Positions 1 through 64,000 of a stretch of 64,000 nucleotides of DNA are shown piece by piece. This DNA is from an uncultured Pelagibacteraceae bacterium. Lineage in GTDB: Bacteria > Pseudomonadota > Alphaproteobacteria > Pelagibacterales > Pelagibacteraceae. The number at the start of each line of letters is the position of its first letter. The stretch's first letter is position 1. The notes under the pieces were generated by a model. It searched no databases. It was not told the origin of the DNA and saw only the letters and a list, made by a program, of their open reading frames with translations. The stretch covers positions 1 through 64,000 of the forward strand of contig CACBIY010000001.1 of assembly GCA_902539445.1 (NCBI GenBank). Direction: 5' to 3'. Position numbers and translations under genes: made by a program.

Positions 1-279
1 TACTCCAGGCAAATCCTTAACTCGTCCACCTCTGATTAAAACAACTGAGTGTTCTTGTAAATTATGGCCTTCACCTGGTATATATGCTGTAACTTCAAAA
101 CCATTTGACAGTCTTACTCTAGCAACTTTTCTGAGTGCAGAGTTAGGTTTCTTTGGGGTAGTCGTATAAACTTTGACACAAACACCTCTTTTTAAAGGTT
201 GTTTCTGTAGAGCGGGAACTTTATTCCTCTTAACTTGTTTAACTCTCTTCTTTTTTAACAACTGATTAATTGTTGGCAT
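1..279 (-). CDS. rpsL: 30S ribosomal protein S12 (partial, C-terminus off the left edge)
   Basis: Reading the minus strand from an ATG at 279 gives [12 protein letters not shown] followed by the S12 core, including [19 protein letters not shown] and the [10 protein letters not shown] segment; 93 codons are present and the end lies outside the window. S12 sits at the decoding centre of the small subunit. The lysine in the TPKKPNSA loop, where streptomycin resistance substitutions arise, is the wild-type residue. It follows rpoC on the same strand after a 159-bp spacer, as expected at the junction of the beta operon and the str operon. Confidence 0.97.
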
Positions 280-381
280 AAATTCTATATTAATTATATT
301 TTTGATGAAATAACTGACAGATCAATTATGGCAGCGTTTAGTACATTCAGTTAGTACTACATTCCAACCAAAAACATCGCC

Positions 382-409
382 AAAATACTTATAAATTGAA
401 TTTTGTCAA
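382..409 (-). promoter_or_regulatory. Candidate sigma-70 promoter for the rpsL (str) operon
   Basis: On the minus strand a perfect TTGACA (404-409) is followed after 16 bp by TATTTT (382-387). It lies in the 280-438 spacer between rpoC and rpsL and points at rpsL. No strong terminator for rpoC is visible in the spacer, so rpsL may also receive read-through. This is a pattern match only; the -10 element is weak. Confidence 0.45.
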
Positions 410-438
410 ACAAAACCTGTGATTTTAGTCTGTTTTTT

Positions 439-3400
439 CTATTGATTTGCTTGGGTTTCTGAGGCTTCAATCTTTTCCTGCTCAGATAAGAATTTGTTAT
501 CATCTTCAAGCGCTTTTTTATTCCATCTATTTTTGATATTTCCAGTTCCAGCAGGTACCAACCTACCAACGATAACATTCTCTTTTAATCCATTTAACGG
601 GTCAATTTTACCTTTAATTGCAGCATCAGTTAAAACTCTTGTAGTTTCTTGGAATGAAGCAGCGGAGATAAATGACTCTGTCTGTAAAGAAGCTTTTGTA
701 ATACCCATTAAAACTCTTTCACCTAAAGCAGGGGTTTTATTTTCTGATTTGAGTTTTTCATTCATATTTTCAAATTTTATTCTGTCAACTATTTCACCCG
801 GTAAATAAGATGAGTCACCTGATGATTTCACTTCTACTTTCTTCAACATTTGTCTTAAAATAGTTTCGATATGTTTATCATTTATGATAACACCTTGTAG
901 TCTGTAAACTTCCTGAACCTGATTAACAAAATATTCAGTCAAATCTTTTATACCCATTATCCTTAAGATATCATGTGGTAAAGGTTGACCATCAAGCAGA
1001 TATTCTCCTTTTTTAATTTTTTCACCTTGGTTAAAGTTGATATGCTTTCCTTTGGGAATTAAATAATTTGATGGTTCGCTTCCGTCTTCAGGAACAATTG
1101 AAATTCTTTGTTTACCTCTAACCTCTTTTCCAAAGATAACTTGTCCATCATTTTCAGCAATTATTGCACTATCTTTTGCCTTTCTTGCCTCAAATAATTC
1201 AGCAACTCTTGGTAGTCCTCCAGTAATGTCTTTTGTTTTTGTTGTTTCTTTTGGAAGCCTAGCAATTACATCACCTGCTGAAACTTTTTGTCCATCTTTA
1301 ACTGATAGAATTGAGTCTGGAACAAGATAATATCTTGCTTCATTATCATCTGCTTTTTTAATTACATTACCTTTTTCATCTCTAAGAGTAATTCTTGGTT
1401 TTAAATCAGTACTTTTTGATTGAGCTCTCCAATCTATTACAGACTTAGATGATATACCTGTAGCATCATCAGTAGTTTCTTGAATTGAAACTCCATCGAT
1501 CAAATCAACATAACTTGAAATACCACTCTTCTCAGCAATAACAGGTGTAGTGTAAGGATCCCATTCACAAATTTTAGTATTTGCTTTTACTTTATCACCA
1601 TTTTTAAAAAAAAGTTTTGATCCATAAGCAACTTTATAAACTGCAATTTGTACACCATTGTCATCTTCAATAGAAAGCTGAGTATTACGTCCCATTACAA
1701 TCAAATTCTTTTTAGAATCCTCTAAAATATTTGAGTTTAAGATCTTTAAAGTTCCCTCACTTTTAGTTACTATTTGTGAATCTTGTTTTACTGAAGCTGT
1801 TCCACCAACGTGGAAAGTTCTCATTGTAAGCTGAGTACCAGGCTCTCCGATTGATTGAGCTGAAATCATACCAATAGCCTCTCCGACATGAACCATTTTA
1901 CCTCTAGACAAATCTCTTCCATAACAAGTAGCACAAACTCCTTCTTTTGAACTACAAGTCATCACTGAATAAACTTTAAGTGATTTTATTCCAGCAGAGT
2001 CAATTTTATCACACCCAGCTTCATCTATCATGGTAGATTTTTTTAGAATAATTTCTCCTGTCAAAGGATGTTTTACATCTGAAGCTGTAACTCTACCTAA
2101 AGATCTCTCTGATAAACTGACAACAACATTTCCACCTTCTAAAATTTCAGAGAGTTCTATAAATCCTGGATTATCACAATTCTTTTTGGTAATTGTCAAA
2201 TCTTGTGCCACGTCACATAATCTTCTAGTTAAATATCCTGAACTTGCAGTTTTTAATGCTGTATCAGCTAAACCTTTTCTTGCTCCGTGAGTAGAATTAA
2301 AATATTCTAAAGCAGTTAATCCTTCTTTAAAATTTGATGTTATTGGACTTTCAATAATTTCACCAGAAGGTTTTGCAATTAAGCCTCTCATACCAGCCAA
2401 TTGTTTCATTTGAGCAGCTGAGCCTCTAGCACCACTGTCAGCCATCATAAATACTGAGTTAATTTTCAAGCCCTCCGATGTTTTTTCAGTTGCAGAAATA
2501 CCTTTCATCATTTCACCTGCTACACGATCAGTACATTTTGACCAAGCATCAACTACTTTATTATATTTTTCACCTCTAGTGATAAGTCCCTCAGCATATT
2601 GAGTTTCATAATCTGAGATCAATTTTTTTGTATCATCTATTAATTGAGTTTTACTTTCTGGTATGACTAAGTCATCTTTACCAAAAGAAATTCCAGCTTT
2701 AAACGCATGTTTGAAACCTAAATCCTTTAGTTTGTCACAGAAAATAACAGTTGTTTTTTGACCACAAAATCTAAAGACAATATCAATTACTTCAGAAACA
2801 ACTTTTTTTGGTAATAATCTATCAACCAATGAAAATTTAATATCTTTATTTTTTGGTAATAAATTTGCTAGTAAAAATCTTCCTGCTGTGGATGTATATT
2901 TTTCAAACTTCTTGTTTCCTTTTTCATCAACAGTTTCAAATCTTGATATAATTGTATTATGAACTTTTAGTTGTCCTGAAGACAAAGCGAATTCTATTTG
3001 ATCTGCGTTTAGAAAATATCCTGTTGGTTTATCAGTTAACGGTTCTTGAGATAAATAATAAATTCCTAAAATCATATCCTGACTTGGAACAATAATTGGT
3101 TTACCGTTTGATGGTGATAAAATATTATTCGTTGATAACATTAATATTCTTGCTTCTAGTTGAGCTTCTAAGCTTAAAGGAACGTGCACTGCCATTTGAT
3201 CCCCATCAAAATCAGCATTAAATGCTGCACATGTAAGAGGGTGTAACTCAATAGCATCTCCTTCAATCAATTTTGGTTCAAAAGCTTGAACACCTAATCT
3301 ATGAAGTGTTGGTGCTCTATTCAATAAAACTGGATGTTCTCTCACAATTAATTCCAAAGCATCCCACACAGCATTAGTCTCCTTTTCAACAAGTTTTTTT

Positions 3401-4602
3401 GCTTGTTTGATTGTTGAAGCCAATCCTAATTTATTTAATCTCGCATATAAAAATGGTTTAAATAATTCTAATGCCATTTTTTTTGGTAATCCACATTCAT
3501 GTAATTTTAAGTCAGGTCCGACAACAATCACAGATCTTCCAGAATAATCTACACGCTTACCTAAAAGATTTTGTCTAAATCTTCCTTGTTTACCTTTTAA
3601 CATTTCTGCTAAGGATTTTAATGGTCTTTTACCAGTTCCAGTTATTACTCTTCCTCTTCGACCATTATCAAATAATGCATCAACCGACTCTTGTAACATT
3701 CTTTTTTCATTTCTTACAATAATGTCAGGAGCTTTTAGATCCATTAATCTTTTTAAACGATTATTTCTGTTGATAACTCTTCTGTATAAATCATTTAGAT
3801 CTGAGGTAGCGAATCTACCACCATCCAAAGGAACTAAAGGTCTTAGCTCAGGTGGAATTACAGGAACAACTGTCATGATCATCCACTCTGGTTTTTGACC
3901 TGTATCAATAAAGGACTCTATTAGTTTTAACCTTTTAATAGCTCTTTCCTCATTAACTTTTGATTTTGTCTCTTTAATGTAACTAACTAAATTTTTTTTT
4001 TCTAATTCTAAATCAAGGTTCTTTAACATTTCTAAAACTGCCTCAGCTCCTATTCCAGCAGAAAAAGCTTCCTCACCAAACTCATCTTGATATTTTGCTA
4101 ATTCTTCCTCATTCAACAGCTGATTTTTTTTCAACCCAGTTAAACCAGGTTCAATTACAATGAAATTTTCGAAGTAAAGAACTCTTTCGATTTCCTTCAA
4201 TTTCATATCAACTGCTAAGGCTATTCTGCTAGGTAATGACTTTAAAAACCAAATATGTGCTACTGGAGTGGCAAGATTAATGTGACCCATTCTTTCTCTT
4301 CGAACATTTGATTTTGTTACTTCAACTCCACATTTTTCACAAATTATACCTCTGAATTTCATTCTCTTATATTTTCCACAGAGACATTCATAATCCTTGA
4401 TTGGACCAAATATTCTTGCACAGAATAATCCATCTTTTTCTGGTCTAAAAGTTCTATAATTGATTGTCTCGGGTTTTTTAATTTCACCATATGTCCAAGA
4501 TTTTATTTTCTCCGGACTTGCTAAAGAAATTTTTATGCTATTAAAATTTTGAGCCTCTGCTATTTCTGAATTTTTGAACAAATCTGTTATTTCTTTTTTC
4601 AT
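439..4602 (-). CDS. rpoC: DNA-directed RNA polymerase subunit beta'
   Basis: Largest subunit of RNA polymerase, 1387 residues, close to the usual proteobacterial length. The N-terminal zinc ribbon cysteines (CLCG...CEKCG) lie near residues 71-92, the catalytic magnesium-binding NADFDGD motif near 462, and the second zinc site (cysteines near 807 and 880-894, [11 protein letters not shown]) towards the middle. The trigger-loop region [16 protein letters not shown] is intact. It starts 2 bp after the rpoB stop and is the last gene of the secE-nusG-rplKAJL-rpoBC run. The C-terminus ends in a polar, glutamine/glutamate-rich tail. Confidence 0.99.
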
Positions 4603-4604
4603 AA

Positions 4605-7600
4605 TTAATTCAATTCCACATTTAATGCTAAAGATTTTATTTCTTTGACCAATACATTGAAAGATTCAGGTATACCAGACTCAAAGTTTTCTTCACCTTT
4701 AACAATTGTTTCATATACTTTAACTCTTCCTGCTACATCGTCTGATTTCACGGTTAATATTTCTTGTAAAGTATATGACGCTCCATATGCCTCTAAAGCC
4801 CAAACTTCCATTTCACCAAATCTTTGACCACCTAATTGTGCTTTTCCTCCTAGTGGTTGTTGCGTAACTAAGCTGTAAGGTCCAGTAGATCTTGCATGAA
4901 TTTTATCCTCTACTAAGTGATGTAGCTTAAGCATATAAATAATTCCAACTGTTACTGGTCTATCAAATTTTTCCCCCGTTCTTCCATCCCATAAATAAGT
5001 TTGTCCTGAGCCCGGTAATTTAGCTAATTCTAACATTTCTGTTACATCTCTTTCTTTTGCACCATCAAACACTGGTGTTGATATTGCAATTCCATTCCTT
5101 AGGTTTTCACATAAATCTTCAAACTCTGTTTTGTTTAACTTGTCAACTTTCTGATTATAGATTTCTTCACCATAAACAGATTTAAGAAAGCTTGATATCT
5201 TTTCAGTTTTTTCGACCTTTTTTTGGTTTTCATTAATTAAATTTTTTACTTGCTCACCAAATTCTTTACATGCCCATCCTAAGTGTGTTTCTAAGATCTG
5301 ACCTACATTCATACGGCTAGGAACTCCTAGAGGATTTAAAACTATATCAACTGGTCTTCCATCTTCTCTGTAAGGCATGTCCTCAACAGGAACAATTTTA
5401 CTAACTACCCCTTTGTTTCCATGTCTACCAGACATTTTATCTCCTGGTCTTAGTCTTCTTTTAATTGCAACAAAAACTTTAACCATTTTCATTACACTTG
5501 GTAAAAGATCATCACCACTTCTAATTTTTAAAACTTTATCCTCGAATCTTTCAATAATATCCTGTTCCGCTTTATTGTATTGGTCTTTTAATTGGGCAAT
5601 TGCAGCATCATTCTTTGAATTTCCATCAGTAATTTTAAAAACATCAGTAATTGATAAACTATTGATAGTTTCAAAATCAAGTTTAGCACCAACATCAATA
5701 TTTTTTATTTTTTTTGTCAAAGATGAGCCTGATAAAATTTGAGATGCTCTTTGCTTTATACTTCTTTCCAATATTTCCTCCTCAACAATTCTATCTTGTT
5801 GAACTTGTTCAATTTCAGCTCTTTCAATTGTTATAGATCTTTCATCTTTTTCAATACCATGTCTATTGAAAACTTTTACATCAACTACTGTTCCACTGCT
5901 TCCTCTGGACATTCTTAAAGATGTATCAGTTACATCTATTGCTTTCTCACCAAATATTGATCTAAGTAATTTTTCCTCAGGTCCTGAAGCTGAGTCACCT
6001 TTTGGTGTAACTTTACCAACTAAAATATCACCAGCATTCACTTCAGCGCCAATGTAAACGATACCAGACTCATCAAGATTTTTTAAAGCCTCCTCATTAA
6101 CATTCGGAATATCTCTGGTAATTTCTTCCTCACCTAGTTTAGTATCTCTTGCCATTATTTCATATTCAACAATGTGAACTGATGTGAATACATCATCTGT
6201 TACACATCTTTCTGAAATCAAAATTGAGTCTTCAAAATTGTATCCTTGCCAAGGCATAAATGCGACAGTAACATTTTTTCCTAAAGCTAATTCTCCTAAT
6301 CTAGTTGATGGGCCATCAGCAATTATATCACCAGTTTTAACTTTATCCCCTACTCTAACTAACGGTCTTTGATTAATACAAGTATTTTGATTTGATCTTT
6401 TAAACTTTTGAAGATTATATATATCAACACTAGATTTAGTAAAATCTGTTTCCTCAGTAACTTTAACAACAATTCTTTTTCCATCAATTTTATCAACTAT
6501 TCCATCTCTCTTTGCTACAATTGTTACACCTGAGTCTAGTGCAACATCGCTCTCAATACCTGTTCCTACTAATGGAGCCTCTGGTTTTAACAACGGAACT
6601 GCTTGTCTCATCATGTTTGATCCCATTAAAGCTCTGTTAGCATCATCATTTTCTAAAAAAGGAATAAGAGAAGCTGCTACTGATACGAGTTGTTTTGGAG
6701 ATACATCAATATAGTCAATAGTTTCAGGTTTCGATAATAAAAAATTTAAATTTTGTCTACAAGATACAAGTTCCTCAACAATTTTATTGTTTTTATCAAG
6801 TTTTGTGTTTGCTTGTGCGATTGTATATTTAGTCTCCTCCATCGCAGATAGATATTCAACTTTATCTTGAACTACTCCATCTTTAACTCTTTTATATGGA
6901 CTTTCAATAAATCCATATTTGTTAATTTTAGCATATGTTGATAAACTATTAATCAAACCAATGTTTGGTCCCTCAGGAGTTTCAATAGGACATATCCTTC
7001 CATAATGAGTAGGATGAACGTCACGTACCTCAAAGCCTGCTCTTTCACGAGTTAAACCACCAGGTCCTAATGCTGATACTCTTCTTTTATGAGTTATTTC
7101 AGATAAAGGATTTGTTTGATCCATAAACTGAGATAGTTGTGAACTTGCAAAAAAATCTTTTAATGAAACTGTTAGTGGTTTAGCATTAATTAAATCTTGT
7201 GGCATTGCGGACTCGATATCAAGAGTTGTCATTTTTTCTTTAATTGCTCTTTCCATTCGATAAACACCAATTCTGGCTTGATTTTCAACAAGCTCTCCTA
7301 CAGATCGTACTCGTCTATTTCCTAGATGGTCAATATCATCTACTTCGTCCTTTCCATCTCTAAGATCAAGCATCTTGTGAATTATTGCGATGATGTCATC
7401 ATTTCTCAAAATTGTAATTTTATCAGAACACTCTAAGTTCAATCTAGAATTCATTTTCACTCTACCAACATCAGATAGATCATATCTATCAGAGCTAAAG
7501 AACAGATTATTAAATATTTGAGTTGCTATTTCGATTGTCGGTGGTTCACCTGGTCTTAGCATTTTATAAATTTCGGTTATTGCCTCATCCTTGGTATTAT

Positions 7601-8693
7601 TTTTATCGTTAAATATTGTAGTTAATAAATAACCTCCCTTGTTGATTGAGTTAGTAACTGAAATATCGAGAGTATGAATTTTTGCATCTAATATTTGTTG
7701 AATTATGGTTTCGTTTAACTCAGTTCCAATTTTGAAAGTACCACCCTCTTCTTCATTTATCTTAATATCCTTATGTAAAAATTTTCCATACAAGGACTCT
7801 TTTGATACCAAAATATTTTTTAAACCATCATTAGATAATTTTTTTGCATTTAAATAATTTATTTTATCACCTAATTTTATAACAACTTTTCCAGTGTTAG
7901 CATCGATAACTTCTTCTGAAAAATTTTTAGCTTTATAATTTTCTGGATTAAATTTTGTTTTCCATTTTTGTGAATTAGTGTCATAAATAAACTTTTCATT
8001 TTCATAAAACTCGTTAGCGATATCTGATTTAGTAAAACCTAGAGCAAGTAATAAAGATGAAGCAAGAATCTTTTTTTTCCTATCAATTTTAAAATATAAA
8101 AAGTCTTTTACATCATATTCAAAATCTAACCATGAACCTCTGTTTGGAATTACACGACAATTAAATAATAATTTACCGCTTGCATGGGTTTTGCCTTTAT
8201 CATGATCAAAAAATACACCTGGACTTCTATGCATTTGGTTTACAACAACTCTTTGCACACCATTAGTTATAAAAGTTCCACTGTTAGTCATCATTGGAAC
8301 TTCCCCCATGTAAACTTCTTGTTCTTTTGCAGATAAAATATCTTTAGTATTATTCTCTTGATCTATTTCATAAACAACTAATCTAAGTGTACATTTTAAA
8401 GCAGATGAGTAAGTCAAACCTCTAGCGATACATTCTTCTACGTCAAACTTTGGTTTTTCTAATCTATAAGAAACATATTCCAATGTTGCCTTATCATTGA
8501 GGTCTTCTATTGGAAAAATACTTTTGAAAACTCTATCGAAACCTTTTGTTAATTCTAAATTTTCAGCATTAAAATCTGTTAATTCTTTATAGGAATTTTT
8601 TTGGACTTCTATTAAGTTCGGTATTGATAAACTCTCTTTAAGTTTACCAAAACTTTTTCTAATATTCTTTTTTTCAGTAAAAGATATTTGCAT
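4605..8693 (-). CDS. rpoB: DNA-directed RNA polymerase subunit beta
   Basis: Second-largest polymerase subunit, 1362 residues from the ATG at 8693; a TTG one codon upstream (8696) would only add one residue. The rifampicin-pocket region ([20 protein letters not shown], residues about 520-545) carries the normally sensitive residues. The conserved [12 protein letters not shown] segment is near residue 1085. A 55-bp gap with a perfect hairpin separates it from rplL upstream, and it is followed at once by rpoC. Confidence 0.99.
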
Positions 8694-8705
8694 CAATGTT
8701 TAACA

Positions 8706-8726
8706 CTGATTAATAAAATTAATCAG
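8706..8726 (-). promoter_or_regulatory. Hairpin in the rplL-rpoB spacer (probable RNA processing or attenuation site)
   Basis: CTGATTAA (8706-8713) and TTAATCAG (8719-8726) form a perfect 8-bp stem with a 5-nt loop in the only sizeable gap inside the rplK-rpoC run. There is no U-tract after the stem on the minus strand, so it does not look like a complete intrinsic terminator. In Escherichia coli the equivalent spacer holds an attenuator and an RNase III site that lower rpoBC relative to rplL; a similar role here is inferred from position. Confidence 0.5.
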
Positions 8727-8748
8727 AGCTAAAAAAATCCTTTTTAAT

Positions 8749-9114
8749 TTATTTAAGTTCTACTTTAGCGCCTGCAGCTTCTAACTTAGTCTTAATTTCT
8801 TCAGCTTCTTTTTTAGGAACACCAGTTTTTACTTCTTTAGGTGCACCTTCAACTAAATCTTTAGCCTCTTTTAGGCCTAGTGAAGTTGCTGCTCTTACTT
8901 CTTTAATAACGTTAATTTTTTTATCTCCTGCAGAAACTAACATGATCGTAAAGTCATCCTTATCTTCTGCTGCTGCCGCTGCGCCTGCTGCTGCTGGTGC
9001 TGCTGCTGCCATTGGGGTAACGCCCCATTTTTCTTCTAATTGTTTTGAGAGATCTGCTGCTTCAGCAACAGTCAAACTTGATAAATCTTCTATAATTTTA
9101 TTTAGGTCAGGCAT
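8749..9114 (-). CDS. rplL: 50S ribosomal protein L7/L12
   Basis: Stalk protein that recruits translational GTPases. It has 121 residues with the standard order: N-terminal dimerisation region, an Ala/Pro-rich flexible hinge near residues 37-50, and the C-terminal domain with [17 protein letters not shown]. The start is the ATG at 9114, three bases after the rplJ stop. Multiple L7/L12 copies bind L10, the product of the preceding gene. Confidence 0.98.
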
Positions 9115-9117
9115 TAT

Positions 9118-9639
9118 TTACTCTTTAGGTTGTGTTTCAGAATTTTCTGGGGGTAAACTACTCATTTTTTCCGATCGTGCAAGCAAAATACTGACTAATT
9201 TTGATGCAGAAGCACTCAAAATACCAACAATATTTGCTCTTGCTTCATCTAAAGTTGGTAAACTTGCTACATTTAATACTCCAGCTTGATCTAAAACCTC
9301 ATTATCCATGATTCCACCAATTAATTTTAGATTCTCATTATCCTTAGCAAATTTCGATAAAATTCTTGCAGACATAATTGCATCCTCTCCAAATGCTACT
9401 GCTGTAGGTCCTGTAAATAATTTTGATAAATCCTTACATTTAGTTTTTTCTAAAGCTAATTTTGTAATTCTATTTTTAGTAATTTTAAAAACTATTCCGT
9501 GTTCTCTCATCTTTGATCTTAATTCATCAAGTTGGGGCATTGTTAAACCTTGATAATGAGTTACCATAACTGCTTTACTATTTTCAAATTGTGCAGTCAT
9601 TTCAGATATATAATTTTTTTTTTGTTCTTTGTTCATCAT
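9118..9639 (-). CDS. rplJ: 50S ribosomal protein L10
   Basis: Base of the ribosomal stalk, 173 residues. It opens with NKEQKKNYISEM, then the KNRITKLALEKT region and a C-terminal helical part that binds L7/L12. Two consecutive Met codons start the frame, so the exact start may be one residue later. Only six bases separate it from rplA, so there is no room for the long L10 leader used for autoregulation in Escherichia coli. Confidence 0.97.
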   Translation of the reverse strand: MMNKEQKKNYISEMTAQFENSKAVMVTHYQGLTMPQLDELRSKMREHGIVFKITKNRITKLALEKTKCKDLSKLFTGPTAVAFGEDAIMSARILSKFAKDNENLKLIGGIMDNEVLDQAGVLNVASLPTLDEARANIVGILSASASKLVSILLARSEKMSSLPPENSETQPKE

Positions 9640-9645
9640 AAAAAT

Positions 9646-10335
9646 TTAAATACTTTTTCCTAATTTCAATTTATAAGAGACACCCATAGTTGAGGTTATA
9701 AAGGCTGACTTAACTAATTCACCTTTCACTGTATTGTTAGATTTTTCTTTTTCAAGAGTTTCAATGATAGCATTATAATTCTTAATTAATTTATCATCAG
9801 CAAAAGATTTTTTACCTATACTTACACCAATATTTCCATCTTTATCGTTTCTTATTTCTGCTTGTCCAGATTTTGCGTCTCTTATTGCAGTTTTTAAATC
9901 CTCAGTAACAGAACCTAGTTTTGGATTAGGCATCAAACCCTTTGGACCAAGCACTTTACCTAATTTAGATAATTTAATCATCATTGAAGGTGTACAAATT
10001 AATTTTTCGAAATTAATTTCTCCATTTTTAATTTTTTCGATGAAATCATCACTTCCAACAATATCTGCACCTGCGGATTTTGCATCTGCGGATTTTGCCT
10101 CCTCACAAACAACCGCAACTTTTACCTTTTTACCTGAACCGCCTGGAAGATTTACAACTGTTCGAATATTAATTTCATTTTTTTTTTGTTTATTATTAAT
10201 TTGTAAACTTAAATCAATTGACTCATCAAATTTTGTAGTACAATTTTTTTTAACTACTTGGATTAATTTTTCAATACCCTCTGCAGATAATTCTGATGTT
10301 TTTTCTGGAAGTTTTTTAAATCTTTTTGATGTCAT
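9646..10335 (-). CDS. rplA: 50S ribosomal protein L1
   Basis: L1-stalk protein, 229 residues, the usual bacterial length. Diagnostic segments are NLPGGSGKKVKVAV, KLGKVLGPKGLMPNPK and the C-terminal STMGVSYKL. Its ATG shares one base with the TAA of rplK (TAATG), implying translational coupling. L1 is a classical autogenous repressor of the rplK-rplA messenger; no leader element for that was identified here. Confidence 0.98.
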   Translation of the reverse strand: MTSKRFKKLPEKTSELSAEGIEKLIQVVKKNCTTKFDESIDLSLQINNKQKKNEINIRTVVNLPGGSGKKVKVAVVCEEAKSADAKSAGADIVGSDDFIEKIKNGEINFEKLICTPSMMIKLSKLGKVLGPKGLMPNPKLGSVTEDLKTAIRDAKSGQAEIRNDKDGNIGVSIGKKSFADDKLIKNYNAIIETLEKEKSNNTVKGELVKSAFITSTMGVSYKLKLGKSI

Positions 10336-10766
10336 TAATCTTTTACCTCAATACCCATAGATCTTGCTGAACCAGCGATAATTTTTACTGCCTGTTCTAG
10401 ATCTATCGCATTTAAATCGTTCATTTTTTGTTTAGCAATTTCTTCTGCTTGTTTTTTTGTAATTGAGGCAACTATATTTCTTCCTGGTTCTTGTGAACCA
10501 CTTTTTAGCTTTGCAGCTTCTCTGATGAAGAATGAAGCTGGAGGTGATTTAATTTTAAAATCAAATTTTTTATCCTTGTAAACAGTAATTTCTACTGGAA
10601 CAGGTTTTCCTGCTAAGGATTTTGTTTTATCATTAAATGCTTTACAAAATTCCATTATGTTAACGCCTCGCTGACCTAAAGCAGGACCAACTGGTGGTGC
10701 TGGATTAGCTTGGCCACCTTTAATTTGTAACTTTATAAATCCACTAATTTCTTTTTTTGCTGCCAT
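10335..10766 (-). CDS. rplK: 50S ribosomal protein L11
   Basis: GTPase-centre protein, 143 residues. The N-terminal domain has [20 protein letters not shown] and the C-terminal RNA-binding domain ends with [10 protein letters not shown]. Its start overlaps the nusG stop by one base (TAATG). L11 with 23S rRNA forms the factor-binding centre where stringent factor senses uncharged tRNA. Confidence 0.98.
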
Positions 10767-11296
10767 TAACTTATTTTCTCCACTTGATTATATTCCAATT
10801 CAACTGGTGTCGGTCTTCCAAATATAGAAACAGAAACTTTTAATCTTGATTTTTCCTCATCAATTTCCTCAACCATTCCACTAAATGAAGCAAATGGTCC
10901 ATCTACTACCTGAACTTTTTCTCCAACGCTGTACTCTATACCAGATTTTGGCTGAGCCACACCATCTTTTATTTGACCCAATATCTTCTCTATTTCTTTG
11001 TCTGATACTGGGACAGGTATACCCTTTGTTCCTAAAAAACCGCTTACTCTCTTTATATTCTTGATCATATGATAAATGCTGTTGTCCATTTCACTCTTAA
11101 TTAAAACATAACCTGGAAAGTACTTTTTTTTTCTTTGAACTCTTTTGCCCCTTTTAACCTCAGTAACATCATGAGTTGGGACAATTATTTCATCAAATTT
11201 ATCAGAAATCTTTGCTTTCTCTGCCTCTTCCTTTATTAAACCAGCAACTTTATTTTCAAAACTTGAGTGAGATTGAACTATGTACCAGTTTTTCAT
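10766..11296 (-). CDS. nusG: Transcription termination/antitermination protein NusG
   Basis: 176 residues. The NGN domain begins [15 protein letters not shown] and contains the PGYVLIK segment; a C-terminal KOW domain (about 120-176) contains [13 protein letters not shown]. NusG bridges the polymerase beta' clamp to NusE/S10 or Rho and promotes processive transcription, fitting its place beside secE and the ribosomal-protein/rpoBC genes. Start and stop share one base with the neighbouring stop and start. Confidence 0.98.
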
Positions 11297-11487
11297 TATA
11301 AACTCACTTTAAGTAAAAGCTCCAAGAAAAACTTTAAAACTTGATCAAGCAAAAGGAAAAATAATGACATCACCACTGCCATAGCAAAAACCATCAAGGC
11401 ACCTTGTACAGTTTCTTTGCCAGTTGGCCAAGTAACTTTAAAAGCTTCTTGTTTTACCTCTTGAATAAATTTAATTGGGTTTTTCAT
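11296..11487 (-). CDS. secE: Preprotein translocase subunit SecE
   Basis: Short 63-residue form with an amphipathic N-terminal segment (FIQEVKQEAFKVTWPTGKET) followed by one membrane helix of about 25 residues. This is the typical minimal bacterial SecE that clamps SecY in the inner membrane. It lies between tRNA-Trp and nusG, a conserved arrangement in alphaproteobacteria. Confidence 0.97.
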   Translation of the reverse strand: MKNPIKFIQEVKQEAFKVTWPTGKETVQGALMVFAMAVVMSLFFLLLDQVLKFFLELLLKVSL

Positions 11488-11509
11488 AATATAATTCAGT
11501 TTAGTTAAT

Positions 11510-11585
11510 TGGCAGGAGCGGAGGGACTCGAACCCTCAGCCTCCGGTTTTGGAGACCGGCGCTCTACCAATTGAGCTACACTCCT
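11510..11585 (-). tRNA. tRNA-Trp (anticodon CCA)
   Basis: On the minus strand the acceptor strand AGGAGTG (11579-11585) pairs with CGCTCCT near the 3' end, with a D arm, the anticodon loop CTCCAAA in a five-pair GC-rich stem, and the T loop TTCGAGT. CCA is encoded at 11510-11512. Its place between tuf and secE is the standard location of tRNA-Trp in proteobacteria. Confidence 0.97.
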
Positions 11586-11594
11586 ATATAGAGT

Positions 11595-12785
11595 TTACTC
11601 TATAATTTTAGTTACAACTCCAGCGCCTACAGTTCTACCACCCTCTCTAATAGCAAAGTTTAGTTTTTCTGACATTGCAATAGGAGTAATTAATTTAACT
11701 GTAAATTTAGCATCATCACCTGGCATAACCATTTCAGTACCTGCTGGTAATTCAACTTCACCCGTTACATCTGTAGTTCTAAAATAAAATTGTGGTCTAT
11801 ATTTAGTAAAGAAAGGAGTATGTCTGCCACCCTCTTCTTTTTTTAACACATAAGCTTGTGCTTCAAACTTTGTGTGAGGTGTAACTGAACCTGGCTTACA
11901 AAGAACTTGACCTCTCTCGATGTCAGTTCTTTCTACTCCTCTTAAAAGAACACCAACGTTATCACCTGCTTCACCTGAATCCAAAAGCTTTCTAAACATT
12001 TCTACACCAGTACAAACTGATTTTTTTGTTTCCCTGATACCAACTATTTCCAGTTCATCACCAGTTTTTAATACACCAGATTCTACTCTTCCTGTTGCAA
12101 CCGTACCTCTTCCAGAGATAGAAAATACATCTTCTACAGGCATTAAGAAATCCTTATCTTTTGGTCTATCAGGTTGAGGAATAAACTCATCAACATTTTT
12201 CATTAATTCCAAAATTGATTTCTTTCCTATTTCCTCATCTCTTCCCTCAACAGCAGCAAGTGCAGAGCCTTTTGCTATTGGAGTTTTATCACCTGGGAAT
12301 TTATATGATGTTAATAACTCTCTTATTTCCTCTTCAACAAGGTCTATCATTTCTTTATCATCAACTTGATCTACTTTATTTAGGTAAACACAAATTGCAG
12401 GGACACCAACTTGTCTTGCCAAAAGAATATGCTCTCTCGTTTGAGGCATAGGTCCGTCAGCAGCATTTACTACTAAGATAGCACCATCCATCTGTGCTGC
12501 ACCCGTAATCATATTTTTAACATAGTCAGCATGACCTGGGCAGTCTACGTGAGCATAATGTCTTTTTTCGGTTTCATATTCTACGTGAGCAGTAGATATA
12601 GTGATACCTCTCTCCTTTTCTTCTGGAGCTTTATCAATTTGATCATATGCAATAGCTTGTGCACCACCAGTTTCAGATAAAACTTTCGTTATAGCAGCGG
12701 TTAAAGTTGTTTTACCATGATCGACATGACCAATTGTACCAATGTTACAATGTGGTTTATTTCTTACAAATTTTTCTTTCGACAT
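11595..12785 (-). CDS. tuf: Elongation factor Tu
   Basis: Delivers aminoacyl-tRNA to the ribosome as a GTP complex. It has 396 residues with the G1 loop GHVDHGKT (residues 19-26), DCPGHADYV (G3), and NKVD (G4), followed by the two beta-barrel domains. tRNA-Trp lies 9 bp downstream and tRNA-Gly and tRNA-Tyr lie just upstream, so it is probably transcribed as part of a tRNA-tuf-tRNA unit. Only one copy is in this window. Confidence 0.99.
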
Positions 12786-12825
12786 TACTTTTTTTCCTCA
12801 CTTTTCAAATTTAATTTTATTTTCT

Positions 12826-12899
12826 TGGAGCGGGTAAAGGGAATCGAACCCTTACATCCAGCTTGGAAGGCTAGCGTTCTACCATTGAACTACACCCGC
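12826..12899 (-). tRNA. tRNA-Gly (anticodon UCC)
   Basis: Acceptor GCGGGTG pairs with TACCCGC; the anticodon loop CTTCCAA gives UCC; the T loop is TTCGATT. CCA is encoded at 12826-12828. It lies between tRNA-Tyr and tuf in the same orientation, matching the tyrT/U-glyT-tuf order known from other proteobacteria. Confidence 0.97.
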
Positions 12900-12944
12900 A
12901 CAACCCCAAGAGTAACACTCCAGTATTGTTTAAAATATATTGAA

Positions 12945-13030
12945 TGGTGGAGGGGGAAAGATTCGAACTTTCGAAGACCGAAGTCAACGGGTTTACAGCC
13001 CGCCCCATTTGACCGCTCTGGAACCCCTCC
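12945..13030 (-). tRNA. tRNA-Tyr (anticodon GUA)
   Basis: Type II tRNA of 86 nt with a long variable arm (TGACTTCGGTCTTCG). Acceptor GGAGGGG pairs with CCCCTCC, the anticodon loop CTGTAAA gives GUA, and the T loop is TTCGAAT. CCA is encoded. It is the first gene of the tRNA-tuf-sec-nus-ribosomal-rpo run. Confidence 0.97.
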
Positions 13031-13078
13031 CTTAGGGGAAGTGTCCCCTTGTTCAATAAAGCTTCAAACAACATGCGT

Positions 13079-13106
13079 TTTATATATTTTATTTATCCAA
13101 ATGCAA
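13079..13106 (-). promoter_or_regulatory. Candidate promoter of the tRNA-Tyr/tRNA-Gly/tuf unit
   Basis: Minus-strand TTGCAT (13101-13106) and TATAAA (13079-13084) are 16 bp apart and end about 48 bp before tRNA-Tyr. This is the only spacer long enough to hold a promoter between rlmB and the tRNAs. The expected leader also contains a short AGGGG/CCCCT stem. Pattern match only. Confidence 0.45.
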
Positions 13107-13160
13107 CACGTGATTTAATAGGAAAATATTCAAAAAAACGTGTAAAACATAGGATTATTT

Positions 13161-13907
13161 ATGAATAAATCATCATTTTTCATTGTTGGCCAACACGCTG
13201 TTATTGAGGCTCTCAAAAATCCAAAAAGAAAGGTGCTGAGAGTTTTTTTAACAGAGGAAAGTAAAAAAAATATACATAGAAAAAGCCCAAACAAAAACCT
13301 TCTAAATGAAGTTAAGGTTTATTTTAAAACTAAAAAAGAACTAGACAAATATAGTACTAAAGAGAATTTGTTACATCAAGGATATGTTGCTGAGATAGAA
13401 CACTTGGAAAAACCAATTCTTAAAGAATTTATAAAAAAAAAAGATAATATCACTTTAGTTTGTTTAGATGGAGTGACTGATCCTAGAAATATTGGTGCTT
13501 TAATAAGAAGTGCAGCATCTTTTAATATCGATGGAATTATTATTAAGGATAGACTTTATCCAAATGAAAGTAAACTAATGTTTAAAGCTTCAAGTGGAGC
13601 AATTGAATATATGAATATTTTTGAGGTATCTAACATTAATTCTACTTTAAAAAACCTTAAGGAAAAAAATTTTTGGGTATATGGTTTTGATGGAAAAAGT
13701 GATAAAGATTTCACAACAATAGATTGGAAAGGAAACAATATTCTTTTATTCGGTTCTGAGGGATTTGGTATGCATCAACATACATCCAAATATGCTGATT
13801 TTTTAGTAAGGATTGACATTGATAGTAAAGTTGAAAGCTTAAATATCTCAAATAGTGCTGCCATTGTATTTCATCACTTAAGTTATTTAAAAAAAAGAGT
13901 TGATTAA
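13161..13907 (+). CDS. rlmB: 23S rRNA (guanosine-2'-O-)-methyltransferase RlmB-type, SpoU/TrmH family
   Basis: 248 residues. An N-terminal substrate-binding domain (FFIVGQHAVIEAL) is followed by the knotted SPOUT methylase with the three family motifs: VTDPRNIGALIRSA (near 105), LLFGSEGFGM (near 195) and LNISNSAAIVFHH (near 226). The bacterial orthologue 2'-O-methylates G2251 in the 23S P loop; members of the family also modify tRNA, so the exact target is inferred. It is divergent from tRNA-Tyr and followed by tRNA-Thr on the same strand. Confidence 0.9.
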   Translation: MNKSSFFIVGQHAVIEALKNPKRKVLRVFLTEESKKNIHRKSPNKNLLNEVKVYFKTKKELDKYSTKENLLHQGYVAEIEHLEKPILKEFIKKKDNITLVCLDGVTDPRNIGALIRSAASFNIDGIIIKDRLYPNESKLMFKASSGAIEYMNIFEVSNINSTLKNLKEKNFWVYGFDGKSDKDFTTIDWKGNNILLFGSEGFGMHQHTSKYADFLVRIDIDSKVESLNISNSAAIVFHHLSYLKKRVD

Positions 13908-13936
13908 TTAAAAAATTATTAATAATTATTGCGCAT

Positions 13937-14012
13937 GCCCTTGTAGCTCAGCTGGTAGAGCAATTGATTTGTAATCAATAGGTCCGCGGTTCGAATCCGT
14001 GCGGGGGCACCA
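13937..14012 (+). tRNA. tRNA-Thr (anticodon UGU)
   Basis: Acceptor GCCCTTG pairs with CGGGGGC with tolerated G-U pairing, D arm GCTCAGCTGGTAGAGC, anticodon loop TTTGTAA in an ATTGA/TCAAT stem, T loop TTCGAAT, and encoded CCA at 14010-14012. It is downstream of rlmB on the same strand and convergent with the glycosyltransferase gene that follows. Confidence 0.97.
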
Positions 14013-14018
14013 TAATAA

Positions 14019-15410
14019 TTATCTTTCATATAAATTTGAATGAATGAGTCTGGTTTTTATTCTATCAATTATTTTAAAATTATTTTTTATCTTTGTTTTG
14101 CAATCAAAATATACCTCTGGCATGTAACATAAAAACCAAAAACTATTAATATTATCTTCTAAATTATTAAAATGATAGAAATTTAATTCTTTTTGAATAT
14201 CTGGTTGAATATTTGACAAATAATTCATTATGAAAATCGAGGTTCCTCTTGGATTATATAAAACAATATTATTATTTTTTTTTTTTATTTCGTTAAAAAC
14301 AAAATTAAACTCTGGTTTAGTTTTTGGTCTTTCAAAAATTTCTATTAAATGATTTCCTACTGTCAATAAAATTAACAATGAAATTAATGTTCTTCTTAAG
14401 TTGAGATTTTTTAACTCGGTGAGCAAACAAGATATCAATATCAATATTGGTATTAAAATAAAAATAATATATCGATCATGTAAAACTGGGGTTTTCAAAA
14501 TTCCATAAATTAGGGGTATTAAATAGGAAAAAAGTATTAAAATTAATAAGAATAGATAGTTATTGTTTTCTAAAAATATTTTTTTCCTATTTTTAATAAC
14601 TAAAAATAATAATAATAGTAGATAGAAATATCCCATAATTTTGGATCCAAAAAATCTTGGAAAATATAATCCATCTATAATATTAGTTATATCTGATGAG
14701 AGCATGTAGTTTTCAAAAGAAATCTGAAACAAAATATAATTATGATTTAATAATAAATAAAAAACACAAATAAATGGGGCAGAAATATAAAATGGAATGT
14801 ACTTATCTTTTGAAAAAAAGTATTTATAACAAATAAAAAAAATCTGCGCAAAAAAAATAATTAAAGAAAATGGATTTACAGAATAGTTAGTTACTGAAAA
14901 AATAATAAAAAAAAATGTATTCTTTTTATTATTTTTGTTTTTACTTAATACTTTAAAAAAAAAATAGATATTTAAGGCACTAGTTATTAACAATAGTGAA
15001 TATGGTCTAACTTCTTGTGAATATTTTATTATATAAATACTTATACAAGCAAGAAAGGTTGTTAATAAAAATGTATTATCTTTTTTAACCTGATATGTAA
15101 TGGGGCCAATAATTATTAAAAATAAAGATCCAAATAATAAAGGTAAATATCTTGCAATTTCAGGATTATAACCGAAAATATTTAAAAAATATTTCAAAAT
15201 TAAATTAAAAAGTACTGGATTATGATAGTCATAGTTTTTATGTCTCTGAAATGTTTCATCCCATGATAATTCTGGATCAGAAATCCAAAATGATAACATC
15301 TCATCTAACCAAAAATCCTCAAAATTAATTTGATATAAAATTGTAAGAAATCCAATTAAAATAAAAAAAAAATATAAAAAATTCTCTTTAAATTTAAGTT
15401 GCTTAAGCAT
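14019..15410 (-). CDS. Membrane glycosyltransferase, GT39/ArnT (PMT_2)-like
   Basis: 463 residues with about 10-12 predicted membrane helices. After the first helix comes a periplasmic loop with FWLDEMLSFW, the acidic motif expected of polyprenyl-phosphate-sugar-dependent GT-C enzymes, then HNPVLFNLILKYFLNIFG, also typical of the PMT_2 group. Such enzymes transfer a sugar from a lipid carrier to lipid A, a glycan or a protein; the substrate is not determinable here. The ATG at 15410 is preferred over the TTG one codon upstream. It may work with the surface-glycan genes at 17.3-23.2 kb. Confidence 0.75.
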   Translation of the reverse strand: MLKQLKFKENFLYFFFILIGFLTILYQINFEDFWLDEMLSFWISDPELSWDETFQRHKNYDYHNPVLFNLILKYFLNIFGYNPEIARYLPLLFGSLFLIIIGPITYQVKKDNTFLLTTFLACISIYIIKYSQEVRPYSLLLITSALNIYFFFKVLSKNKNNKKNTFFFIIFSVTNYSVNPFSLIIFFAQIFFICYKYFFSKDKYIPFYISAPFICVFYLLLNHNYILFQISFENYMLSSDITNIIDGLYFPRFFGSKIMGYFYLLLLLFLVIKNRKKIFLENNNYLFLLILILFSYLIPLIYGILKTPVLHDRYIIFILIPILILISCLLTELKNLNLRRTLISLLILLTVGNHLIEIFERPKTKPEFNFVFNEIKKKNNNIVLYNPRGTSIFIMNYLSNIQPDIQKELNFYHFNNLEDNINSFWFLCYMPEVYFDCKTKIKNNFKIIDRIKTRLIHSNLYER

Positions 15411-15421
15411 CAAATAGATTT

Positions 15422-16192
15422 TTAAAAAGTTTCTCTTCTTAATTGTTCAATTTTAATTTTTTTTTGAAGACTTTTATTTTTATTATACATTAGATTAAAT
15501 TTTATACTGTGGTTAGTTTTAACTATAACATTTTTAGCATTTCTAACTTCTATATTGTCAGCAACAGCACTTATTGGTCTTTTTTTGGGATTTAAATTTT
15601 TAATAATAATTTTTGATTTATGACTTACTATTTTTCCTTTCCACCTTCTAGGTCTAAATGGACTTATTGGAGAAATAGATAACTTTTTTGAGTTTAAACT
15701 TAGTATTGGCCCATGTACTGACAAATTATAAGCAGTGCTTCCAGCTGGTGTTGAAACAAGGACACCATCAGAGACTAGTCTTTTTATGACTTGTTTAGAA
15801 CCATGATTTATTGACAGTGAGGCTGCTTGCCTGCTCTGTCTTAAGATTGAAACTTCATTAATTGCCAAATATTTTCTAATTTGATTTTTGTTATTTTTAA
15901 CAGTCATTTCTAAGGGAGAAATAGAAATAACATTGGATTTGTATAAATTTTTAATTATTGTTTTTGAAGAAAATTTATTCATCAAAAAACCATAATTTCC
16001 AGAATTTATTCCATAAAAGAATTTTTTTGATTTTTTATTTTTTTTTAATGTCTTAAGCATAAATCCGTCACCACCTATAACTATCGTAATATTAGATTTT
16101 AGATTTTTAGACTTGGTTAATATTTTAACTACAGAATTCTTTATTTTTTGTGATTTTAAATTTTTATCAGAAATAATTTGTATATTCTTCAT
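15422..16192 (-). CDS. nadK: NAD kinase
   Basis: ATP-dependent phosphorylation of NAD to NADP. It has 256 residues with the GGDG motif at 40-43 (GGDGF), GINSGNYGFLMN, and the second conserved block SDGVLVSTPAGSTAYNLSVHGP near 140-160. Its length is typical of compact alphaproteobacterial NAD kinases. The gene lies between the GT39-like gene and tRNA-Leu on the same strand. Confidence 0.93.
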   Translation of the reverse strand: MKNIQIISDKNLKSQKIKNSVVKILTKSKNLKSNITIVIGGDGFMLKTLKKNKKSKKFFYGINSGNYGFLMNKFSSKTIIKNLYKSNVISISPLEMTVKNNKNQIRKYLAINEVSILRQSRQAASLSINHGSKQVIKRLVSDGVLVSTPAGSTAYNLSVHGPILSLNSKKLSISPISPFRPRRWKGKIVSHKSKIIIKNLNPKKRPISAVADNIEVRNAKNVIVKTNHSIKFNLMYNKNKSLQKKIKIEQLRRETF

Positions 16193-16196
16193 TTAA

Positions 16197-16282
16197 TGGT
16201 GCCCTCGGCCAGACTCGAACTGGCACTCCGCAAGCGGCAAGGATTTTAAGTCCTTTGTGTCTACCAATTTCACCACGAGGGC
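16197..16282 (-). tRNA. tRNA-Leu (anticodon UAA)
   Basis: Type II tRNA of 86 nt: acceptor GCCCTCG/CGAGGGC, anticodon loop CTTAAAA (UAA), long variable arm with GCCGCTTGCGG, T loop TTCGAGT, encoded CCA at 16197-16199. From its anticodon loop through about 65 bp upstream of its 5' end, this sequence is repeated at 17219-17322, making it the anchor of the 975-bp unit described in the findings. Confidence 0.97.
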
Positions 16283-16347
16283 ATTAATGAATTTCATGAG
16301 TGTTTATGCTAATATTTATAATTGAACAAGTGGAATAAGTAAAATTT
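16244..16347. repeat. Direct repeat, copy A (tRNA-Leu 5' half plus upstream flank)
   Basis: Matches 17219-17322 at an offset of 975 bp. The first 68 bp (16244-16311) are identical; over 104 bp I count three differences (16312, 16331, 16332). It begins in the tRNA-Leu anticodon loop and extends past the 5' end of the gene into the AT-rich upstream region. Confidence 0.95.
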
Positions 16348-16367
16348 ATTCAATCTTATATTTCTAT

Positions 16368-16386
16368 GTGCTGGTCTTGTACTGGT
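16368..16386. repeat. Tandem octamer pair GTGCTGGT/GTACTGGT, 11-bp period
   Basis: GTGCTGGT at 16368-16375 and GTACTGGT at 16379-16386 are separated by three bases, so they repeat at one helical turn. The same design occurs at 17073-17091 on the other side of the beta-barrel gene. Helically phased short direct repeats near a tRNA junction resemble arm-type binding sites of tyrosine recombinases, but could also be regulator sites. Confidence 0.8.
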
Positions 16387-16443
16387 TATCCTATGAAATC
16401 CTGCGTATATTTTTAAGGAATAGTTATCTAATTAAAAAATAAT

Positions 16444-17028
16444 TTAAAATTGAATTGCGTATCTTAGAGTTAGTGCAGAAATATCACCATCTTCTATTTT
16501 ATAATATTCATAGCCAAATTCCATCTGCTCAGATCCAAGACCAATACCAAAAAATGGGTCTGTACCCGAACCTAGCGCATCTTTTGAGCTACCTAAACTA
16601 GCTTTAACTGTTGATGAAAAATCCCAACTGTGCATACCACCTTTAACATAAAAGCCTTCTTGACTAAATTTTACCGCACCAGTTACACCATCGCCCGTTA
16701 TATCTGTTGTTACACTTTCAGTTGGTCCTGTTAATTTGGTGTTTATTGTTAAAGTTCCATAATTTACATAACCACCTTCAATAGAAAAATTTGGAGCAAT
16801 TTGAGCACCAAAACCAATATCAAATCCTACACCTGTATTGTCAGTGGAACTCGTAGATGAACTAAAACCTAGAGCAACTAATGATGTATTAATTTCTTGA
16901 AGATCACTTGTTTCAATTCCATAATTAAATATTTTAGCCCCACCATACATGTATGTTTCAGCTGAATAAGCTTTAATTTGAGTTGATAAAATTATAAATG
17001 TGAAAACAAGAAATTTTTTTAAATTCAT
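16444..17028 (-). CDS. Outer-membrane beta-barrel protein, OmpA/OmpW-like porin fold
   Basis: 194 residues. A signal peptide (residues 1-23, cleavage after AYSA) is followed by alternating amphipathic strands typical of an eight-stranded barrel: YMYGGAKIF, GVGFDIGFGAQI, FSIEGGYVNYG, EGFYVKGGMHSWDF, PFFGIGLG, MEFGYEYYKI. The C-terminus is LTLRYAIQF, the terminal-aromatic signature recognised by the BAM machinery. Function is unknown; such small barrels serve as adhesins, minor channels or phage receptors. It is the only gene between the two tRNA-Leu copies, and both flanks are unusually long for this genome. Confidence 0.85.
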   Translation of the reverse strand: MNLKKFLVFTFIILSTQIKAYSAETYMYGGAKIFNYGIETSDLQEINTSLVALGFSSSTSSTDNTGVGFDIGFGAQIAPNFSIEGGYVNYGTLTINTKLTGPTESVTTDITGDGVTGAVKFSQEGFYVKGGMHSWDFSSTVKASLGSSKDALGSGTDPFFGIGLGSEQMEFGYEYYKIEDGDISALTLRYAIQF

Positions 17029-17072
17029 AATTAATTATTCTCATAATTAATGATTTAAGTCTATCAAAAAAT

Positions 17073-17091
17073 GTGCTGGTTTTGTGCTGGT
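17073..17091. repeat. Tandem octamer pair GTGCTGGT x2, 11-bp period
   Basis: GTGCTGGT at 17073-17080 and 17084-17091, separated by TTT. Same orientation and spacing as the pair at 16368-16386. It also sits 45-63 bp upstream of the beta-barrel start codon, so an alternative role as a binding site for a regulator of that gene is possible. Confidence 0.8.
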
Positions 17092-17171
17092 TTTTACAAA
17101 TTAATTAACACTTATTTTCTAATCTAAATTGAAAGTTAAATTAAAGTTAAATGATTTTATGGGATGTTTTA

Positions 17172-17195
17172 GACTACCTTGGACTACTATGGACT
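17172..17195. repeat. Three GACT(AC) units at 10-bp period
   Basis: GACTACCTTG, GACTACTATG and GACTGAC begin at 17172, 17182 and 17192. Their phasing of one helical turn, immediately next to the tRNA-Leu remnant, again suggests a protein-binding array. Confidence 0.6.
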
Positions 17196-17210
17196 GACTT
17201 TAACTTCTAT

Positions 17211-17257
17211 CCCTCGGCTTTTAAGTCCTTTGTGTCTACCAATTTCACCACGAGGGC
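17211..17257 (-). pseudogene. tRNA-Leu(UAA) remnant with internal deletion
   Basis: On the minus strand, 17257 to 17219 is identical to the 5' half of the intact tRNA-Leu, from the acceptor through the D arm to the anticodon loop. It is followed directly by GCCGAGGG (17218-17211), which matches the 3' acceptor region of the intact gene (16209-16202). The 34 nt between (3' anticodon stem, variable arm, T arm) are absent, and there is no CCA. It cannot fold as a normal tRNA. Confidence 0.8.
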
Positions 17258-17322
17258 ATTAATGAATTTCATGAGTGTTTATGCTATTATTTATAATTGA
17301 ACAAGATGAATAAGTAAAATTT
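17219..17322. repeat. Direct repeat, copy B (tRNA-Leu 5' half plus upstream flank)
   Basis: Second copy of 16244-16347. Because the tRNA promoter region is included, transcription started here would run leftwards (minus strand) through the remnant towards the beta-barrel gene. Confidence 0.95.
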
Positions 17323-17347
17323 TTTTATCTCTTTAGAAATGTTGAAG

Positions 17348-18574
17348 CTAAGATATTATCTTTAGTTTAGGTAAAGGAAATATTAGTTTTGTACCAGAAT
17401 TTCTCATTTTGGTTTCTCTTTGCACGATTTCATTTTTAAAATGCCATGGTAAAACAAAATAATAATTAGGTTTTAGCTGTCTTGATTTTTTCTCTGATAT
17501 TATCTGAATGTATGTACCTGGAGTGAATTTATTGTATTTAAGTGGATTTCGCTCAGCAATATAATTTAAATGTTTCCTATTAATACCAAAATATTGAAGT
17601 AAAACATTTCCTTTAGTCGACGCTCCGTAGCCATGAACTGTCTTTTGAGTTTTTACAATCTTATTTAAAAGATACATTATTTTCTTTTTTATAAGATTAA
17701 TTTGCTTAAAAAATCTTAAAAAAGTCTCTTTTTTTTCTAGTCGAAATTTTTTCTCTTCCTTTAAAATTTTTGAAATTTTTTTAACTTTTGTATTATATTT
17801 TGAATTATCGTGTGTAATAAAATATCTGGTGCTTCCGCCATTTATCTTGCTATTTTTAATATCAAACACTCTAAGTTTATTCTTTTTCATCAATTCGATA
17901 ATTATCTTAGAAGAATAATATTCTAGGTGTTCGTGACAGATAGTATCAAATAACGAATACTTCAATATTGATAAAAGATCAGCGTGTTCTAAAATAAAAA
18001 CTCCATCATCATGTAAAATTTTTTTAACATCTTTTATAAAAGAATTTGGATCTTTTAGATCATAAAACATTGAAAGAGCTGTAATAATTTTATATTTTTT
18101 ATCTAAATTATATTTTCTTAAATTTTTGATAGAAAAAAAATTAGAAATCTTATAGTTCACTTTTTTATAAAATTTCTTATATTTATTCACTAATGGATCA
18201 ATACCAACAGTAATAAATTTATTTCCATAATTATTTAATAAAGTTCCATCATTACTTGCTATATCTAAAATATAATCTTTTTGTTTAGGTTTTGACATTT
18301 TTATAGCTTCCTTAGCAACTAATTTTACATGATTGCTCATAGTTGAATTAATTCCTGTCCTATAACCATAATCTTTACCATATAAAAAATTTGGATTAAA
18401 ATTTCTGTCTAGTTGAACAAGTTTACATTTATTGCATAATATTAAATTAATATAATCTTTCGCGACTTTATGATTTAAAGAATTTGGAAATTTTCCAGTA
18501 AAAGATTGTTTTCCCAAACTAAAAAGTTTTGAAAATTTTTTGGAAGAGCATATTCTACATTTATTAATTTTCAT
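17348..18574 (-). CDS. Class I SAM-dependent C-methyltransferase of the sugar (NDP-hexose) type
   Basis: 408 residues in the three-part layout of this family. There is an N-terminal zinc-binding domain (C6xxC9 and C47xxC50), a central Rossmann methyltransferase with ILDIASNDGTLL near residue 105, and a C-terminal domain with VHGYGASTKGNVLLQYF, as in deoxysugar C-methyltransferases. The likely role is methylation of a nucleotide sugar or surface-glycan residue. It is the first gene on the far side of the tRNA-Leu remnant, co-oriented with the FkbM, GT2 and membrane genes. Confidence 0.75.
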   Translation of the reverse strand: MKINKCRICSSKKFSKLFSLGKQSFTGKFPNSLNHKVAKDYINLILCNKCKLVQLDRNFNPNFLYGKDYGYRTGINSTMSNHVKLVAKEAIKMSKPKQKDYILDIASNDGTLLNNYGNKFITVGIDPLVNKYKKFYKKVNYKISNFFSIKNLRKYNLDKKYKIITALSMFYDLKDPNSFIKDVKKILHDDGVFILEHADLLSILKYSLFDTICHEHLEYYSSKIIIELMKKNKLRVFDIKNSKINGGSTRYFITHDNSKYNTKVKKISKILKEEKKFRLEKKETFLRFFKQINLIKKKIMYLLNKIVKTQKTVHGYGASTKGNVLLQYFGINRKHLNYIAERNPLKYNKFTPGTYIQIISEKKSRQLKPNYYFVLPWHFKNEIVQRETKMRNSGTKLIFPLPKLKIIS

Positions 18575-18644
18575 AAGATATTAGTTTATAGTTCTTTACC
18601 TTAAAATGTAAATAACAGCTTTCAATCAATAAATAGAACAATTT

Positions 18645-20480
18645 CTAACATTTAGAATTATTATTTAATTTTGAAAAAACAATAATTTTTTTATTAGAAA
18701 TTTTTTCACACTTTGAAATATCCTCGGGAAAAATATTATCAAAAAATTCATTTCTATGTAGAAAAATTAAATTTGGTTTAAATTCTTCATCAATTTTACT
18801 TGTTTCAAATTTTCTTTTTAATCTGTTAATTTCATTTAGTGGAATTGCTATAGATTGGACTATGAGTGGGCTTGTTCTTTTTATCATACTCATCTCCTCG
18901 GGACTAAAATCTTCAGAATTTTTGTAAGTTTGAAGTTTACTTGCAGAATATCTTCCCCAAAAAAATAATTTTGTATTTTGGTTATTAATTCGCCATGACG
19001 AAAGTCTATTTTCAAAAAACTTTGAAAAATCTTCGTAATCTAATTTTAAAAATTTGAAACTATCAATTAAGTCATCTTCAATCATTGAGTGAGTTTTTGG
19101 AACAAGTTGACCACTTAAAGGTTTAATTTCCTCAATATCGTTTAGAATTGCCCACACCATTAACTTTGAGTCAAACGTCAGTAAACTAATATTCTTATTT
19201 TCCTTAATCAAATTTGTTACATTTTTAAATCCTTCTCTATAAGAAATATAATCTTCATCTTGATTTTTTTGACCAAATTTTTTGTATAAATCAAAATTAT
19301 AAACACATACAATTAAAAAAATACAAATGTAATTTAAATAATCTAATCTAAATTTTAACACTGATTTACTTTTCAAAAACGATAATGAAAAAATTAATAA
19401 ATATAAGAATGCACAAATAACTATTAAATTTGTAAAATGATAATTAAGACCAGTTTTATTAGATATTAAAATGAAAAAAAAAGGTGAAATCAAAGATGAA
19501 ATAAATAAGAAGAATAATATGTTTATTTTTTCATAATTAATAACTTTAAACTTATTTGCATATATATTTAAAATTGTAATAGTTGAAATTAACAAAATAC
19601 CCTTAAAACTAAATAACTTAGAAATTAAATAATTAATCAAAATGATTTTTTTTTCTATCGTTAAATCAACAACATACATTCTTTCCATATAATTAGGATC
19701 TGAGGTAAAAATAAAATAAATAAAGGGTACAGATAAAAAACTAAAAATAATTATAAAAAAAAAGAAGTTTTTAAAATTTTTATAATTAAAAATCTCAAAT
19801 AATTTTAATTTGTAAAATACAAAAATTGTAAATGTTAAAATTTCAATTACAAAAAAATAATAAAAAGATGAAAGTGAAAAAATTAAAATCAAAGCTAAAA
19901 GGGAAATATTTTTTTTTAGAAATAATTTCTCTTTATCCATTGAAAACAAGAAAAGTATAAATAAATAAAAAAAAATATTTACAATTAAAGGCCTTGGAAA
20001 TCTTAAACTGTATATATCAGTTAATGAAACTAAATATGGCAAAGAATCAACTTCAAAAATATTTAGTAATGTTGGAATAAAGAATAAAAATATTGCCAAT
20101 AAAATACTTGAAGAGTTTGAAAAATTTAATTTTTTAAAAATTTTACTGATTACAAAAAGAAAAAGGAAAATAAATATAAATTCTAAAAATAAAATTGAAT
20201 AACTTCCAAAAAGTTTAAATAAAATTGCAGGGAATAATACAGCATAAAATGGAGTTGGAATATTTCTTAAATCCTCAATGGAACTATCAAAAGACTCATT
20301 AAAATTTAAATTTAAAAGTGCTTCCGTGTAAACATAATAAAAATATCCATCACCAGGAGTATCAAAAATTATTTTTAATGAGATATCGTCCTCAAAAAAA
20401 AAGTATGAAAAAATCCATTTAAAAATGAAAATTAAAAAAGTGCAAAATAAAATAATATTTATGTGTTTAATATTTTGCAT
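18645..20480 (-). CDS. Large multi-spanning membrane protein, possibly a GT-C glycosyltransferase
   Basis: 611 residues; I do not recognise a named family. Residues about 10-400 contain some 10-12 hydrophobic segments, and an early loop (residues 35-85) is acidic and aromatic, with FEDDISLKIIFDTPGDGYFYYVY, reminiscent of the first periplasmic loop of GT-C enzymes. The last 200 residues are soluble (DDLIDSFKFLKLDYEDFSKFF). It starts by a TAATG overlap with the FkbM methyltransferase, so the two are probably made together. A glycan-assembly role is inferred only from context. Confidence 0.6.
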   Translation of the reverse strand: MQNIKHINIILFCTFLIFIFKWIFSYFFFEDDISLKIIFDTPGDGYFYYVYTEALLNLNFNESFDSSIEDLRNIPTPFYAVLFPAILFKLFGSYSILFLEFIFIFLFLFVISKIFKKLNFSNSSSILLAIFLFFIPTLLNIFEVDSLPYLVSLTDIYSLRFPRPLIVNIFFYLFILFLFSMDKEKLFLKKNISLLALILIFSLSSFYYFFVIEILTFTIFVFYKLKLFEIFNYKNFKNFFFFIIIFSFLSVPFIYFIFTSDPNYMERMYVVDLTIEKKIILINYLISKLFSFKGILLISTITILNIYANKFKVINYEKINILFFLFISSLISPFFFILISNKTGLNYHFTNLIVICAFLYLLIFSLSFLKSKSVLKFRLDYLNYICIFLIVCVYNFDLYKKFGQKNQDEDYISYREGFKNVTNLIKENKNISLLTFDSKLMVWAILNDIEEIKPLSGQLVPKTHSMIEDDLIDSFKFLKLDYEDFSKFFENRLSSWRINNQNTKLFFWGRYSASKLQTYKNSEDFSPEEMSMIKRTSPLIVQSIAIPLNEINRLKRKFETSKIDEEFKPNLIFLHRNEFFDNIFPEDISKCEKISNKKIIVFSKLNNNSKC

Positions 20481-21262
20481 TAAATTATTAATTCTTTTTT
20501 AATGTGCTCTTTCTGTAAAAAGTATTTATTTAGTGCATTGGATTTTTTTTTTTTTGTAAATTTTTTTTGACCTATCGAGTAAAAAAAACCCTCATAATTA
20601 AATCTTTTTAGTATACTGCCAATACGTTTTTCATCCTTGTTCATTTCTACAAGAAGAACAGGTTTATCTTTTTTTATAGTTTTAATTAATCCTTTGATAA
20701 TTGATAATTCAAAACCATTGGTATCAATTTTAATTAAATTTATTTTTTTTTTGAATAATCCAATCTTTTTAATAGTTAGAACACTACTTGCTATAGATAA
20801 ATTGCTTCTAAATTTAAAATCTAATAAAAAATGATCCATCAATTTTTTGTCATAATGAGCATAAGAAATTATGTCATAATCTTTATTTAAAAAATTATAT
20901 CTTGGAAAATATATTTTTTTTTGGATATTTCTATTCCCAATAGCGTACGGTTTAATAATAACGTTTCTTTGATTCATTCTTTTTAAAATTTTTAAAAAAT
21001 ATTCATTGGGTTCGTAACAATATATTTTTCCTACGATTAGATTATTATTGAAAAATTTTGATGCAATACCATCACTTGCTCCAACATCTATAATATTTAT
21101 TTTTTCTTTATTAATATTTAAAATTTTTAATCCATCAAAATCTTTTTCAAAAATATTTGTGAATTTTATCAATTTTCTAAAGATTATATAAACTGCAGGA
21201 TGAGCACGTACGATCTTTTCTAAAACAGAAAAAATACCCTCATGAGTTTCGGATGATCTCAT
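20480..21262 (-). CDS. FkbM-family SAM-dependent methyltransferase
   Basis: 260 residues. Motif I is INIIDVGASDGIASKFF (near 55-70), followed by KIYCYEPNEYF and the late LIKIDTNGFELSIIKG and KPVLLVEMN segments that define FkbM methyltransferases. These usually O-methylate sugars or small molecules, often in surface polysaccharide clusters. It lies four bases after the GT2 stop and overlaps the next gene by one base. Confidence 0.85.
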   Translation of the reverse strand: MRSSETHEGIFSVLEKIVRAHPAVYIIFRKLIKFTNIFEKDFDGLKILNINKEKINIIDVGASDGIASKFFNNNLIVGKIYCYEPNEYFLKILKRMNQRNVIIKPYAIGNRNIQKKIYFPRYNFLNKDYDIISYAHYDKKLMDHFLLDFKFRSNLSIASSVLTIKKIGLFKKKINLIKIDTNGFELSIIKGLIKTIKKDKPVLLVEMNKDEKRIGSILKRFNYEGFFYSIGQKKFTKKKKSNALNKYFLQKEHIKKELII

Positions 21263-21266
21263 CTAT

Positions 21267-21974
21267 TTATTTTAAGACTTTTCTTTGAAAAAACATTTTT
21301 AACAAGTAGAAAAATGAATTGATAATATGTTTGAATTGCATTTTAGATTTACCAAGTTTTCTATAAATTAATCTTACAGGTAGTTCGTAAATACTATATT
21401 TCTCTAACTTTATTAAATATGTTATCTCCCAAAAAAAAGCATAATCATTATTTTTAGATTGAGAAAATATTTCTAAAGGTATTTTGTTAGTCATAAAACA
21501 TCTATATGCACCTGAAGCATCATAAGATAAACCTAAAAATAATTTAATCAAAAAATGACGTGTATATGTAATTATTTTTCTCTCAATTGGCCAATCCTCA
21601 ATTAGATTTAATTTCTTGAACCTACTTGTTATTACATAATCATATTCATGAGCCTTTTTAATCATTGATTTGAAATATTTAGGATCATGAGTTCCATCAG
21701 CATCCATTGTTATAATTAAATCATACTTATTTTTATAAGCATACTTAATCGCATCTTTATGAGCAGAGCCTATCCCTTTTTTGGTATTTCTAAAAATAAA
21801 TTTAACGTTTTTATTCTTGTTACTCAGTTTTTTGATAATTAGTCTTGATTTATCTGTTGAGTTATCATCAACAAAAACTATATCTAATTTGATTTTAGTA
21901 TTTAGTATCTTTTTATATATTTTATGAATATTGTTTTCTTCATTTAATGTTGGGATTATAAGACATAGCTTCAT
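21267..21974 (-). CDS. Glycosyltransferase family 2, dolichol/polyprenyl-phosphate mannose synthase-like
   Basis: 235 residues, GT-A fold. It has LIIPTLNEENNI at the N-terminus, VFVDDNSTDKS (near 35), the metal-binding DADGTHDP (near 91), then TSRF, and a C-terminal RKLGKSKMQFKHI typical of DPM1-like enzymes. No membrane anchor domain is attached. It would make polyprenyl-phosphate-linked sugar, a donor usable by GT-C enzymes such as the one at 14-15.4 kb. A 30-bp spacer separates it from the divergent membrane gene. Confidence 0.85.
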   Translation of the reverse strand: MKLCLIIPTLNEENNIHKIYKKILNTKIKLDIVFVDDNSTDKSRLIIKKLSNKNKNVKFIFRNTKKGIGSAHKDAIKYAYKNKYDLIITMDADGTHDPKYFKSMIKKAHEYDYVITSRFKKLNLIEDWPIERKIITYTRHFLIKLFLGLSYDASGAYRCFMTNKIPLEIFSQSKNNDYAFFWEITYLIKLEKYSIYELPVRLIYRKLGKSKMQFKHIINSFFYLLKMFFQRKVLK

Positions 21975-22004
21975 TAATATATTTTATATTATATAAATAT
22001 TAAA

Positions 22005-23237
22005 ATGACACTAAAAACCATATTACATTCATTAATAATATTAATATTAGTTCTATTTTTATTACAAAGTGATTATTTAAAAAATTTTATTTGGGCTGCT
22101 ACAGACTTATTTGTAGATTTCAAAATTCCCCTTGAATGGCTTAGGTGTCATGATCTGGGAGTAAACCTTTTAACTCTTGAAGCTTTAAATTGTGGAGATA
22201 AGGTTGTTTCTCAATTTAATTATGGATATATTTTTTTAAGTTTACCCTACAATGAATTTTTAGACACTATTTATAGAAATTATGTACCATGGATTTTAAT
22301 TGTATTAATAATTTTTCTATCAACTTTCACAATTAATCCAAAAAATAAAATTGAATTTATTATTCTATATTTATCATTTTTAAACCCATCAAGTATGCTT
22401 TTATTTGAAAGAATGCAATTAGATGCCCTATTTTATTTGACAATATTGCTTACAACATATCATAGAGTTTATTTCATTACATGGATATTAGGTATTATTT
22501 TTTCCCTTATAAAATTTTACCCTGTTGCAATTTTAGGCACTGTTTTTTTAGAAGATAAAAAAAGAAATTTAAAAAATATTTTAATAATTTTGTTATCATT
22601 ATTATTTTTGATTTTCTTTTATATGTTTATTAACTGGGAGAGTTACTCATTTATGTTAAATAATATGTTACCAGGAAAAGCTGGTTATCATTTTCTTTTT
22701 TCATTAAATGGAATTGCAAAAATTTTAAATTATATTTTTGAGATTAAGTACCAGTTTTTTCTTCTTACAACCTATTTATTTTTTTTCTATCTACTGAAAA
22801 AAATGATATCAAAAAACTATTCCTTATATGAAATATTTAAATCAGAGATCTATGAACCAAAATCAAATATCTTTGTAATTTCAGGATATTTTTTGATCTT
22901 TTTGTTTATATTTGTCTCAAGCTATGCCTATAAAGAAATATATATAATATTGCTATTACCGTTTATATTTAGTTTTCAAAGAAAATATCCAAACAATATT
23001 TTTTTTAAAAATCTAATTAGATTAATTACTCTTAGATATATATTTTTATCTATATATGGATTTTTAAATGTTCATGATGGAATAACTTTTACTAACGGTG
23101 AAAGAGTTTTTACACACTATTTCTTAACAATAATTTTTATAAAAAGTATTTTAGATTGGATATTAATGCTTATGATATTCTCAATTTTATTTTTAAAGAC
23201 TAAAATAATTTTTAATAACAAATTTAAATCAAATTGA
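22005..23237 (+). CDS. Polytopic membrane protein, GT87/DUF2029-like
   Basis: 410 residues with about 10-12 hydrophobic helices. Features that suggest the GT87 mannosyltransferase-like group are the phrase MLLFERMQLDALFYLT and the repeated helices with a long aromatic loop (WESYSFMLNNMLPGKAGYHF). No decisive catalytic motif can be read, so the assignment is tentative. It is divergent from the GT2 gene and precedes the glucosylglycerate cassette by 43 bp. Confidence 0.5.
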   Translation: MTLKTILHSLIILILVLFLLQSDYLKNFIWAATDLFVDFKIPLEWLRCHDLGVNLLTLEALNCGDKVVSQFNYGYIFLSLPYNEFLDTIYRNYVPWILIVLIIFLSTFTINPKNKIEFIILYLSFLNPSSMLLFERMQLDALFYLTILLTTYHRVYFITWILGIIFSLIKFYPVAILGTVFLEDKKRNLKNILIILLSLLFLIFFYMFINWESYSFMLNNMLPGKAGYHFLFSLNGIAKILNYIFEIKYQFFLLTTYLFFFYLLKKMISKNYSLYEIFKSEIYEPKSNIFVISGYFLIFLFIFVSSYAYKEIYIILLLPFIFSFQRKYPNNIFFKNLIRLITLRYIFLSIYGFLNVHDGITFTNGERVFTHYFLTIIFIKSILDWILMLMIFSILFLKTKIIFNNKFKSN

Positions 23238-23280
23238 TTAAAAAGATTAAATTTAAGTATTTTTTATAATAATTTAAATA

Positions 23281-24081
23281 ATGAAAAAAAAATTTACAAT
23301 TGTAATTTTTACTGATTTAGACGGCTCTCTTTTACATAGAGATACTTTCCAATTCGATACCATCAAAGATTATATAAAAAGTCTTGTAAATAAAGGTATA
23401 ATTATTATTCCAAATTCAAGCAAAACAGAGAGAGAGATTGAAAAATTCAATGAAGAGCTTGGAATAAATCTTCCTTATATTTCAGAAAACGGATCATCTA
23501 TTCATGGATTAAATTTAATTACCTCTAATTTTCCAGATAAACTTATTCTCAGTAGAGAAAAAGAGGAACTATTTAAGATTTTTGAAAATAAAGTTCCTGA
23601 AAAATTGAAAGAAAAATGTTTTCAAATTTCAAAAATGAGTAAGAAAGAGCAAGAGAATATATTAGGACAAAAGGATGTAAAACTCAAAAATGCTTTAAAT
23701 AGAAAGTATACTTTACCTTTTTTATTTAAAGGAAACAAAAATGAGAAAAATAAATTATTAAAAGTTTTAAATTCCAATTCATTAACGCTTCAAGAAGGTG
23801 GTCGTGTTTTAAACCTTTGTGATAATATTAATAAAGTTAAATCCATGAATAGAGTTATAAAAATTTTAAAAAAAACTGAGGATAAAATTAAGACAATAGC
23901 AGTTGGCGACAATTACAATGACCTTGATATGTTAAAAAGTTGTGACATCCCTTGTTTAGTATTCAATGATCAATTTATTCAAGATCAAATAAACATTGAT
24001 AATCTTATATTTTCAAACAAGCCATCACCTGAAGGCTGGGCTGATGTGATCAAAACGGCACTACTTAAATTGGACTATTAG
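23281..24081 (+). CDS. Mannosyl/glucosyl-3-phosphoglycerate phosphatase, HAD-IIB family
   Basis: 266 residues. The HAD nucleophile motif is FTDLDGSLL (Asp12, Asp14); PNSSKTEREIEKF and ISENGSSI follow, and the metal-binding GDNYNDLDML closes the fold. This pattern is that of MpgP/YedP-like phosphatases, which hydrolyse mannosyl- or glucosyl-3-phosphoglycerate to the free glycerate glycoside. The next gene is a GpgS-type synthase, so the physiological substrate is most likely glucosyl-3-phosphoglycerate. Confidence 0.85.
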   Translation: MKKKFTIVIFTDLDGSLLHRDTFQFDTIKDYIKSLVNKGIIIIPNSSKTEREIEKFNEELGINLPYISENGSSIHGLNLITSNFPDKLILSREKEELFKIFENKVPEKLKEKCFQISKMSKKEQENILGQKDVKLKNALNRKYTLPFLFKGNKNEKNKLLKVLNSNSLTLQEGGRVLNLCDNINKVKSMNRVIKILKKTEDKIKTIAVGDNYNDLDMLKSCDIPCLVFNDQFIQDQINIDNLIFSNKPSPEGWADVIKTALLKLDY

Positions 24082-24095
24082 GATAAAAAGCCGCC

Positions 24096-25316
24096 ATGGG
24101 TGACTTTTCACAAAATGGAATAATCTCAACTTTACATGACTTTGGGACTAAGTCTACATCAGTCATAGAAAGTGAATTGTCAAAATTTTCCAAACAAAGA
24201 AAAATGGAATTAATTTTACCATGTCTTTATTCTGAATTGGAGGGAGAAGCTTTACCAAAAATTATTGATGAAATTAGTAAAACTAAATATTTAGATCACA
24301 TAATTATTGGATTAGATAAAGCAAATGAAGCTCAAGCAAAAAAAGCTTGGAAATTTTTTAAAAAATTAAAAACCTCTTTTTCCATCCTTTGGAATGATGG
24401 TCCAGCATTAAAAAAACTCGATCAAGAATTAAAAAAAAATAACCTTGCTCCTAGTGAATTAGGAAAAGGACGAAATGTTTGGTATTGCATAGGCATGTGT
24501 ATTGCAAGAGACAGTGCTCGTTCAGTTGCTTTGCATGATTGTGACATCAAAACTTATGATAGAAGAATGCTTGCAAAACTTTTTTACCCAGTTGTAAATC
24601 CTCTTTTTAACTTTGAGTTTTGTAAGGGATATTATCCAAGGGTAGCCAATAACAAAATGAACGGTAGAGTTGCAAGATTACTTGTTTTCCCGTTATTAAC
24701 AGCTTTAGAAAAAACGATTGGTAAAAGTGATTACTTAAACTTTATGAAATCATTTAAATACCCCTTGGCTGGAGAGTTTTCATTTAGACGAAATGTTTTA
24801 CCAGAGTTAAGGATTTCGTCTGATTGGGGAATTGAAGTAGGAATTTTATCTGAAATGCAAAGAAGTTTCTCACCACAAAATATTTGCCAGGTTGACTTAG
24901 CTGATACCTACGATCATAAACATCAGGTTCTATCTTTAGATGACGAAACTAAGGGATTATCCAGAATGTCTATAGATATAATTAAAACATTCATTAAAAA
25001 ATTAGCTACCCAAGGTAATACCTTTAGTAGAGAAAAATTTAGATCATTGAAAGCGACATATTACAGATCTGCCTTAGATCTAATTGATATTTATAGAAGT
25101 GATGCAGCAATGAATGGTCTAGAATTAGACTCACACACGGAAGAAAAAGCTGTTGAGTTATTTGCAATAAACATAATGAAAGCTGGAGAAGCATTTATCC
25201 AAAATCCAATGGATACTCCTTTTATACCTACATGGAGCAGAGTAAAAAGTGCTATACCAGATTTTCTTGGAAGACTTGAAAAAGTAGTTAATGATGATAA
25301 TAAAAAACATTCTTAA
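24096..25316 (+). CDS. gpgS: Glucosyl-3-phosphoglycerate synthase, GT81-type
   Basis: 406 residues. The N-terminus MELILPCLYSELEGEALPKI, ILWNDGPAL, GKGRNVWYCIG, and the metal/nucleotide-sugar motif ALHDCDIKTYD (HDCD near 147-150) fit GpgS enzymes, as do the later FKYPLAGEFSF, SSDWGIEVG and QVDLADTYDHKHQ blocks. It transfers glucose from an NDP-glucose to 3-phosphoglycerate. The gene is 14 bp downstream of the phosphatase and overlaps the GH13 start by one base (TAATG), so the three form one operon. Confidence 0.85.
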   Translation: MGDFSQNGIISTLHDFGTKSTSVIESELSKFSKQRKMELILPCLYSELEGEALPKIIDEISKTKYLDHIIIGLDKANEAQAKKAWKFFKKLKTSFSILWNDGPALKKLDQELKKNNLAPSELGKGRNVWYCIGMCIARDSARSVALHDCDIKTYDRRMLAKLFYPVVNPLFNFEFCKGYYPRVANNKMNGRVARLLVFPLLTALEKTIGKSDYLNFMKSFKYPLAGEFSFRRNVLPELRISSDWGIEVGILSEMQRSFSPQNICQVDLADTYDHKHQVLSLDDETKGLSRMSIDIIKTFIKKLATQGNTFSREKFRSLKATYYRSALDLIDIYRSDAAMNGLELDSHTEEKAVELFAINIMKAGEAFIQNPMDTPFIPTWSRVKSAIPDFLGRLEKVVNDDNKKHS

Positions 25317-27037
25317 TGCTATTTCAAAAAAACCAAAAAAAAATTAGTTCTATACTAAGGACTATTTACAAACCCTCTTTGAATGAAAGAGATATTGATC
25401 ATTTAAAAGATCAAATAATACAAATAATCAAAAAATTTAATCAAAATAATTCAAAAAAAAAACTTACTCTCTCAGAAAAAACTTCATTAGTAATATGTTA
25501 TGGGGATAACGTAAATTCAAATCAAAAAAGTTCTATTCAAGTTTTTCAAAATTTTTTTAAGAAAAATTTAAAAAAATACTTTGATGCTATTCATTTTTTA
25601 CCTTTCTATCCTTCCAGTAGTGATAGTGGTTTTGCTGTAAAAGATCATTATAAGATTGAAAAAAGAATAGGTAGTTGGTCTGATATAAAAAAGATTTCAA
25701 AATCTAGTCATGTAATGGCTGATATCGTAATTAATCACTCATCAGCTAGAGGTTTGTGGTTTAAAAATTTTCTAAAAAAAAAAAGACCTGGTAAAGATTA
25801 TTTTTTAACTGTTAATTCTAAGTTCAACACATCTAAAGTGGTAAGACCAAGAGATCACAAATTATTAAAAAAAATAGATATCTTTGGAAAATCAGATTTT
25901 TTATGGCGAACTTTTAGTGCTGATCAAATAGATTTAGATTTTAAGAACCCATCAGTGCTTCTTAGATTTATTAAAATCATGGTTCACCTCGTTAGCAATG
26001 GAGTCACAATTTTCAGATTAGATGCTATTGCTTATCTTTGGAAAAAAAATGGTACCAACTGTATAAATTTAAAACAAACTCATGAAATAGTAAAACTGTT
26101 GAGACTTATCAGTAATATCTTAAACGTTGAAACTATAATCATTACAGAAACAAATTTGCCAGAAAAAGAAAATTTAAGTTATTTTGGTAAAAATGATGAA
26201 GCTAACTGGATTTATAATTTTTCTCTTCCGCCCTTATTAATCCATGCTTTTTTATTTGAAAATAGTTCTTATCTCAATAAATGGAGTAAAAAACTTCCCA
26301 ATGCTAAATTCCAAAATAGTTATTTAAATTTCATTGCATCACATGATGGTATTGGCATGAGACCTACTGAAGGAATATTGAATGAAAGATCATTAAATAA
26401 TTTTCTTAAAAGATTAAAAAAAAATGGATCAAAATTTTCGTATAGAAAAATTCAAAATAAATCTAAAAAAGTTTATGAAGCTAATATCACTGTTTTTGAT
26501 GCATTAAAAAAATCAGATGCTGATCCTAATGGGAAATTTTTTTTAGAACGATATATTGCAGCTCATGCAATAATGATTTCTTTTGAGGGTGTTCCAGCTA
26601 TTTATTTCAACTCTTTGTTTGGCAAATCTAATGATGAAGCAAAATATGTAATTACAGGTAATAATAGAGACATTAATAGATATAAATGGAGTTATGAAAA
26701 TATTACAAAAAAATTAAACAATAAAAACTCTAAACAAAGTATTTTTTATCAAAATCTTGGAAAATTATTAGAAATAAAGAGAAAACAAAAAGCATTCCAT
26801 CCTAATGCTAAAAGATTAAATATTAATCTAGGATCTAAATTATTTTGTTTTAAAAGGACCAGTCTAGATAAAAAACAAACAATTATATCAATTACAAATT
26901 GTTCCTCAGTAGATCAGTATCCAAAATTAAACAAAAAGTATTGTAAGTGGAAAAACATAATTAATCCTAAGATAAACTCTTTAAACAAATCTTTTAAACT
27001 AAAGCCGTTTGAGACCATGTGGTTATCAAATAAATAA
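25316..27037 (+). CDS. GH13 subfamily 18-like glycoside phosphorylase, probable glucosylglycerate phosphorylase
   Basis: 573 residues, alpha-amylase superfamily. The order is FLPFYPSSSDSGFAVKDH, ADIVINHSSARGLWF, DQIDLDFKNPSV, the nucleophile in FRLDAIAYLWK (Asp near 235), the acid/base in ITETNLPEKENLSYFG (Glu near 278), and SHDGIG (near 342). This is the signature of the sucrose-phosphorylase subfamily, which includes characterised glucosylglycerate and glucosylglycerol phosphorylases. Next to gpgS and the phosphatase, phosphorolysis of glucosylglycerate to glucose-1-phosphate and glycerate is the best inference. Sucrose phosphorylase is the alternative. Confidence 0.75.
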   Translation: MLFQKNQKKISSILRTIYKPSLNERDIDHLKDQIIQIIKKFNQNNSKKKLTLSEKTSLVICYGDNVNSNQKSSIQVFQNFFKKNLKKYFDAIHFLPFYPSSSDSGFAVKDHYKIEKRIGSWSDIKKISKSSHVMADIVINHSSARGLWFKNFLKKKRPGKDYFLTVNSKFNTSKVVRPRDHKLLKKIDIFGKSDFLWRTFSADQIDLDFKNPSVLLRFIKIMVHLVSNGVTIFRLDAIAYLWKKNGTNCINLKQTHEIVKLLRLISNILNVETIIITETNLPEKENLSYFGKNDEANWIYNFSLPPLLIHAFLFENSSYLNKWSKKLPNAKFQNSYLNFIASHDGIGMRPTEGILNERSLNNFLKRLKKNGSKFSYRKIQNKSKKVYEANITVFDALKKSDADPNGKFFLERYIAAHAIMISFEGVPAIYFNSLFGKSNDEAKYVITGNNRDINRYKWSYENITKKLNNKNSKQSIFYQNLGKLLEIKRKQKAFHPNAKRLNINLGSKLFCFKRTSLDKKQTIISITNCSSVDQYPKLNKKYCKWKNIINPKINSLNKSFKLKPFETMWLSNK

Positions 27038-27057
27038 AAAGTTTATTTATTTGATAA
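27023..27057. terminator. Bidirectional terminator-like palindrome spanning two convergent gene ends
   Basis: A perfect 16-bp inverted repeat (27023-27038 and 27042-27057) with a 3-nt loop covers the last codons of both the GH13 gene and the gamma-glutamylcyclotransferase-like gene. As a result both proteins end in the residues LSNK. The stem is almost all A-T, with U-rich RNA on both strands, so it can serve either direction; efficiency is unknown. Confidence 0.65.
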
Positions 27058-27447
27058 TGCTTGTTCTAAATATTTTTGATCAAGTTTACAATCTTTGTAT
27101 CCACGCTTAACCACATTTAAATATCTTTCTGTTGGAAATCTAAAGCTGGTTTTTTGAACCATTGTATAAGTCATAACTCTCTTTCCATAGTGTGAGAAGT
27201 AATACTTTTTATATAAAATTGGATAATCCTCATAAACATCGAGTTTTTTTTCATCGCTCTTAGAAATTTCAAATAAGCCACCCGGTACTATGGAATTTTT
27301 TTTTGGTTCAATATCAGCAGCTCTATATTTGCTTCTAAAAGTTAATCTAAAATCCTTAAGATTAATCTTTTTAATAAAAGTACTATCTTTACATCTTCTC
27401 TTCATTTGAAAATGATGAAGATTACTTCCGTAAGCAAAATAAAGCAT
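27043..27447 (-). CDS. Gamma-glutamylcyclotransferase-like (AIG2/GGCT fold) protein
   Basis: 134 residues beginning MLYFAYGSNLHHFQM; YGSNL is the defining glycine loop of the family. A candidate catalytic Glu lies in KLDVYEDYPILYKKYY (near 73). Members release 5-oxoproline from gamma-glutamyl compounds or act on gamma-glutamylamines; the substrate is undetermined. It sits directly downstream of the cinA-like gene, one base after its stop region. Confidence 0.75.
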   Translation of the reverse strand: MLYFAYGSNLHHFQMKRRCKDSTFIKKINLKDFRLTFRSKYRAADIEPKKNSIVPGGLFEISKSDEKKLDVYEDYPILYKKYYFSHYGKRVMTYTMVQKTSFRFPTERYLNVVKRGYKDCKLDQKYLEQALSNK

Positions 27448-28197
27448 TTATCTATCGACAACTTCTATTTTTTTATCACTAACAAATTTTAATATTTGAG
27501 AATTACATTGATCGATTTTAGATTGATTCTCTGAACGAAGCACTATTGAAACTCCAAGTTTGCCAGCATGGAAAAATGGATAGCTTCCTATCTCAACATC
27601 TTGATTTTGCTCTTGTACTTTTGTTAAAGAGTTTGCAATTTCACTTTCTACTGTTTTTAAGCTAATAGTGTGACTTAAGATAGGGTCACCTCCAACAATC
27701 TTATTTTTTAGTCCGCCCAACATTGATTTCATAATTGATGGTACCCCTGGTAAACAAAAAACATTTTCAACGCTAAAACCAGGAGCTCCACTTGTTGGAT
27801 TAAGAATTAAATCTGCATTTGCTGGCATCCAAATCATTTTTTGTCTTCCTTCATTAAACTCACCTGGCTGGTAATAAGCTTCTAATATTTTATATCCTTC
27901 TTTATGGAGTTCGTATTTAAGACCAAAAGCTTTTGCTACTGATTGAGCGGTTATGTCATCATGTGTTGGGCCGATACCACCAGTTGTGAAAACATAATTA
28001 TTAGATTTCCTCAAAAGGTTTAGTGTCTCTACAATTATATCTTCCTGATCAGGAATTATTCTTACTTCATTTACTTTTACACCAATAGAATTTAACCATG
28101 TTGCTAAAGTGCTTGTGTTAGTGTCTTGAGTTCGACCAGAAAGAATTTCGTTACCGATGATTAATATCGCAGCATTTACTTTTGTGTTTTTACTCAT
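27448..28197 (-). CDS. CinA N-terminal domain protein (molybdopterin-binding-like, COG1058 type)
   Basis: 249 residues. AAILIIGNEILSGRTQDTN, FTTGGIGPTHDDIT and FCLPGVPSIMKSML match the MoaB/MogA-like domain of CinA. The C-terminal nicotinamide-nucleotide deamidase domain of full-length CinA (about 410 residues) is absent, as is common in alphaproteobacteria. The domain has been linked to hydrolysis of ADP-ribose or related nucleotides; its role here is not settled. It is divergent from sfsA with only 20 bp between start codons. Confidence 0.8.
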   Translation of the reverse strand: MSKNTKVNAAILIIGNEILSGRTQDTNTSTLATWLNSIGVKVNEVRIIPDQEDIIVETLNLLRKSNNYVFTTGGIGPTHDDITAQSVAKAFGLKYELHKEGYKILEAYYQPGEFNEGRQKMIWMPANADLILNPTSGAPGFSVENVFCLPGVPSIMKSMLGGLKNKIVGGDPILSHTISLKTVESEIANSLTKVQEQNQDVEIGSYPFFHAGKLGVSIVLRSENQSKIDQCNSQILKFVSDKKIEVVDR

Positions 28198-28217
28198 TTT
28201 ATATGTATAATTCGAAT

Positions 28218-28916
28218 ATGGAATTTACCAAGTCTTTATTAAAAGGCAAATTAATCAAAAGATATAAGCGTTTTTTTGTTGATGTAAATCTAAATAAAGA
28301 AATTGTCACTGCGCATTGTCCAAATACTGGATCTATGAAAGGTTTGCTAGATGAAGGTAATGAAGTGCATTTATTCAAGCATGATGATCCAAAAAGAAAG
28401 TTAAAATATGGTCTAGAAATTATTAAGGCCAAAAAAAACTTTGTTGGAATAAATACCCATAGAGCAAATAAAATTGTATACCACGGATTAAATAATAACC
28501 TCATCAAGGAATTCAAAAATAACGATAAGATTAACTCAGAAGTTTTTTTTAATAAAGAGACTAGATTTGATTTTTTAATTGAAAAAAAAGGTCAAAAAAG
28601 TTTTCTAGAAGTGAAGAATGTTACTCTTTTTAGAGATGAAAAAACAGCTGAGTTTCCAGATGCTATAACAACTAGGGGATCAAAACATTTACTTACTCTT
28701 ATTGATGCCATAAAGAAAGGCTATAAATCTTACTTAATATTTTTAGTGCAAATACAAAATATGGAGTATTTTAAAATAGCAAAGGATATTGATAATAAGT
28801 ATTATGAAAATTATTTGATAGCTAAAAAAGCTGGGGTAAACTTTTTGGCCTATAGATGTAACATTAGTTCTAAAAAAATTTATATAGATAAAAAAATAAA
28901 AATTATTGATGAGTAA
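28218..28916 (+). CDS. sfsA: SfsA family protein (DNA/RNA nuclease-like, sugar fermentation stimulation)
   Basis: 232 residues from the ATG at 28218. An upstream in-frame start at 28182 would extend into the divergent gene and add a non-conserved stretch, so it is rejected. The order matches SfsA: LLKGKLIKRYKRFFVDVNL, AHCPNTGSMKGLL, FDFLIEKKGQKSFLEVKNVTL (PD-(D/E)XK-like core), and FPDAITTRGSKHL. The protein is widely conserved and nucleic-acid binding; its cellular role is unclear. Its end overlaps the map start. Confidence 0.88.
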   Translation: MEFTKSLLKGKLIKRYKRFFVDVNLNKEIVTAHCPNTGSMKGLLDEGNEVHLFKHDDPKRKLKYGLEIIKAKKNFVGINTHRANKIVYHGLNNNLIKEFKNNDKINSEVFFNKETRFDFLIEKKGQKSFLEVKNVTLFRDEKTAEFPDAITTRGSKHLLTLIDAIKKGYKSYLIFLVQIQNMEYFKIAKDIDNKYYENYLIAKKAGVNFLAYRCNISSKKIYIDKKIKIIDE

Positions 28917-29682
28917 TTACACTGAAAAATTTGAAAAAATGAGAATAGCTGGAAAGCTAGCTTCACAAACTTTAGACATGTTAACAGAAAATATTAAAGA
29001 AGGTGTTTCGACAGCTTACATAGATAAGCTTGGCTATGAGTTCATAAGAGATAATGGTGGCCACTCTGCCCCACTTTACTACCGTGGTTTTACTAAATCT
29101 TTATGCACATCTCTTAATCATGTTGTGTGTCATGGTGTGCCTTCAGAGGATAGAGTTTTAGTTGAAGGAGATGCCCTTAATGTAGATGTAACTGCTATCA
29201 TTAATGAACATTATGGAGATACAAGTAGAATGTTTTGTATTGGAAAAACCTCGGTAAAATTAAATAATTTAATTGATGCAACTTATCAGTCTATGATGAA
29301 AGCAATCAGCATCTTAAAACCTGGTATTAAACTTGGAGATATAGGACATGAAATACAATCTTATATTGAAGAGAAAGGATTTTCTGTAGTTAAGGATTTT
29401 TGTGGTCATGGGATAGGTACATCATTTCATGAACCACCAAACATTTTACATTATGGAACAAAGAACACTGGTATGGAATTAAAACCTGGGATGACATTTA
29501 CAATAGAACCAATGATTAATGCTGGTAAATTTAATGTAAAAATGCTTAATGATGGGTGGACTGCAGTTACAAAAGACAAATCTTTATCTGCACAATTTGA
29601 GCATACTGTTGGAATTACTGAAAATGGTTATGAAATATTTACAGAATCTGCTAAAGGTTATTTAAAGCCCCCATACTTATAA
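28909..29682 (+). CDS. map: Methionine aminopeptidase, type I
   Basis: 257 residues from the ATG at 28909; a TTG one codon earlier is less likely. The five metal ligands of the pita-bread fold are present: Asp in NVDVTAI, Asp in YGDTSRMF, His in CGHGIGTSFHEPP, Glu in TIEPMIN and Glu in QFEHTVG. It removes the initiator Met from nascent proteins. The start lies inside the last codons of sfsA, giving an 8-bp overlap. Confidence 0.96.
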   Translation: MSNYTEKFEKMRIAGKLASQTLDMLTENIKEGVSTAYIDKLGYEFIRDNGGHSAPLYYRGFTKSLCTSLNHVVCHGVPSEDRVLVEGDALNVDVTAIINEHYGDTSRMFCIGKTSVKLNNLIDATYQSMMKAISILKPGIKLGDIGHEIQSYIEEKGFSVVKDFCGHGIGTSFHEPPNILHYGTKNTGMELKPGMTFTIEPMINAGKFNVKMLNDGWTAVTKDKSLSAQFEHTVGITENGYEIFTESAKGYLKPPYL

Positions 29683-29685
29683 TTA

Positions 29686-30978
29686 ATGATTAAAAGATAC
29701 TCTCGAAAAGAATTAACAGATATTTGGTCTGAGGAAAATAAATACAAAATATGGTTGGATGTTGAAATTGCTGCAGCTCAAGCAATGGAAAAACTTGGTC
29801 AAATTCCAAAAGGTGTCTCGTCAATAGTTAGGAAAAAAGCTAGAATAAATGTAAAAAGAATTCATCAAATTGAAAGTAAAGTTAAACATGATGTAATTGC
29901 TTTTTTAACCTCCATAACTGAAAAAGCAGGAATTAAAGCTAGATACCTTCATCTTGGCATGACTTCATCTGATGTAGTAGACACAAGTTTTAATATTCAA
30001 TTAGTTCAGTCAGGTAAAATTATCTTAAAAGACATAGATCAAATTTTAAAAGTATTAAAAAAACAAGCTAGAAAATATAAATTTACTCCTTGCATAGGTC
30101 GTAGTCATGGAATTCATGCTGAGCCAATAACATTTGGATTAAAATTAGCTTCCTTTTATGAAGAGTTTAAAAGAAATAGAGAAAGATTAGTTTATGCTAT
30201 AGATCAAATATCAACTTGTGCAATTTCTGGAGCTGTTGGAACATTTGCAAATGTAAACCCTAATGTTGAAAAATATGTTGCAAAAAAACTTGGATTAAAA
30301 GTTGAACCAATCTCTACTCAAATAATCCCAAGAGATCGACATGCATTTTATTTTTCAGTATTAGGAATTATTGCAGGAAGTATAGAAAGAGTTGCTATAG
30401 AAATAAGACATTTACAAAGATCAGAAGTTTACGAATTGCAAGAATACTTTTCTAAAAGTCAAAAGGGTTCATCTGCGATGCCCCATAAAAAAAATCCAAT
30501 TTTGAGTGAAAATTTAACTGGACTAGCAAGAATGGTAAGAAGTTCAGTTGTTCCAGCGCTTGAAAATATTGCGCTTTGGCATGAAAGAGATATTTCACAT
30601 TCAAGCGTAGAGAGAAATATTGGTCCAGATGCAAATATTACTCTAGACTTTGCACTTGTAAGATTATCAGGTGTTTTAGATAATATGATTGTTTATCCAA
30701 AAAAAATGCTAGAAAATCTTAATCTAACCAAAGGACTAATTTTTTCTCAAGAAGTGATGCTAGAACTGACAAAAACTGGTATCACTAGAGAAAAATCCTA
30801 TAAGTTAGTACAGGGATATGCAAAAAAATGTTTTGCTGAAAATTTAGATTTGTTTAATGTTATTCAGTCTGACAAGTTAATAATGAGTAAAATTTCAATC
30901 AAAAAACTAAAGTCTATTTTTAGTTATTCTAAACACTTTAAAAATGTAAATCTTATTTTTAGGCGGGTTTTCAAATAA
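29686..30978 (+). CDS. purB: Adenylosuccinate lyase
   Basis: 430 residues. The fumarase/aspartase superfamily signature [11 protein letters not shown] is near residue 260; the catalytic regions [14 protein letters not shown] and [14 protein letters not shown] are also present. The enzyme acts twice in purine synthesis: on SAICAR and on adenylosuccinate. It opens the co-directional purB-purC-purS-purQ-purL run and overlaps purC by one base. Confidence 0.97.
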
Positions 30979-31763
30979 TGAAAAAAGGTAAAAAACTTTA
31001 CGAGGGAAAAGCCAAGATAATTTATTCGACCTCAGATAAAAATTTAGTAATCCAATATTTTAAAGATGATGCCACAGCATTTAATAATGAAAAAAGAACT
31101 ACTATTGAGGGTAAAGGAGTATTAAATAATAGAATTTCTGAACATATACTTACAAATTTATCTCAAATTGGTATTGAAAATCATTTAGTCAAACGACTAA
31201 ACATGAGAGAACAATTAATTAAATTTGTAGAAATAATTCCAATTGAATTTGTTATTCGGAATGTTGCGACAGGATCTTTAACTAAAAGACTTGGAATAGA
31301 AGATGGTACTGTACTGAAAGAACCTTTAATTGAATACTGTTTAAAAGATGACAAACTTGGCGATCCTTTAATTTCAGAAGATCATATTTACGCATTTGAT
31401 TGGGCAAATAAAAAAGAAATTGAAAAGATAAAAAAAACTATTTTTAGAATAAATGATTTTATGATTGGAATGTTTAGAGGAGTGGGAATAAAACTAATTG
31501 ATTTTAAATTAGAATTTGGACGAACTAAAATTGATGGAAGAAAAGAAATAATTTTGGCTGATGAAATAAGCCCTGATACTTGTAGATTGTGGGACTCTGC
31601 AACTGATAAAAAGCTTGATAAAGATAGATTTAGAAAAGATTTAGGAGATTTATTACCTGCATATACCGAAGTTGCCAAAAGACTTGGAATTCTACATGAG
31701 CAGTCCAATGTTTCTGCAGTAAATGTAACTAAACTATCTTCAATTAAAAAGAAGCGAAAATGA
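30978..31763 (+). CDS. purC: SAICAR synthase (phosphoribosylaminoimidazole-succinocarboxamide synthase)
   Basis: 261 residues: [14 protein letters not shown] at the N-terminus, the ATP-binding FKDDATAFN, the [12 protein letters not shown] block and [14 protein letters not shown]. It couples aspartate to CAIR using ATP, the step before PurB. The stop overlaps the purS start by four bases (ATGA). Confidence 0.97.
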
Positions 31764-32002
31764 AAGTCTCTGCAGTAATAACTCTAAAAAAGGATGTTTT
31801 AGATCCACAAGGCAAAGTAATTCATGAGACATTAGACGGTATGGGTTTTAATTCTGTGAATGAGGTTAGACAAGGAAAATATTTTGAAATTGATGTTAAA
31901 GAAAATGATCCAAAAAAAGCTAAAGATCTTGTGGAAGATATGTGTAAAAAACTTTTAGCTAATCTTGTTATTGAAAACTACAAAATTATTGAGACACAAT
32001 AA
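31760..32002 (+). CDS. purS: Phosphoribosylformylglycinamidine synthase subunit PurS
   Basis: 80-residue small subunit with [20 protein letters not shown] and the central [12 protein letters not shown]. It bridges PurQ and PurL in the three-part FGAM synthase found in alphaproteobacteria and Gram-positives. It is placed directly before purQ and purL. Confidence 0.95.
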
Positions 32003-32005
32003 TTA

Positions 32006-32689
32006 ATGAAATCATCGGTTATAACCTTCCCTGGTTCAAATTGTGATCGAGATATGGATGTAGCTCTTACAAAATTTGGATTTAAAAATAAAATGGTTTG
32101 GCACAATGATCAAGAATTACCTAAAAGTGATTTAATTGTTTTGCCTGGAGGTTTTTCTTACGGTGATTATTTACGTTGTGGCAGTATGGCCTCAAAGTCA
32201 AAAATTATGCATTCAGTGATTAATTATGCAAAATCAGGTGGATTGGTTATGGGAATTTGTAATGGTTTTCAAATTTTAGTTGAGTCCGGATTGGTGCCAG
32301 GAGTATTATTAAGAAATAAATACCTTCAGTTTATTTGTAAAAATGTCTACGTAAAAGTTGAAAACAAAGAGAACACTTTTTTTAAAAACCTCGATAAAAA
32401 AGTTTTGGAATTTCACATAGCCCACAATGAAGGTAATTATTTTTGTACAAGCGATCAACTCAAAGAAATTGAAGATAATAATCAAATAGCAATTTATTAT
32501 TGTGATCAAAATGGCAATACAAATGATCAGATAAATCCCAATGGTTCAATAAAAAATATTGCAGGTATTTTTAATAAAGAAAAAAACGTTTTAGGTATGA
32601 TGCCTCATCCTGAGAGAATGATAGATGAAAGTTTATCTGGGGAAGATGGATCCATCTTTTTTAAAAATCTTTTAAATAATATTAAATAA
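32006..32689 (+). CDS. purQ: Phosphoribosylformylglycinamidine synthase subunit PurQ (glutaminase)
   Basis: 227 residues, class I glutamine amidotransferase. The nucleophile Cys lies in [14 protein letters not shown] (near residue 86) and the His-Glu of the triad in MMPHPERM (near 200). [13 protein letters not shown] is the usual N-terminal block. It supplies ammonia to PurL; the purL start overlaps its stop by one base. Confidence 0.97.
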
Positions 32690-34878
32690 TGTTGGTTAAC
32701 GAAAAAATTGCAATTGAACATGGTTTAAAATCAGATGAGTATAAAAAGATTTGTAAATTATTAAAAAGAACACCTAATATTACTGAGTTAGGTATATTTT
32801 CTGCAATGTGGAACGAACACTGCTCCTATAAATCTTCAAGAATTCATTTAAAAAAATTACACACTAAAGGAAAAAAAGTAATTCAAGGACCAGGAGAAAA
32901 TGCTGGAGTTATTGATATTGAAGATGGAGATGCATTAGTTTTTAAAATCGAGAGTCATAATCACCCTTCATTTATTGAACCCTATCAAGGAGCAGCAACA
33001 GGAGTTGGTGGAATAATGCGAGATGTTTTTACAATGGGTGCAAGACCTATTGCTAACTTAAACTCAATCCATTTTGGTTCAACTCAACACAAAAAAACAA
33101 AAAATTTATTAAGAGGTGTTGTTCATGGAATTGGTGGTTATGGAAACTGTATGGGAGTACCTACTATAGCAGGACAAACATCTTTTGATAGATCATACAA
33201 TGGAAATATTTTAGTAAACGCGATGACTTTAGGATTAGTTAAAAAAGATAAGATATTTTACTCTAAGGCAGCTGGCTTAAATAAACCAGTTATATATGTC
33301 GGATCAAAAACTGGTAGAGATGGAATTCACGGTGCAAGTATGGCCTCTGCAAGTTTTGATGAAAAAATCGAAGAAAAAAAACCAACTGTGCAAGTTGGAG
33401 ATCCTTTTACTGAAAAGCTTTTATTAGAGGCGTGCTTAGAATTAATGTCAGGAGACTCAATTATTGCAATTCAAGATATGGGTGCTGCAGGACTAACCTC
33501 TTCAAGTATTGAAATGGCATCAAAGGGAAATTTAGGTATTGAAATTAATTTAAACAAAGTTCCATGTAGAGAAACCAAAATGACCCCTTACGAAATTATG
33601 TTATCAGAAAGCCAGGAAAGAATGCTTATAGTTCTTGAGAATGGTAAAGAGGAAATAGCCAAAAAAATATTTGATAAATGGAATTTAGATTTTGCTGTAA
33701 TTGGAAAAACGACCAATACAAAAAATATTGAATTATTTTTTGACAACGAACAAGTAGCTAATATTCCAGTTAATACATTGGTTGAAAACTCTCCAATGTA
33801 TGATCGAAAATGGAAAAAATCAAAATTACCAAAAAAAAATAAAATAAATAAAACAATATTTAAAAGTCTCAAAATTAAAGATACGTTAAAAAAAATCTTA
33901 TCCAGCCCAAATGTTTGTAGCAAAGAATGGATTTGGCAACAGTATGATCACACGGTCATGGGTGATACCATACAAAAACCTGGGGGAGACTCTGGTGTAG
34001 TAAGAGTTCATAAAACAGATAAAGCTATAGCTGCTACAGTTGACTCATCTGCAACTTATTGTTGGGCACATCCACTTACTGGGGGAAAGCAAGTCGTTTG
34101 TGAAACTTGGAGAAATTTAATCTCAGTAGGTGCTAAACCTATAGCGGTTACGAATTGTTTAAATTTTGGAAGCCCAGAGAAAGAGGAAAATATGGGTGAG
34201 TTTGTCGAATGTGTTCAAGGTATCAGTGAAGCATGTAAGTATTTAGATTATCCTGTTGTCTCAGGAAATGTATCTTTTTACAACGAAACTAAAGACATCG
34301 GAATTAAACCAACTCCTACGATAGGAGGTGTAGGTTTAATTAAAGATTACAAAAAAATGATCACAATGAATTTTAAAGAAATCGACAACATCGTATTAGT
34401 AATTGGTAAAACAGAGGGTCATATAGATCAAAGTTTATTATCAAGAATAATATTAAATGAAAATAATGGACCCCCACCTGAGGTAAATTTATTTAATGAA
34501 AAAAATAATGGTTTGACTCTACTAAATTTGATTGAGAAAAATTTCATTCAAAGTGCTCATGATGTATCTCTCGGTGGAATAATCACAGCGATAAGCAAAA
34601 TGTGTATAAAAGGAAATAAAGGTGTGCAAATCAAAAAGCCAAAATTTTTAATTAATGAAATTGAATACTTTTTTGCTGAAGATCAAGGAAGATATTTGAT
34701 TGAAATAAGTCCAAAAGATTTAAAAGAAGTCTCTAAAATTTTAGATAAAAATTCAGTACATTATGATGAGATAGGTAAAATCATCGATAAAGAGATGATA
34801 ATTGATCAAAAGACGAAACTAACAATTGACGAATTAAAATCATATAATACTAATTGGCTTAAGAGTTACATGGTTTAA
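32689..34878 (+). CDS. purL: Phosphoribosylformylglycinamidine synthase subunit PurL
   Basis: 729 residues, the small-PurL type that needs separate PurS and PurQ. Blocks include [45 protein letters not shown] and the second-half [11 protein letters not shown] with HDVSLGG. It converts FGAR to FGAM using ATP. bolA follows two bases later. Confidence 0.97.
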
Positions 34879-34880
34879 TT

Positions 34881-35111
34881 ATGGCAATGGATTTAAAAGA
34901 GATTGAGAAATTTATTAAAGAAGCAATGCCAGATGCTTCAATTGAAATACAAGATTTAGCTGGAGATGGTAATCATTATTCTGCTACTGTTACATCATCT
35001 CAATTTGCTGGAAAAAGTAAAATTGAACAACACAAAATGGTTTATAATTCATTAAAAGGCAGAATGGGGAATGAATTACATGCCTTAGCTATTAAAACAA
35101 AGGAACAATAA
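34881..35111 (+). CDS. BolA/IbaG family protein
   Basis: 76 residues: IEKFIKEAMPDASIEIQDLAGDGNHYSATVTSSQFAGKS and HKMVYNSLKGRMG. The invariant helix-turn region and the His before YSATV are present. BolA proteins pair with CGFS glutaredoxins to bind a [2Fe-2S] cluster, and the next gene is exactly such a glutaredoxin, overlapping by one base. A role in iron-sulfur trafficking or iron sensing follows from that partnership. Confidence 0.93.
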   Translation: MAMDLKEIEKFIKEAMPDASIEIQDLAGDGNHYSATVTSSQFAGKSKIEQHKMVYNSLKGRMGNELHALAIKTKEQ

Positions 35112-35443
35112 TGGATGATAAAACAAAAAATATAATTCAAAATCATATCGACACTAATGATGTATGTTTATTCATGAAGGGAACTCCAGATGCTCCACAG
35201 TGTGGATTCTCAATGGCAGTTTCAAACATGCTAAAAATTTTAGAGGTAAATTTTAAAAGTGTAAATGTTCTTGAGGACCAATCAATTAGAGAGGGAATTA
35301 AAATTTTTAGTGATTGGCCTACTATTCCTCAACTTTACGTTAAAAAAGAATTTGTTGGTGGATGTGATATTGTAAAAGAAATGTACGAAAGTGGTGAATT
35401 AAAAAAAGTTTTTTCTGATAAAGGAATTAATTTTAAAAAATAA
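35111..35443 (+). CDS. grxD: Monothiol glutaredoxin (CGFS type, Grx4)
   Basis: 110 residues with the CGFS active site at 31-34, preceded by CLFMKGTPDAPQ, plus WPTIPQLYV and the GGCDI glutathione-binding motif. CGFS glutaredoxins carry a bridging [2Fe-2S] cluster with BolA rather than acting as general reductases. It is coupled to the bolA-like gene and convergent with rpsD. Confidence 0.95.
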   Translation: MDDKTKNIIQNHIDTNDVCLFMKGTPDAPQCGFSMAVSNMLKILEVNFKSVNVLEDQSIREGIKIFSDWPTIPQLYVKKEFVGGCDIVKEMYESGELKKVFSDKGINFKK

Positions 35444-35446
35444 TTA

Positions 35447-36064
35447 TTATCTTGAGTAATATTCAATTACCAAGTTTGGCTCCATTACCACAGGATAAGG
35501 AACTTCTTCAAATTTTGGAATTCTGACAAACTTAAATTTTTTATTTTTTTGATCTAATTGAATATATTCAGGTGCTTCTCTCTCTTTACTTGCTAAAGCT
35601 ATATCAATGATTGCAAGTTGTTTGGATTTATCTCTAATTTCAATGCTATCTTCCTCTTTAACCAAGTAACTGGAAATATTCACTTTTTTTCCATTAACTT
35701 TAACATGTCCGTGGTTGATTAACTGTCTAGCGGAAAAAATCGTTGTAGCAAACTTAGCTCTATAAATTACTGCATCTAGTCTTCTCTCTAAAAGACCAAT
35801 TAAATTTTCACTGGTATCTCCTTTAAGCATAGAAGCCTTTTTATAAATATTTCTAAACTGTCTCTCATTAATGTTTCCATAATAAGCTTTAAGTTTTTGT
35901 TTTGCTTGTAATTGAATACCGTAGTCTGAAGGTTTACCTTGTTTAGTTTGACCATGCTGACCTGGTCCGTAAGCTCTTTTGTTGAATGGGCTTTTGGGTC
36001 TGCCCCATAAGTTGACCTTTAGTCTTCTGTCAACTTTATGTTTAGAGTTAATTCTTTTTGTCAT
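35447..36064 (-). CDS. rpsD: 30S ribosomal protein S4
   Basis: 205 residues, RNA-binding protein that nucleates 30S assembly. It includes [23 protein letters not shown], the S4 RNA-binding domain [35 protein letters not shown], and ends VIEYYSR. It stands apart from the other ribosomal protein operons, between the convergent grxD and trmJ. Confidence 0.98.
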
Positions 36065-36104
36065 TTGATATTCGGTCTTATAAACTTACTCTTTTGTTTG
36101 TCAA

Positions 36105-36818
36105 TCAACGTTTTTTACCTAAACTTGCAAATACACCTGATAATATACGTGTTTCTTTATCAGATAACTCCATTTTATAAAAAATATTTCTAAGGTTCTC
36201 AAGCATTTTAGGTCTCTTTTCCTTGGGTCTAAAAAAATTTATTTCATCTAAATTTTTAATACAAAGACTTAACATTGATTGAATTTCTTTTTTAGTAGCT
36301 GATTTGATTTTTTTTGATTTTTTAAATGGAGTATTTTTTAGTTTGATGAGGCTAGATACGTATTGAGCAATAATAATCAAACTATGGGATAAATTCAAAG
36401 ATTTAAAATCAGGGTTGCTAGGTATTTGTAAAGTATAATTAGCATAACTGATTTCATCATTTGATAAACCTGACGCCTCAGAACCAAATAAAAAACCAAT
36501 TTTCTTTTTAAAATTTATTTTTTTTAAATCGTCTAAGTTTATATGTTTGACATTTTTATTTCTAAATCTTGCAGAAGTAGCGATAACAATATCAATTTTA
36601 CTTATTGCATCTTCTAAATTTTCATAATTTTTACTTTGTTTGATAATATCTTTAGCTCCAACCGATGTAGCTAGAATTTTATCATTAGGAAAAGTAGGTT
36701 TAGGGTTTACCAAAATCAATTTGTTAAAATCAAAGTTTTTTATAGCTCTGGCACAGGCACCAATATTTTCTGATAGTTGCGGTTTATAAAGAATAAATGA
36801 GATATTATTTTGACTCAT
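36105..36818 (-). CDS. trmJ: tRNA (cytidine/uridine-2'-O-)-methyltransferase TrmJ-like
   Basis: 237 residues, SPOUT fold: SENIGACARAIKNF, then IGFLFGSEASGLSNDEI and LNLSHSLIIIAQYV, the three SpoU motifs. The C-terminal extension (about 160-237) is the form found in TrmJ, which methylates position 32 of tRNAs. It abuts the cimA stop with no spacing. Confidence 0.85.
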   Translation of the reverse strand: MSQNNISFILYKPQLSENIGACARAIKNFDFNKLILVNPKPTFPNDKILATSVGAKDIIKQSKNYENLEDAISKIDIVIATSARFRNKNVKHINLDDLKKINFKKKIGFLFGSEASGLSNDEISYANYTLQIPSNPDFKSLNLSHSLIIIAQYVSSLIKLKNTPFKKSKKIKSATKKEIQSMLSLCIKNLDEINFFRPKEKRPKMLENLRNIFYKMELSDKETRILSGVFASLGKKR

Positions 36819-38420
36819 TTATTTACTTGCAGGCGCATTATCTTTAAATAATTTATAATCCAAACTATCAATTAATGCTTTGAACGACGCTTCGATAATG
36901 TTTGTTGAGACACCAATTGTAAACCAATTTTTTCCTTGCGAGTCTGTGCTTTCAATTGAAACTCTTGTAACAGCCTCAGTTCCTGTATTTAAAATTCTTA
37001 CTTTATAATCTACTAGTTTTAAATCTTTTAAATATTTTGAGTATTTTGCTAGTCTATCAACGTTTTGTCTGATGGCGTTATCTAAGGCATTTACTGGACC
37101 ATTCCCTTCTCCTTCACACATAATCTTTTCTCCATCAACTTCTAACTTAGCTTTTGCAGAGGAAACTATTTCGCCAGAATTATTTTTTTTTACTGAAACG
37201 TCATATTCATTAATAGAAATATATCTTGGTATTTCTCCAATTATTCTTCTAGCTAATAATTCAAATGATGCATCGGCACCATCATAACTATAACCAATGA
37301 ATTCTCTGTCTTTTACTTCATCTAATAATTTTTTAATTTTTGGATCATTTTCTTGAATATCAATTTTAATACTTTTTAATCTAGAGATAATATTTGACTT
37401 TCCTGATTGATCAGAAACAACAATATTTCTTGTGTTACCAACTTCCTCCGGATTGATGTGTTCATAAGTTTTTGGATCTTTTTGTACAGCAGATACATGT
37501 AATCCTCCTTTATGTGAAAAAGCTGCTGCGCCCACATATGGTAAATGTTGGTTTGGTTTTCTATTTAAAATTTCATCTAAAAGTCTTGAACAATCAGTCA
37601 AATTTTTAATGTTTTTTGATTTAATTCCAATTTCAAATTGAGATGAAAAATCATTCTTTAAAAAAAATGTTGGTATTAACGACATTAAATTTGCATTTCC
37701 ACATCTTTCACCCAATCCATTTATTGTACCTTGAATTTGTCGAACACCAGACAATACTGCTGCTAATGAATTAGCAACCGCGTTACCAGTGTCATTATGT
37801 GCGTGAATTCCTAAGTTTTTTCCTGGTACTACTTTTGTAACCTCGCTAACTATCTGTGTAACTTCATGTGGAAGTGTACCTCCATTTGTATCACATAATA
37901 TCACCCACCTTGCACCTTGCTCATAGGCAGCCTTAATACATGAGAGTGCATATTTTGGATTTGCTTTATAACCATCAAAAAAATGCTCTGCATCGAACAT
38001 GAATTCTTTTTTTGCTTTAACAAAATGTTTTGCACTTTCAGAAATATTATTTAAATTTTCTTCATTGGTAATTCCTAAAGCAACATCGACATGAAAATCC
38101 CAAGACTTACCAACCAAACATACTGCAGAGGTATTAGAGTTCATGAGTGCAGATAAACCAGTATCGTTTTCTGCACTTCGTCCAGACCTTTTCGTCATTC
38201 CAAAAGATGTTAGTTTTGAATTTTTAAAATCGTGTTTCTTTTGAAAAAATTCTGTGTCGGTTGGGTTAGCCCCGGGCCAACCTGCTTCAATGTAATCCAC
38301 TCCCAAATTGTCTAAAGCTAAAGCAATTTTTTCTTTGTCTTCCAAAGAAAAATCGACTCCTTGCGTTTGAGCTCCATCTCTAAGAGTTGTATCAAATATG
38401 TATAATCTTTCTTTGCTCAT
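36819..38420 (-). CDS. cimA: (R)-citramalate synthase
   Basis: 533 residues, HMG-CoA-lyase-like TIM barrel. IFDTTLRDGAQTQGVDFS carries Asp10 and Arg14, GIHAHNDTGNAVANS the metal-binding HxH, and a C-terminal LeuA-type allosteric domain spans about 390-525. The sequence is the CimA type rather than isopropylmalate synthase (GWPGANPTDTEFF). It condenses pyruvate with acetyl-CoA, giving a threonine-independent route to isoleucine. It overlaps cysS by four bases. Confidence 0.88.
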   Translation of the reverse strand: MSKERLYIFDTTLRDGAQTQGVDFSLEDKEKIALALDNLGVDYIEAGWPGANPTDTEFFQKKHDFKNSKLTSFGMTKRSGRSAENDTGLSALMNSNTSAVCLVGKSWDFHVDVALGITNEENLNNISESAKHFVKAKKEFMFDAEHFFDGYKANPKYALSCIKAAYEQGARWVILCDTNGGTLPHEVTQIVSEVTKVVPGKNLGIHAHNDTGNAVANSLAAVLSGVRQIQGTINGLGERCGNANLMSLIPTFFLKNDFSSQFEIGIKSKNIKNLTDCSRLLDEILNRKPNQHLPYVGAAAFSHKGGLHVSAVQKDPKTYEHINPEEVGNTRNIVVSDQSGKSNIISRLKSIKIDIQENDPKIKKLLDEVKDREFIGYSYDGADASFELLARRIIGEIPRYISINEYDVSVKKNNSGEIVSSAKAKLEVDGEKIMCEGEGNGPVNALDNAIRQNVDRLAKYSKYLKDLKLVDYKVRILNTGTEAVTRVSIESTDSQGKNWFTIGVSTNIIEASFKALIDSLDYKLFKDNAPASK

Positions 38421-39760
38421 TTAAATTTCCAGAGTGTTTTACCATCTTTATCTTCTATTAAAACACCTTTGTCCAAGAGCTCATCTCTAATTCTATCAGC
38501 TTCTTTATAGTTCTTATTTTCTCTAGCTTTGTCTCTTAAACCAAGCATATTTTCAATTTCAGACTCGGTTAAAGATACTCTTTTCTTTTTAAATTCATTC
38601 CATTGCTCGCTAGTTTCATTCATCAAGCCAATAAATTTGCACGCTGAAACAAATAGGTCTATGTTTTCACCTTTGTTAGCTTTTTCGAATAACTTGTGAA
38701 GGTTAGCTATATATCCAGGTGTGTTCAGATCTTCATAAAGTGGTTTTAGAATTTCGTCTGAAACTTTGACAGATTTAAGATCAGATGAATATACTTTATA
38801 CCACTTATCTAAAGTACTCTCACAATCACTTAATAATTTATCGTTCCAATCTAATGGTTGCTTATAATGTGCACTTATTAAAGCCAATCTGATTATTTGG
38901 CCACTAATTTTATTTTTAAAATCTTTTATTTTTAGAATGTTACCTTGTGACTTAGCCATTTTTTCATTAGACATAGTAATAAAAGCATTGTGCACCCAAT
39001 AATTTGCAAAAACTTTTGTATCATTGGCACATCTAGATTGAGCTATTTCATTTTCGTGGTGAGGAAAAATAAGATCTATACCTCCACCATGAATATCAAA
39101 TTCATTACCTAAGAATTTTTTTGACATAGCTGAACACTCTAAATGCCATCCTGGTCTACCGCTGCCCCAGGGTGAATCCCAAGATGGTTCATTATTATTT
39201 GATGGTTTCCACAGAACAAAGTCTTCAGAATTTTTTTTATTCTCACTGATATCTACTCTAGATCCAGCAATTAAATCTTCTAAATTTTTATTTGATAATT
39301 TTCCGTAATCAGGAAATTTTTTAACCTCAAAATAAACATGCTTATTATTTTCATACGCAAATCCTTTTTTAATTAAATCGTTTATCATTTCAATCATTAG
39401 ATCAATATGTTCTGTTGCTTTTGGCTGATGAGTAGGACTCTCACAATTTAAAAACTCACAATCTTTAAAAAAACTTGAAGTTACTTTTTCTGTGAGCTCT
39501 TTCGTAGAAATTTTTTGTTCTTGTGAGGATTTGATTATTTTATCATCAATATCAGTTATATTTCTCACATATGTTACTGAGGGAAATTCGTTTTTTAATA
39601 ATTTAAATAAAATATCAAAAATTACTAAAGGTCTTGCGTTTCCTATATGAGGATCATCATAAACTGTAGGTCCACAAACGTACATTCCAACATTTTTTTT
39701 TACTTTTGGAATAAAGAGTTCTTTTTTATTACTTAAATTATTTGTTAAAAAAATATCCAT
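38417..39760 (-). CDS. cysS: Cysteinyl-tRNA synthetase
   Basis: 447 residues, class I synthetase. The first signature is HIGN (38-41, within YVCGPTVYDDPHIGNARP), the second KMAKSQGN near 265, and the zinc-binding HLECSAMS block lies between. The second signature has Ala instead of the more common Ser (KMSKS). Anticodon-binding helices follow to the end, WKFK. Confidence 0.97.
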   Translation of the reverse strand: MDIFLTNNLSNKKELFIPKVKKNVGMYVCGPTVYDDPHIGNARPLVIFDILFKLLKNEFPSVTYVRNITDIDDKIIKSSQEQKISTKELTEKVTSSFFKDCEFLNCESPTHQPKATEHIDLMIEMINDLIKKGFAYENNKHVYFEVKKFPDYGKLSNKNLEDLIAGSRVDISENKKNSEDFVLWKPSNNNEPSWDSPWGSGRPGWHLECSAMSKKFLGNEFDIHGGGIDLIFPHHENEIAQSRCANDTKVFANYWVHNAFITMSNEKMAKSQGNILKIKDFKNKISGQIIRLALISAHYKQPLDWNDKLLSDCESTLDKWYKVYSSDLKSVKVSDEILKPLYEDLNTPGYIANLHKLFEKANKGENIDLFVSACKFIGLMNETSEQWNEFKKKRVSLTESEIENMLGLRDKARENKNYKEADRIRDELLDKGVLIEDKDGKTLWKFK

Positions 39761-39811
39761 ATCATCTGATTAAGAAATATACCTTATTTAATGATTTGTT
39801 AATCTAATTGA

Positions 39812-40549
39812 TTAACTGGGAATCTTGCAAACTGGAATTGGCTCCATTTTATGCAAGTTTTGATTTCTAATTTTTTCGTATTGTTCTCTGTGAGGAGAAT
39901 TTGGGTTTCCCATTGCGTCTTCAAGTTCTGAATAATTGAATCCTAACTGACCTTCATCTGTTCTTCCATCATCCCATAATCCGTCAGTTGGTGGAGCGTC
40001 AATAATTTCTTTCAATATACCTAATTCTTTACCAAGCTCCCATACTTCGGTTTTATTGCAATCTGCTATAGGAGATATATCAACACCACCATCTCCATAT
40101 TTTGTATAAAAACCTACTCCAAAATCCTCTACTTTATTTCCTGTTCCAACTACAATACCTTTATTTGCTGCTGCAACTTGGTAAAGAGTAGTCATTCTAA
40201 GTCTAGCCCTAGAGTTAGCAAAACCATGTTCATTATCAAATTTGTTAAGGGTTGTTGAAAATGTTTCAAAAAGTTTATCTAAACTTAAAGTATGCGCTTC
40301 AACATTTTTAAAATTTTTTACCAACCATTGTTGATGCTTCAAACTAAGATCATGTTGATTTTCTTTTTGTTTAATCGGCATGGTTAAAACAATAGTTTTA
40401 ATTCCTGTCATCGCACTCAGGGTGCTTGAAACAGATGAATCTATACCACCAGATATTCCTATGACTAATGATTGGGCCTTGTTTGGCATTTGATCAACAT
40501 ATTTTTTGATCCAATTTGAAATAAATTTTACTTTTTCTGATGGTGTCAT
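39812..40549 (-). CDS. nadE: NAD synthetase, ammonia-dependent
   Basis: 245 residues containing only the synthetase domain. The P-loop GISGGIDSS is at 31-39 and GTGNKVEDFGVGFYTKYGDGGVDISPI follows. It adenylates and amidates nicotinate adenine dinucleotide; with no glutaminase domain it would use free ammonia or a partner. NAD kinase (15.4 kb) takes the next step. Confidence 0.93.
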   Translation of the reverse strand: MTPSEKVKFISNWIKKYVDQMPNKAQSLVIGISGGIDSSVSSTLSAMTGIKTIVLTMPIKQKENQHDLSLKHQQWLVKNFKNVEAHTLSLDKLFETFSTTLNKFDNEHGFANSRARLRMTTLYQVAAANKGIVVGTGNKVEDFGVGFYTKYGDGGVDISPIADCNKTEVWELGKELGILKEIIDAPPTDGLWDDGRTDEGQLGFNYSELEDAMGNPNSPHREQYEKIRNQNLHKMEPIPVCKIPS

Positions 40550-40587
40550 AACAAATATCTAACTATCTTCAATTTTTATGCAATAGC

Positions 40588-41967
40588 TTAAGATGCCGCT
40601 TGAATAGCATTTTTAGAATAGCTGCTATTCTTTTTAATCTCATCAGAAATTAAAAATGCTAATTCTAAAGCCTGGTCTGAATTCAATCTTGGGTCACAAT
40701 GAGTGTGATATCTACTCGATAAATCAGCATCAGATATTTTTCTAGCTCCACCTGTACACTCTGTCACATCTTGGCCAGTCATTTCAACATGTAAACCACC
40801 TGCGTATGATCCCTCAGACTGATGGACACCAAAAACATTTTTGACCTCATTAACTACATTGTTAAATGGTCTCGTTTTAAAACCAGTAGTTGATACAATT
40901 GTATTCCCATGCATTGGATCACATGACCAAATAACATTTAGACCTTCTTTTTTAATTCGTCTTATTAACTTTGGTAAAAACTTTTCTACATTTTGATGAC
41001 CAAATCTTGAGATTAAAGTTATTTTACCTTTTTCATTTTTTGGATTTAATACTTCACAAATTTTTGCAATCTCCTCAGGTTTAGAAGTAGGACCACACTT
41101 TATTCCAATAGGATTTTCTATTCCTCTACAAAATTCAACATGTCCACCATCTAACTGTCTTGTTCTATCACCAATCCAGACAAAATGAGCAGATGTATCG
41201 TGATACTCACCGGTAGTAGAGTCTACTCTAGTCATACTTTCCTCAAAGGGTAAGTGCAATGCTTCATGTGATGTCCAGAAATTTACAGTGTATAATCTAT
41301 TATTAAAGTCTGAAGTTATTCCACATGCTTCCATAAAAGCCAGTGCATCGGCAATTTTGTCCTCTAGGTCTTTAAATTTTTTCGCTTGAGGACTTTTTTT
41401 AATGTAATCTAAATTCCATAAATGAACTTTGTTCAAATCTGCAAAACCACCTTTTGAAAATGCTCTAAGTAAATTAAGTGTTGAAGCTGATTGAGAATAC
41501 GCTTTGTACATTCTTTTTGGATCAGGTCTTCTTGCTTTTTCGTTAAAGTCTATTGCATTAATGTTATCACCTAAATAACTTGGTAATTCTACATCACCTT
41601 GTTTTTCTGTTGGAGCACTTCTTGGTTTAGAAAACTGTCCAGCAATCCTTCCAAGTTTTACAATAGGTAAAGACGCAGAGTATGTCATCACTAAAGCCAT
41701 TTGAAGAATTACTTTAAAAGTATCTCTTATATTATCAGGATGAAATTCTGCAAAACTTTCGGCACAGTCACCGCCTTGCAATAAAAAAGCTTTGCCATCA
41801 ACTACTTTAGATAATTGGTCTTTTAAATGTCTTGTCTCACCTGCAAATACAAGTGGCGGAAATGTTTTTAATTTGTTTAAAACACTATTAAGCTCCTTCT
41901 CATCACCATACGTTGGTATGTGTTTGACAGGATACTTTCTCCAGCTATTTACTTTCCAATTTTTCAT
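40588..41967 (-). CDS. 3-deoxy-7-phosphoheptulonate synthase, class II (plant type)
   Basis: 459 residues from the ATG at 41967; a TTG two codons upstream is less likely. The type II hallmarks are present: FAGETRHLKDQL, FLLQGGDCAESFAEF, LGRIAGQFSKPRS, WSCDPMHGNT and HCDPRLNSDQALELAF. It condenses phosphoenolpyruvate and erythrose-4-phosphate, the entry to aromatic amino acid synthesis. No class I enzyme is seen in the window. Confidence 0.95.
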   Translation of the reverse strand: MKNWKVNSWRKYPVKHIPTYGDEKELNSVLNKLKTFPPLVFAGETRHLKDQLSKVVDGKAFLLQGGDCAESFAEFHPDNIRDTFKVILQMALVMTYSASLPIVKLGRIAGQFSKPRSAPTEKQGDVELPSYLGDNINAIDFNEKARRPDPKRMYKAYSQSASTLNLLRAFSKGGFADLNKVHLWNLDYIKKSPQAKKFKDLEDKIADALAFMEACGITSDFNNRLYTVNFWTSHEALHLPFEESMTRVDSTTGEYHDTSAHFVWIGDRTRQLDGGHVEFCRGIENPIGIKCGPTSKPEEIAKICEVLNPKNEKGKITLISRFGHQNVEKFLPKLIRRIKKEGLNVIWSCDPMHGNTIVSTTGFKTRPFNNVVNEVKNVFGVHQSEGSYAGGLHVEMTGQDVTECTGGARKISDADLSSRYHTHCDPRLNSDQALELAFLISDEIKKNSSYSKNAIQAAS

Positions 41968-42002
41968 GTTCAACTCAAGATTGTTGTATCAGAGTTTTTC
42001 TA

Positions 42003-43823
42003 TTATTCAACGGTTACTGATTTAGCTAAATTTCTAGGCTTATCTATATCAAATCCTTTTTTGAGAGCTGAATAATAAGCTAATTTTTGTAAAGGTATTG
42101 TCAAAAGAAAGGGCAAAAGATCCTCATTAGCACTCTCAACTTCAATTTTTTCCCAAATATTTTCTGAAACCACTTCATCACTACTTTTATTCGTTACTAA
42201 TAAAACTTTTGCTCCTCTTGCAATAACCTCCTGCATGTTAGAAATGGTTTTTTTATAATAATTGTCTCTTGGTGCTAACACAACAACTGGCATTCCTTCT
42301 TCGATAAGAGCGAGTGGTCCATGTTTCATTTCACCAGCTGGATAGCCTTCGGCATGAATATAAGATAGTTCTTTTAATTTTAATGCACCTTCTAATGCTA
42401 TTGGAAAAGAAAAACCTCTTCCTAAAAACATTGAACCTTTAGCCTCATTAAACGTATTAGATATTGTCTGTATCTTATTATCAGTCAATAAAGTCTTTTC
42501 TGCTAATTTAGGAAGAGATTTAAGGTCTTTAAGTTTTTCATTAAATAGCTCTTTTTTTAAATCTTTTCTTAATAATCCAATTTTTAAAGCTAAAATGTAT
42601 AATATAAGGATTTGACCCAAAAAGGCTTTGGTAGAGGCAACACCAATCTCGGTCCCACAATGTATTGGTAAAACAAATTTAGAGTCTCTAGCAATCGAAC
42701 TCTCGATTACATTTACAACCGCACATGTTTTCATATCATTTTGATTACATAAATCTAATGCCGCATAAGTATCTGCTGTTTCACCAGATTGAGATACAAA
42801 TATATATAAAGTCTCTTTCTTAAATCTGTTTTTTCTATATCTAAACTCTGACGCAATATCTACATTAACATCTAATGAAGTTAATTCTTCGAACCAGTAT
42901 TTTGCAAGTAGACAAGAATGATAGGCTGTTCCACAACCAATTAAAGTTACTGAGTAAATTTCATTCATTTTCCAAGGAAAATTATAAATATTAATATCAT
43001 TATTTAATGTATCTACATATTCATTAATTCCATTTTTTAATGTTGTCGGTTGTTCCTCTATTTCTTTAGCCATGAAATGTTTGTAATCACCTTTGTCATA
43101 TTTTTCATCTTCTAAAGATAATTCTAAAACTTTTTTATTTATCTTATCTCCTTCTTCATTAAAAAATTCAACGTGATCTTTTTTTATAATACAAAATTCA
43201 CCGTCATTAAGATAAGTAATCTTATTTGTCATCGCCTTCAGAGCGTATGAATCTGAACCTAAATAATTTTCATTTGGACCATACCCCACAGCTAATGGAG
43301 ATCCTCTTCTTGCACCAACAATCAAATCAGGTTGATCTTTAAATATTATACCTAGCGCAAAACTACCATGAAGAGATTTGAGAGTTTTTTTAATCGAATT
43401 AACGATATTTTCGGTTTTTAAATTTTCTGTGATCAAATGTACAATCACCTCAGTATCAGTTTGTGACTTGAATTTATGACCCTTGCTTACCAAAAATTTT
43501 TTTAACAACGTAGAATTTTCAATTATTCCATTATGAACTACAGAAACATTTTGTGAAGAGTGAGGATGAGCATTAATACTATTTGGCAATCCATGTGTAG
43601 CCCAACGAACATGTCCTATACCAATGGTTCCTTCCATTTTTTGAACTAATAGATTATTTTCAAGATTATCAACTCTTCCTTCGGATTTAACTTCGTTAAT
43701 TTCATTGTTTGAAAGCGTTGCTATACCAGCCGAGTCATATCCTCTGTATTCTAATTTTTTTAAAGAACTGATAATTGTAGATGAGACAGGTCTATTACTA
43801 TTTATTCCAATAATTCCACACAT
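42003..43823 (-). CDS. glmS: Glutamine--fructose-6-phosphate aminotransferase
   Basis: 606 residues. The N-terminal glutaminase domain starts MCGIIGINSN with nucleophile Cys2, and contains GHVRWATHG. Two SIS isomerase domains follow, with GCGTAYHSCLLAKYW and SQSGETADTYAAL in the first, and the end PRNLAKSVTVE is typical. It makes glucosamine-6-phosphate, the first step to UDP-GlcNAc. The upstream gene encodes the acetyltransferase half of GlmU; the two are 2 bp apart. No glmS ribozyme is seen. Confidence 0.97.
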   Translation of the reverse strand: MCGIIGINSNRPVSSTIISSLKKLEYRGYDSAGIATLSNNEINEVKSEGRVDNLENNLLVQKMEGTIGIGHVRWATHGLPNSINAHPHSSQNVSVVHNGIIENSTLLKKFLVSKGHKFKSQTDTEVIVHLITENLKTENIVNSIKKTLKSLHGSFALGIIFKDQPDLIVGARRGSPLAVGYGPNENYLGSDSYALKAMTNKITYLNDGEFCIIKKDHVEFFNEEGDKINKKVLELSLEDEKYDKGDYKHFMAKEIEEQPTTLKNGINEYVDTLNNDINIYNFPWKMNEIYSVTLIGCGTAYHSCLLAKYWFEELTSLDVNVDIASEFRYRKNRFKKETLYIFVSQSGETADTYAALDLCNQNDMKTCAVVNVIESSIARDSKFVLPIHCGTEIGVASTKAFLGQILILYILALKIGLLRKDLKKELFNEKLKDLKSLPKLAEKTLLTDNKIQTISNTFNEAKGSMFLGRGFSFPIALEGALKLKELSYIHAEGYPAGEMKHGPLALIEEGMPVVVLAPRDNYYKKTISNMQEVIARGAKVLLVTNKSSDEVVSENIWEKIEVESANEDLLPFLLTIPLQKLAYYSALKKGFDIDKPRNLAKSVTVE

Positions 43824-43825
43824 AA

Positions 43826-44449
43826 TTATTTAGATTTTCTTTTATAATTTTTTATCTCTTGTTGTTGGCTTCTAGTGAGCGCTAGAGATTTTTTACTTAC
43901 ATCTCTGGTAATTACTGATCCTGCTCCAACTATACTATTTTCTGCAAGTGTAACTGGAGCTACTAAAGAAGAGTTAGAGCCAATAAAAACATTATCTTTT
44001 ATTCTAGTTTTATATTTTTTTATTCCATCGTAGTTACACGTAATTGTCCCCGCTCCAACGTTAACTGATTTGCCAATTGAACTGTCACCGATATAAGTTA
44101 AATGATTTACCTTAGATTTTTTTCCAAGAGTACTTTTTTTAATTTCAACAAAGTTTCCAATTTTAGACCCTTCCTTTAAAGTGGTACCAGGTCTTATTCG
44201 TGCATAAGGACCTATTTCAACTTTATTTTCGATTTTACAATTCTCTAAATGACTGAAAGATTTAATAATAACATTGTTACCAATCTTCACTTTTGATCCA
44301 ATAACTACATATGGTTCTATAGTCACATTTTTTCCAATTTTCGTATCTTTAGAAAAATAGATTGTTTCTGGAGCAATCATATTTACTTTAGATTTTAAGA
44401 ACTTTACTCTCAGTGAATTTTGAAGTTTATTTATATTGAATTGTTTCAT
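43826..44449 (-). CDS. Stand-alone GlmU C-terminal domain: glucosamine-1-phosphate N-acetyltransferase-like
   Basis: 207 residues of left-handed beta-helix hexapeptide repeats. The residues of the GlmU acetyltransferase active site are in place: ARIRPG (near 80-86), NFVEIKKSTLG, the catalytic His in NHLTYIGD (near 116), and GAGTITCNYDG (near 134). The N-terminal linker helix (LQNSLRVKFLKSKVNMIAPETIYF) matches the junction in bifunctional alphaproteobacterial GlmU, but the whole uridyltransferase half (about 230 residues, with its LAAGxGTRM motif) is absent, and the upstream 71 bp cannot hold it. It is co-transcribed with glmS. Confidence 0.85.
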   Translation of the reverse strand: MKQFNINKLQNSLRVKFLKSKVNMIAPETIYFSKDTKIGKNVTIEPYVVIGSKVKIGNNVIIKSFSHLENCKIENKVEIGPYARIRPGTTLKEGSKIGNFVEIKKSTLGKKSKVNHLTYIGDSSIGKSVNVGAGTITCNYDGIKKYKTRIKDNVFIGSNSSLVAPVTLAENSIVGAGSVITRDVSKKSLALTRSQQQEIKNYKRKSK

Positions 44450-44520
44450 CTAGAAAATTACTTACATTAAGTATATATCTTTCTTAATTCACAAAATATT
44501 TCTTAAAAATACTTTTAATT

Positions 44521-45204
44521 ATGAAACAAATTTTTACAATTCTTTTTGATTTAGATGGCACTTTAGTGGATACAGCTCCCGACTTAATGAGAGCCCACAA
44601 TCATGTTATGAGTAAATTTGGATATCCAACCAAGTCTACTGAGGAAATAAGAAACTTGGTAGGTCAAGGCGCTGGTGCAATGCTTGGTCGATCTATATGG
44701 GGTCAGGCAAAAAAAGAATTTGGAAAAGTCCAAGATGAAAAAATTAAAAAAGAAATGGTCAAGGAATTTGTAGAGTATTATGGAAAAAATATTGTAAATG
44801 AAAGTAAACTAATTGATGGAGTTAAAGATTTTTTAATATGGTCAAAAGAAAAAAAAATTTCGATGGGTGTTTGCACAAACAAACAAGAACATCTAGCTAT
44901 TGATCTTTTAAAAAAAATTGGAATTTATGATTTTTTTGAATATGTAGCGGGTCACAATACATTTGATTATTGTAAGCCTGATCCAAGACACTTAACATCT
45001 GTGGTTGAAATTTTAGATGGTGATCTTAAAAAAACTTTGATGATTGGCGATAGTGAAACAGATGCTAATGCAGCTAAAGCTGCTGGAATTCCAGTTATTT
45101 TACTTGAGGATGGTTATACGGAAAAAAATATAACTGAAATTTACCATAATCACTTAATAAAAGACTTCATTGGTATTGAAAAAATTGTAACAAAATATCT
45201 TTAA
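44521..45204 (+). CDS. gph: Phosphoglycolate phosphatase-like HAD hydrolase
   Basis: 227 residues. FDLDGTLVDTAPDL carries the nucleophile and acid Asp; VCTNKQEHLAIDLL, CKPDPRHL and IGDSETDANAAKAAGIPVI complete the HAD motifs. The cap (about 16-90) is the Gph type. It dephosphorylates 2-phosphoglycolate from DNA repair or oxygenase activity; other sugar phosphates are possible. It is divergent from the GlmU-like gene. Confidence 0.82.
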   Translation: MKQIFTILFDLDGTLVDTAPDLMRAHNHVMSKFGYPTKSTEEIRNLVGQGAGAMLGRSIWGQAKKEFGKVQDEKIKKEMVKEFVEYYGKNIVNESKLIDGVKDFLIWSKEKKISMGVCTNKQEHLAIDLLKKIGIYDFFEYVAGHNTFDYCKPDPRHLTSVVEILDGDLKKTLMIGDSETDANAAKAAGIPVILLEDGYTEKNITEIYHNHLIKDFIGIEKIVTKYL

Positions 45205-45255
45205 TATTGATTATTTTTTTTTAACTATTAGAACAGTTTTCAATTAGGAGTTATT

Positions 45256-46758
45256 TTGATCATACATAACGTAAAAGTTTTCCCATCTAAAGTTCACTTA
45301 CCCAAAAAAAAACAGCTGGCTTGGAAAATCGCAGAGATTGCAAGTGATAATGCAAAATTAGATAAAGAGGCAATAGAGATGGTGATTAACAGAATTATTG
45401 ATAATGCTTCAGTTGCAATAGCTTCATTAAATAGACGACCGGTTATTTCATCTCGAGAGATGGCTCTAAAGCATTTAAGAAAAAATGGCGCCACATTATT
45501 TGGAGTTGATAATAAATTAAAATTTGACTGTGAATGGGCTGCATGGAGCAACGGAACAGCTGTAAGAGAACTTGATTTTCATGACACATTTTTAGCAGCT
45601 GATTACAGCCATCCTGGTGACAATATTCCTCCCCTTATAAGTGTTGCGCAACAAAATAAAAAAAGTGGATTAGATCTTTTAAGAGGGATAATTACTGCCT
45701 ATGAAGTTCAAGTTAATCTAGTGAAAGGAATTTGTTTACATAAACATAAAGTAGACCACATTGCTCACTTAGGTCCAAGTGTTGCTGCTGGAATAGGATC
45801 GATGTTGAGACTAAATACAGAAACAATCTATCAAGCTGTTCAACAAGCTCTGCACACAACTATTTCAACTAGACAGTCAAGAAAGGGTGAAATTTCAAGT
45901 TGGAAAGCTTATGCTCCAGCGCATGCTGGGAAACTTGCAATTGAAGCTGTTGATAGAGTTATGCGTGGTGAAGGCGCTCCAAGTCCTATTTATGAAGGTG
46001 AAGATAGTGTTATAGCACGAATTTTAGATGGAAAAAAAGCGTTGTATAAAGTTCCACTTCCAAAAAAAAACGAAACTAAGAAAGCTATACTTGAAACTTA
46101 TACAAAAGAATATTCTGCTGAATATCAATCTCAAGCATTAATTGATCTTGCAAAAAAACTTAAAAAGAAAATATCAAATCTAAATCAAGTAAGAAAAATT
46201 GATATTTATACCAGTCATCATACTCATTATGTGATCGGTACAGGTGCAAATGACCCTCAAAAAATGGATCCAAATGCAAGTAGAGAAACATTAGATCATT
46301 CAATAATGTATATATTTGCTGTGGCTTTAGAGGATGGTAGTTGGCACCATGTAAAATCTTATTCGAAAGCTAGAGCAAAAAGAAAAAGTACAATTAAGAT
46401 ATGGAGATCAATCAAAACCCATGAGGATAAAAAATGGACGAAAAGATATCATGACCCAAACCCCAGAAAAAAAGCTTTTGGTGCAAAAGTCACAATTACG
46501 CTTAAAAATGGAAAAAAAATTACCGAAGAACAAGGAGTTGCAGATGCTCATCCTTATGGCTCAAGACCATTCAAAAGAAAAAACTATATAAACAAGTTTT
46601 TAACACTTACTGAGGGTATTTTAGATAAAAAAGAAATTGAAAGATTTTTAAGGACAGTGCAAAACTTAAGAAAACTAAAGTCAGGTCAATTAGATAGATT
46701 GAATATTGTTGTTAAAAAGAGCAAAATTAAACGAAATTTAAAAAAAGGAATTTTTTAA
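45256..46758 (+). CDS. prpD: 2-methylcitrate dehydratase (PrpD)
   Basis: 500 residues, MmgE/PrpD family: [36 protein letters not shown] and [18 protein letters not shown] are diagnostic. The start is a TTG at 45256 supported by TAGGAG five bases upstream (45245-45250); no suitable ATG is nearer. It dehydrates methylcitrate in the methylcitrate cycle. prpB and prpC follow with one-base overlaps. Confidence 0.93.
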
Positions 46759-47654
46759 TGCATTTTGTTGAAAAAGAACCAATACAAAAAAGAAAGGATT
46801 TTACAAATAAATTAAAATCTAAAAAAATATTAAGAGTTCCTGGTGCTTATAATCCTTTAACAGCAAAATTAATTGAGGAGATTGGTTATGATGCTGTTTA
46901 TGTTTCAGGAGGTGTTATGGCAAATGATCTTGGATTTCCTGATATTGGATTAACCACACTGCAAGATGTTAGTACGCGGTCGTACTTAATTTCTAGAGTT
47001 ACAAATCTTCCTACAATTGTGGATATAGATACAGGATTTAAATCATGTAAAGAAACTATAGAAACTTTTGAAGAGTTTGGAATTACTGGGGTTCATTTAG
47101 AAGATCAAATTGAAAGAAAAAGATGTGGACACCTAGATAATAAAGAATTGATATCCACAGATGCAATGGTGAAGAAAATTAAAGAATGTGTTTCTGCAAA
47201 AAAAGATGAAAATTTTAAGATTATTGCAAGATCTGATGCAAAAAGTGTAGAGGGAATTGATAAAATGATCGAGAGATGTAAGGCTTATATCGATGCCGGA
47301 GCAGAAATTATTTTTCCTGAAGCGCTTCATGATGAAAAGGATTTTGAAAAAGTTAGAAAAGAATTATCGTGTTATTTGTTAGCTAATATGACTGAATTTG
47401 GAAAAACTAAATTATTAAATTATAAACAATTAGAAGAACTAGGTTACAACATCGTTATTTATCCTGTTACAACTCAAAGGTTAGCAATGAAAAACGTTGA
47501 GGATGGTTTGAGAGACATTTATGCAAATGGACACCAAAACAACATTATTGATAAAATGCAAACTAGAAAACGTTTATATGATCTTGTGGATTATGAGAAA
47601 TATAATAGTTTAGATGAAAAAATTTATAACTTTAACACCGATGGTCACGAATAA
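46758..47654 (+). CDS. prpB: Methylisocitrate lyase (PrpB)
   Basis: 298 residues of the isocitrate lyase/PEP mutase superfamily: VPGAYNPLTAKLIEEIGYDAVYVSGG, the metal-binding DIDTGF, HLEDQIERKRCGH with the catalytic Cys (near 122), and IIARSDA. It splits 2-methylisocitrate into pyruvate and succinate. It overlaps prpD and prpC by single bases. Confidence 0.93.
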   Translation: MHFVEKEPIQKRKDFTNKLKSKKILRVPGAYNPLTAKLIEEIGYDAVYVSGGVMANDLGFPDIGLTTLQDVSTRSYLISRVTNLPTIVDIDTGFKSCKETIETFEEFGITGVHLEDQIERKRCGHLDNKELISTDAMVKKIKECVSAKKDENFKIIARSDAKSVEGIDKMIERCKAYIDAGAEIIFPEALHDEKDFEKVRKELSCYLLANMTEFGKTKLLNYKQLEELGYNIVIYPVTTQRLAMKNVEDGLRDIYANGHQNNIIDKMQTRKRLYDLVDYEKYNSLDEKIYNFNTDGHE

Positions 47655-48778
47655 TGAGTGATGATATTAAAAAAGGCTTATTAGGAATTGTTGTAGACGA
47701 AACAGAAGTCTCAAAAGTAATGCCTGAAATTAACTCTCTGACTTATAGAGGTTATGCTGCTCAAGATCTTTGTGAATATTGTAGATTTGAGGAAGTAGCT
47801 TATCTTATTTTAAATAAGGATTTACCTAATACTATTCAGCTAAGAAAATTTGAAAAGGAAGAGAAAAATAATAGAGAATTATCTAAAGATTTGTACTCAG
47901 TTATAAAAAAAATGCCTAAAAAATCTCATCCTATGGATGTGGCTAGAACAGCTGTAAGTATTATGGGCTTAGAAGATAAAGAAACTACTGATTCCTCTCC
48001 TGAAGCAAATATGAGAAAAGCGATTAGAATCCTTGCAAAAACTCCAACTGCATTAGCTGCTTTTTACAGAATTAGAAAAGGTAAAAAAATTATCAAACCC
48101 AAAAAAAATTTAAATATAGCAGAAAACTTTTTTTATATGTGTTTTGGAAAAGTACCTCAAAAAGAAATAGTAAAAGCTTTTGATGTGTCTTTAATATTAT
48201 ATGCAGAGCATAGCTTTAATGTGTCAACTTTTACTGCAAGAACTATTACCAGCAGCTTATCTGATATTCACGGTGCAATTACTGGGGCAATAGCAAGTTT
48301 AAAAGGTCCATTACATGGCGGAGCTAATGAGGAAGTAATGCATATGATGAACAAAATTAAGGATCCTAAAAACGCTCTTAAATGGATAAATGATGCCTTA
48401 GATAACAAAGAGGTTGTTATGGGTTTTGGCCATAGAGTTTACAAAAGTGGAGACTCAAGAGTTCCTACAATGAGAAAATATTTTGCTAAAGTAGCAAAAA
48501 TTAAAAAAGATAAAAAATTTGAAAAAATTTACGACATTGTTGAAAAAGTGATGATTGAGAGAAAAAACATCCATCCAAACGTGGATTATCCTACTGGACC
48601 AACTTATCACTTGATGGGTTTTGATACAGATTTCTTTACACCAATATTCGTTATTTCGAGAATAACTGGTTGGTCAGCACATATAATGGAGCAACATGCT
48701 GCAAATAAACTGATCAGACCTCTTGCAAGTTACAAAGGTAACAAGCACAGAAAAGTTTTACAACTAAATCAAAGATAA
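47654..48778 (+). CDS. prpC: 2-methylcitrate synthase (PrpC)
   Basis: 374 residues, citrate synthase fold of the short PrpC type. Catalytic His regions are YAEHSFNVSTFTAR (near 190) and MGFGHRVYKSGDSR (near 260), with PLHGGANEEV between. It condenses propionyl-CoA and oxaloacetate. The prpDBC run gives a full route from propionyl-CoA to succinate plus pyruvate apart from the isomerising aconitase, which is not in this window. Confidence 0.93.
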   Translation: MSDDIKKGLLGIVVDETEVSKVMPEINSLTYRGYAAQDLCEYCRFEEVAYLILNKDLPNTIQLRKFEKEEKNNRELSKDLYSVIKKMPKKSHPMDVARTAVSIMGLEDKETTDSSPEANMRKAIRILAKTPTALAAFYRIRKGKKIIKPKKNLNIAENFFYMCFGKVPQKEIVKAFDVSLILYAEHSFNVSTFTARTITSSLSDIHGAITGAIASLKGPLHGGANEEVMHMMNKIKDPKNALKWINDALDNKEVVMGFGHRVYKSGDSRVPTMRKYFAKVAKIKKDKKFEKIYDIVEKVMIERKNIHPNVDYPTGPTYHLMGFDTDFFTPIFVISRITGWSAHIMEQHAANKLIRPLASYKGNKHRKVLQLNQR

Positions 48779-49795
48779 TTAACTGAAAGCTTCGACCCAA
48801 GTCCCTTGTGTAGATGCTTTAGAATACTCTGTTGCACGACCCTCAAAGAAGTTCATGTGCTCAACTGCATTTAACATTGTATCTAACCATCCAAGAGGAT
48901 TTTTTTGTACATCGTAAATTGGTTCTAAGCCTAGTTGAACTAGTCTTCTATTACCAATAAATCTAATATAGTCTTTTACTTCTTTTGCAGTTAATCCTTC
49001 CATTGGACCCATTTCAAAAGCTAAATCTATAAATGCATCCTCATGTTCAATAATAGTTCTGCAAGCTTCATATAATTCTTTTTTTAATTTTGGTGTCCAG
49101 ATTTCTGGATTCTCTTTGATGAATTCTTTAAAAATTCTAATCATAGAATTACAGTGAAGAGTTTCATCTCTTACAGACCAAGTAACTATTTGTCCCATTC
49201 CTTTCATCTTATTGTGTCTTGGGAAATTTAAAAGGATCGCAAAACTTGCGAATAACTGTAGACCTTCAGTGAAAGCACTAAAGACTGCAACAGTTTTAGC
49301 AATGTCTTCTTTCGAATTAACATTAAATCCTTGCATGTAATCATATTTGTCTTTCATTTCTTTATACTTCATAAATGCAGAATATTCTGACTCTGGCATT
49401 CCAATAGTATCTAATAAATGAGAATAAGCAGCGACATGAACTGTTTCCATTGCAGCAAAAGCTGTCATCATCATTAAAACTTCAGTTGGTTTAAAAACAG
49501 TTGTGTAATGTCTTAAATAACAATTATTAACTTCAACATCAGCTTGAGTAAAAAATCTAAAGATTTGAGTTAAAAGATTTTTTTCAGGTTGTGATAAATT
49601 TTTCTGCCAATCTCTAACGTCATCACCAAGTGGTACCTCCTCAGGTAACCAATGAATTCTTTGTTGCGTTAACCAAGCGTCATAACACCAAGGGTATCTA
49701 AATGGTTTGTAAACTGGATTTTCTACTAAAAGACCCATCTTTTTAGGTTGGATAATTTCTTTTTTTTCTACTTTGATTTTCTCTGCTACTGACAT
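48779..49795 (-). CDS. nrdB: Ribonucleoside-diphosphate reductase, class Ia, subunit beta
   Basis: 338 residues. The ATG at 49795 is chosen because GAGGAG lies eight bases upstream; the GTG at 49804 overlaps that site. Diiron ligands are seen in TQADVEVNN, METVHVAAYSHL, AFTEGLQL and WSVRDETLHC, and the Tyr of AYSHL occupies the radical position. No ATP-cone is attached. The gene overlaps the nrdA end by ten bases. The two subunits make deoxyribonucleotides. Confidence 0.95.
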   Translation of the reverse strand: MSVAEKIKVEKKEIIQPKKMGLLVENPVYKPFRYPWCYDAWLTQQRIHWLPEEVPLGDDVRDWQKNLSQPEKNLLTQIFRFFTQADVEVNNCYLRHYTTVFKPTEVLMMMTAFAAMETVHVAAYSHLLDTIGMPESEYSAFMKYKEMKDKYDYMQGFNVNSKEDIAKTVAVFSAFTEGLQLFASFAILLNFPRHNKMKGMGQIVTWSVRDETLHCNSMIRIFKEFIKENPEIWTPKLKKELYEACRTIIEHEDAFIDLAFEMGPMEGLTAKEVKDYIRFIGNRRLVQLGLEPIYDVQKNPLGWLDTMLNAVEHMNFFEGRATEYSKASTQGTWVEAFS

Positions 49796-51726
49796 GATAA
49801 ACACTCCTCGTATTCTGGTTCTTCGTTAGTTTGTTGATTTTTAGATTTATATACATTGGCTGTGATATCAGTTGATTGAGCATTATTGATATTTTCAGCT
49901 CTTTGAATTGATTTTGATCTACAGTAATAAAGGCTTTTCAAACCTTTTTTCCATGCATCAAAATGAATTCTATGTAATTCTTTTTTGTGAACGTCCGCTG
50001 GTAAAAACAAATTGACTGATTGTGCTTGAGAAATAAATGGTGTCCTATCGCCACTCAACTCAATAATCCATTTTTGATTTAATTCAAAAGCAGTTTTAAA
50101 AACATCTTTTTCTAAATCAGTTAAAAAATCTAGATGCGAAACTGAACCTTGATTAGTAGTTATTGTTGACCATGTTTCATCATCATTCTTACCATGACTT
50201 TCCAAAATCTCCTCAAGATATCTATTTCTTACATTGAAAGATCCTGACAAAGTTTTGTGAGTATAACTGTTAGCTGCAATAGGTTCTACTCCTGGTGATG
50301 CACCTCCGCAGATTATTGAAATAGATGCAGTTGGTGCAATTGCAGTTTTGTTTGAAAACCTTTCTTTAAAACCATATTCTGCAGCATCTGGACATGCACC
50401 TCTTTCTTCAGCTAAATCTTTTGAGGCTTGGTTTACCTTTTCATGAATATTTTTAAAAATCTTTTTATTCCATGACTTTGCCATAACAGACTCGAGTGGA
50501 ATTCTTTTTTTCTGCAAAAAAGAATGGAAACCCATCACTCCTAACCCAACACTTCTTTCTCTCTCAGCAGAGTATTTAGCATCTTTAAATTGATCGGGGG
50601 CTTTGTTAATAAAATCAGATAAAACATTATCTAAAAATCTCATTACATCTCCAATCATATCTGGATCATCTTTCCACTCATCATACTTTTCTAAATTTAA
50701 TGAAGACAAACAACAAACAGCTGTTCTATCTCTCCCATCTTTATCAATACCAGTAGGTAAAGTTATTTCACTGCAAAGGTTTGAGGTTTTAACTGTAAGG
50801 TTTGCAAGCTTATGATGTTGCGGTATTTGTCTATTAACAGTATCGATGTAAATAATGTAAGGTTCACCTGTTTCAATTCTCGCTGTTAATAATCTGATCC
50901 ATAAATTTCTTGCGGATATAGTTTGTTGAATAGTTCCGTCAGCAGGACTCTTTAGTGCCCATTGCTCATCATTTTCTACAGCTCGCATAAATGCATCTGA
51001 AACTAAAACACCGTGGTGTAAATTTAATGCTTTTCTGTTCGGATCACCACCAGTTGGTCTTCTCATTTCCATAAACTCTTCTATTTCAGGATGGTCAATT
51101 GGAAGATAACATGCTGCAGATCCTCTTCTTAATGAACCTTGGCTGATTGCCATAGTTAATGAGTCCATCACTTTTATAAACGGAATAATCCCAGAAGTTT
51201 TTCCAACTTTACCAATCTTCTCACCTATTGATCTCAAATTTCCCCAATAACTTCCAATACCTCCACCTTTTGCGGCTAACCAAACATTTTCACTCCAAAG
51301 ATCTAGAATGCCACCTAAGCTATCTGATGCTTCATTTAAAAAACATGAAATTGGTAATCCTCTTTTAGTTCCACCATTAGACAAAACAGGTGTAGCTGGC
51401 ATGAACCAGAGATTACTTATATAATTATAAATTCTTTGCGCATGCAAATTATCGTCAGCATATGTACTAGCTACTCTCGCAAATAAATCTTGGAAAGATT
51501 CATTGTGACCAAGGTATCTGTCTTTTAGAGTTGCCTTACCAAAATCAGTTAAGTTTGCATCTTTTGATCGGTCAATTTTAATTATAATACCCTTATCATT
51601 TTGAAACAGCTCAGTTTCATTGTTTAGTGAGAATAAATCTGGTCTATTGCTTTTTTGGACTTCTTTAACCTCGGGGCTATATTCAGAGACAGCTTTCTTT
51701 AATGCCTGCGATAGTATTTTATTCAT
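49786..51726 (-). CDS. nrdA: Ribonucleoside-diphosphate reductase, class Ia, subunit alpha
   Basis: 646 residues, shorter than the Escherichia coli enzyme (about 760). The substrate-site Cys residues are in LPISCFLNEASDS, NLCSEITLP and AVCCLSSLNL; the C-terminus EECLSCQ holds the redox-shuttle CxxC. The first 90 residues do not resemble an ATP-cone, so overall-activity control by dATP is probably missing. Control by the repressor NrdR is suggested by two boxes 35-81 bp upstream. Confidence 0.96.
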   Translation of the reverse strand: MNKILSQALKKAVSEYSPEVKEVQKSNRPDLFSLNNETELFQNDKGIIIKIDRSKDANLTDFGKATLKDRYLGHNESFQDLFARVASTYADDNLHAQRIYNYISNLWFMPATPVLSNGGTKRGLPISCFLNEASDSLGGILDLWSENVWLAAKGGGIGSYWGNLRSIGEKIGKVGKTSGIIPFIKVMDSLTMAISQGSLRRGSAACYLPIDHPEIEEFMEMRRPTGGDPNRKALNLHHGVLVSDAFMRAVENDEQWALKSPADGTIQQTISARNLWIRLLTARIETGEPYIIYIDTVNRQIPQHHKLANLTVKTSNLCSEITLPTGIDKDGRDRTAVCCLSSLNLEKYDEWKDDPDMIGDVMRFLDNVLSDFINKAPDQFKDAKYSAERERSVGLGVMGFHSFLQKKRIPLESVMAKSWNKKIFKNIHEKVNQASKDLAEERGACPDAAEYGFKERFSNKTAIAPTASISIICGGASPGVEPIAANSYTHKTLSGSFNVRNRYLEEILESHGKNDDETWSTITTNQGSVSHLDFLTDLEKDVFKTAFELNQKWIIELSGDRTPFISQAQSVNLFLPADVHKKELHRIHFDAWKKGLKSLYYCRSKSIQRAENINNAQSTDITANVYKSKNQQTNEEPEYEECLSCQ

Positions 51727-51760
51727 TTTTTGTTAATATATCTTGTTAATATAGCGAAAA

Positions 51761-51776
51761 CAACTATATGTTGTGT
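51761..51776. promoter_or_regulatory. NrdR box 1 upstream of nrdAB
   Basis: CAACTATATGTTGTGT agrees with the NrdR consensus acaCwAtATaTwGtgt at 13 of 16 positions and is centred at 51768.5. It overlaps a plausible -35 of nrdA (TTGTTT on the minus strand, 51758-51763). It is exactly 31 bp from box 2, the usual spacing of paired NrdR sites. Confidence 0.8.
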
Positions 51777-51791
51777 GCGCTTGGTGTTAAT

Positions 51792-51807
51792 ATACTAAAT
51801 ATTATGT
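51792..51807. promoter_or_regulatory. NrdR box 2 upstream of nrdAB
   Basis: ATACTAAATATTATGT, also 13 of 16 to the NrdR consensus, centred at 51799.5 and thus three helical turns from box 1. NrdR binds such pairs cooperatively to repress ribonucleotide reductase genes. Confidence 0.75.
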
Positions 51808-51884
51808 AAATCAACAGAACATTTATAGAACAGTGAAAAAAAAATTCAACTATAAAAATGAAAAAAATGTAAGTAATTAACAGC

Positions 51885-53339
51885 ATGTCTCAATCAATAA
51901 AAATAGACCCCTTCGGCTTTAGAGAATATGACGCAAGATGGATTTACGAAAAAGACATTAATGAGCCAGGAATCACGAATCTTGGAAAAGGTCTAGGTAC
52001 CCAAATTAAAGAACACACTAAAAAAGAAAACCCAAGAGTAATAGTTGGACATGATTACAGATCATACAGCGAAAAAATAAAATCAGCCTTAAAAAAGGGT
52101 TTACTATCAACTGGATGTTTTATTGAAGATGTTGGTTTATCTCTATCGCCAATGGTTTATTTCGCACAATTTAATTTAGATGCTGATGCAGTTGCTATGG
52201 TAACAGCTAGTCACAATGAAAACGGTTGGACTGGAGTAAAAATGGGTATCAAAAAAGGATTAACGCATGCACCTGATGAAATGAAAGAATTAAAAGAAAT
52301 TACCTTAAATCAAAATTTTACTAAAGGTAACGGTAATGAAAAACAAATTAAAGATTTTGATAAAGTTTATAAAGAAGATTTAATAAATAAGAATAAGTTA
52401 AAAAAAAAAATAAAAGCTGTTGTTGCTTGTGGTAATGGTACAGCAGGGATTTTTGCTCCCGATATACTAAGAGGAATTGGATGTGAAGTAGTAGAATTAG
52501 ACTGTAATTTAGATTGGAATTTCCCAAAATATAATCCAAACCCTGAAGATTTAGAAATGCTCCATGCAATCGTTAAATCAGTAAAAGAAAACAATGCTGA
52601 TATTGGTTTTGGTTTTGATGGAGATGGTGATCGTGTAGGTGTAATTGATAACGAGGGAAACGAAATTTTTTCTGATAAAATAGGCTTGTTGATCGCTAGA
52701 AATTTATCTAATTCGCATAAAAATTCAAAGTTTATTGTCGATGTAAAATCTACTGGTCTTTACTCAACTGACAAAATTTTGAATAAAAATCATTGTGAAA
52801 CTTTATATTGGAAAACAGGTCATTCTCACATCAAAAGAAAAGTACATAATGAAAAAGCTTTAGCTGGATTTGAGAAAAGTGGACACTTTTTTTTTAATCA
52901 ACCATTAGGTTACGGTTACGACGACGGAATTAATTCAGCAATTCAAGTTTGTCACTTATTAAATAATCAAGATAAAAAAATGAGTGAAATAATTAAAGAA
53001 CTTCCAACCACTTACCAGTCCCCAACAATGGCACCTTTTTGTAAAGATGAGGAAAAATACAAAGTAGTTGACGAAATGGTAAGGGAATTTAAAAAAATAA
53101 AAGACCAAAAAATAAAAATAGATAATCAAGAAATAAAAGAAATTATAACTGTTAATGGAGTTAGATTTTCTTTTGAAGATGGTTCTTGGGGTTTAATTCG
53201 AGCATCCTCTAATAAACCCTCATTAGTTGTAGTAACTGAAAGCCCTACTTCTGATGAAAGAAAATTAAATATTTTTAAATTCATTGATAAAACATTAATG
53301 AAAACTGGCAAGATTGGTGAGTACGATCAAAAAATTTAA
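51885..53339 (+). CDS. Phosphomannomutase/phosphoglucomutase (alpha-D-phosphohexomutase family)
   Basis: 484 residues, four-domain mutase. The phosphoserine loop is TASHNENGWTGVK (Ser near 108), the metal loop FGFDGDGDRVGV (near 244), sugar-binding GFEKSGHFFF and the phosphate-binding loop RASSNKPSLVVVTES. The N-terminus FGFREYDARW is the usual ManB/AlgC opening. It interconverts hexose-6-P and hexose-1-P, feeding nucleotide-sugar and glucosylglycerate pools. It is divergent from nrdA. Confidence 0.88.
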   Translation: MSQSIKIDPFGFREYDARWIYEKDINEPGITNLGKGLGTQIKEHTKKENPRVIVGHDYRSYSEKIKSALKKGLLSTGCFIEDVGLSLSPMVYFAQFNLDADAVAMVTASHNENGWTGVKMGIKKGLTHAPDEMKELKEITLNQNFTKGNGNEKQIKDFDKVYKEDLINKNKLKKKIKAVVACGNGTAGIFAPDILRGIGCEVVELDCNLDWNFPKYNPNPEDLEMLHAIVKSVKENNADIGFGFDGDGDRVGVIDNEGNEIFSDKIGLLIARNLSNSHKNSKFIVDVKSTGLYSTDKILNKNHCETLYWKTGHSHIKRKVHNEKALAGFEKSGHFFFNQPLGYGYDDGINSAIQVCHLLNNQDKKMSEIIKELPTTYQSPTMAPFCKDEEKYKVVDEMVREFKKIKDQKIKIDNQEIKEIITVNGVRFSFEDGSWGLIRASSNKPSLVVVTESPTSDERKLNIFKFIDKTLMKTGKIGEYDQKI

Positions 53340-53403
53340 TAAGGGAAAGATTCAACTAAAAAGTGTTCATAAAACTGTAAAGAATCATTTATTCTAAATC
53401 TGT

Positions 53404-53442
53404 GAGGTGATGGAGGGAGACTGAAATCACCTCTTTTTTTTT
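53404..53442 (+). terminator. Intrinsic terminator whose U-tract abuts the next start codon
   Basis: GAGGTGA (53404-53410) pairs with TCACCTC (53427-53433) across a 16-nt loop, then nine T (53434-53442). The ATG of the DUF2061 gene is the very next base. It can end transcripts from the mutase gene, and any read-through message would begin translation right after the U-tract. Confidence 0.75.
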
Positions 53443-53643
53443 ATGGCAGATAAAAAAATTAGATCAATAGCTAAAACTTTTTCTTGGAGATTTATCATTT
53501 TTGTTTATTGGGTAATTTTTGGATACATTTACACTGGAACATTTACAGGTGCAGGGATACTCGGTGTTGGATCAATAGTTCCACTTTTTTTTTACTATTT
53601 TCATGAGAGGATTTGGAACAAGGTTAAATGGGGAACTGGTTAA
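53443..53643 (+). CDS. DUF2061 small membrane protein
   Basis: 66 residues with IRSIAKTFSWRFIIF at the start, two hydrophobic segments separated by the short loop YIYTGTFTGAGI, and a C-terminal FYYFHERIWNKVKWG, the pattern of DUF2061 proteins. Function unknown; the domain is sometimes associated with sulfate-activation genes in other bacteria. There is no Shine-Dalgarno sequence at a useful distance because the terminator U-tract occupies that place. Confidence 0.85.
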   Translation: MADKKIRSIAKTFSWRFIIFVYWVIFGYIYTGTFTGAGILGVGSIVPLFFYYFHERIWNKVKWGTG

Positions 53644-53645
53644 TA

Positions 53646-54482
53646 TTAATTTATTGATAAGTATTCAAAAAAAGATCTAATCGATACAATAATTAAGAAT
53701 ATCCCAAAGATCTTGCTTAATATATTTTTATCTATTTTATAAACTGCTTTTGCGCCTACTCTAGCCATTATCATTGTCACTGGCACGAAAACTAGAAATC
53801 CAAGTAAATTCACATATCCAAGACTGTAGGGTGTATTGATATTATCTACAATTTTACCCCCAGTAATCATTGTAATTGTGCCAAATACAGCAATCAAAAA
53901 ACCAACTCCTGCTGCAGTTCCTATTGATCTCCTAATGTCGTATCCAAAAGTTCTCATAAAAGGAACCATTAATGAACCACCACCAATCCCCAGTAACACA
54001 GATATAAAACCTATAATAATTCCTGAAATATTTTTAGCTGAGTCAGAGATCATTTTTGGATTTTTTAAAAGCTGTTCTCTAAAAAAGATAAAGAATAAAC
54101 CAACTATAAAAGCCATAATGGAAAAGAATAAAACGAAAGCTGGTGTTTTTAAATTTACTGCTAAAAATGTTCCCCCAATAACTCCAAATAAAATAAATAT
54201 ACCAAAGGATTTTATGAGTTTAAAATCAACTGCATCATACTCCATATGAGTTTTTGTTGATATGATAGAAGTTGGAATTATAATTGCTAATGAAGTACCA
54301 ACTGAAAGATGCATTCTTGTAGCAATATCAAAATCTAAAACAGTAAAAGCATAATAAAGAGCAGGGACTATTATTATACCACCACCAACTCCTAATAAAC
54401 CTGCCATAAAACCAGCAACAGATGCTGCTAAAGATAAAACAAATAAAAGATTTATAATTTCATTTATATCTAAAGTTTCCAT
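53646..54482 (-). CDS. TauE/SafE (TSUP) family membrane transporter
   Basis: 278 residues with about eight membrane helices in two similar halves, each starting with the glycine-rich motif of the family: GLLGVGGGIIIVPAL (near 30) and SVLLGIGGGSLMVPF (near 165). Family members export sulfite or sulfoacetate or import small organosulfur and carboxylate anions; the substrate cannot be read from sequence. Its start overlaps the dihydrouridine synthase stop (TAATG). Confidence 0.85.
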   Translation of the reverse strand: METLDINEIINLLFVLSLAASVAGFMAGLLGVGGGIIIVPALYYAFTVLDFDIATRMHLSVGTSLAIIIPTSIISTKTHMEYDAVDFKLIKSFGIFILFGVIGGTFLAVNLKTPAFVLFFSIMAFIVGLFFIFFREQLLKNPKMISDSAKNISGIIIGFISVLLGIGGGSLMVPFMRTFGYDIRRSIGTAAGVGFLIAVFGTITMITGGKIVDNINTPYSLGYVNLLGFLVFVPVTMIMARVGAKAVYKIDKNILSKIFGIFLIIVSIRSFFEYLSIN

Positions 54483-55486
54483 TATGAGTTAGCCTGGATT
54501 GCTTTCTCATTATTCTGGACAATAGTCATAATATGTTTTGCTTTTTGAAAATCGGAGTCTCTTGCCATCATGTTATCACTTAAATATCTTTTCCATTCTT
54601 TTGAACCAACTTGTCCATGATATAAACCTACTGTATGTCTCATGATATGATTAATTTTTGTTCCTAATTTTACTTCTCTATCAGCATACTCTAAAAGTTT
54701 TTCTACAACTTGTTCCCTTGTAGGACTACTCTTTGTTTTGAATATTTCTTTTTCAATTTCAATTAAGGAATATGGATTTTGATATATCGATCTCCCTATC
54801 ATTACACCATCACAATGCTTTAAATGATTATTTATTTCCTCAACCTTTGTGATTCCACCATTTATAATAATTTCTAAATTAGGATTTTCTTTTTTAATAT
54901 CATAAACCATTTTATAATTTAGTTTTGGAATGTTTAGATTTTGTTTAGGAGACAAACCTGTCAAGATTGCTTTCCTTGCATGCAATATAAATGTTTTTGA
55001 ACCAGCATCTCTCATTTTGTGAATAAAATTATTTAAATAATCAAATTCTTCTGTATCATCGAAACCAATTCTTGTCTTAGCTGTAACAGGAATTTTACAC
55101 GCATTTACCATTGAATTAATACATTCAGCAACCAAATCAGGCTCTTTAATTAAACATGCACCAAATTTATTTTTTTGAACTTTTTTGCTAGGACAACCAA
55201 GATTAATATTAATTTCATCATAACCCATATCTTCTGCAATTTTAGCTACCTCTGCTAATTCCTCTTTATTAGAACCACCAACTTGTAGAGCTAATGGTTT
55301 TTCTTCAGGGCTAAAAGATAAAATTTTTTTTCTATCACCATGAATTGCAGATTTAGTTGCAACCATCTCAGTATAGAGCATTACATTTTTACTCATCAGT
55401 CTTAAAAAGAAACGATCATGCCTATCAGTACAATCCATCATAGGGGCAACTGATATTTTTCTGTTTATTTTTTTTTTAGAATCCAA
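54482..55486 (-). CDS. dusA: tRNA-dihydrouridine synthase A-like
   Basis: 334 residues, FMN-dependent TIM barrel: ISVAPMMDCTDRHDRF, NLGCPSKKVQKNKFGACL with the catalytic Cys near 109, and INGGITKVEEI. VGLYHGQVGSKEWKRYLS is the DusA-type C-terminal helical domain. The frame begins at TTG 55486, inside the end of the TRAP permease gene (11-bp overlap); the first ATG lies inside the conserved core, so the TTG is needed. Confidence 0.9.
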   Translation of the reverse strand: MDSKKKINRKISVAPMMDCTDRHDRFFLRLMSKNVMLYTEMVATKSAIHGDRKKILSFSPEEKPLALQVGGSNKEELAEVAKIAEDMGYDEININLGCPSKKVQKNKFGACLIKEPDLVAECINSMVNACKIPVTAKTRIGFDDTEEFDYLNNFIHKMRDAGSKTFILHARKAILTGLSPKQNLNIPKLNYKMVYDIKKENPNLEIIINGGITKVEEINNHLKHCDGVMIGRSIYQNPYSLIEIEKEIFKTKSSPTREQVVEKLLEYADREVKLGTKINHIMRHTVGLYHGQVGSKEWKRYLSDNMMARDSDFQKAKHIMTIVQNNEKAIQANS

Positions 55487-56807
55487 GGTCTTTACCCATT
55501 ATTTTATCAGGTAACCATGTAACAATCTCAGGAAAAATACATAAAATTACTATAGCTAAAGCCATAATTATCATAAACGGTATAGATCCTTTTAAAATTT
55601 CTGACAAACTTACGTCTGGGGTAATTCCTTTTATAATATAAAGATTTAATCCAACTGGTGGTGTAATTAAGCCAATCTCCATATTGATTGTAAATACTAT
55701 TGCAAACCAATATGGGTCAAAACCTAAAGTGGTAATGACTGGCAATAATATAGCTGAGGTCATTACAATAACTGCAACTGGTGGTAAAAAGAAACCAGCT
55801 ATTAAAAGAAATATGTTTATTAGAATGAACACAACCCATTTGTTAGAGCTTAATTCGACCATGCTCTGTGCTAATGACTGGGTTACATACAGTTGTGATA
55901 GAGTGAATGCAAAAAGATATGAGGCAGCGATAATGAACATTATCATTACACTTTCTTTCATAGAAACTTTAACAATGTTCCAAATCTTTTTTGGTTGATA
56001 AATTTTGTAAACAACAGCTATTAATACAAAAACTAAGAATGCCCCTACTCCAGATGCCTCGGATGGTGTTGCAACTCCTCCATAAAGTACATAGAGAACT
56101 CCTGCTATAATTGCTAAAAAAGGAAGAATTCTTGGTAAAACTTCAAGTTTTTCTTTTAGAGTTGGTCTTACTCTATTTCTTAAAGCTTTTGCTGCATCTT
56201 TATCAATAAAATAACTGTGTATTAAAGCCCATATCGCAAACATACCTGCCAACATAAAACCTGGTACAAGACCACATAAAAATAATCTTCCAATAGATGT
56301 ACCCGTTGCAATTCCATAAACTATTAAAACAATACTAGGTGGAATTAAAACTCCTAAGGTTCCACCTGCTGCGATGGTTCCTGTTGCGATTTGATCGGAA
56401 TAACCTCTTTTTCTCATTTCAGGTATTCCCATTGTCCCAATCGCAGCACAAGTTGCAGGACTAGATCCACTTAAAGCTGCAAAAATCGAACAAGCGCCAA
56501 TATTTGAAATTACCAATCCACCTGGTACTCTCCAAAGCCATCTGTCTAATCCTGTATATAAATCTTTTCCAGCAGGAGAATTGGCGACAGCCATTCCCAT
56601 TAAAATAAACATTGGTATAGAAAGTAAAACAAATGAATTTAATCCTGCAAAAAATGTTTCAGCAAATACATCAAGCATTTGAATACCTTCAAATGTAACC
56701 AAAAGAGCTATCGAAACAAAACTCAAACCAAATGCAATTGGAATTCCAGAAAAAAGTACCAACAAAGTAAAAACTGCAACAATTAATGCTATAATCAGTG
56801 GATCCAT
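55476..56807 (-). CDS. dctM: TRAP transporter large permease (DctM-like)
   Basis: 443 residues, about 12 membrane helices. Typical DctM segments are AALSGSSPATCAAIGTMGIPEM, GYSDQIATGTIAAGGTLGVLIPPSIVLIVYG, and EIGLITPPVGLNLYIIKG near the C-terminus. It forms the sodium-coupled transmembrane channel with DctQ. It follows dctQ by zero bases and overlaps dusA. Confidence 0.95.
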   Translation of the reverse strand: MDPLIIALIVAVFTLLVLFSGIPIAFGLSFVSIALLVTFEGIQMLDVFAETFFAGLNSFVLLSIPMFILMGMAVANSPAGKDLYTGLDRWLWRVPGGLVISNIGACSIFAALSGSSPATCAAIGTMGIPEMRKRGYSDQIATGTIAAGGTLGVLIPPSIVLIVYGIATGTSIGRLFLCGLVPGFMLAGMFAIWALIHSYFIDKDAAKALRNRVRPTLKEKLEVLPRILPFLAIIAGVLYVLYGGVATPSEASGVGAFLVFVLIAVVYKIYQPKKIWNIVKVSMKESVMIMFIIAASYLFAFTLSQLYVTQSLAQSMVELSSNKWVVFILINIFLLIAGFFLPPVAVIVMTSAILLPVITTLGFDPYWFAIVFTINMEIGLITPPVGLNLYIIKGITPDVSLSEILKGSIPFMIIMALAIVILCIFPEIVTWLPDKIMGKDLGF

Positions 56808-57302
56808 TTATTTAAAATCCTTTTCATCAGTTAATTTTATAATTTCTGCGATATACTGTAATATCATCAATAAAGCCCCTAACATCATTGATGAATATGG
56901 TATCCATAGTGGTGGATCCCACACAGTTCCTGTTGAATAATTTTTGGTAAATGCCTCCTCGAACATTAAGAATCCAAAATAAAATAAAATTAGGAAAAAT
57001 AATAAACTAATAGAAGATGTAAAAATTTTTAATCTAATTATATTTTTTTTGGATAAAAAATCGTAAATCCATTCCATGCTCACATGAGCTTTTTCACTTA
57101 GAACGTATACACTTCCTATAAAAGTTGAAGCAACTAACAGCATAGTTACAAGTTCTGTTTGCCATGTAATTGCTCTTTGAAAAAAATATCTTTCAAAAAC
57201 AAGTTCAACGATTACTAAGATGGATAAGAGTAATGCTAATACAGCGAAAGCACCACATGCTCTAGCGATTAGATCGCAAAATTGAAGATACTTTTTTTTC
57301 AT
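56808..57302 (-). CDS. dctQ: TRAP transporter small permease (DctQ-like)
   Basis: 164 residues with four membrane helices; conserved features are TWQTELVTMLLVASTFIGSVYVL and AHVSMEWIYDFL. It partners DctM. Its ATG directly follows the U-tract of the hairpin behind dctP, so its expression likely depends on read-through. Confidence 0.92.
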   Translation of the reverse strand: MKKKYLQFCDLIARACGAFAVLALLLSILVIVELVFERYFFQRAITWQTELVTMLLVASTFIGSVYVLSEKAHVSMEWIYDFLSKKNIIRLKIFTSSISLLFFLILFYFGFLMFEEAFTKNYSTGTVWDPPLWIPYSSMMLGALLMILQYIAEIIKLTDEKDFK

Positions 57303-57339
57303 AAAAAAAACCCCTATTTAATAAGGATAAATAGGGGTT
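57303..57339 (-). terminator. Terminator/attenuator between dctP and dctQM
   Basis: On the minus strand AACCCCTATTTA (57339-57328) pairs perfectly with its complement (57320-57309) over a 7-nt loop, giving a 12-bp stem with four G-C pairs. A run of U follows and reaches the dctQ ATG. Partial termination here would make the binding protein more abundant than the permeases, as is usual for TRAP systems. Confidence 0.85.
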
Positions 57340-57353
57340 CTTTATATATTATT

Positions 57354-58364
57354 TTATTTAACTGCTAAAGCCATTTCCATCAGCTTATCGCCACCTGGAA
57401 CTTTATCAGCAAATGCTTTATGAGAGGATTTTTTTGCAATCTCTACCCATGCAGCATGATCTTTTGCATCCATGTATACTAATTTTACACCTGCAGCTTT
57501 ATAAGCATCTTCAAACTTTTTATCTAAGTTTTCTACTTGAGCTGTCATGTATTTCTCAGCAACTTTTCCTGCCTTCATTAAAGCTTTTTGTTGCTTAGAA
57601 TTTAAAGCATCAAAAGACTTTTTCGACATTAAAATTGGCTCATACATAAACCATAGACCAAATTTTCCTGGAGGAGTAGCACATGAAACTTGTTCATAAA
57701 TTTTATAACTTACAAAACTTCCTGAACTTGTGTTAGCACCTGTTAATACACCAGTTTGTAAACCTGTGTAAATTTCAGATGAAGGCATACTTTGTATACC
57801 AGCTCCTGCTGCTTCTAACATTTGATTAAATGCTTTTCCAGCAGCTCTCATAACTTGACCTTTTGCGTCACTAGGATTTTTAATACATTTTGTTTTTGAA
57901 GCAAAACCACCACCTAACCAAGCATCAGATAAAACTACAACACCAGCATCATTAATAATTTTTTTAATTTCAGTCATCATTGGACCTTTATTAAATCTTA
58001 ATGCGTGGTCATGATTTTTTACTGTTCCAGGCATTAAAGTTGCGTCAAATTCTGGATGGAATTTAGATGCGTATGCTAATGGAAAAGCAGAAATATCTAA
58101 TTGACCAGTTGTCATTGGTTTCCACTGTTCTTTTGGTTTGTATAATGATTTAGCTGGGTAAATTCTAATATCTACTCCAACATTTGCTTTTTTAACCTCG
58201 TCAGCAATGATTTGAACCATTTCATGACGTGGGTCATAAGATCCATCAGCTCTTGGTGTACCAGGCCATTGGTGACTTGCTTTTAGCGTAACTGCATAAG
58301 CAGATCCAATAGTAGTAAAAACAAAAACTAATGAAGTTAAATATAAAGATATCTTTTTAAACAT
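57354..58364 (-). CDS. dctP: TRAP transporter substrate-binding protein (DctP family)
   Basis: 336 residues with a signal peptide (1-24, cleavage after AYA). Family blocks are VTLKASHQWPG, MTTGQLDISAFPLAYASKFHPEF, GQVMRAAGKAFNQML with the carboxylate-binding Arg, and SEIYTGLQTGVLTGANTSSGSF. Ligands are usually organic acids; this ligand is unknown. It is the promoter-proximal gene of a dctPQM set and is divergent from a CoA-transferase gene, which hints at an acid later activated to a CoA ester. Confidence 0.92.
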   Translation of the reverse strand: MFKKISLYLTSLVFVFTTIGSAYAVTLKASHQWPGTPRADGSYDPRHEMVQIIADEVKKANVGVDIRIYPAKSLYKPKEQWKPMTTGQLDISAFPLAYASKFHPEFDATLMPGTVKNHDHALRFNKGPMMTEIKKIINDAGVVVLSDAWLGGGFASKTKCIKNPSDAKGQVMRAAGKAFNQMLEAAGAGIQSMPSSEIYTGLQTGVLTGANTSSGSFVSYKIYEQVSCATPPGKFGLWFMYEPILMSKKSFDALNSKQQKALMKAGKVAEKYMTAQVENLDKKFEDAYKAAGVKLVYMDAKDHAAWVEIAKKSSHKAFADKVPGGDKLMEMALAVK

Positions 58365-58459
58365 TATTTTTTCCCTCTATTGTTATTTTTAATAATTGAA
58401 TTAAAGTGAACTTATTAATAAGAGTCAAGTCGACAAAAACTCATGATATACTTAATTAT

Positions 58460-59602
58460 ATGGATGGACCTTTAAAAAACCTTCTAGTTGTTGATCTAAC
58501 AAGGGTATTGGTAGGTCCTTACTGTACAATGATACTATCAGATCTTGGTGCAAGAGTAATTAAAGTTGAAGCCCCAGAAATAGGAGATGACTCAAGAAAA
58601 TTTGGACCATTCATAAAAGATTACTCAGCTTATTTTATGTCTTTGAATAGAGGTAAAGAGAGTATTGCGCTAAATTTAAAGAACGATGATGATAAAAAAA
58701 TTTTTGATAAAATTTTATCTAAAGCAGATATTTTAGTTGAAAATTTTAAACCAGGTACTTTGGAAAAGTGGGGTTATGGTTGGAAAGATATAAATAAAAA
58801 ATATCCTAAATTAATTTATGCTTCTGCTTCTGGATTTGGACAAACCGGTCCTCTCAAAGAATTACCTGCTTACGATATGGTTGTTCAAGGAATGGGTGGA
58901 CTAATGAGTGTAACTGGACAGCCTAATTCTGAACCAACTAGAGTTGGGACATCAATTGGTGACATCACTGCTGGTTTGTTTACAGCAATTGGAATTAATG
59001 CAGCTCTTTATGATAGACAAAAAACAGGCAAAGGAATGTTTATTGATGTGTCAATGCTAGATTGTCAAATAGCAATTTTAGAAAATGCTATAGCTCGTTA
59101 CTTGGCAAAAAATGAAATACCAAAACCAATGGGGTCACGTCATCCATCCATTGCACCTTTTGAAGCTTTCAAAACAAAAGATAGTTACATTATCATTGCT
59201 GCTGGAAACGATAGATTATTTGAAAAACTTTGTGAACTTTTAGCAATGCCTGAGATGAGTAAAGATCCCAAATTTTCTGACAATTCATCTAGAGCCAAAA
59301 ATATGGATGAACTTAAAATAATTCTTGAAAAAAAATTAGCATCTAGATCGACCAGTGAATGGGTTAAAGATATGGAAAAAGAAAAGATTCCATGTGGTCC
59401 AATATTCAATATTAAAGAAGCAGTAGAAAATCCTCAAGTTGATGCAAGAAACATGATTGTTAAAGCTTTTCATAAAGAGATTGGAGATTTTAAATTAGCA
59501 GGTAATCCAATTAAAATGTCTACTTATAAAGATGAAAAAACTCGGGGTGATATCCCTGATTTAGACGAACATAGGGAAAAAATTTTAAAAGAATTTACTT
59601 AA
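58460..59602 (+). CDS. Class III CoA-transferase (CaiB/BaiF family)
   Basis: 380 residues from the ATG at 58460. A GTG at 58406 would add a non-conserved leader and is rejected. The family start [47 protein letters not shown], and [22 protein letters not shown] with the catalytic Asp (near 138) are all present. These enzymes move CoA between carboxylic acids. The substrate is unknown; the divergent TRAP system is a possible supplier. Its stop overlaps the rpoZ stop by four bases (TTAA). Confidence 0.9.
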
Positions 59603-60132
59603 TTATTCTCAGCTTCGTTTGAAGTATCTTGCTCAGTAGCTTGATTTTCTGTCTCAGTTACTTCATCTAATGAAACATCCCCTTGTTCATCACCTGTTTC
59701 ATCTGTTGCTGCTGTATCAATGTCTGGTTTAGCAGTTTGAGATAGTTCTGCTAAATCTTCATTAGAAACTTGAATTTTCTCTGGAGTTTTTCTTGCTCTC
59801 TTAGATGGTAAAATAGGTGTACCACTTTTTGAAATTTCACCTTTATAGAGACTTTCAAAATCATCACCAACATCTTCATCATCTTCAGCACCATCATCAA
59901 CTTGCTCTACATGCTTTCTTAACTTGTAAACTGCACTTTCGGTAAGTTCATTTACTTTAATATTTTCTTCTGCAATTTCTCTTAAAGCTATAACTGTATT
60001 TTTGTCGTTATCTCTATCTAAAGTTGGTTCTATTCCAGTGTTTAACTGGGTTGCTCTTTCTTTAGCAACTAACACTAATTCATAAGGACTCTCTACTTTA
60101 TCGATGCAATCTTCTACTGTTACTCTAGCCAT
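59599..60132 (-). CDS. rpoZ: RNA polymerase omega subunit with long acidic C-terminal tail
   Basis: 177 residues. The first 70 or so ([40 protein letters not shown]) are the RpoZ fold that chaperones beta'. The rest is low-complexity and strongly acidic ([18 protein letters not shown], then [19 protein letters not shown] and an Asn/Glu-rich end), except for a basic patch [14 protein letters not shown]. Typical omega is 70-130 residues. Confidence 0.93.
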
Positions 60133-60175
60133 GCGGAGTATCTATACAGTGATCTTTAAAAAATCAAGGAGAATT

Positions 60176-61381
60176 TTATAAATATTGTGGATTCAGCTTA
60201 TTTCTAACAAAAAATAATAAGACGGCAGCTAAAGCAATATAAATAAATGATACAAGAGCAACCTGTTCTATTGAAAATCCCTTATCAATTAAAAGACCAA
60301 ACAATGCAGTGCCAAATGCTGTTGAAAAAACCATTAATGCTGTGGTTAGTGCTTTTATGGAGCCAATGTATCTAACACCATAAATTTCTGCCCACGTTGA
60401 AGAACCCAGTACGTTTGCAAGTCCATTTGATATTCCAATTAAGCCTAAAAATAAGAAAGCTGAAAATGAAATATCAAAATACATTAAAACTATAGTCGAA
60501 ACTAATAATGGAATATTCATAAAAATAAGTAGTTTTCTGCTAGTAAATTTATCAATCAAAAAACCTGCAACTAGCAAAGTTATTACTGATAAAACTGAAT
60601 AAACCATAAAAGATTGGGCAATTACAAAAGCACCCCAACCTTTAGACTCTGTAATAAAAGATTGGTAAACAAATACACCTGTTGCAATCCATGGCATCGC
60701 TAGCATATTCAAACAAACAATATAAAATCGATAGTCTTTAAGAACTTCAATTCTTTTCCATTGTTTTATTTTTTGATTAAATTCTTCTTGATTTGTCTCT
60801 TCCCTTGATTCAAAGTTTAAATTTTTAACTAGAATAAAAGAAGTAATTGGAAGAAATATTAATACTAATATTGATATATATATCCATAAATTTTGCCAAG
60901 AAGTAATAGTAAGCAAATATACAATCAAAACAGGTAATATAAACTCAGCAGTGGAAAGACCAAACCAACTTGTGCTAAGTGCCTTTCCTCTAGATTTTGT
61001 GAAATATCTAGAGATTGTTGTTGTTGCTGTGTGAGACATCATACCTTGACCTGAAAATCTCATTAGAAAAATTGCAATAAATAAAAAAATTATCGAAGAA
61101 ATCTTTGAAAAGAAAAAACATGAAAAAGATAAAAGTATTGTTACAAAAAATGCAAATTTGAAAATATTGATATCATCTATTTTTTTTCCAACCCAAATTA
61201 ATAAAAAACTACTCAACAAAGTTGCAGATGCATAAATTGTTCCAAATTGTCCCTGGGTGATAGATAATGCATTGCGAATACTAGAATTAAAAAGACCAAG
61301 AAAAAAACTCTGTCCAAAACTAGAAAAAAATGTAAATATAAATCCGAATATAATTACTTTTAAACTTAAACTTTTAAACAT
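60176..61381 (-). CDS. Major facilitator superfamily transporter
   Basis: 401 residues with 12 predicted membrane helices. Typical MFS features include the loop between helices 2 and 3 (WVGKKIDDINIFK), RFSGQGMMSHTATTTISRYFTKSRGKAL and the second-half loop FLIDKFTSRKLL. Substrate unknown. The start is only 11 bp from the divergent dehydrogenase start, so promoters must overlap coding sequence. Confidence 0.88.
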   Translation of the reverse strand: MFKSLSLKVIIFGFIFTFFSSFGQSFFLGLFNSSIRNALSITQGQFGTIYASATLLSSFLLIWVGKKIDDINIFKFAFFVTILLSFSCFFFSKISSIIFLFIAIFLMRFSGQGMMSHTATTTISRYFTKSRGKALSTSWFGLSTAEFILPVLIVYLLTITSWQNLWIYISILVLIFLPITSFILVKNLNFESREETNQEEFNQKIKQWKRIEVLKDYRFYIVCLNMLAMPWIATGVFVYQSFITESKGWGAFVIAQSFMVYSVLSVITLLVAGFLIDKFTSRKLLIFMNIPLLVSTIVLMYFDISFSAFLFLGLIGISNGLANVLGSSTWAEIYGVRYIGSIKALTTALMVFSTAFGTALFGLLIDKGFSIEQVALVSFIYIALAAVLLFFVRNKLNPQYL

Positions 61382-61392
61382 ATTAAAAAATT

Positions 61393-62262
61393 ATGAGTTG
61401 TAATGTTGCTTTCATAGGTCTTGGTGTCATGGGTTATCCAATGGCTGGTTATATATCAAAAGGCGGACACAATGTAACTGTTTTTAATAGAACGAAATCC
61501 AAAGCTGAAAAATGGATTAAAGAATACAAAGGTAAAATGGCAGATACTCCAGCTGAAGCTGCAAAAGATGCTGAATACATTTTTACATGTGTTGGAAATG
61601 ATAATGATTTAAGAGAAGTAACTTTTGGAGAAAACGGTGCATTTAAAACAATTAAAAAAGATGCTGTTTATATTGATAACACAACTGCCTCTGCAACAAT
61701 TGCAAGAGAGATACATGAATATGCAAAAAAAAATGGATTTGGTGCATTAGATGCTCCTGTATCAGGAGGACAAGCTGGTGCAGAGAATGGCGCATTAACA
61801 GTAATGATTGGTGGAGATCAAGCTGACTTTGATAAAGCAAAAGATAAAATAGATTGTTACAGCAAAAAAATGAAATTACTTGGTGGACCAGGAAATGGAC
61901 AGCTAGCTAAAATGGTCAATCAAATTTGCATTGCAGGTTTAGTTCAAGGTTTATCTGAAGCTATAAATTTTGGAATGAAAGCTGGATTGAATATGGAAGA
62001 TGTAATTGAGGTTATTTCAAAAGGTGCAGCCCAATCTTGGCAAATGGAAAATAGATATAAAACAATGATTGATGATAAGTTTGATTTTGGTTTTGCAGTG
62101 GATTGGATGAGAAAAGACTTAAAGATTGCAATGGAAGAAGCTAAAAATAATGGATCATTGTTACCTGTTACTGAGCTCGTTGATAAATATTATGGTGAAG
62201 TACAAGGCATGGGTGGTAATCGTTGGGATACTTCAAGCTTAATAAAAAGATTTAGAAAGTAA
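61393..62262 (+). CDS. NAD(P)-dependent beta-hydroxyacid dehydrogenase, 3-hydroxyisobutyrate dehydrogenase family
   Basis: 289 residues: Rossmann motif FIGLGVMGYPMAGYI (residues 6-20) with NRTKSK after beta2 (suggesting NADP), DAPVSGGQAGAENGALTVMIGG, and GGPGNGQLAKMVNQ with the catalytic Lys near 172. Members act on 3-hydroxyisobutyrate, tartronate semialdehyde, glyoxylate or succinic semialdehyde; the sequence does not decide between them. Confidence 0.87.
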   Translation: MSCNVAFIGLGVMGYPMAGYISKGGHNVTVFNRTKSKAEKWIKEYKGKMADTPAEAAKDAEYIFTCVGNDNDLREVTFGENGAFKTIKKDAVYIDNTTASATIAREIHEYAKKNGFGALDAPVSGGQAGAENGALTVMIGGDQADFDKAKDKIDCYSKKMKLLGGPGNGQLAKMVNQICIAGLVQGLSEAINFGMKAGLNMEDVIEVISKGAAQSWQMENRYKTMIDDKFDFGFAVDWMRKDLKIAMEEAKNNGSLLPVTELVDKYYGEVQGMGGNRWDTSSLIKRFRK

Positions 62263-62265
62263 AGT

Positions 62266-62865
62266 ATGCAACCAGCATACTATGAAAACCTGAAAGAAAT
62301 TCAAAATAAGTATTGGTCTATGTTAGATGATGCTGTGACTAACAGAGGTTCACCATTTAGAATTCCTGTTTTTATATGTGCTCACCAAGATGAAGTGGAC
62401 GGAAGAATTGTTGTTTTACGTAAATCAGATAAAGCAAATAATCTATTACAATTTCATACTGATTTAAGATCCCCAAAAGTAAATATCCTTAAAAAAAATA
62501 AAAATGCCTCTTTGGTTTTCTATGATAAAGAGGAAAAGATACAATTAAGAGTAAAAGTAGAATGTGAAGTAAATAATCAAAATTTTACAACTGAAGAATC
62601 ATGGAAAAAAACTCAACATATAAGCAGACGTTGTTATTTAACTGATAACCCTCCAGGAACTGTATCAGAAAATCCAACTTCTGGTATGATATCTAAATTA
62701 GAAGATTTTGATTACTCTATGGAGCAAAGTGAGGAAGGTTATAAAAACTTTACAGTTATAAAATGTAAAATTAAATCTATTGAATGGCTTTATCTTGCTG
62801 CCAAAGGTCATCGAAGAGCAAAGTTTAACTTGGAAACTAATAAAAATGAATGGTTAATTCCATAA
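62266..62865 (+). CDS. PNPOx-like FMN-binding protein (pyridoxamine 5'-phosphate oxidase family)
   Basis: 199 residues with the split-barrel flavin fold: RIPVFICAHQDEVDGRIVVLRK, LQFHTDLRSPKVNILKKNKNASLVFYD, and a C-terminal WLYLAAKGHRRAKF. It is a family member of the Alr4036 type rather than canonical PdxH, which ends in a conserved RLxP motif. Its oxidase or reductase substrate is unknown. It follows the dehydrogenase by three bases, suggesting co-expression. Confidence 0.75.
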   Translation: MQPAYYENLKEIQNKYWSMLDDAVTNRGSPFRIPVFICAHQDEVDGRIVVLRKSDKANNLLQFHTDLRSPKVNILKKNKNASLVFYDKEEKIQLRVKVECEVNNQNFTTEESWKKTQHISRRCYLTDNPPGTVSENPTSGMISKLEDFDYSMEQSEEGYKNFTVIKCKIKSIEWLYLAAKGHRRAKFNLETNKNEWLIP

Positions 62866-62870
62866 ATGTA

Positions 62871-63131
62871 ATGATAGATTTTATTATTAAATACATAGGT
62901 TTTTTTGCAGCTTTTTGCACTACATTCGCTTTTTTACCTCAAGCTATAAAAGTTTATAAAACAAAAAGTACAAAAGATATTTCTCTTTATATGTTTTTAA
63001 TATTTACCATTGGAGTTTTATCTTGGCTTATATATGGATTAATAATAAACGACTTGCCAGTAATTTTAGCTAATGCCGTTACACTAATTTTGAGTTTTTT
63101 TATATTGATTTACAAATTAAAATTTAAGTAA
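62871..63131 (+). CDS. SemiSWEET sugar transporter
   Basis: 86 residues from the ATG at 62871; an earlier ATG at 62850 lies inside the preceding gene and is not favoured. Three membrane helices form one SWEET half-repeat, with the PQ motif in FAFLPQAIKVYKTKSTKDISL and the Trp of GVLSWLIYGL in helix 2. SemiSWEETs work as dimers and pass mono- or disaccharides by facilitated diffusion. Confidence 0.88.
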   Translation: MIDFIIKYIGFFAAFCTTFAFLPQAIKVYKTKSTKDISLYMFLIFTIGVLSWLIYGLIINDLPVILANAVTLILSFFILIYKLKFK

Positions 63132-63153
63132 TTCTAAAAAATTGATTTAGAAT
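63131..63153. terminator. Possible terminator hairpin at convergent gene ends
   Basis: ATTCTAAA (63131-63138) and TTTAGAAT (63146-63153) form a perfect 8-bp A-T-rich stem with a 7-nt loop between the semiSWEET and carbonic-anhydrase stops. There is no clear U-tract, so strength is doubtful. Confidence 0.4.
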
Positions 63154-63646
63154 ATCTTTTCCAATTATCTTGATAATGTTTTGTGTTTTCAATAATAGCT
63201 TTTTTTTCATCTTCAGTAATTTCTCTTACAACTTTTCCAGGTGAACCAATCACTAATGAGTTATCTGGAATTTCTTTATTTTCTGTAATTAATGCTTTTG
63301 CTCCAATAAGGCAGTTGTTTCCAATTTTTGCATTATTTAAAATTACTGCTCCAATTCCAATCAAACTATTGTCCCCTATTGTACAGCCGTGAAGCATAAC
63401 CATATGTCCAACGGTAACATTCTTTCCAACTTTTAATGGATAACCTGGATCTGTATGTAAAACACTTCCATCTTGAATATTAGATCCTTCACCAATATGA
63501 ATATTTTCTACATCACCTCTTAAAGTTGCATTAAACCAGATACTAGAATTTTTTTCTAAAGTTACATCACCTATTACAGTTGCATTAGGTGCTACCCAAT
63601 TTTCGCCAGAGTTTTTAGGTTTTTTATCTTTTAAATCGTAAAACAT
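63134..63646 (-). CDS. Gamma-class carbonic anhydrase family protein
   Basis: 170 residues of hexapeptide left-handed beta-helix: [29 protein letters not shown], then the metal-binding His residues in [10 protein letters not shown] and [12 protein letters not shown], and a C-terminal helix. It belongs to the YrdA/CaiE-like branch, in which carbonic anhydrase activity is not always present. It is divergent from the thioredoxin-fold gene with a 20-bp gap. Confidence 0.9.
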
Positions 63647-63666
63647 AATCTATATATTATTACATT

Positions 63667-64000
63667 ATGCCCATACAAACTCCAATATGTGATTTTGGTC
63701 AAAAAGCTCATGACTTTAAGCTTAAATCAACAGAGGGTAAAATTCTTTCCTTAGCAGATATCAAAGGTGAAAAAGGAACTTTAATAATGTTTATCTGTAA
63801 TCACTGCCCATATGTAAAAGCAGTAACGAAAGACATTGTTGAAGATTGTAAAAAATTAAAAGATGTCGGTATCAATTCAGTAGCTATTTGCGCTAATGAT
63901 GCTGAAAATTATCCTGAAGACTCATTTGAAAACATGATAAAATTTTCAAAAGAAAACCAATTTTGTTTCCCTTATTTAGTTGATGAAACTCAAGAAATTG
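63667..64000 (+). CDS. Thioredoxin-fold protein, AhpC/TSA-like (partial, runs off right edge)
   Basis: 111 residues are visible from the ATG at 63667. The opening GQKAHDFKLKSTEGKILSLADIKGEKGTLIMFICNHCPYVKAV has the peroxiredoxin-like N-terminus and a CNHC motif at 44-47 (CxxC position of thioredoxins). SVAICANDAENYPEDSFENM follows. This is the PRX_like1/thioredoxin-family pattern common in marine bacteria; it is probably a thiol-disulfide oxidoreductase or peroxiredoxin. Confidence 0.85.
   Translation, partial: MPIQTPICDFGQKAHDFKLKSTEGKILSLADIKGEKGTLIMFICNHCPYVKAVTKDIVEDCKKLKDVGINSVAICANDAENYPEDSFENMIKFSKENQFCFPYLVDETQEI

Follow-up and report, generated by a model that had tools for sequence, protein, structure and literature searches.

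A 975-bp unit beside the tRNA-Leu(UAA) gene of an uncultured Pelagibacteraceae bacterium is, in our judgement, likely to be an integrated, non-autonomous gene cassette that has no integrase of its own and is moved by the integrase of another element. The unit lies in a contig stretch of 64,000 nucleotides (the window), and units like it probably make up a SAR11 cassette family stacked at a single tRNA and moved by integrases that recognize matching repeats at the cassette ends. Read from its sequence, the unit comprises an attachment core, element arms, paired repeats and an intact, co-oriented cargo gene, it holds no related integrase, and this arrangement recurs elsewhere.

A half tRNA-Leu and an intact tRNA-Leu frame the unit

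The unit runs in order through a core of half a tRNA-Leu, three AGTC repeats, a 9-nt paired repeat and a beta-barrel-like gene, followed by the paired repeat again, a region of the kind upstream of a tRNA and the restored tRNA (Table 1). ARAGORN confirmed the intact tRNA-Leu that a preliminary description of this DNA had placed at one end, and the near-identical copies it had reported at a 975-bp offset, identical over 68 nt and differing at three positions in about 104 nt, were seen again by eye. The two copies form a 110-nt direct repeat (16241-16350 versus 17216-17325, 95% identical), within which the 38-nt core, CCCTCG...CTTAAAA, shows no differences. No further core copy with up to 2 mismatches was found in the window's assembly (1.10 Mb, 92% complete).

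Table 1. Features of the window unit, in window coordinates
Feature	Position	Strand	Remark
Intact tRNA-Leu(UAA)	16197..16282	(-)	ARAGORN
Attachment core, right junction, within the intact tRNA	16244..16281	(-)	38/38 identical to the other copy
P arm, putative element-borne tRNA upstream region	16283..16350	(-)	Type common to most intact copies examined
P-side paired arm repeat AACCAGTACAAGACCAGCACA, address ACCAGCACA	16367..16387	(-)	One unit with one mismatch
Cargo, 194-aa outer-membrane beta-barrel-like protein	16444..17028	(-)	Pfam OMP_b-brl, below cut-off
P'-side paired arm repeat AACCAGCACAAAACCAGCACA	17072..17092	(-)	
AGTC arm repeat, three tandem units with a 10-nt period, GTCAGTCCATAGTAGTCCAAGGTAGTC	17169..17198	(-)	
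GCCGAGGG, start of the element arm adjoining the core	17211..17218	(-)	Preliminary description: retained acceptor end
Attachment core, left junction, half tRNA-Leu	17219..17256	(-)	Identity to the other core copy
tRNA upstream region, host-side or of an older element	17257..17335	(-)	Now before half tRNA and cargo

The second copy had been described as an internally deleted tRNA that keeps its 5' half, loses 34 nt and then retains eight acceptor bases. The 5' half is indeed kept, but the supposed acceptor bases are the opening of a recurring arm, GCCGAGGGATAGAAGTTAAAGTCAGTCCATAGTAGTCCAAGG, which begins with GCCGAGGG on the minus strand. Slightly changed versions of this arm follow half copies in other SAR11 genomes, and a 20-nt piece of it (at most 1 mismatch) gave 19 matches in 17 of 201 genomes, every one exactly 58 nt past a core start, and we therefore reject the internally deleted tRNA. 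Identity between the window copies extends as far as the anticodon loop's 3' end and no further, so that no deletion is needed; this end would be the expected place of strand exchange inside a tRNA. Within the intact tRNA, the 5' half would then derive from the cassette and the 3' half from the host. GCCGAGGG is also complementary to the CCCTCG of the core, matches the tRNA acceptor end and is kept by many class A arms (see below); an RNA hairpin between CCCTCG and GCCGAGGG was not better than shuffles (z -0.71).

The preliminary description had also offered a duplication of the tRNA locus followed by decay. A tandem duplication with a later internal deletion would account for the roughly 70 nt upstream of the tRNA that are common to both copies; however, a recurring arm and not tRNA sequence comes after the half copy, other genomes hold other cargo between like ends, some relatives have no second copy in the stretch compared, and all 138 intervals described below begin with a half copy. 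We regard this origin as scarcely credible.

The tRNA-Leu 5' half is a recurrent attachment site

The unusual attachment-site layout raised in the preliminary description was borne out, as the 5' half of tRNA-Leu(UAA) is the attachment core in viral contigs and in a pelagiphage. The 38-nt core was present in 23 IMG/VR contigs, 21 of which have the 5' half only and two an intact tRNA, and in 2 of 50,697 phage records, one being the isolate pelagiphage HTVC105P, where it lies 85 nt past the end of the integrase gene. Among 399 same-genus genomes, many of them incomplete, the core (at most 2 mismatches) occurred in 279, and about 110 had two or more by hand count. Contrary to the outcome that was to speak against an attachment site, the same unit is not found in all relatives and the repeat does occur in phage; an empty site with the same left-hand neighbor was also looked for and not found.

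Regions were sampled in two rounds, sixty first and 55 later, with L199 and L200 left uncounted, and the window plus 113 loci gave 114 loci in the final core count (exact limit 8 mismatches). These contain 251 core copies, all in one orientation with 0 opposite, and 138 intervals between cores (72 in the first set, 66 in the second). The intervals end at an intact tRNA in 105 of 138 cases and have a median length of 2.5 kb; 113 measure at most 4.5 kb, and some long ones may be composites. Arm-class pairing, address counts, cassette-pair alignments and the comparison of L150 with L177 were done on an earlier element set (57 + 55, 113 in all), for which a best-match search had missed some imperfect cores.

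Cargo is mostly co-oriented with the tRNA

The longest ORF points along the tRNA in 130 of the 136 intervals that have one (p 2e-31), and ORFs of at least 150 aa number 278 in the tRNA direction and 42 opposite. By clustering, cargo is mostly, not wholly, unrelated between intervals. Annotation of 59 hand-chosen proteins, covering most first-set elements and leaving out the integrase elements, yielded restriction-modification, caspase, MORN, trypsin, autotransporter and ion channel assignments among the matches listed (Pfam and PADLOC). Three intervals of exactly 2,177 bp (L091, 11535-13712; L107, 3420-5597; L197, 1042-3219) have their longest ORF against the tRNA, unlike nearly all others. 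One of two further cassettes (L128:4042-9345 and L096:403-5572) has eleven related tandem ORFs, two of them short, and the other six; these are mostly about 175 aa, and a pilin-like methylation motif stands at the N-terminus of a relative in L097. Two intervals are free of cargo, of 275 bp in L193 (cores 3566 and 3841) and 267 bp in L114 (12209-12476, reversed), and contain arms but just one repeat pair; they look as though cargo had been lost between direct repeat blocks.

The window interval has one ORF of at least 50 aa, the beta-barrel, which matches Pfam OMP_b-brl at E 2e-5 and 25.3 bits (cut-off 28.7) and by eye shows a C-terminal Phe and a signal-like N-terminus. This cargo is rare, with one other match, a weak one, among 201 genomes including its own; a single-sequence structure prediction had a mean pLDDT of 30 and was unusable. 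Left of the cassette (17348-21974) lie genes that by eye encode two methyltransferases, the first of C-methyltransferase type and the second of FkbM type, and a probable glycosyltransferase. The first of these, the left-hand methyltransferase, has relatives in 42 of 150 genomes, the window's own included (E 1e-40), and in the contigs compared by eye none stood beside the tRNA except in G053 (L256). There a 45% identical relative is found some 2.2 kb downstream of a decayed half core that has 2 mismatches and lacks a recognizable arm, and this gene may itself be former cargo.

Paired arm repeats tend to match within elements

Elements carry two tandem 9-nt repeats with a period of 11, once about 130 nt past the core and a second time some 85 nt ahead of the following core. 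The 9-nt repeat varies between elements while tending to match at both ends of one element. The zones for scoring this pairing were chosen on viewing the first set, tested there and applied unchanged to the second, with the two intervals under 500 nt left out. The within-element score was 17.30/20 in the discovery set (n=71) against 15.44 for the best of 20,000 permutations, and 17.89/20 in the replicate (n=65) against a best permutation of 15.78. Scores of at least 17 were reached by 50 of 71 and 51 of 65 intervals, compared to 14.5% and 17.3% of mismatched pairs, leaving 21 and 14 intervals below that value. Arm class A alone (54 elements) scored 18.57 versus 16.57, and the differences were marginal for class B (16 elements after removal of near-duplicates; 18.50 versus 18.31) and class C (15; 17.73 versus 17.67). 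Joint inheritance of the two ends could also give rise to pairing.

The window's address, ACCAGCACA, is present at both ends (at most 1 mismatch) in twelve intervals, the window's among them, and three of the twelve count equally for ACCAGTACC. A further arm class, with TAGTGTAGTTC repeats, was seen in L104, L117, L168 and L179, where the tRNA upstream region differs if an intact copy is visible; no integrase with this address turned up in the present analysis.

Integrase elements at the same site carry matching addresses

A related tyrosine integrase is encoded in three of the 138 intervals and in 6 of the 23 viral contigs; a primase-like gene accompanies it in all nine (9/9). These integrase-primase elements span 7.8-10.2 kb at the tRNA-Leu site, and the 5' end of the integrase gene contains a repeat pair wherever that region was visible. 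One such element in another SAR11 cell (L132) carries the window's address, with a clean ACCAGCACA pair on the P side and single units in the gene, and another (L209) has ACCAGTACC as a clean pair on the P side and irregularly in the gene. No related integrase was found in the window's unit or genome, and the unit itself holds no helper. The family was present in 6 of 399 genomes, at the tRNA-Leu site in three and without an adjoining core in three; of these off-site genes, two have an internal stop and one is fragmented and also has a stop. Given how common cassettes are, other helpers must exist.

The presence of integrase-primase elements at the same site, including L033, a contig of 7.8 kb whose terminal repeat measures 98 nt, is what would be expected if the window unit were all that is left of a full prophage or satellite after decay had removed its integrase and most of its genes. 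The shortness of most intervals argues against such decay, as does the near-identity of some integrase-free intervals in distant genomes, and the sole cargo ORF between the window's att sites gave no PHROGs match at E 0.001. We consider a remnant very unlikely.

We compared the integrases in eight pairs, five close and three distant, with domain limits set after the alignment had been seen. Among the close pairs, whose middle and catalytic parts are 93-99% identical, residues 28-150 are 97% identical in the pair that shares an address and 78, 78, 59 and 55% identical in the pairs with different addresses, of which both 78% values share L048 and so leave three independent contrasts. The distant pairs are uninformative or contrary to this pattern; L122 and L052, with different addresses, are 72% identical in the N-terminal, 48% in the middle and 69% in the catalytic part, which does not fit. 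Searched against solved structures, the integrase profile gave no match at E 0.01, so we turned to fold comparison. In a structural model (mean pLDDT 79, pTM 0.43), residues 30-144 aligned with the arm-type binding domain of the HAI7 integrase (Z 9.2, rmsd 2.4, 87 aligned) and with the HPI integrase domain (TM 0.77 by target length, Foldseek E 0.11). The catalytic domain was all that Pfam recognized, in 8 of 12 integrases; it assigned no arm-binding family to any of them. The predicted N-terminal domain of the helper integrases thus matches an arm-binding fold (3ju0 and 3jtz), and with repeats at both ends the helper elements have, by sequence and predicted fold, a lambda-type att arrangement. 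From this pattern we infer that the arm repeat is the integrase's address.

Cassettes appear to move between genomes

Fourteen interval pairs aligned over more than 70% of their length. Five of these (L088/L101, L088/L153, L101/L153, L150/L177 and L191/L193) are 96-99% identical, whereas their NAD-kinase side is only 78-84% identical; two more are 92% identical with flanks at 77-82%, and the remaining seven (65-83%) are no closer than their flanks. As judged from these alignments, cassettes have recently been exchanged between genomes. L150 and L177 have 3 differences across an interior of about 2,370 bases and 30 in their two ends, with one repeat pair mosaic, and by this comparison look like a cassette that changed its address. 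No excised or circular cassette form was seen.

A cassette with functional ends could instead move only when an adjacent integrase element excises together with it. By sequence, the window unit retains attL and attR and has no integration or transfer genes, tandem arrays are common, and in G280 an integrase element stands in line with several integrase-free intervals, all of which would suit such mobilization in cis. The occurrence of the integrase family in just three of 138 intervals speaks against this explanation, as does the different array position of the cassette in four of the five closest pairs, and we think it unlikely, though better placed than decay of a prophage. We favor an integrase that acts in trans on the cassette.

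The region upstream of the tRNA may also travel with the element. We compared 133 distinct upstream regions of intact copies, among which multi-copy loci are overrepresented. A single type accounts for 110, 89 of these 110 contain the GAGATAAA block of the P arm, and 87 of the 133 have a tandem repeat (at least 8 of 9), with 1.15 expected after shuffling. For the 43 that lack a further core upstream within the available stretch, the corresponding figures are 32, 21 and 17, and conservation of the type even there suggests that the region is often element-derived. Its position, orientation and conservation suggest that it is a promoter, whose displaced copy would drive the cargo. A sigma-70 scan found no excess (7 versus 7.7 expected) and did not separate the upstream regions from background; overall, the promoter and terminator scan was uninformative.

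Proposed mechanism

Under the proposed mechanism, a tyrosine integrase from another element would bind the half-tRNA core together with the paired arm repeats of 9 nt, and would recombine this core with the 5' half of tRNA-Leu(UAA); strand exchange, and so the crossover, would be expected within the anticodon loop. The cassette would supply the tRNA with a replacement promoter, and the displaced tRNA promoter would read into the cargo. More tentatively, somewhat short of an even chance in our estimation, the cassettes may form a distributed, integron-like SAR11 system, in which integrase-free cassettes of one or a few genes bear a swappable arm-repeat address for recognition by the N-terminal domain of integrases carried on satellites, and change helper by exchanging ends. 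Each insertion would then bring a new tRNA promoter and place its cargo behind the old one, so that arrays could grow at one tRNA without harm.

A cassette site that is common and compact and has a readable address would make the gain of defense and surface genes in SAR11 directly testable, the address would let sequence predict which integrase moves which gene, and the elements offer natural variants for studying how integrase arm-binding domains read DNA.

Comparison with known systems

Integron cassettes form arrays of small, co-oriented cassettes without an integrase of their own, and the SAR11 cassettes share these traits; in contrast, their boundaries consist of half tRNAs and arm repeats, that of the window being the 5' half of tRNA-Leu and not attC. 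Tycheposons, said to have been described by Hackl in 2023, are reportedly tRNA-linked marine elements with a tyrosine recombinase, as are VEIMEs. The helper elements resemble both in being tRNA-linked integrase-primase elements of 7.8-10.2 kb, whereas the window unit has no tyrosine recombinase and at 975 bp falls below the 4-200 kbp quoted for tycheposons in the part of PMC10872708 consulted; VEIMEs are named in the corresponding part of PMC10187409.

The layout matches that of additive islands, in which small cassettes sit at tRNAs and a segment of the tRNA, directly repeated, marks them, as found here. In the excerpts available, such islands are described as flexible islands with gene cassettes at tRNA genes of Ca. 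Actinomarinales (PMC7771536) and as cassette islands in Methylophilaceae whose repeat consists of the final 20 bp of tRNA-Lys (PMC10872708), and those excerpts mention neither paired arm addresses nor a matching integrase. The islands at ssrA in Dehalococcoides are likewise tandem at one essential RNA gene and partly without a recombinase, 15 of them lacking an integration module and being discussed as possibly cis-mobilizable, but according to the same kind of excerpt they use the 3' end of ssrA and a Ccr-like recombinase (PMC3146451). The attP of T7-like cyanophages, given in the cited portion of PMC8776855 as the first half of tRNA-Leu, is a comparable 5'-half core of about 39 bp, though it belongs to phage genomes of other hosts and not to cargo cassettes. 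Cassettes at tRNAs, integrase-free islands and 5'-half attP sites are therefore each separately in print in the portions of these sources cited. In the open-licence literature searched, which included PMC12416821, PMC6811365, PMC3861242, PMC11898729 and PMC10187409, we found no description of paired, swappable addresses on integrase-free cassettes or of the SAR11 tRNA-Leu site, and integrase-free cassettes with paired addresses at this site look to be a new form of a known kind of element.
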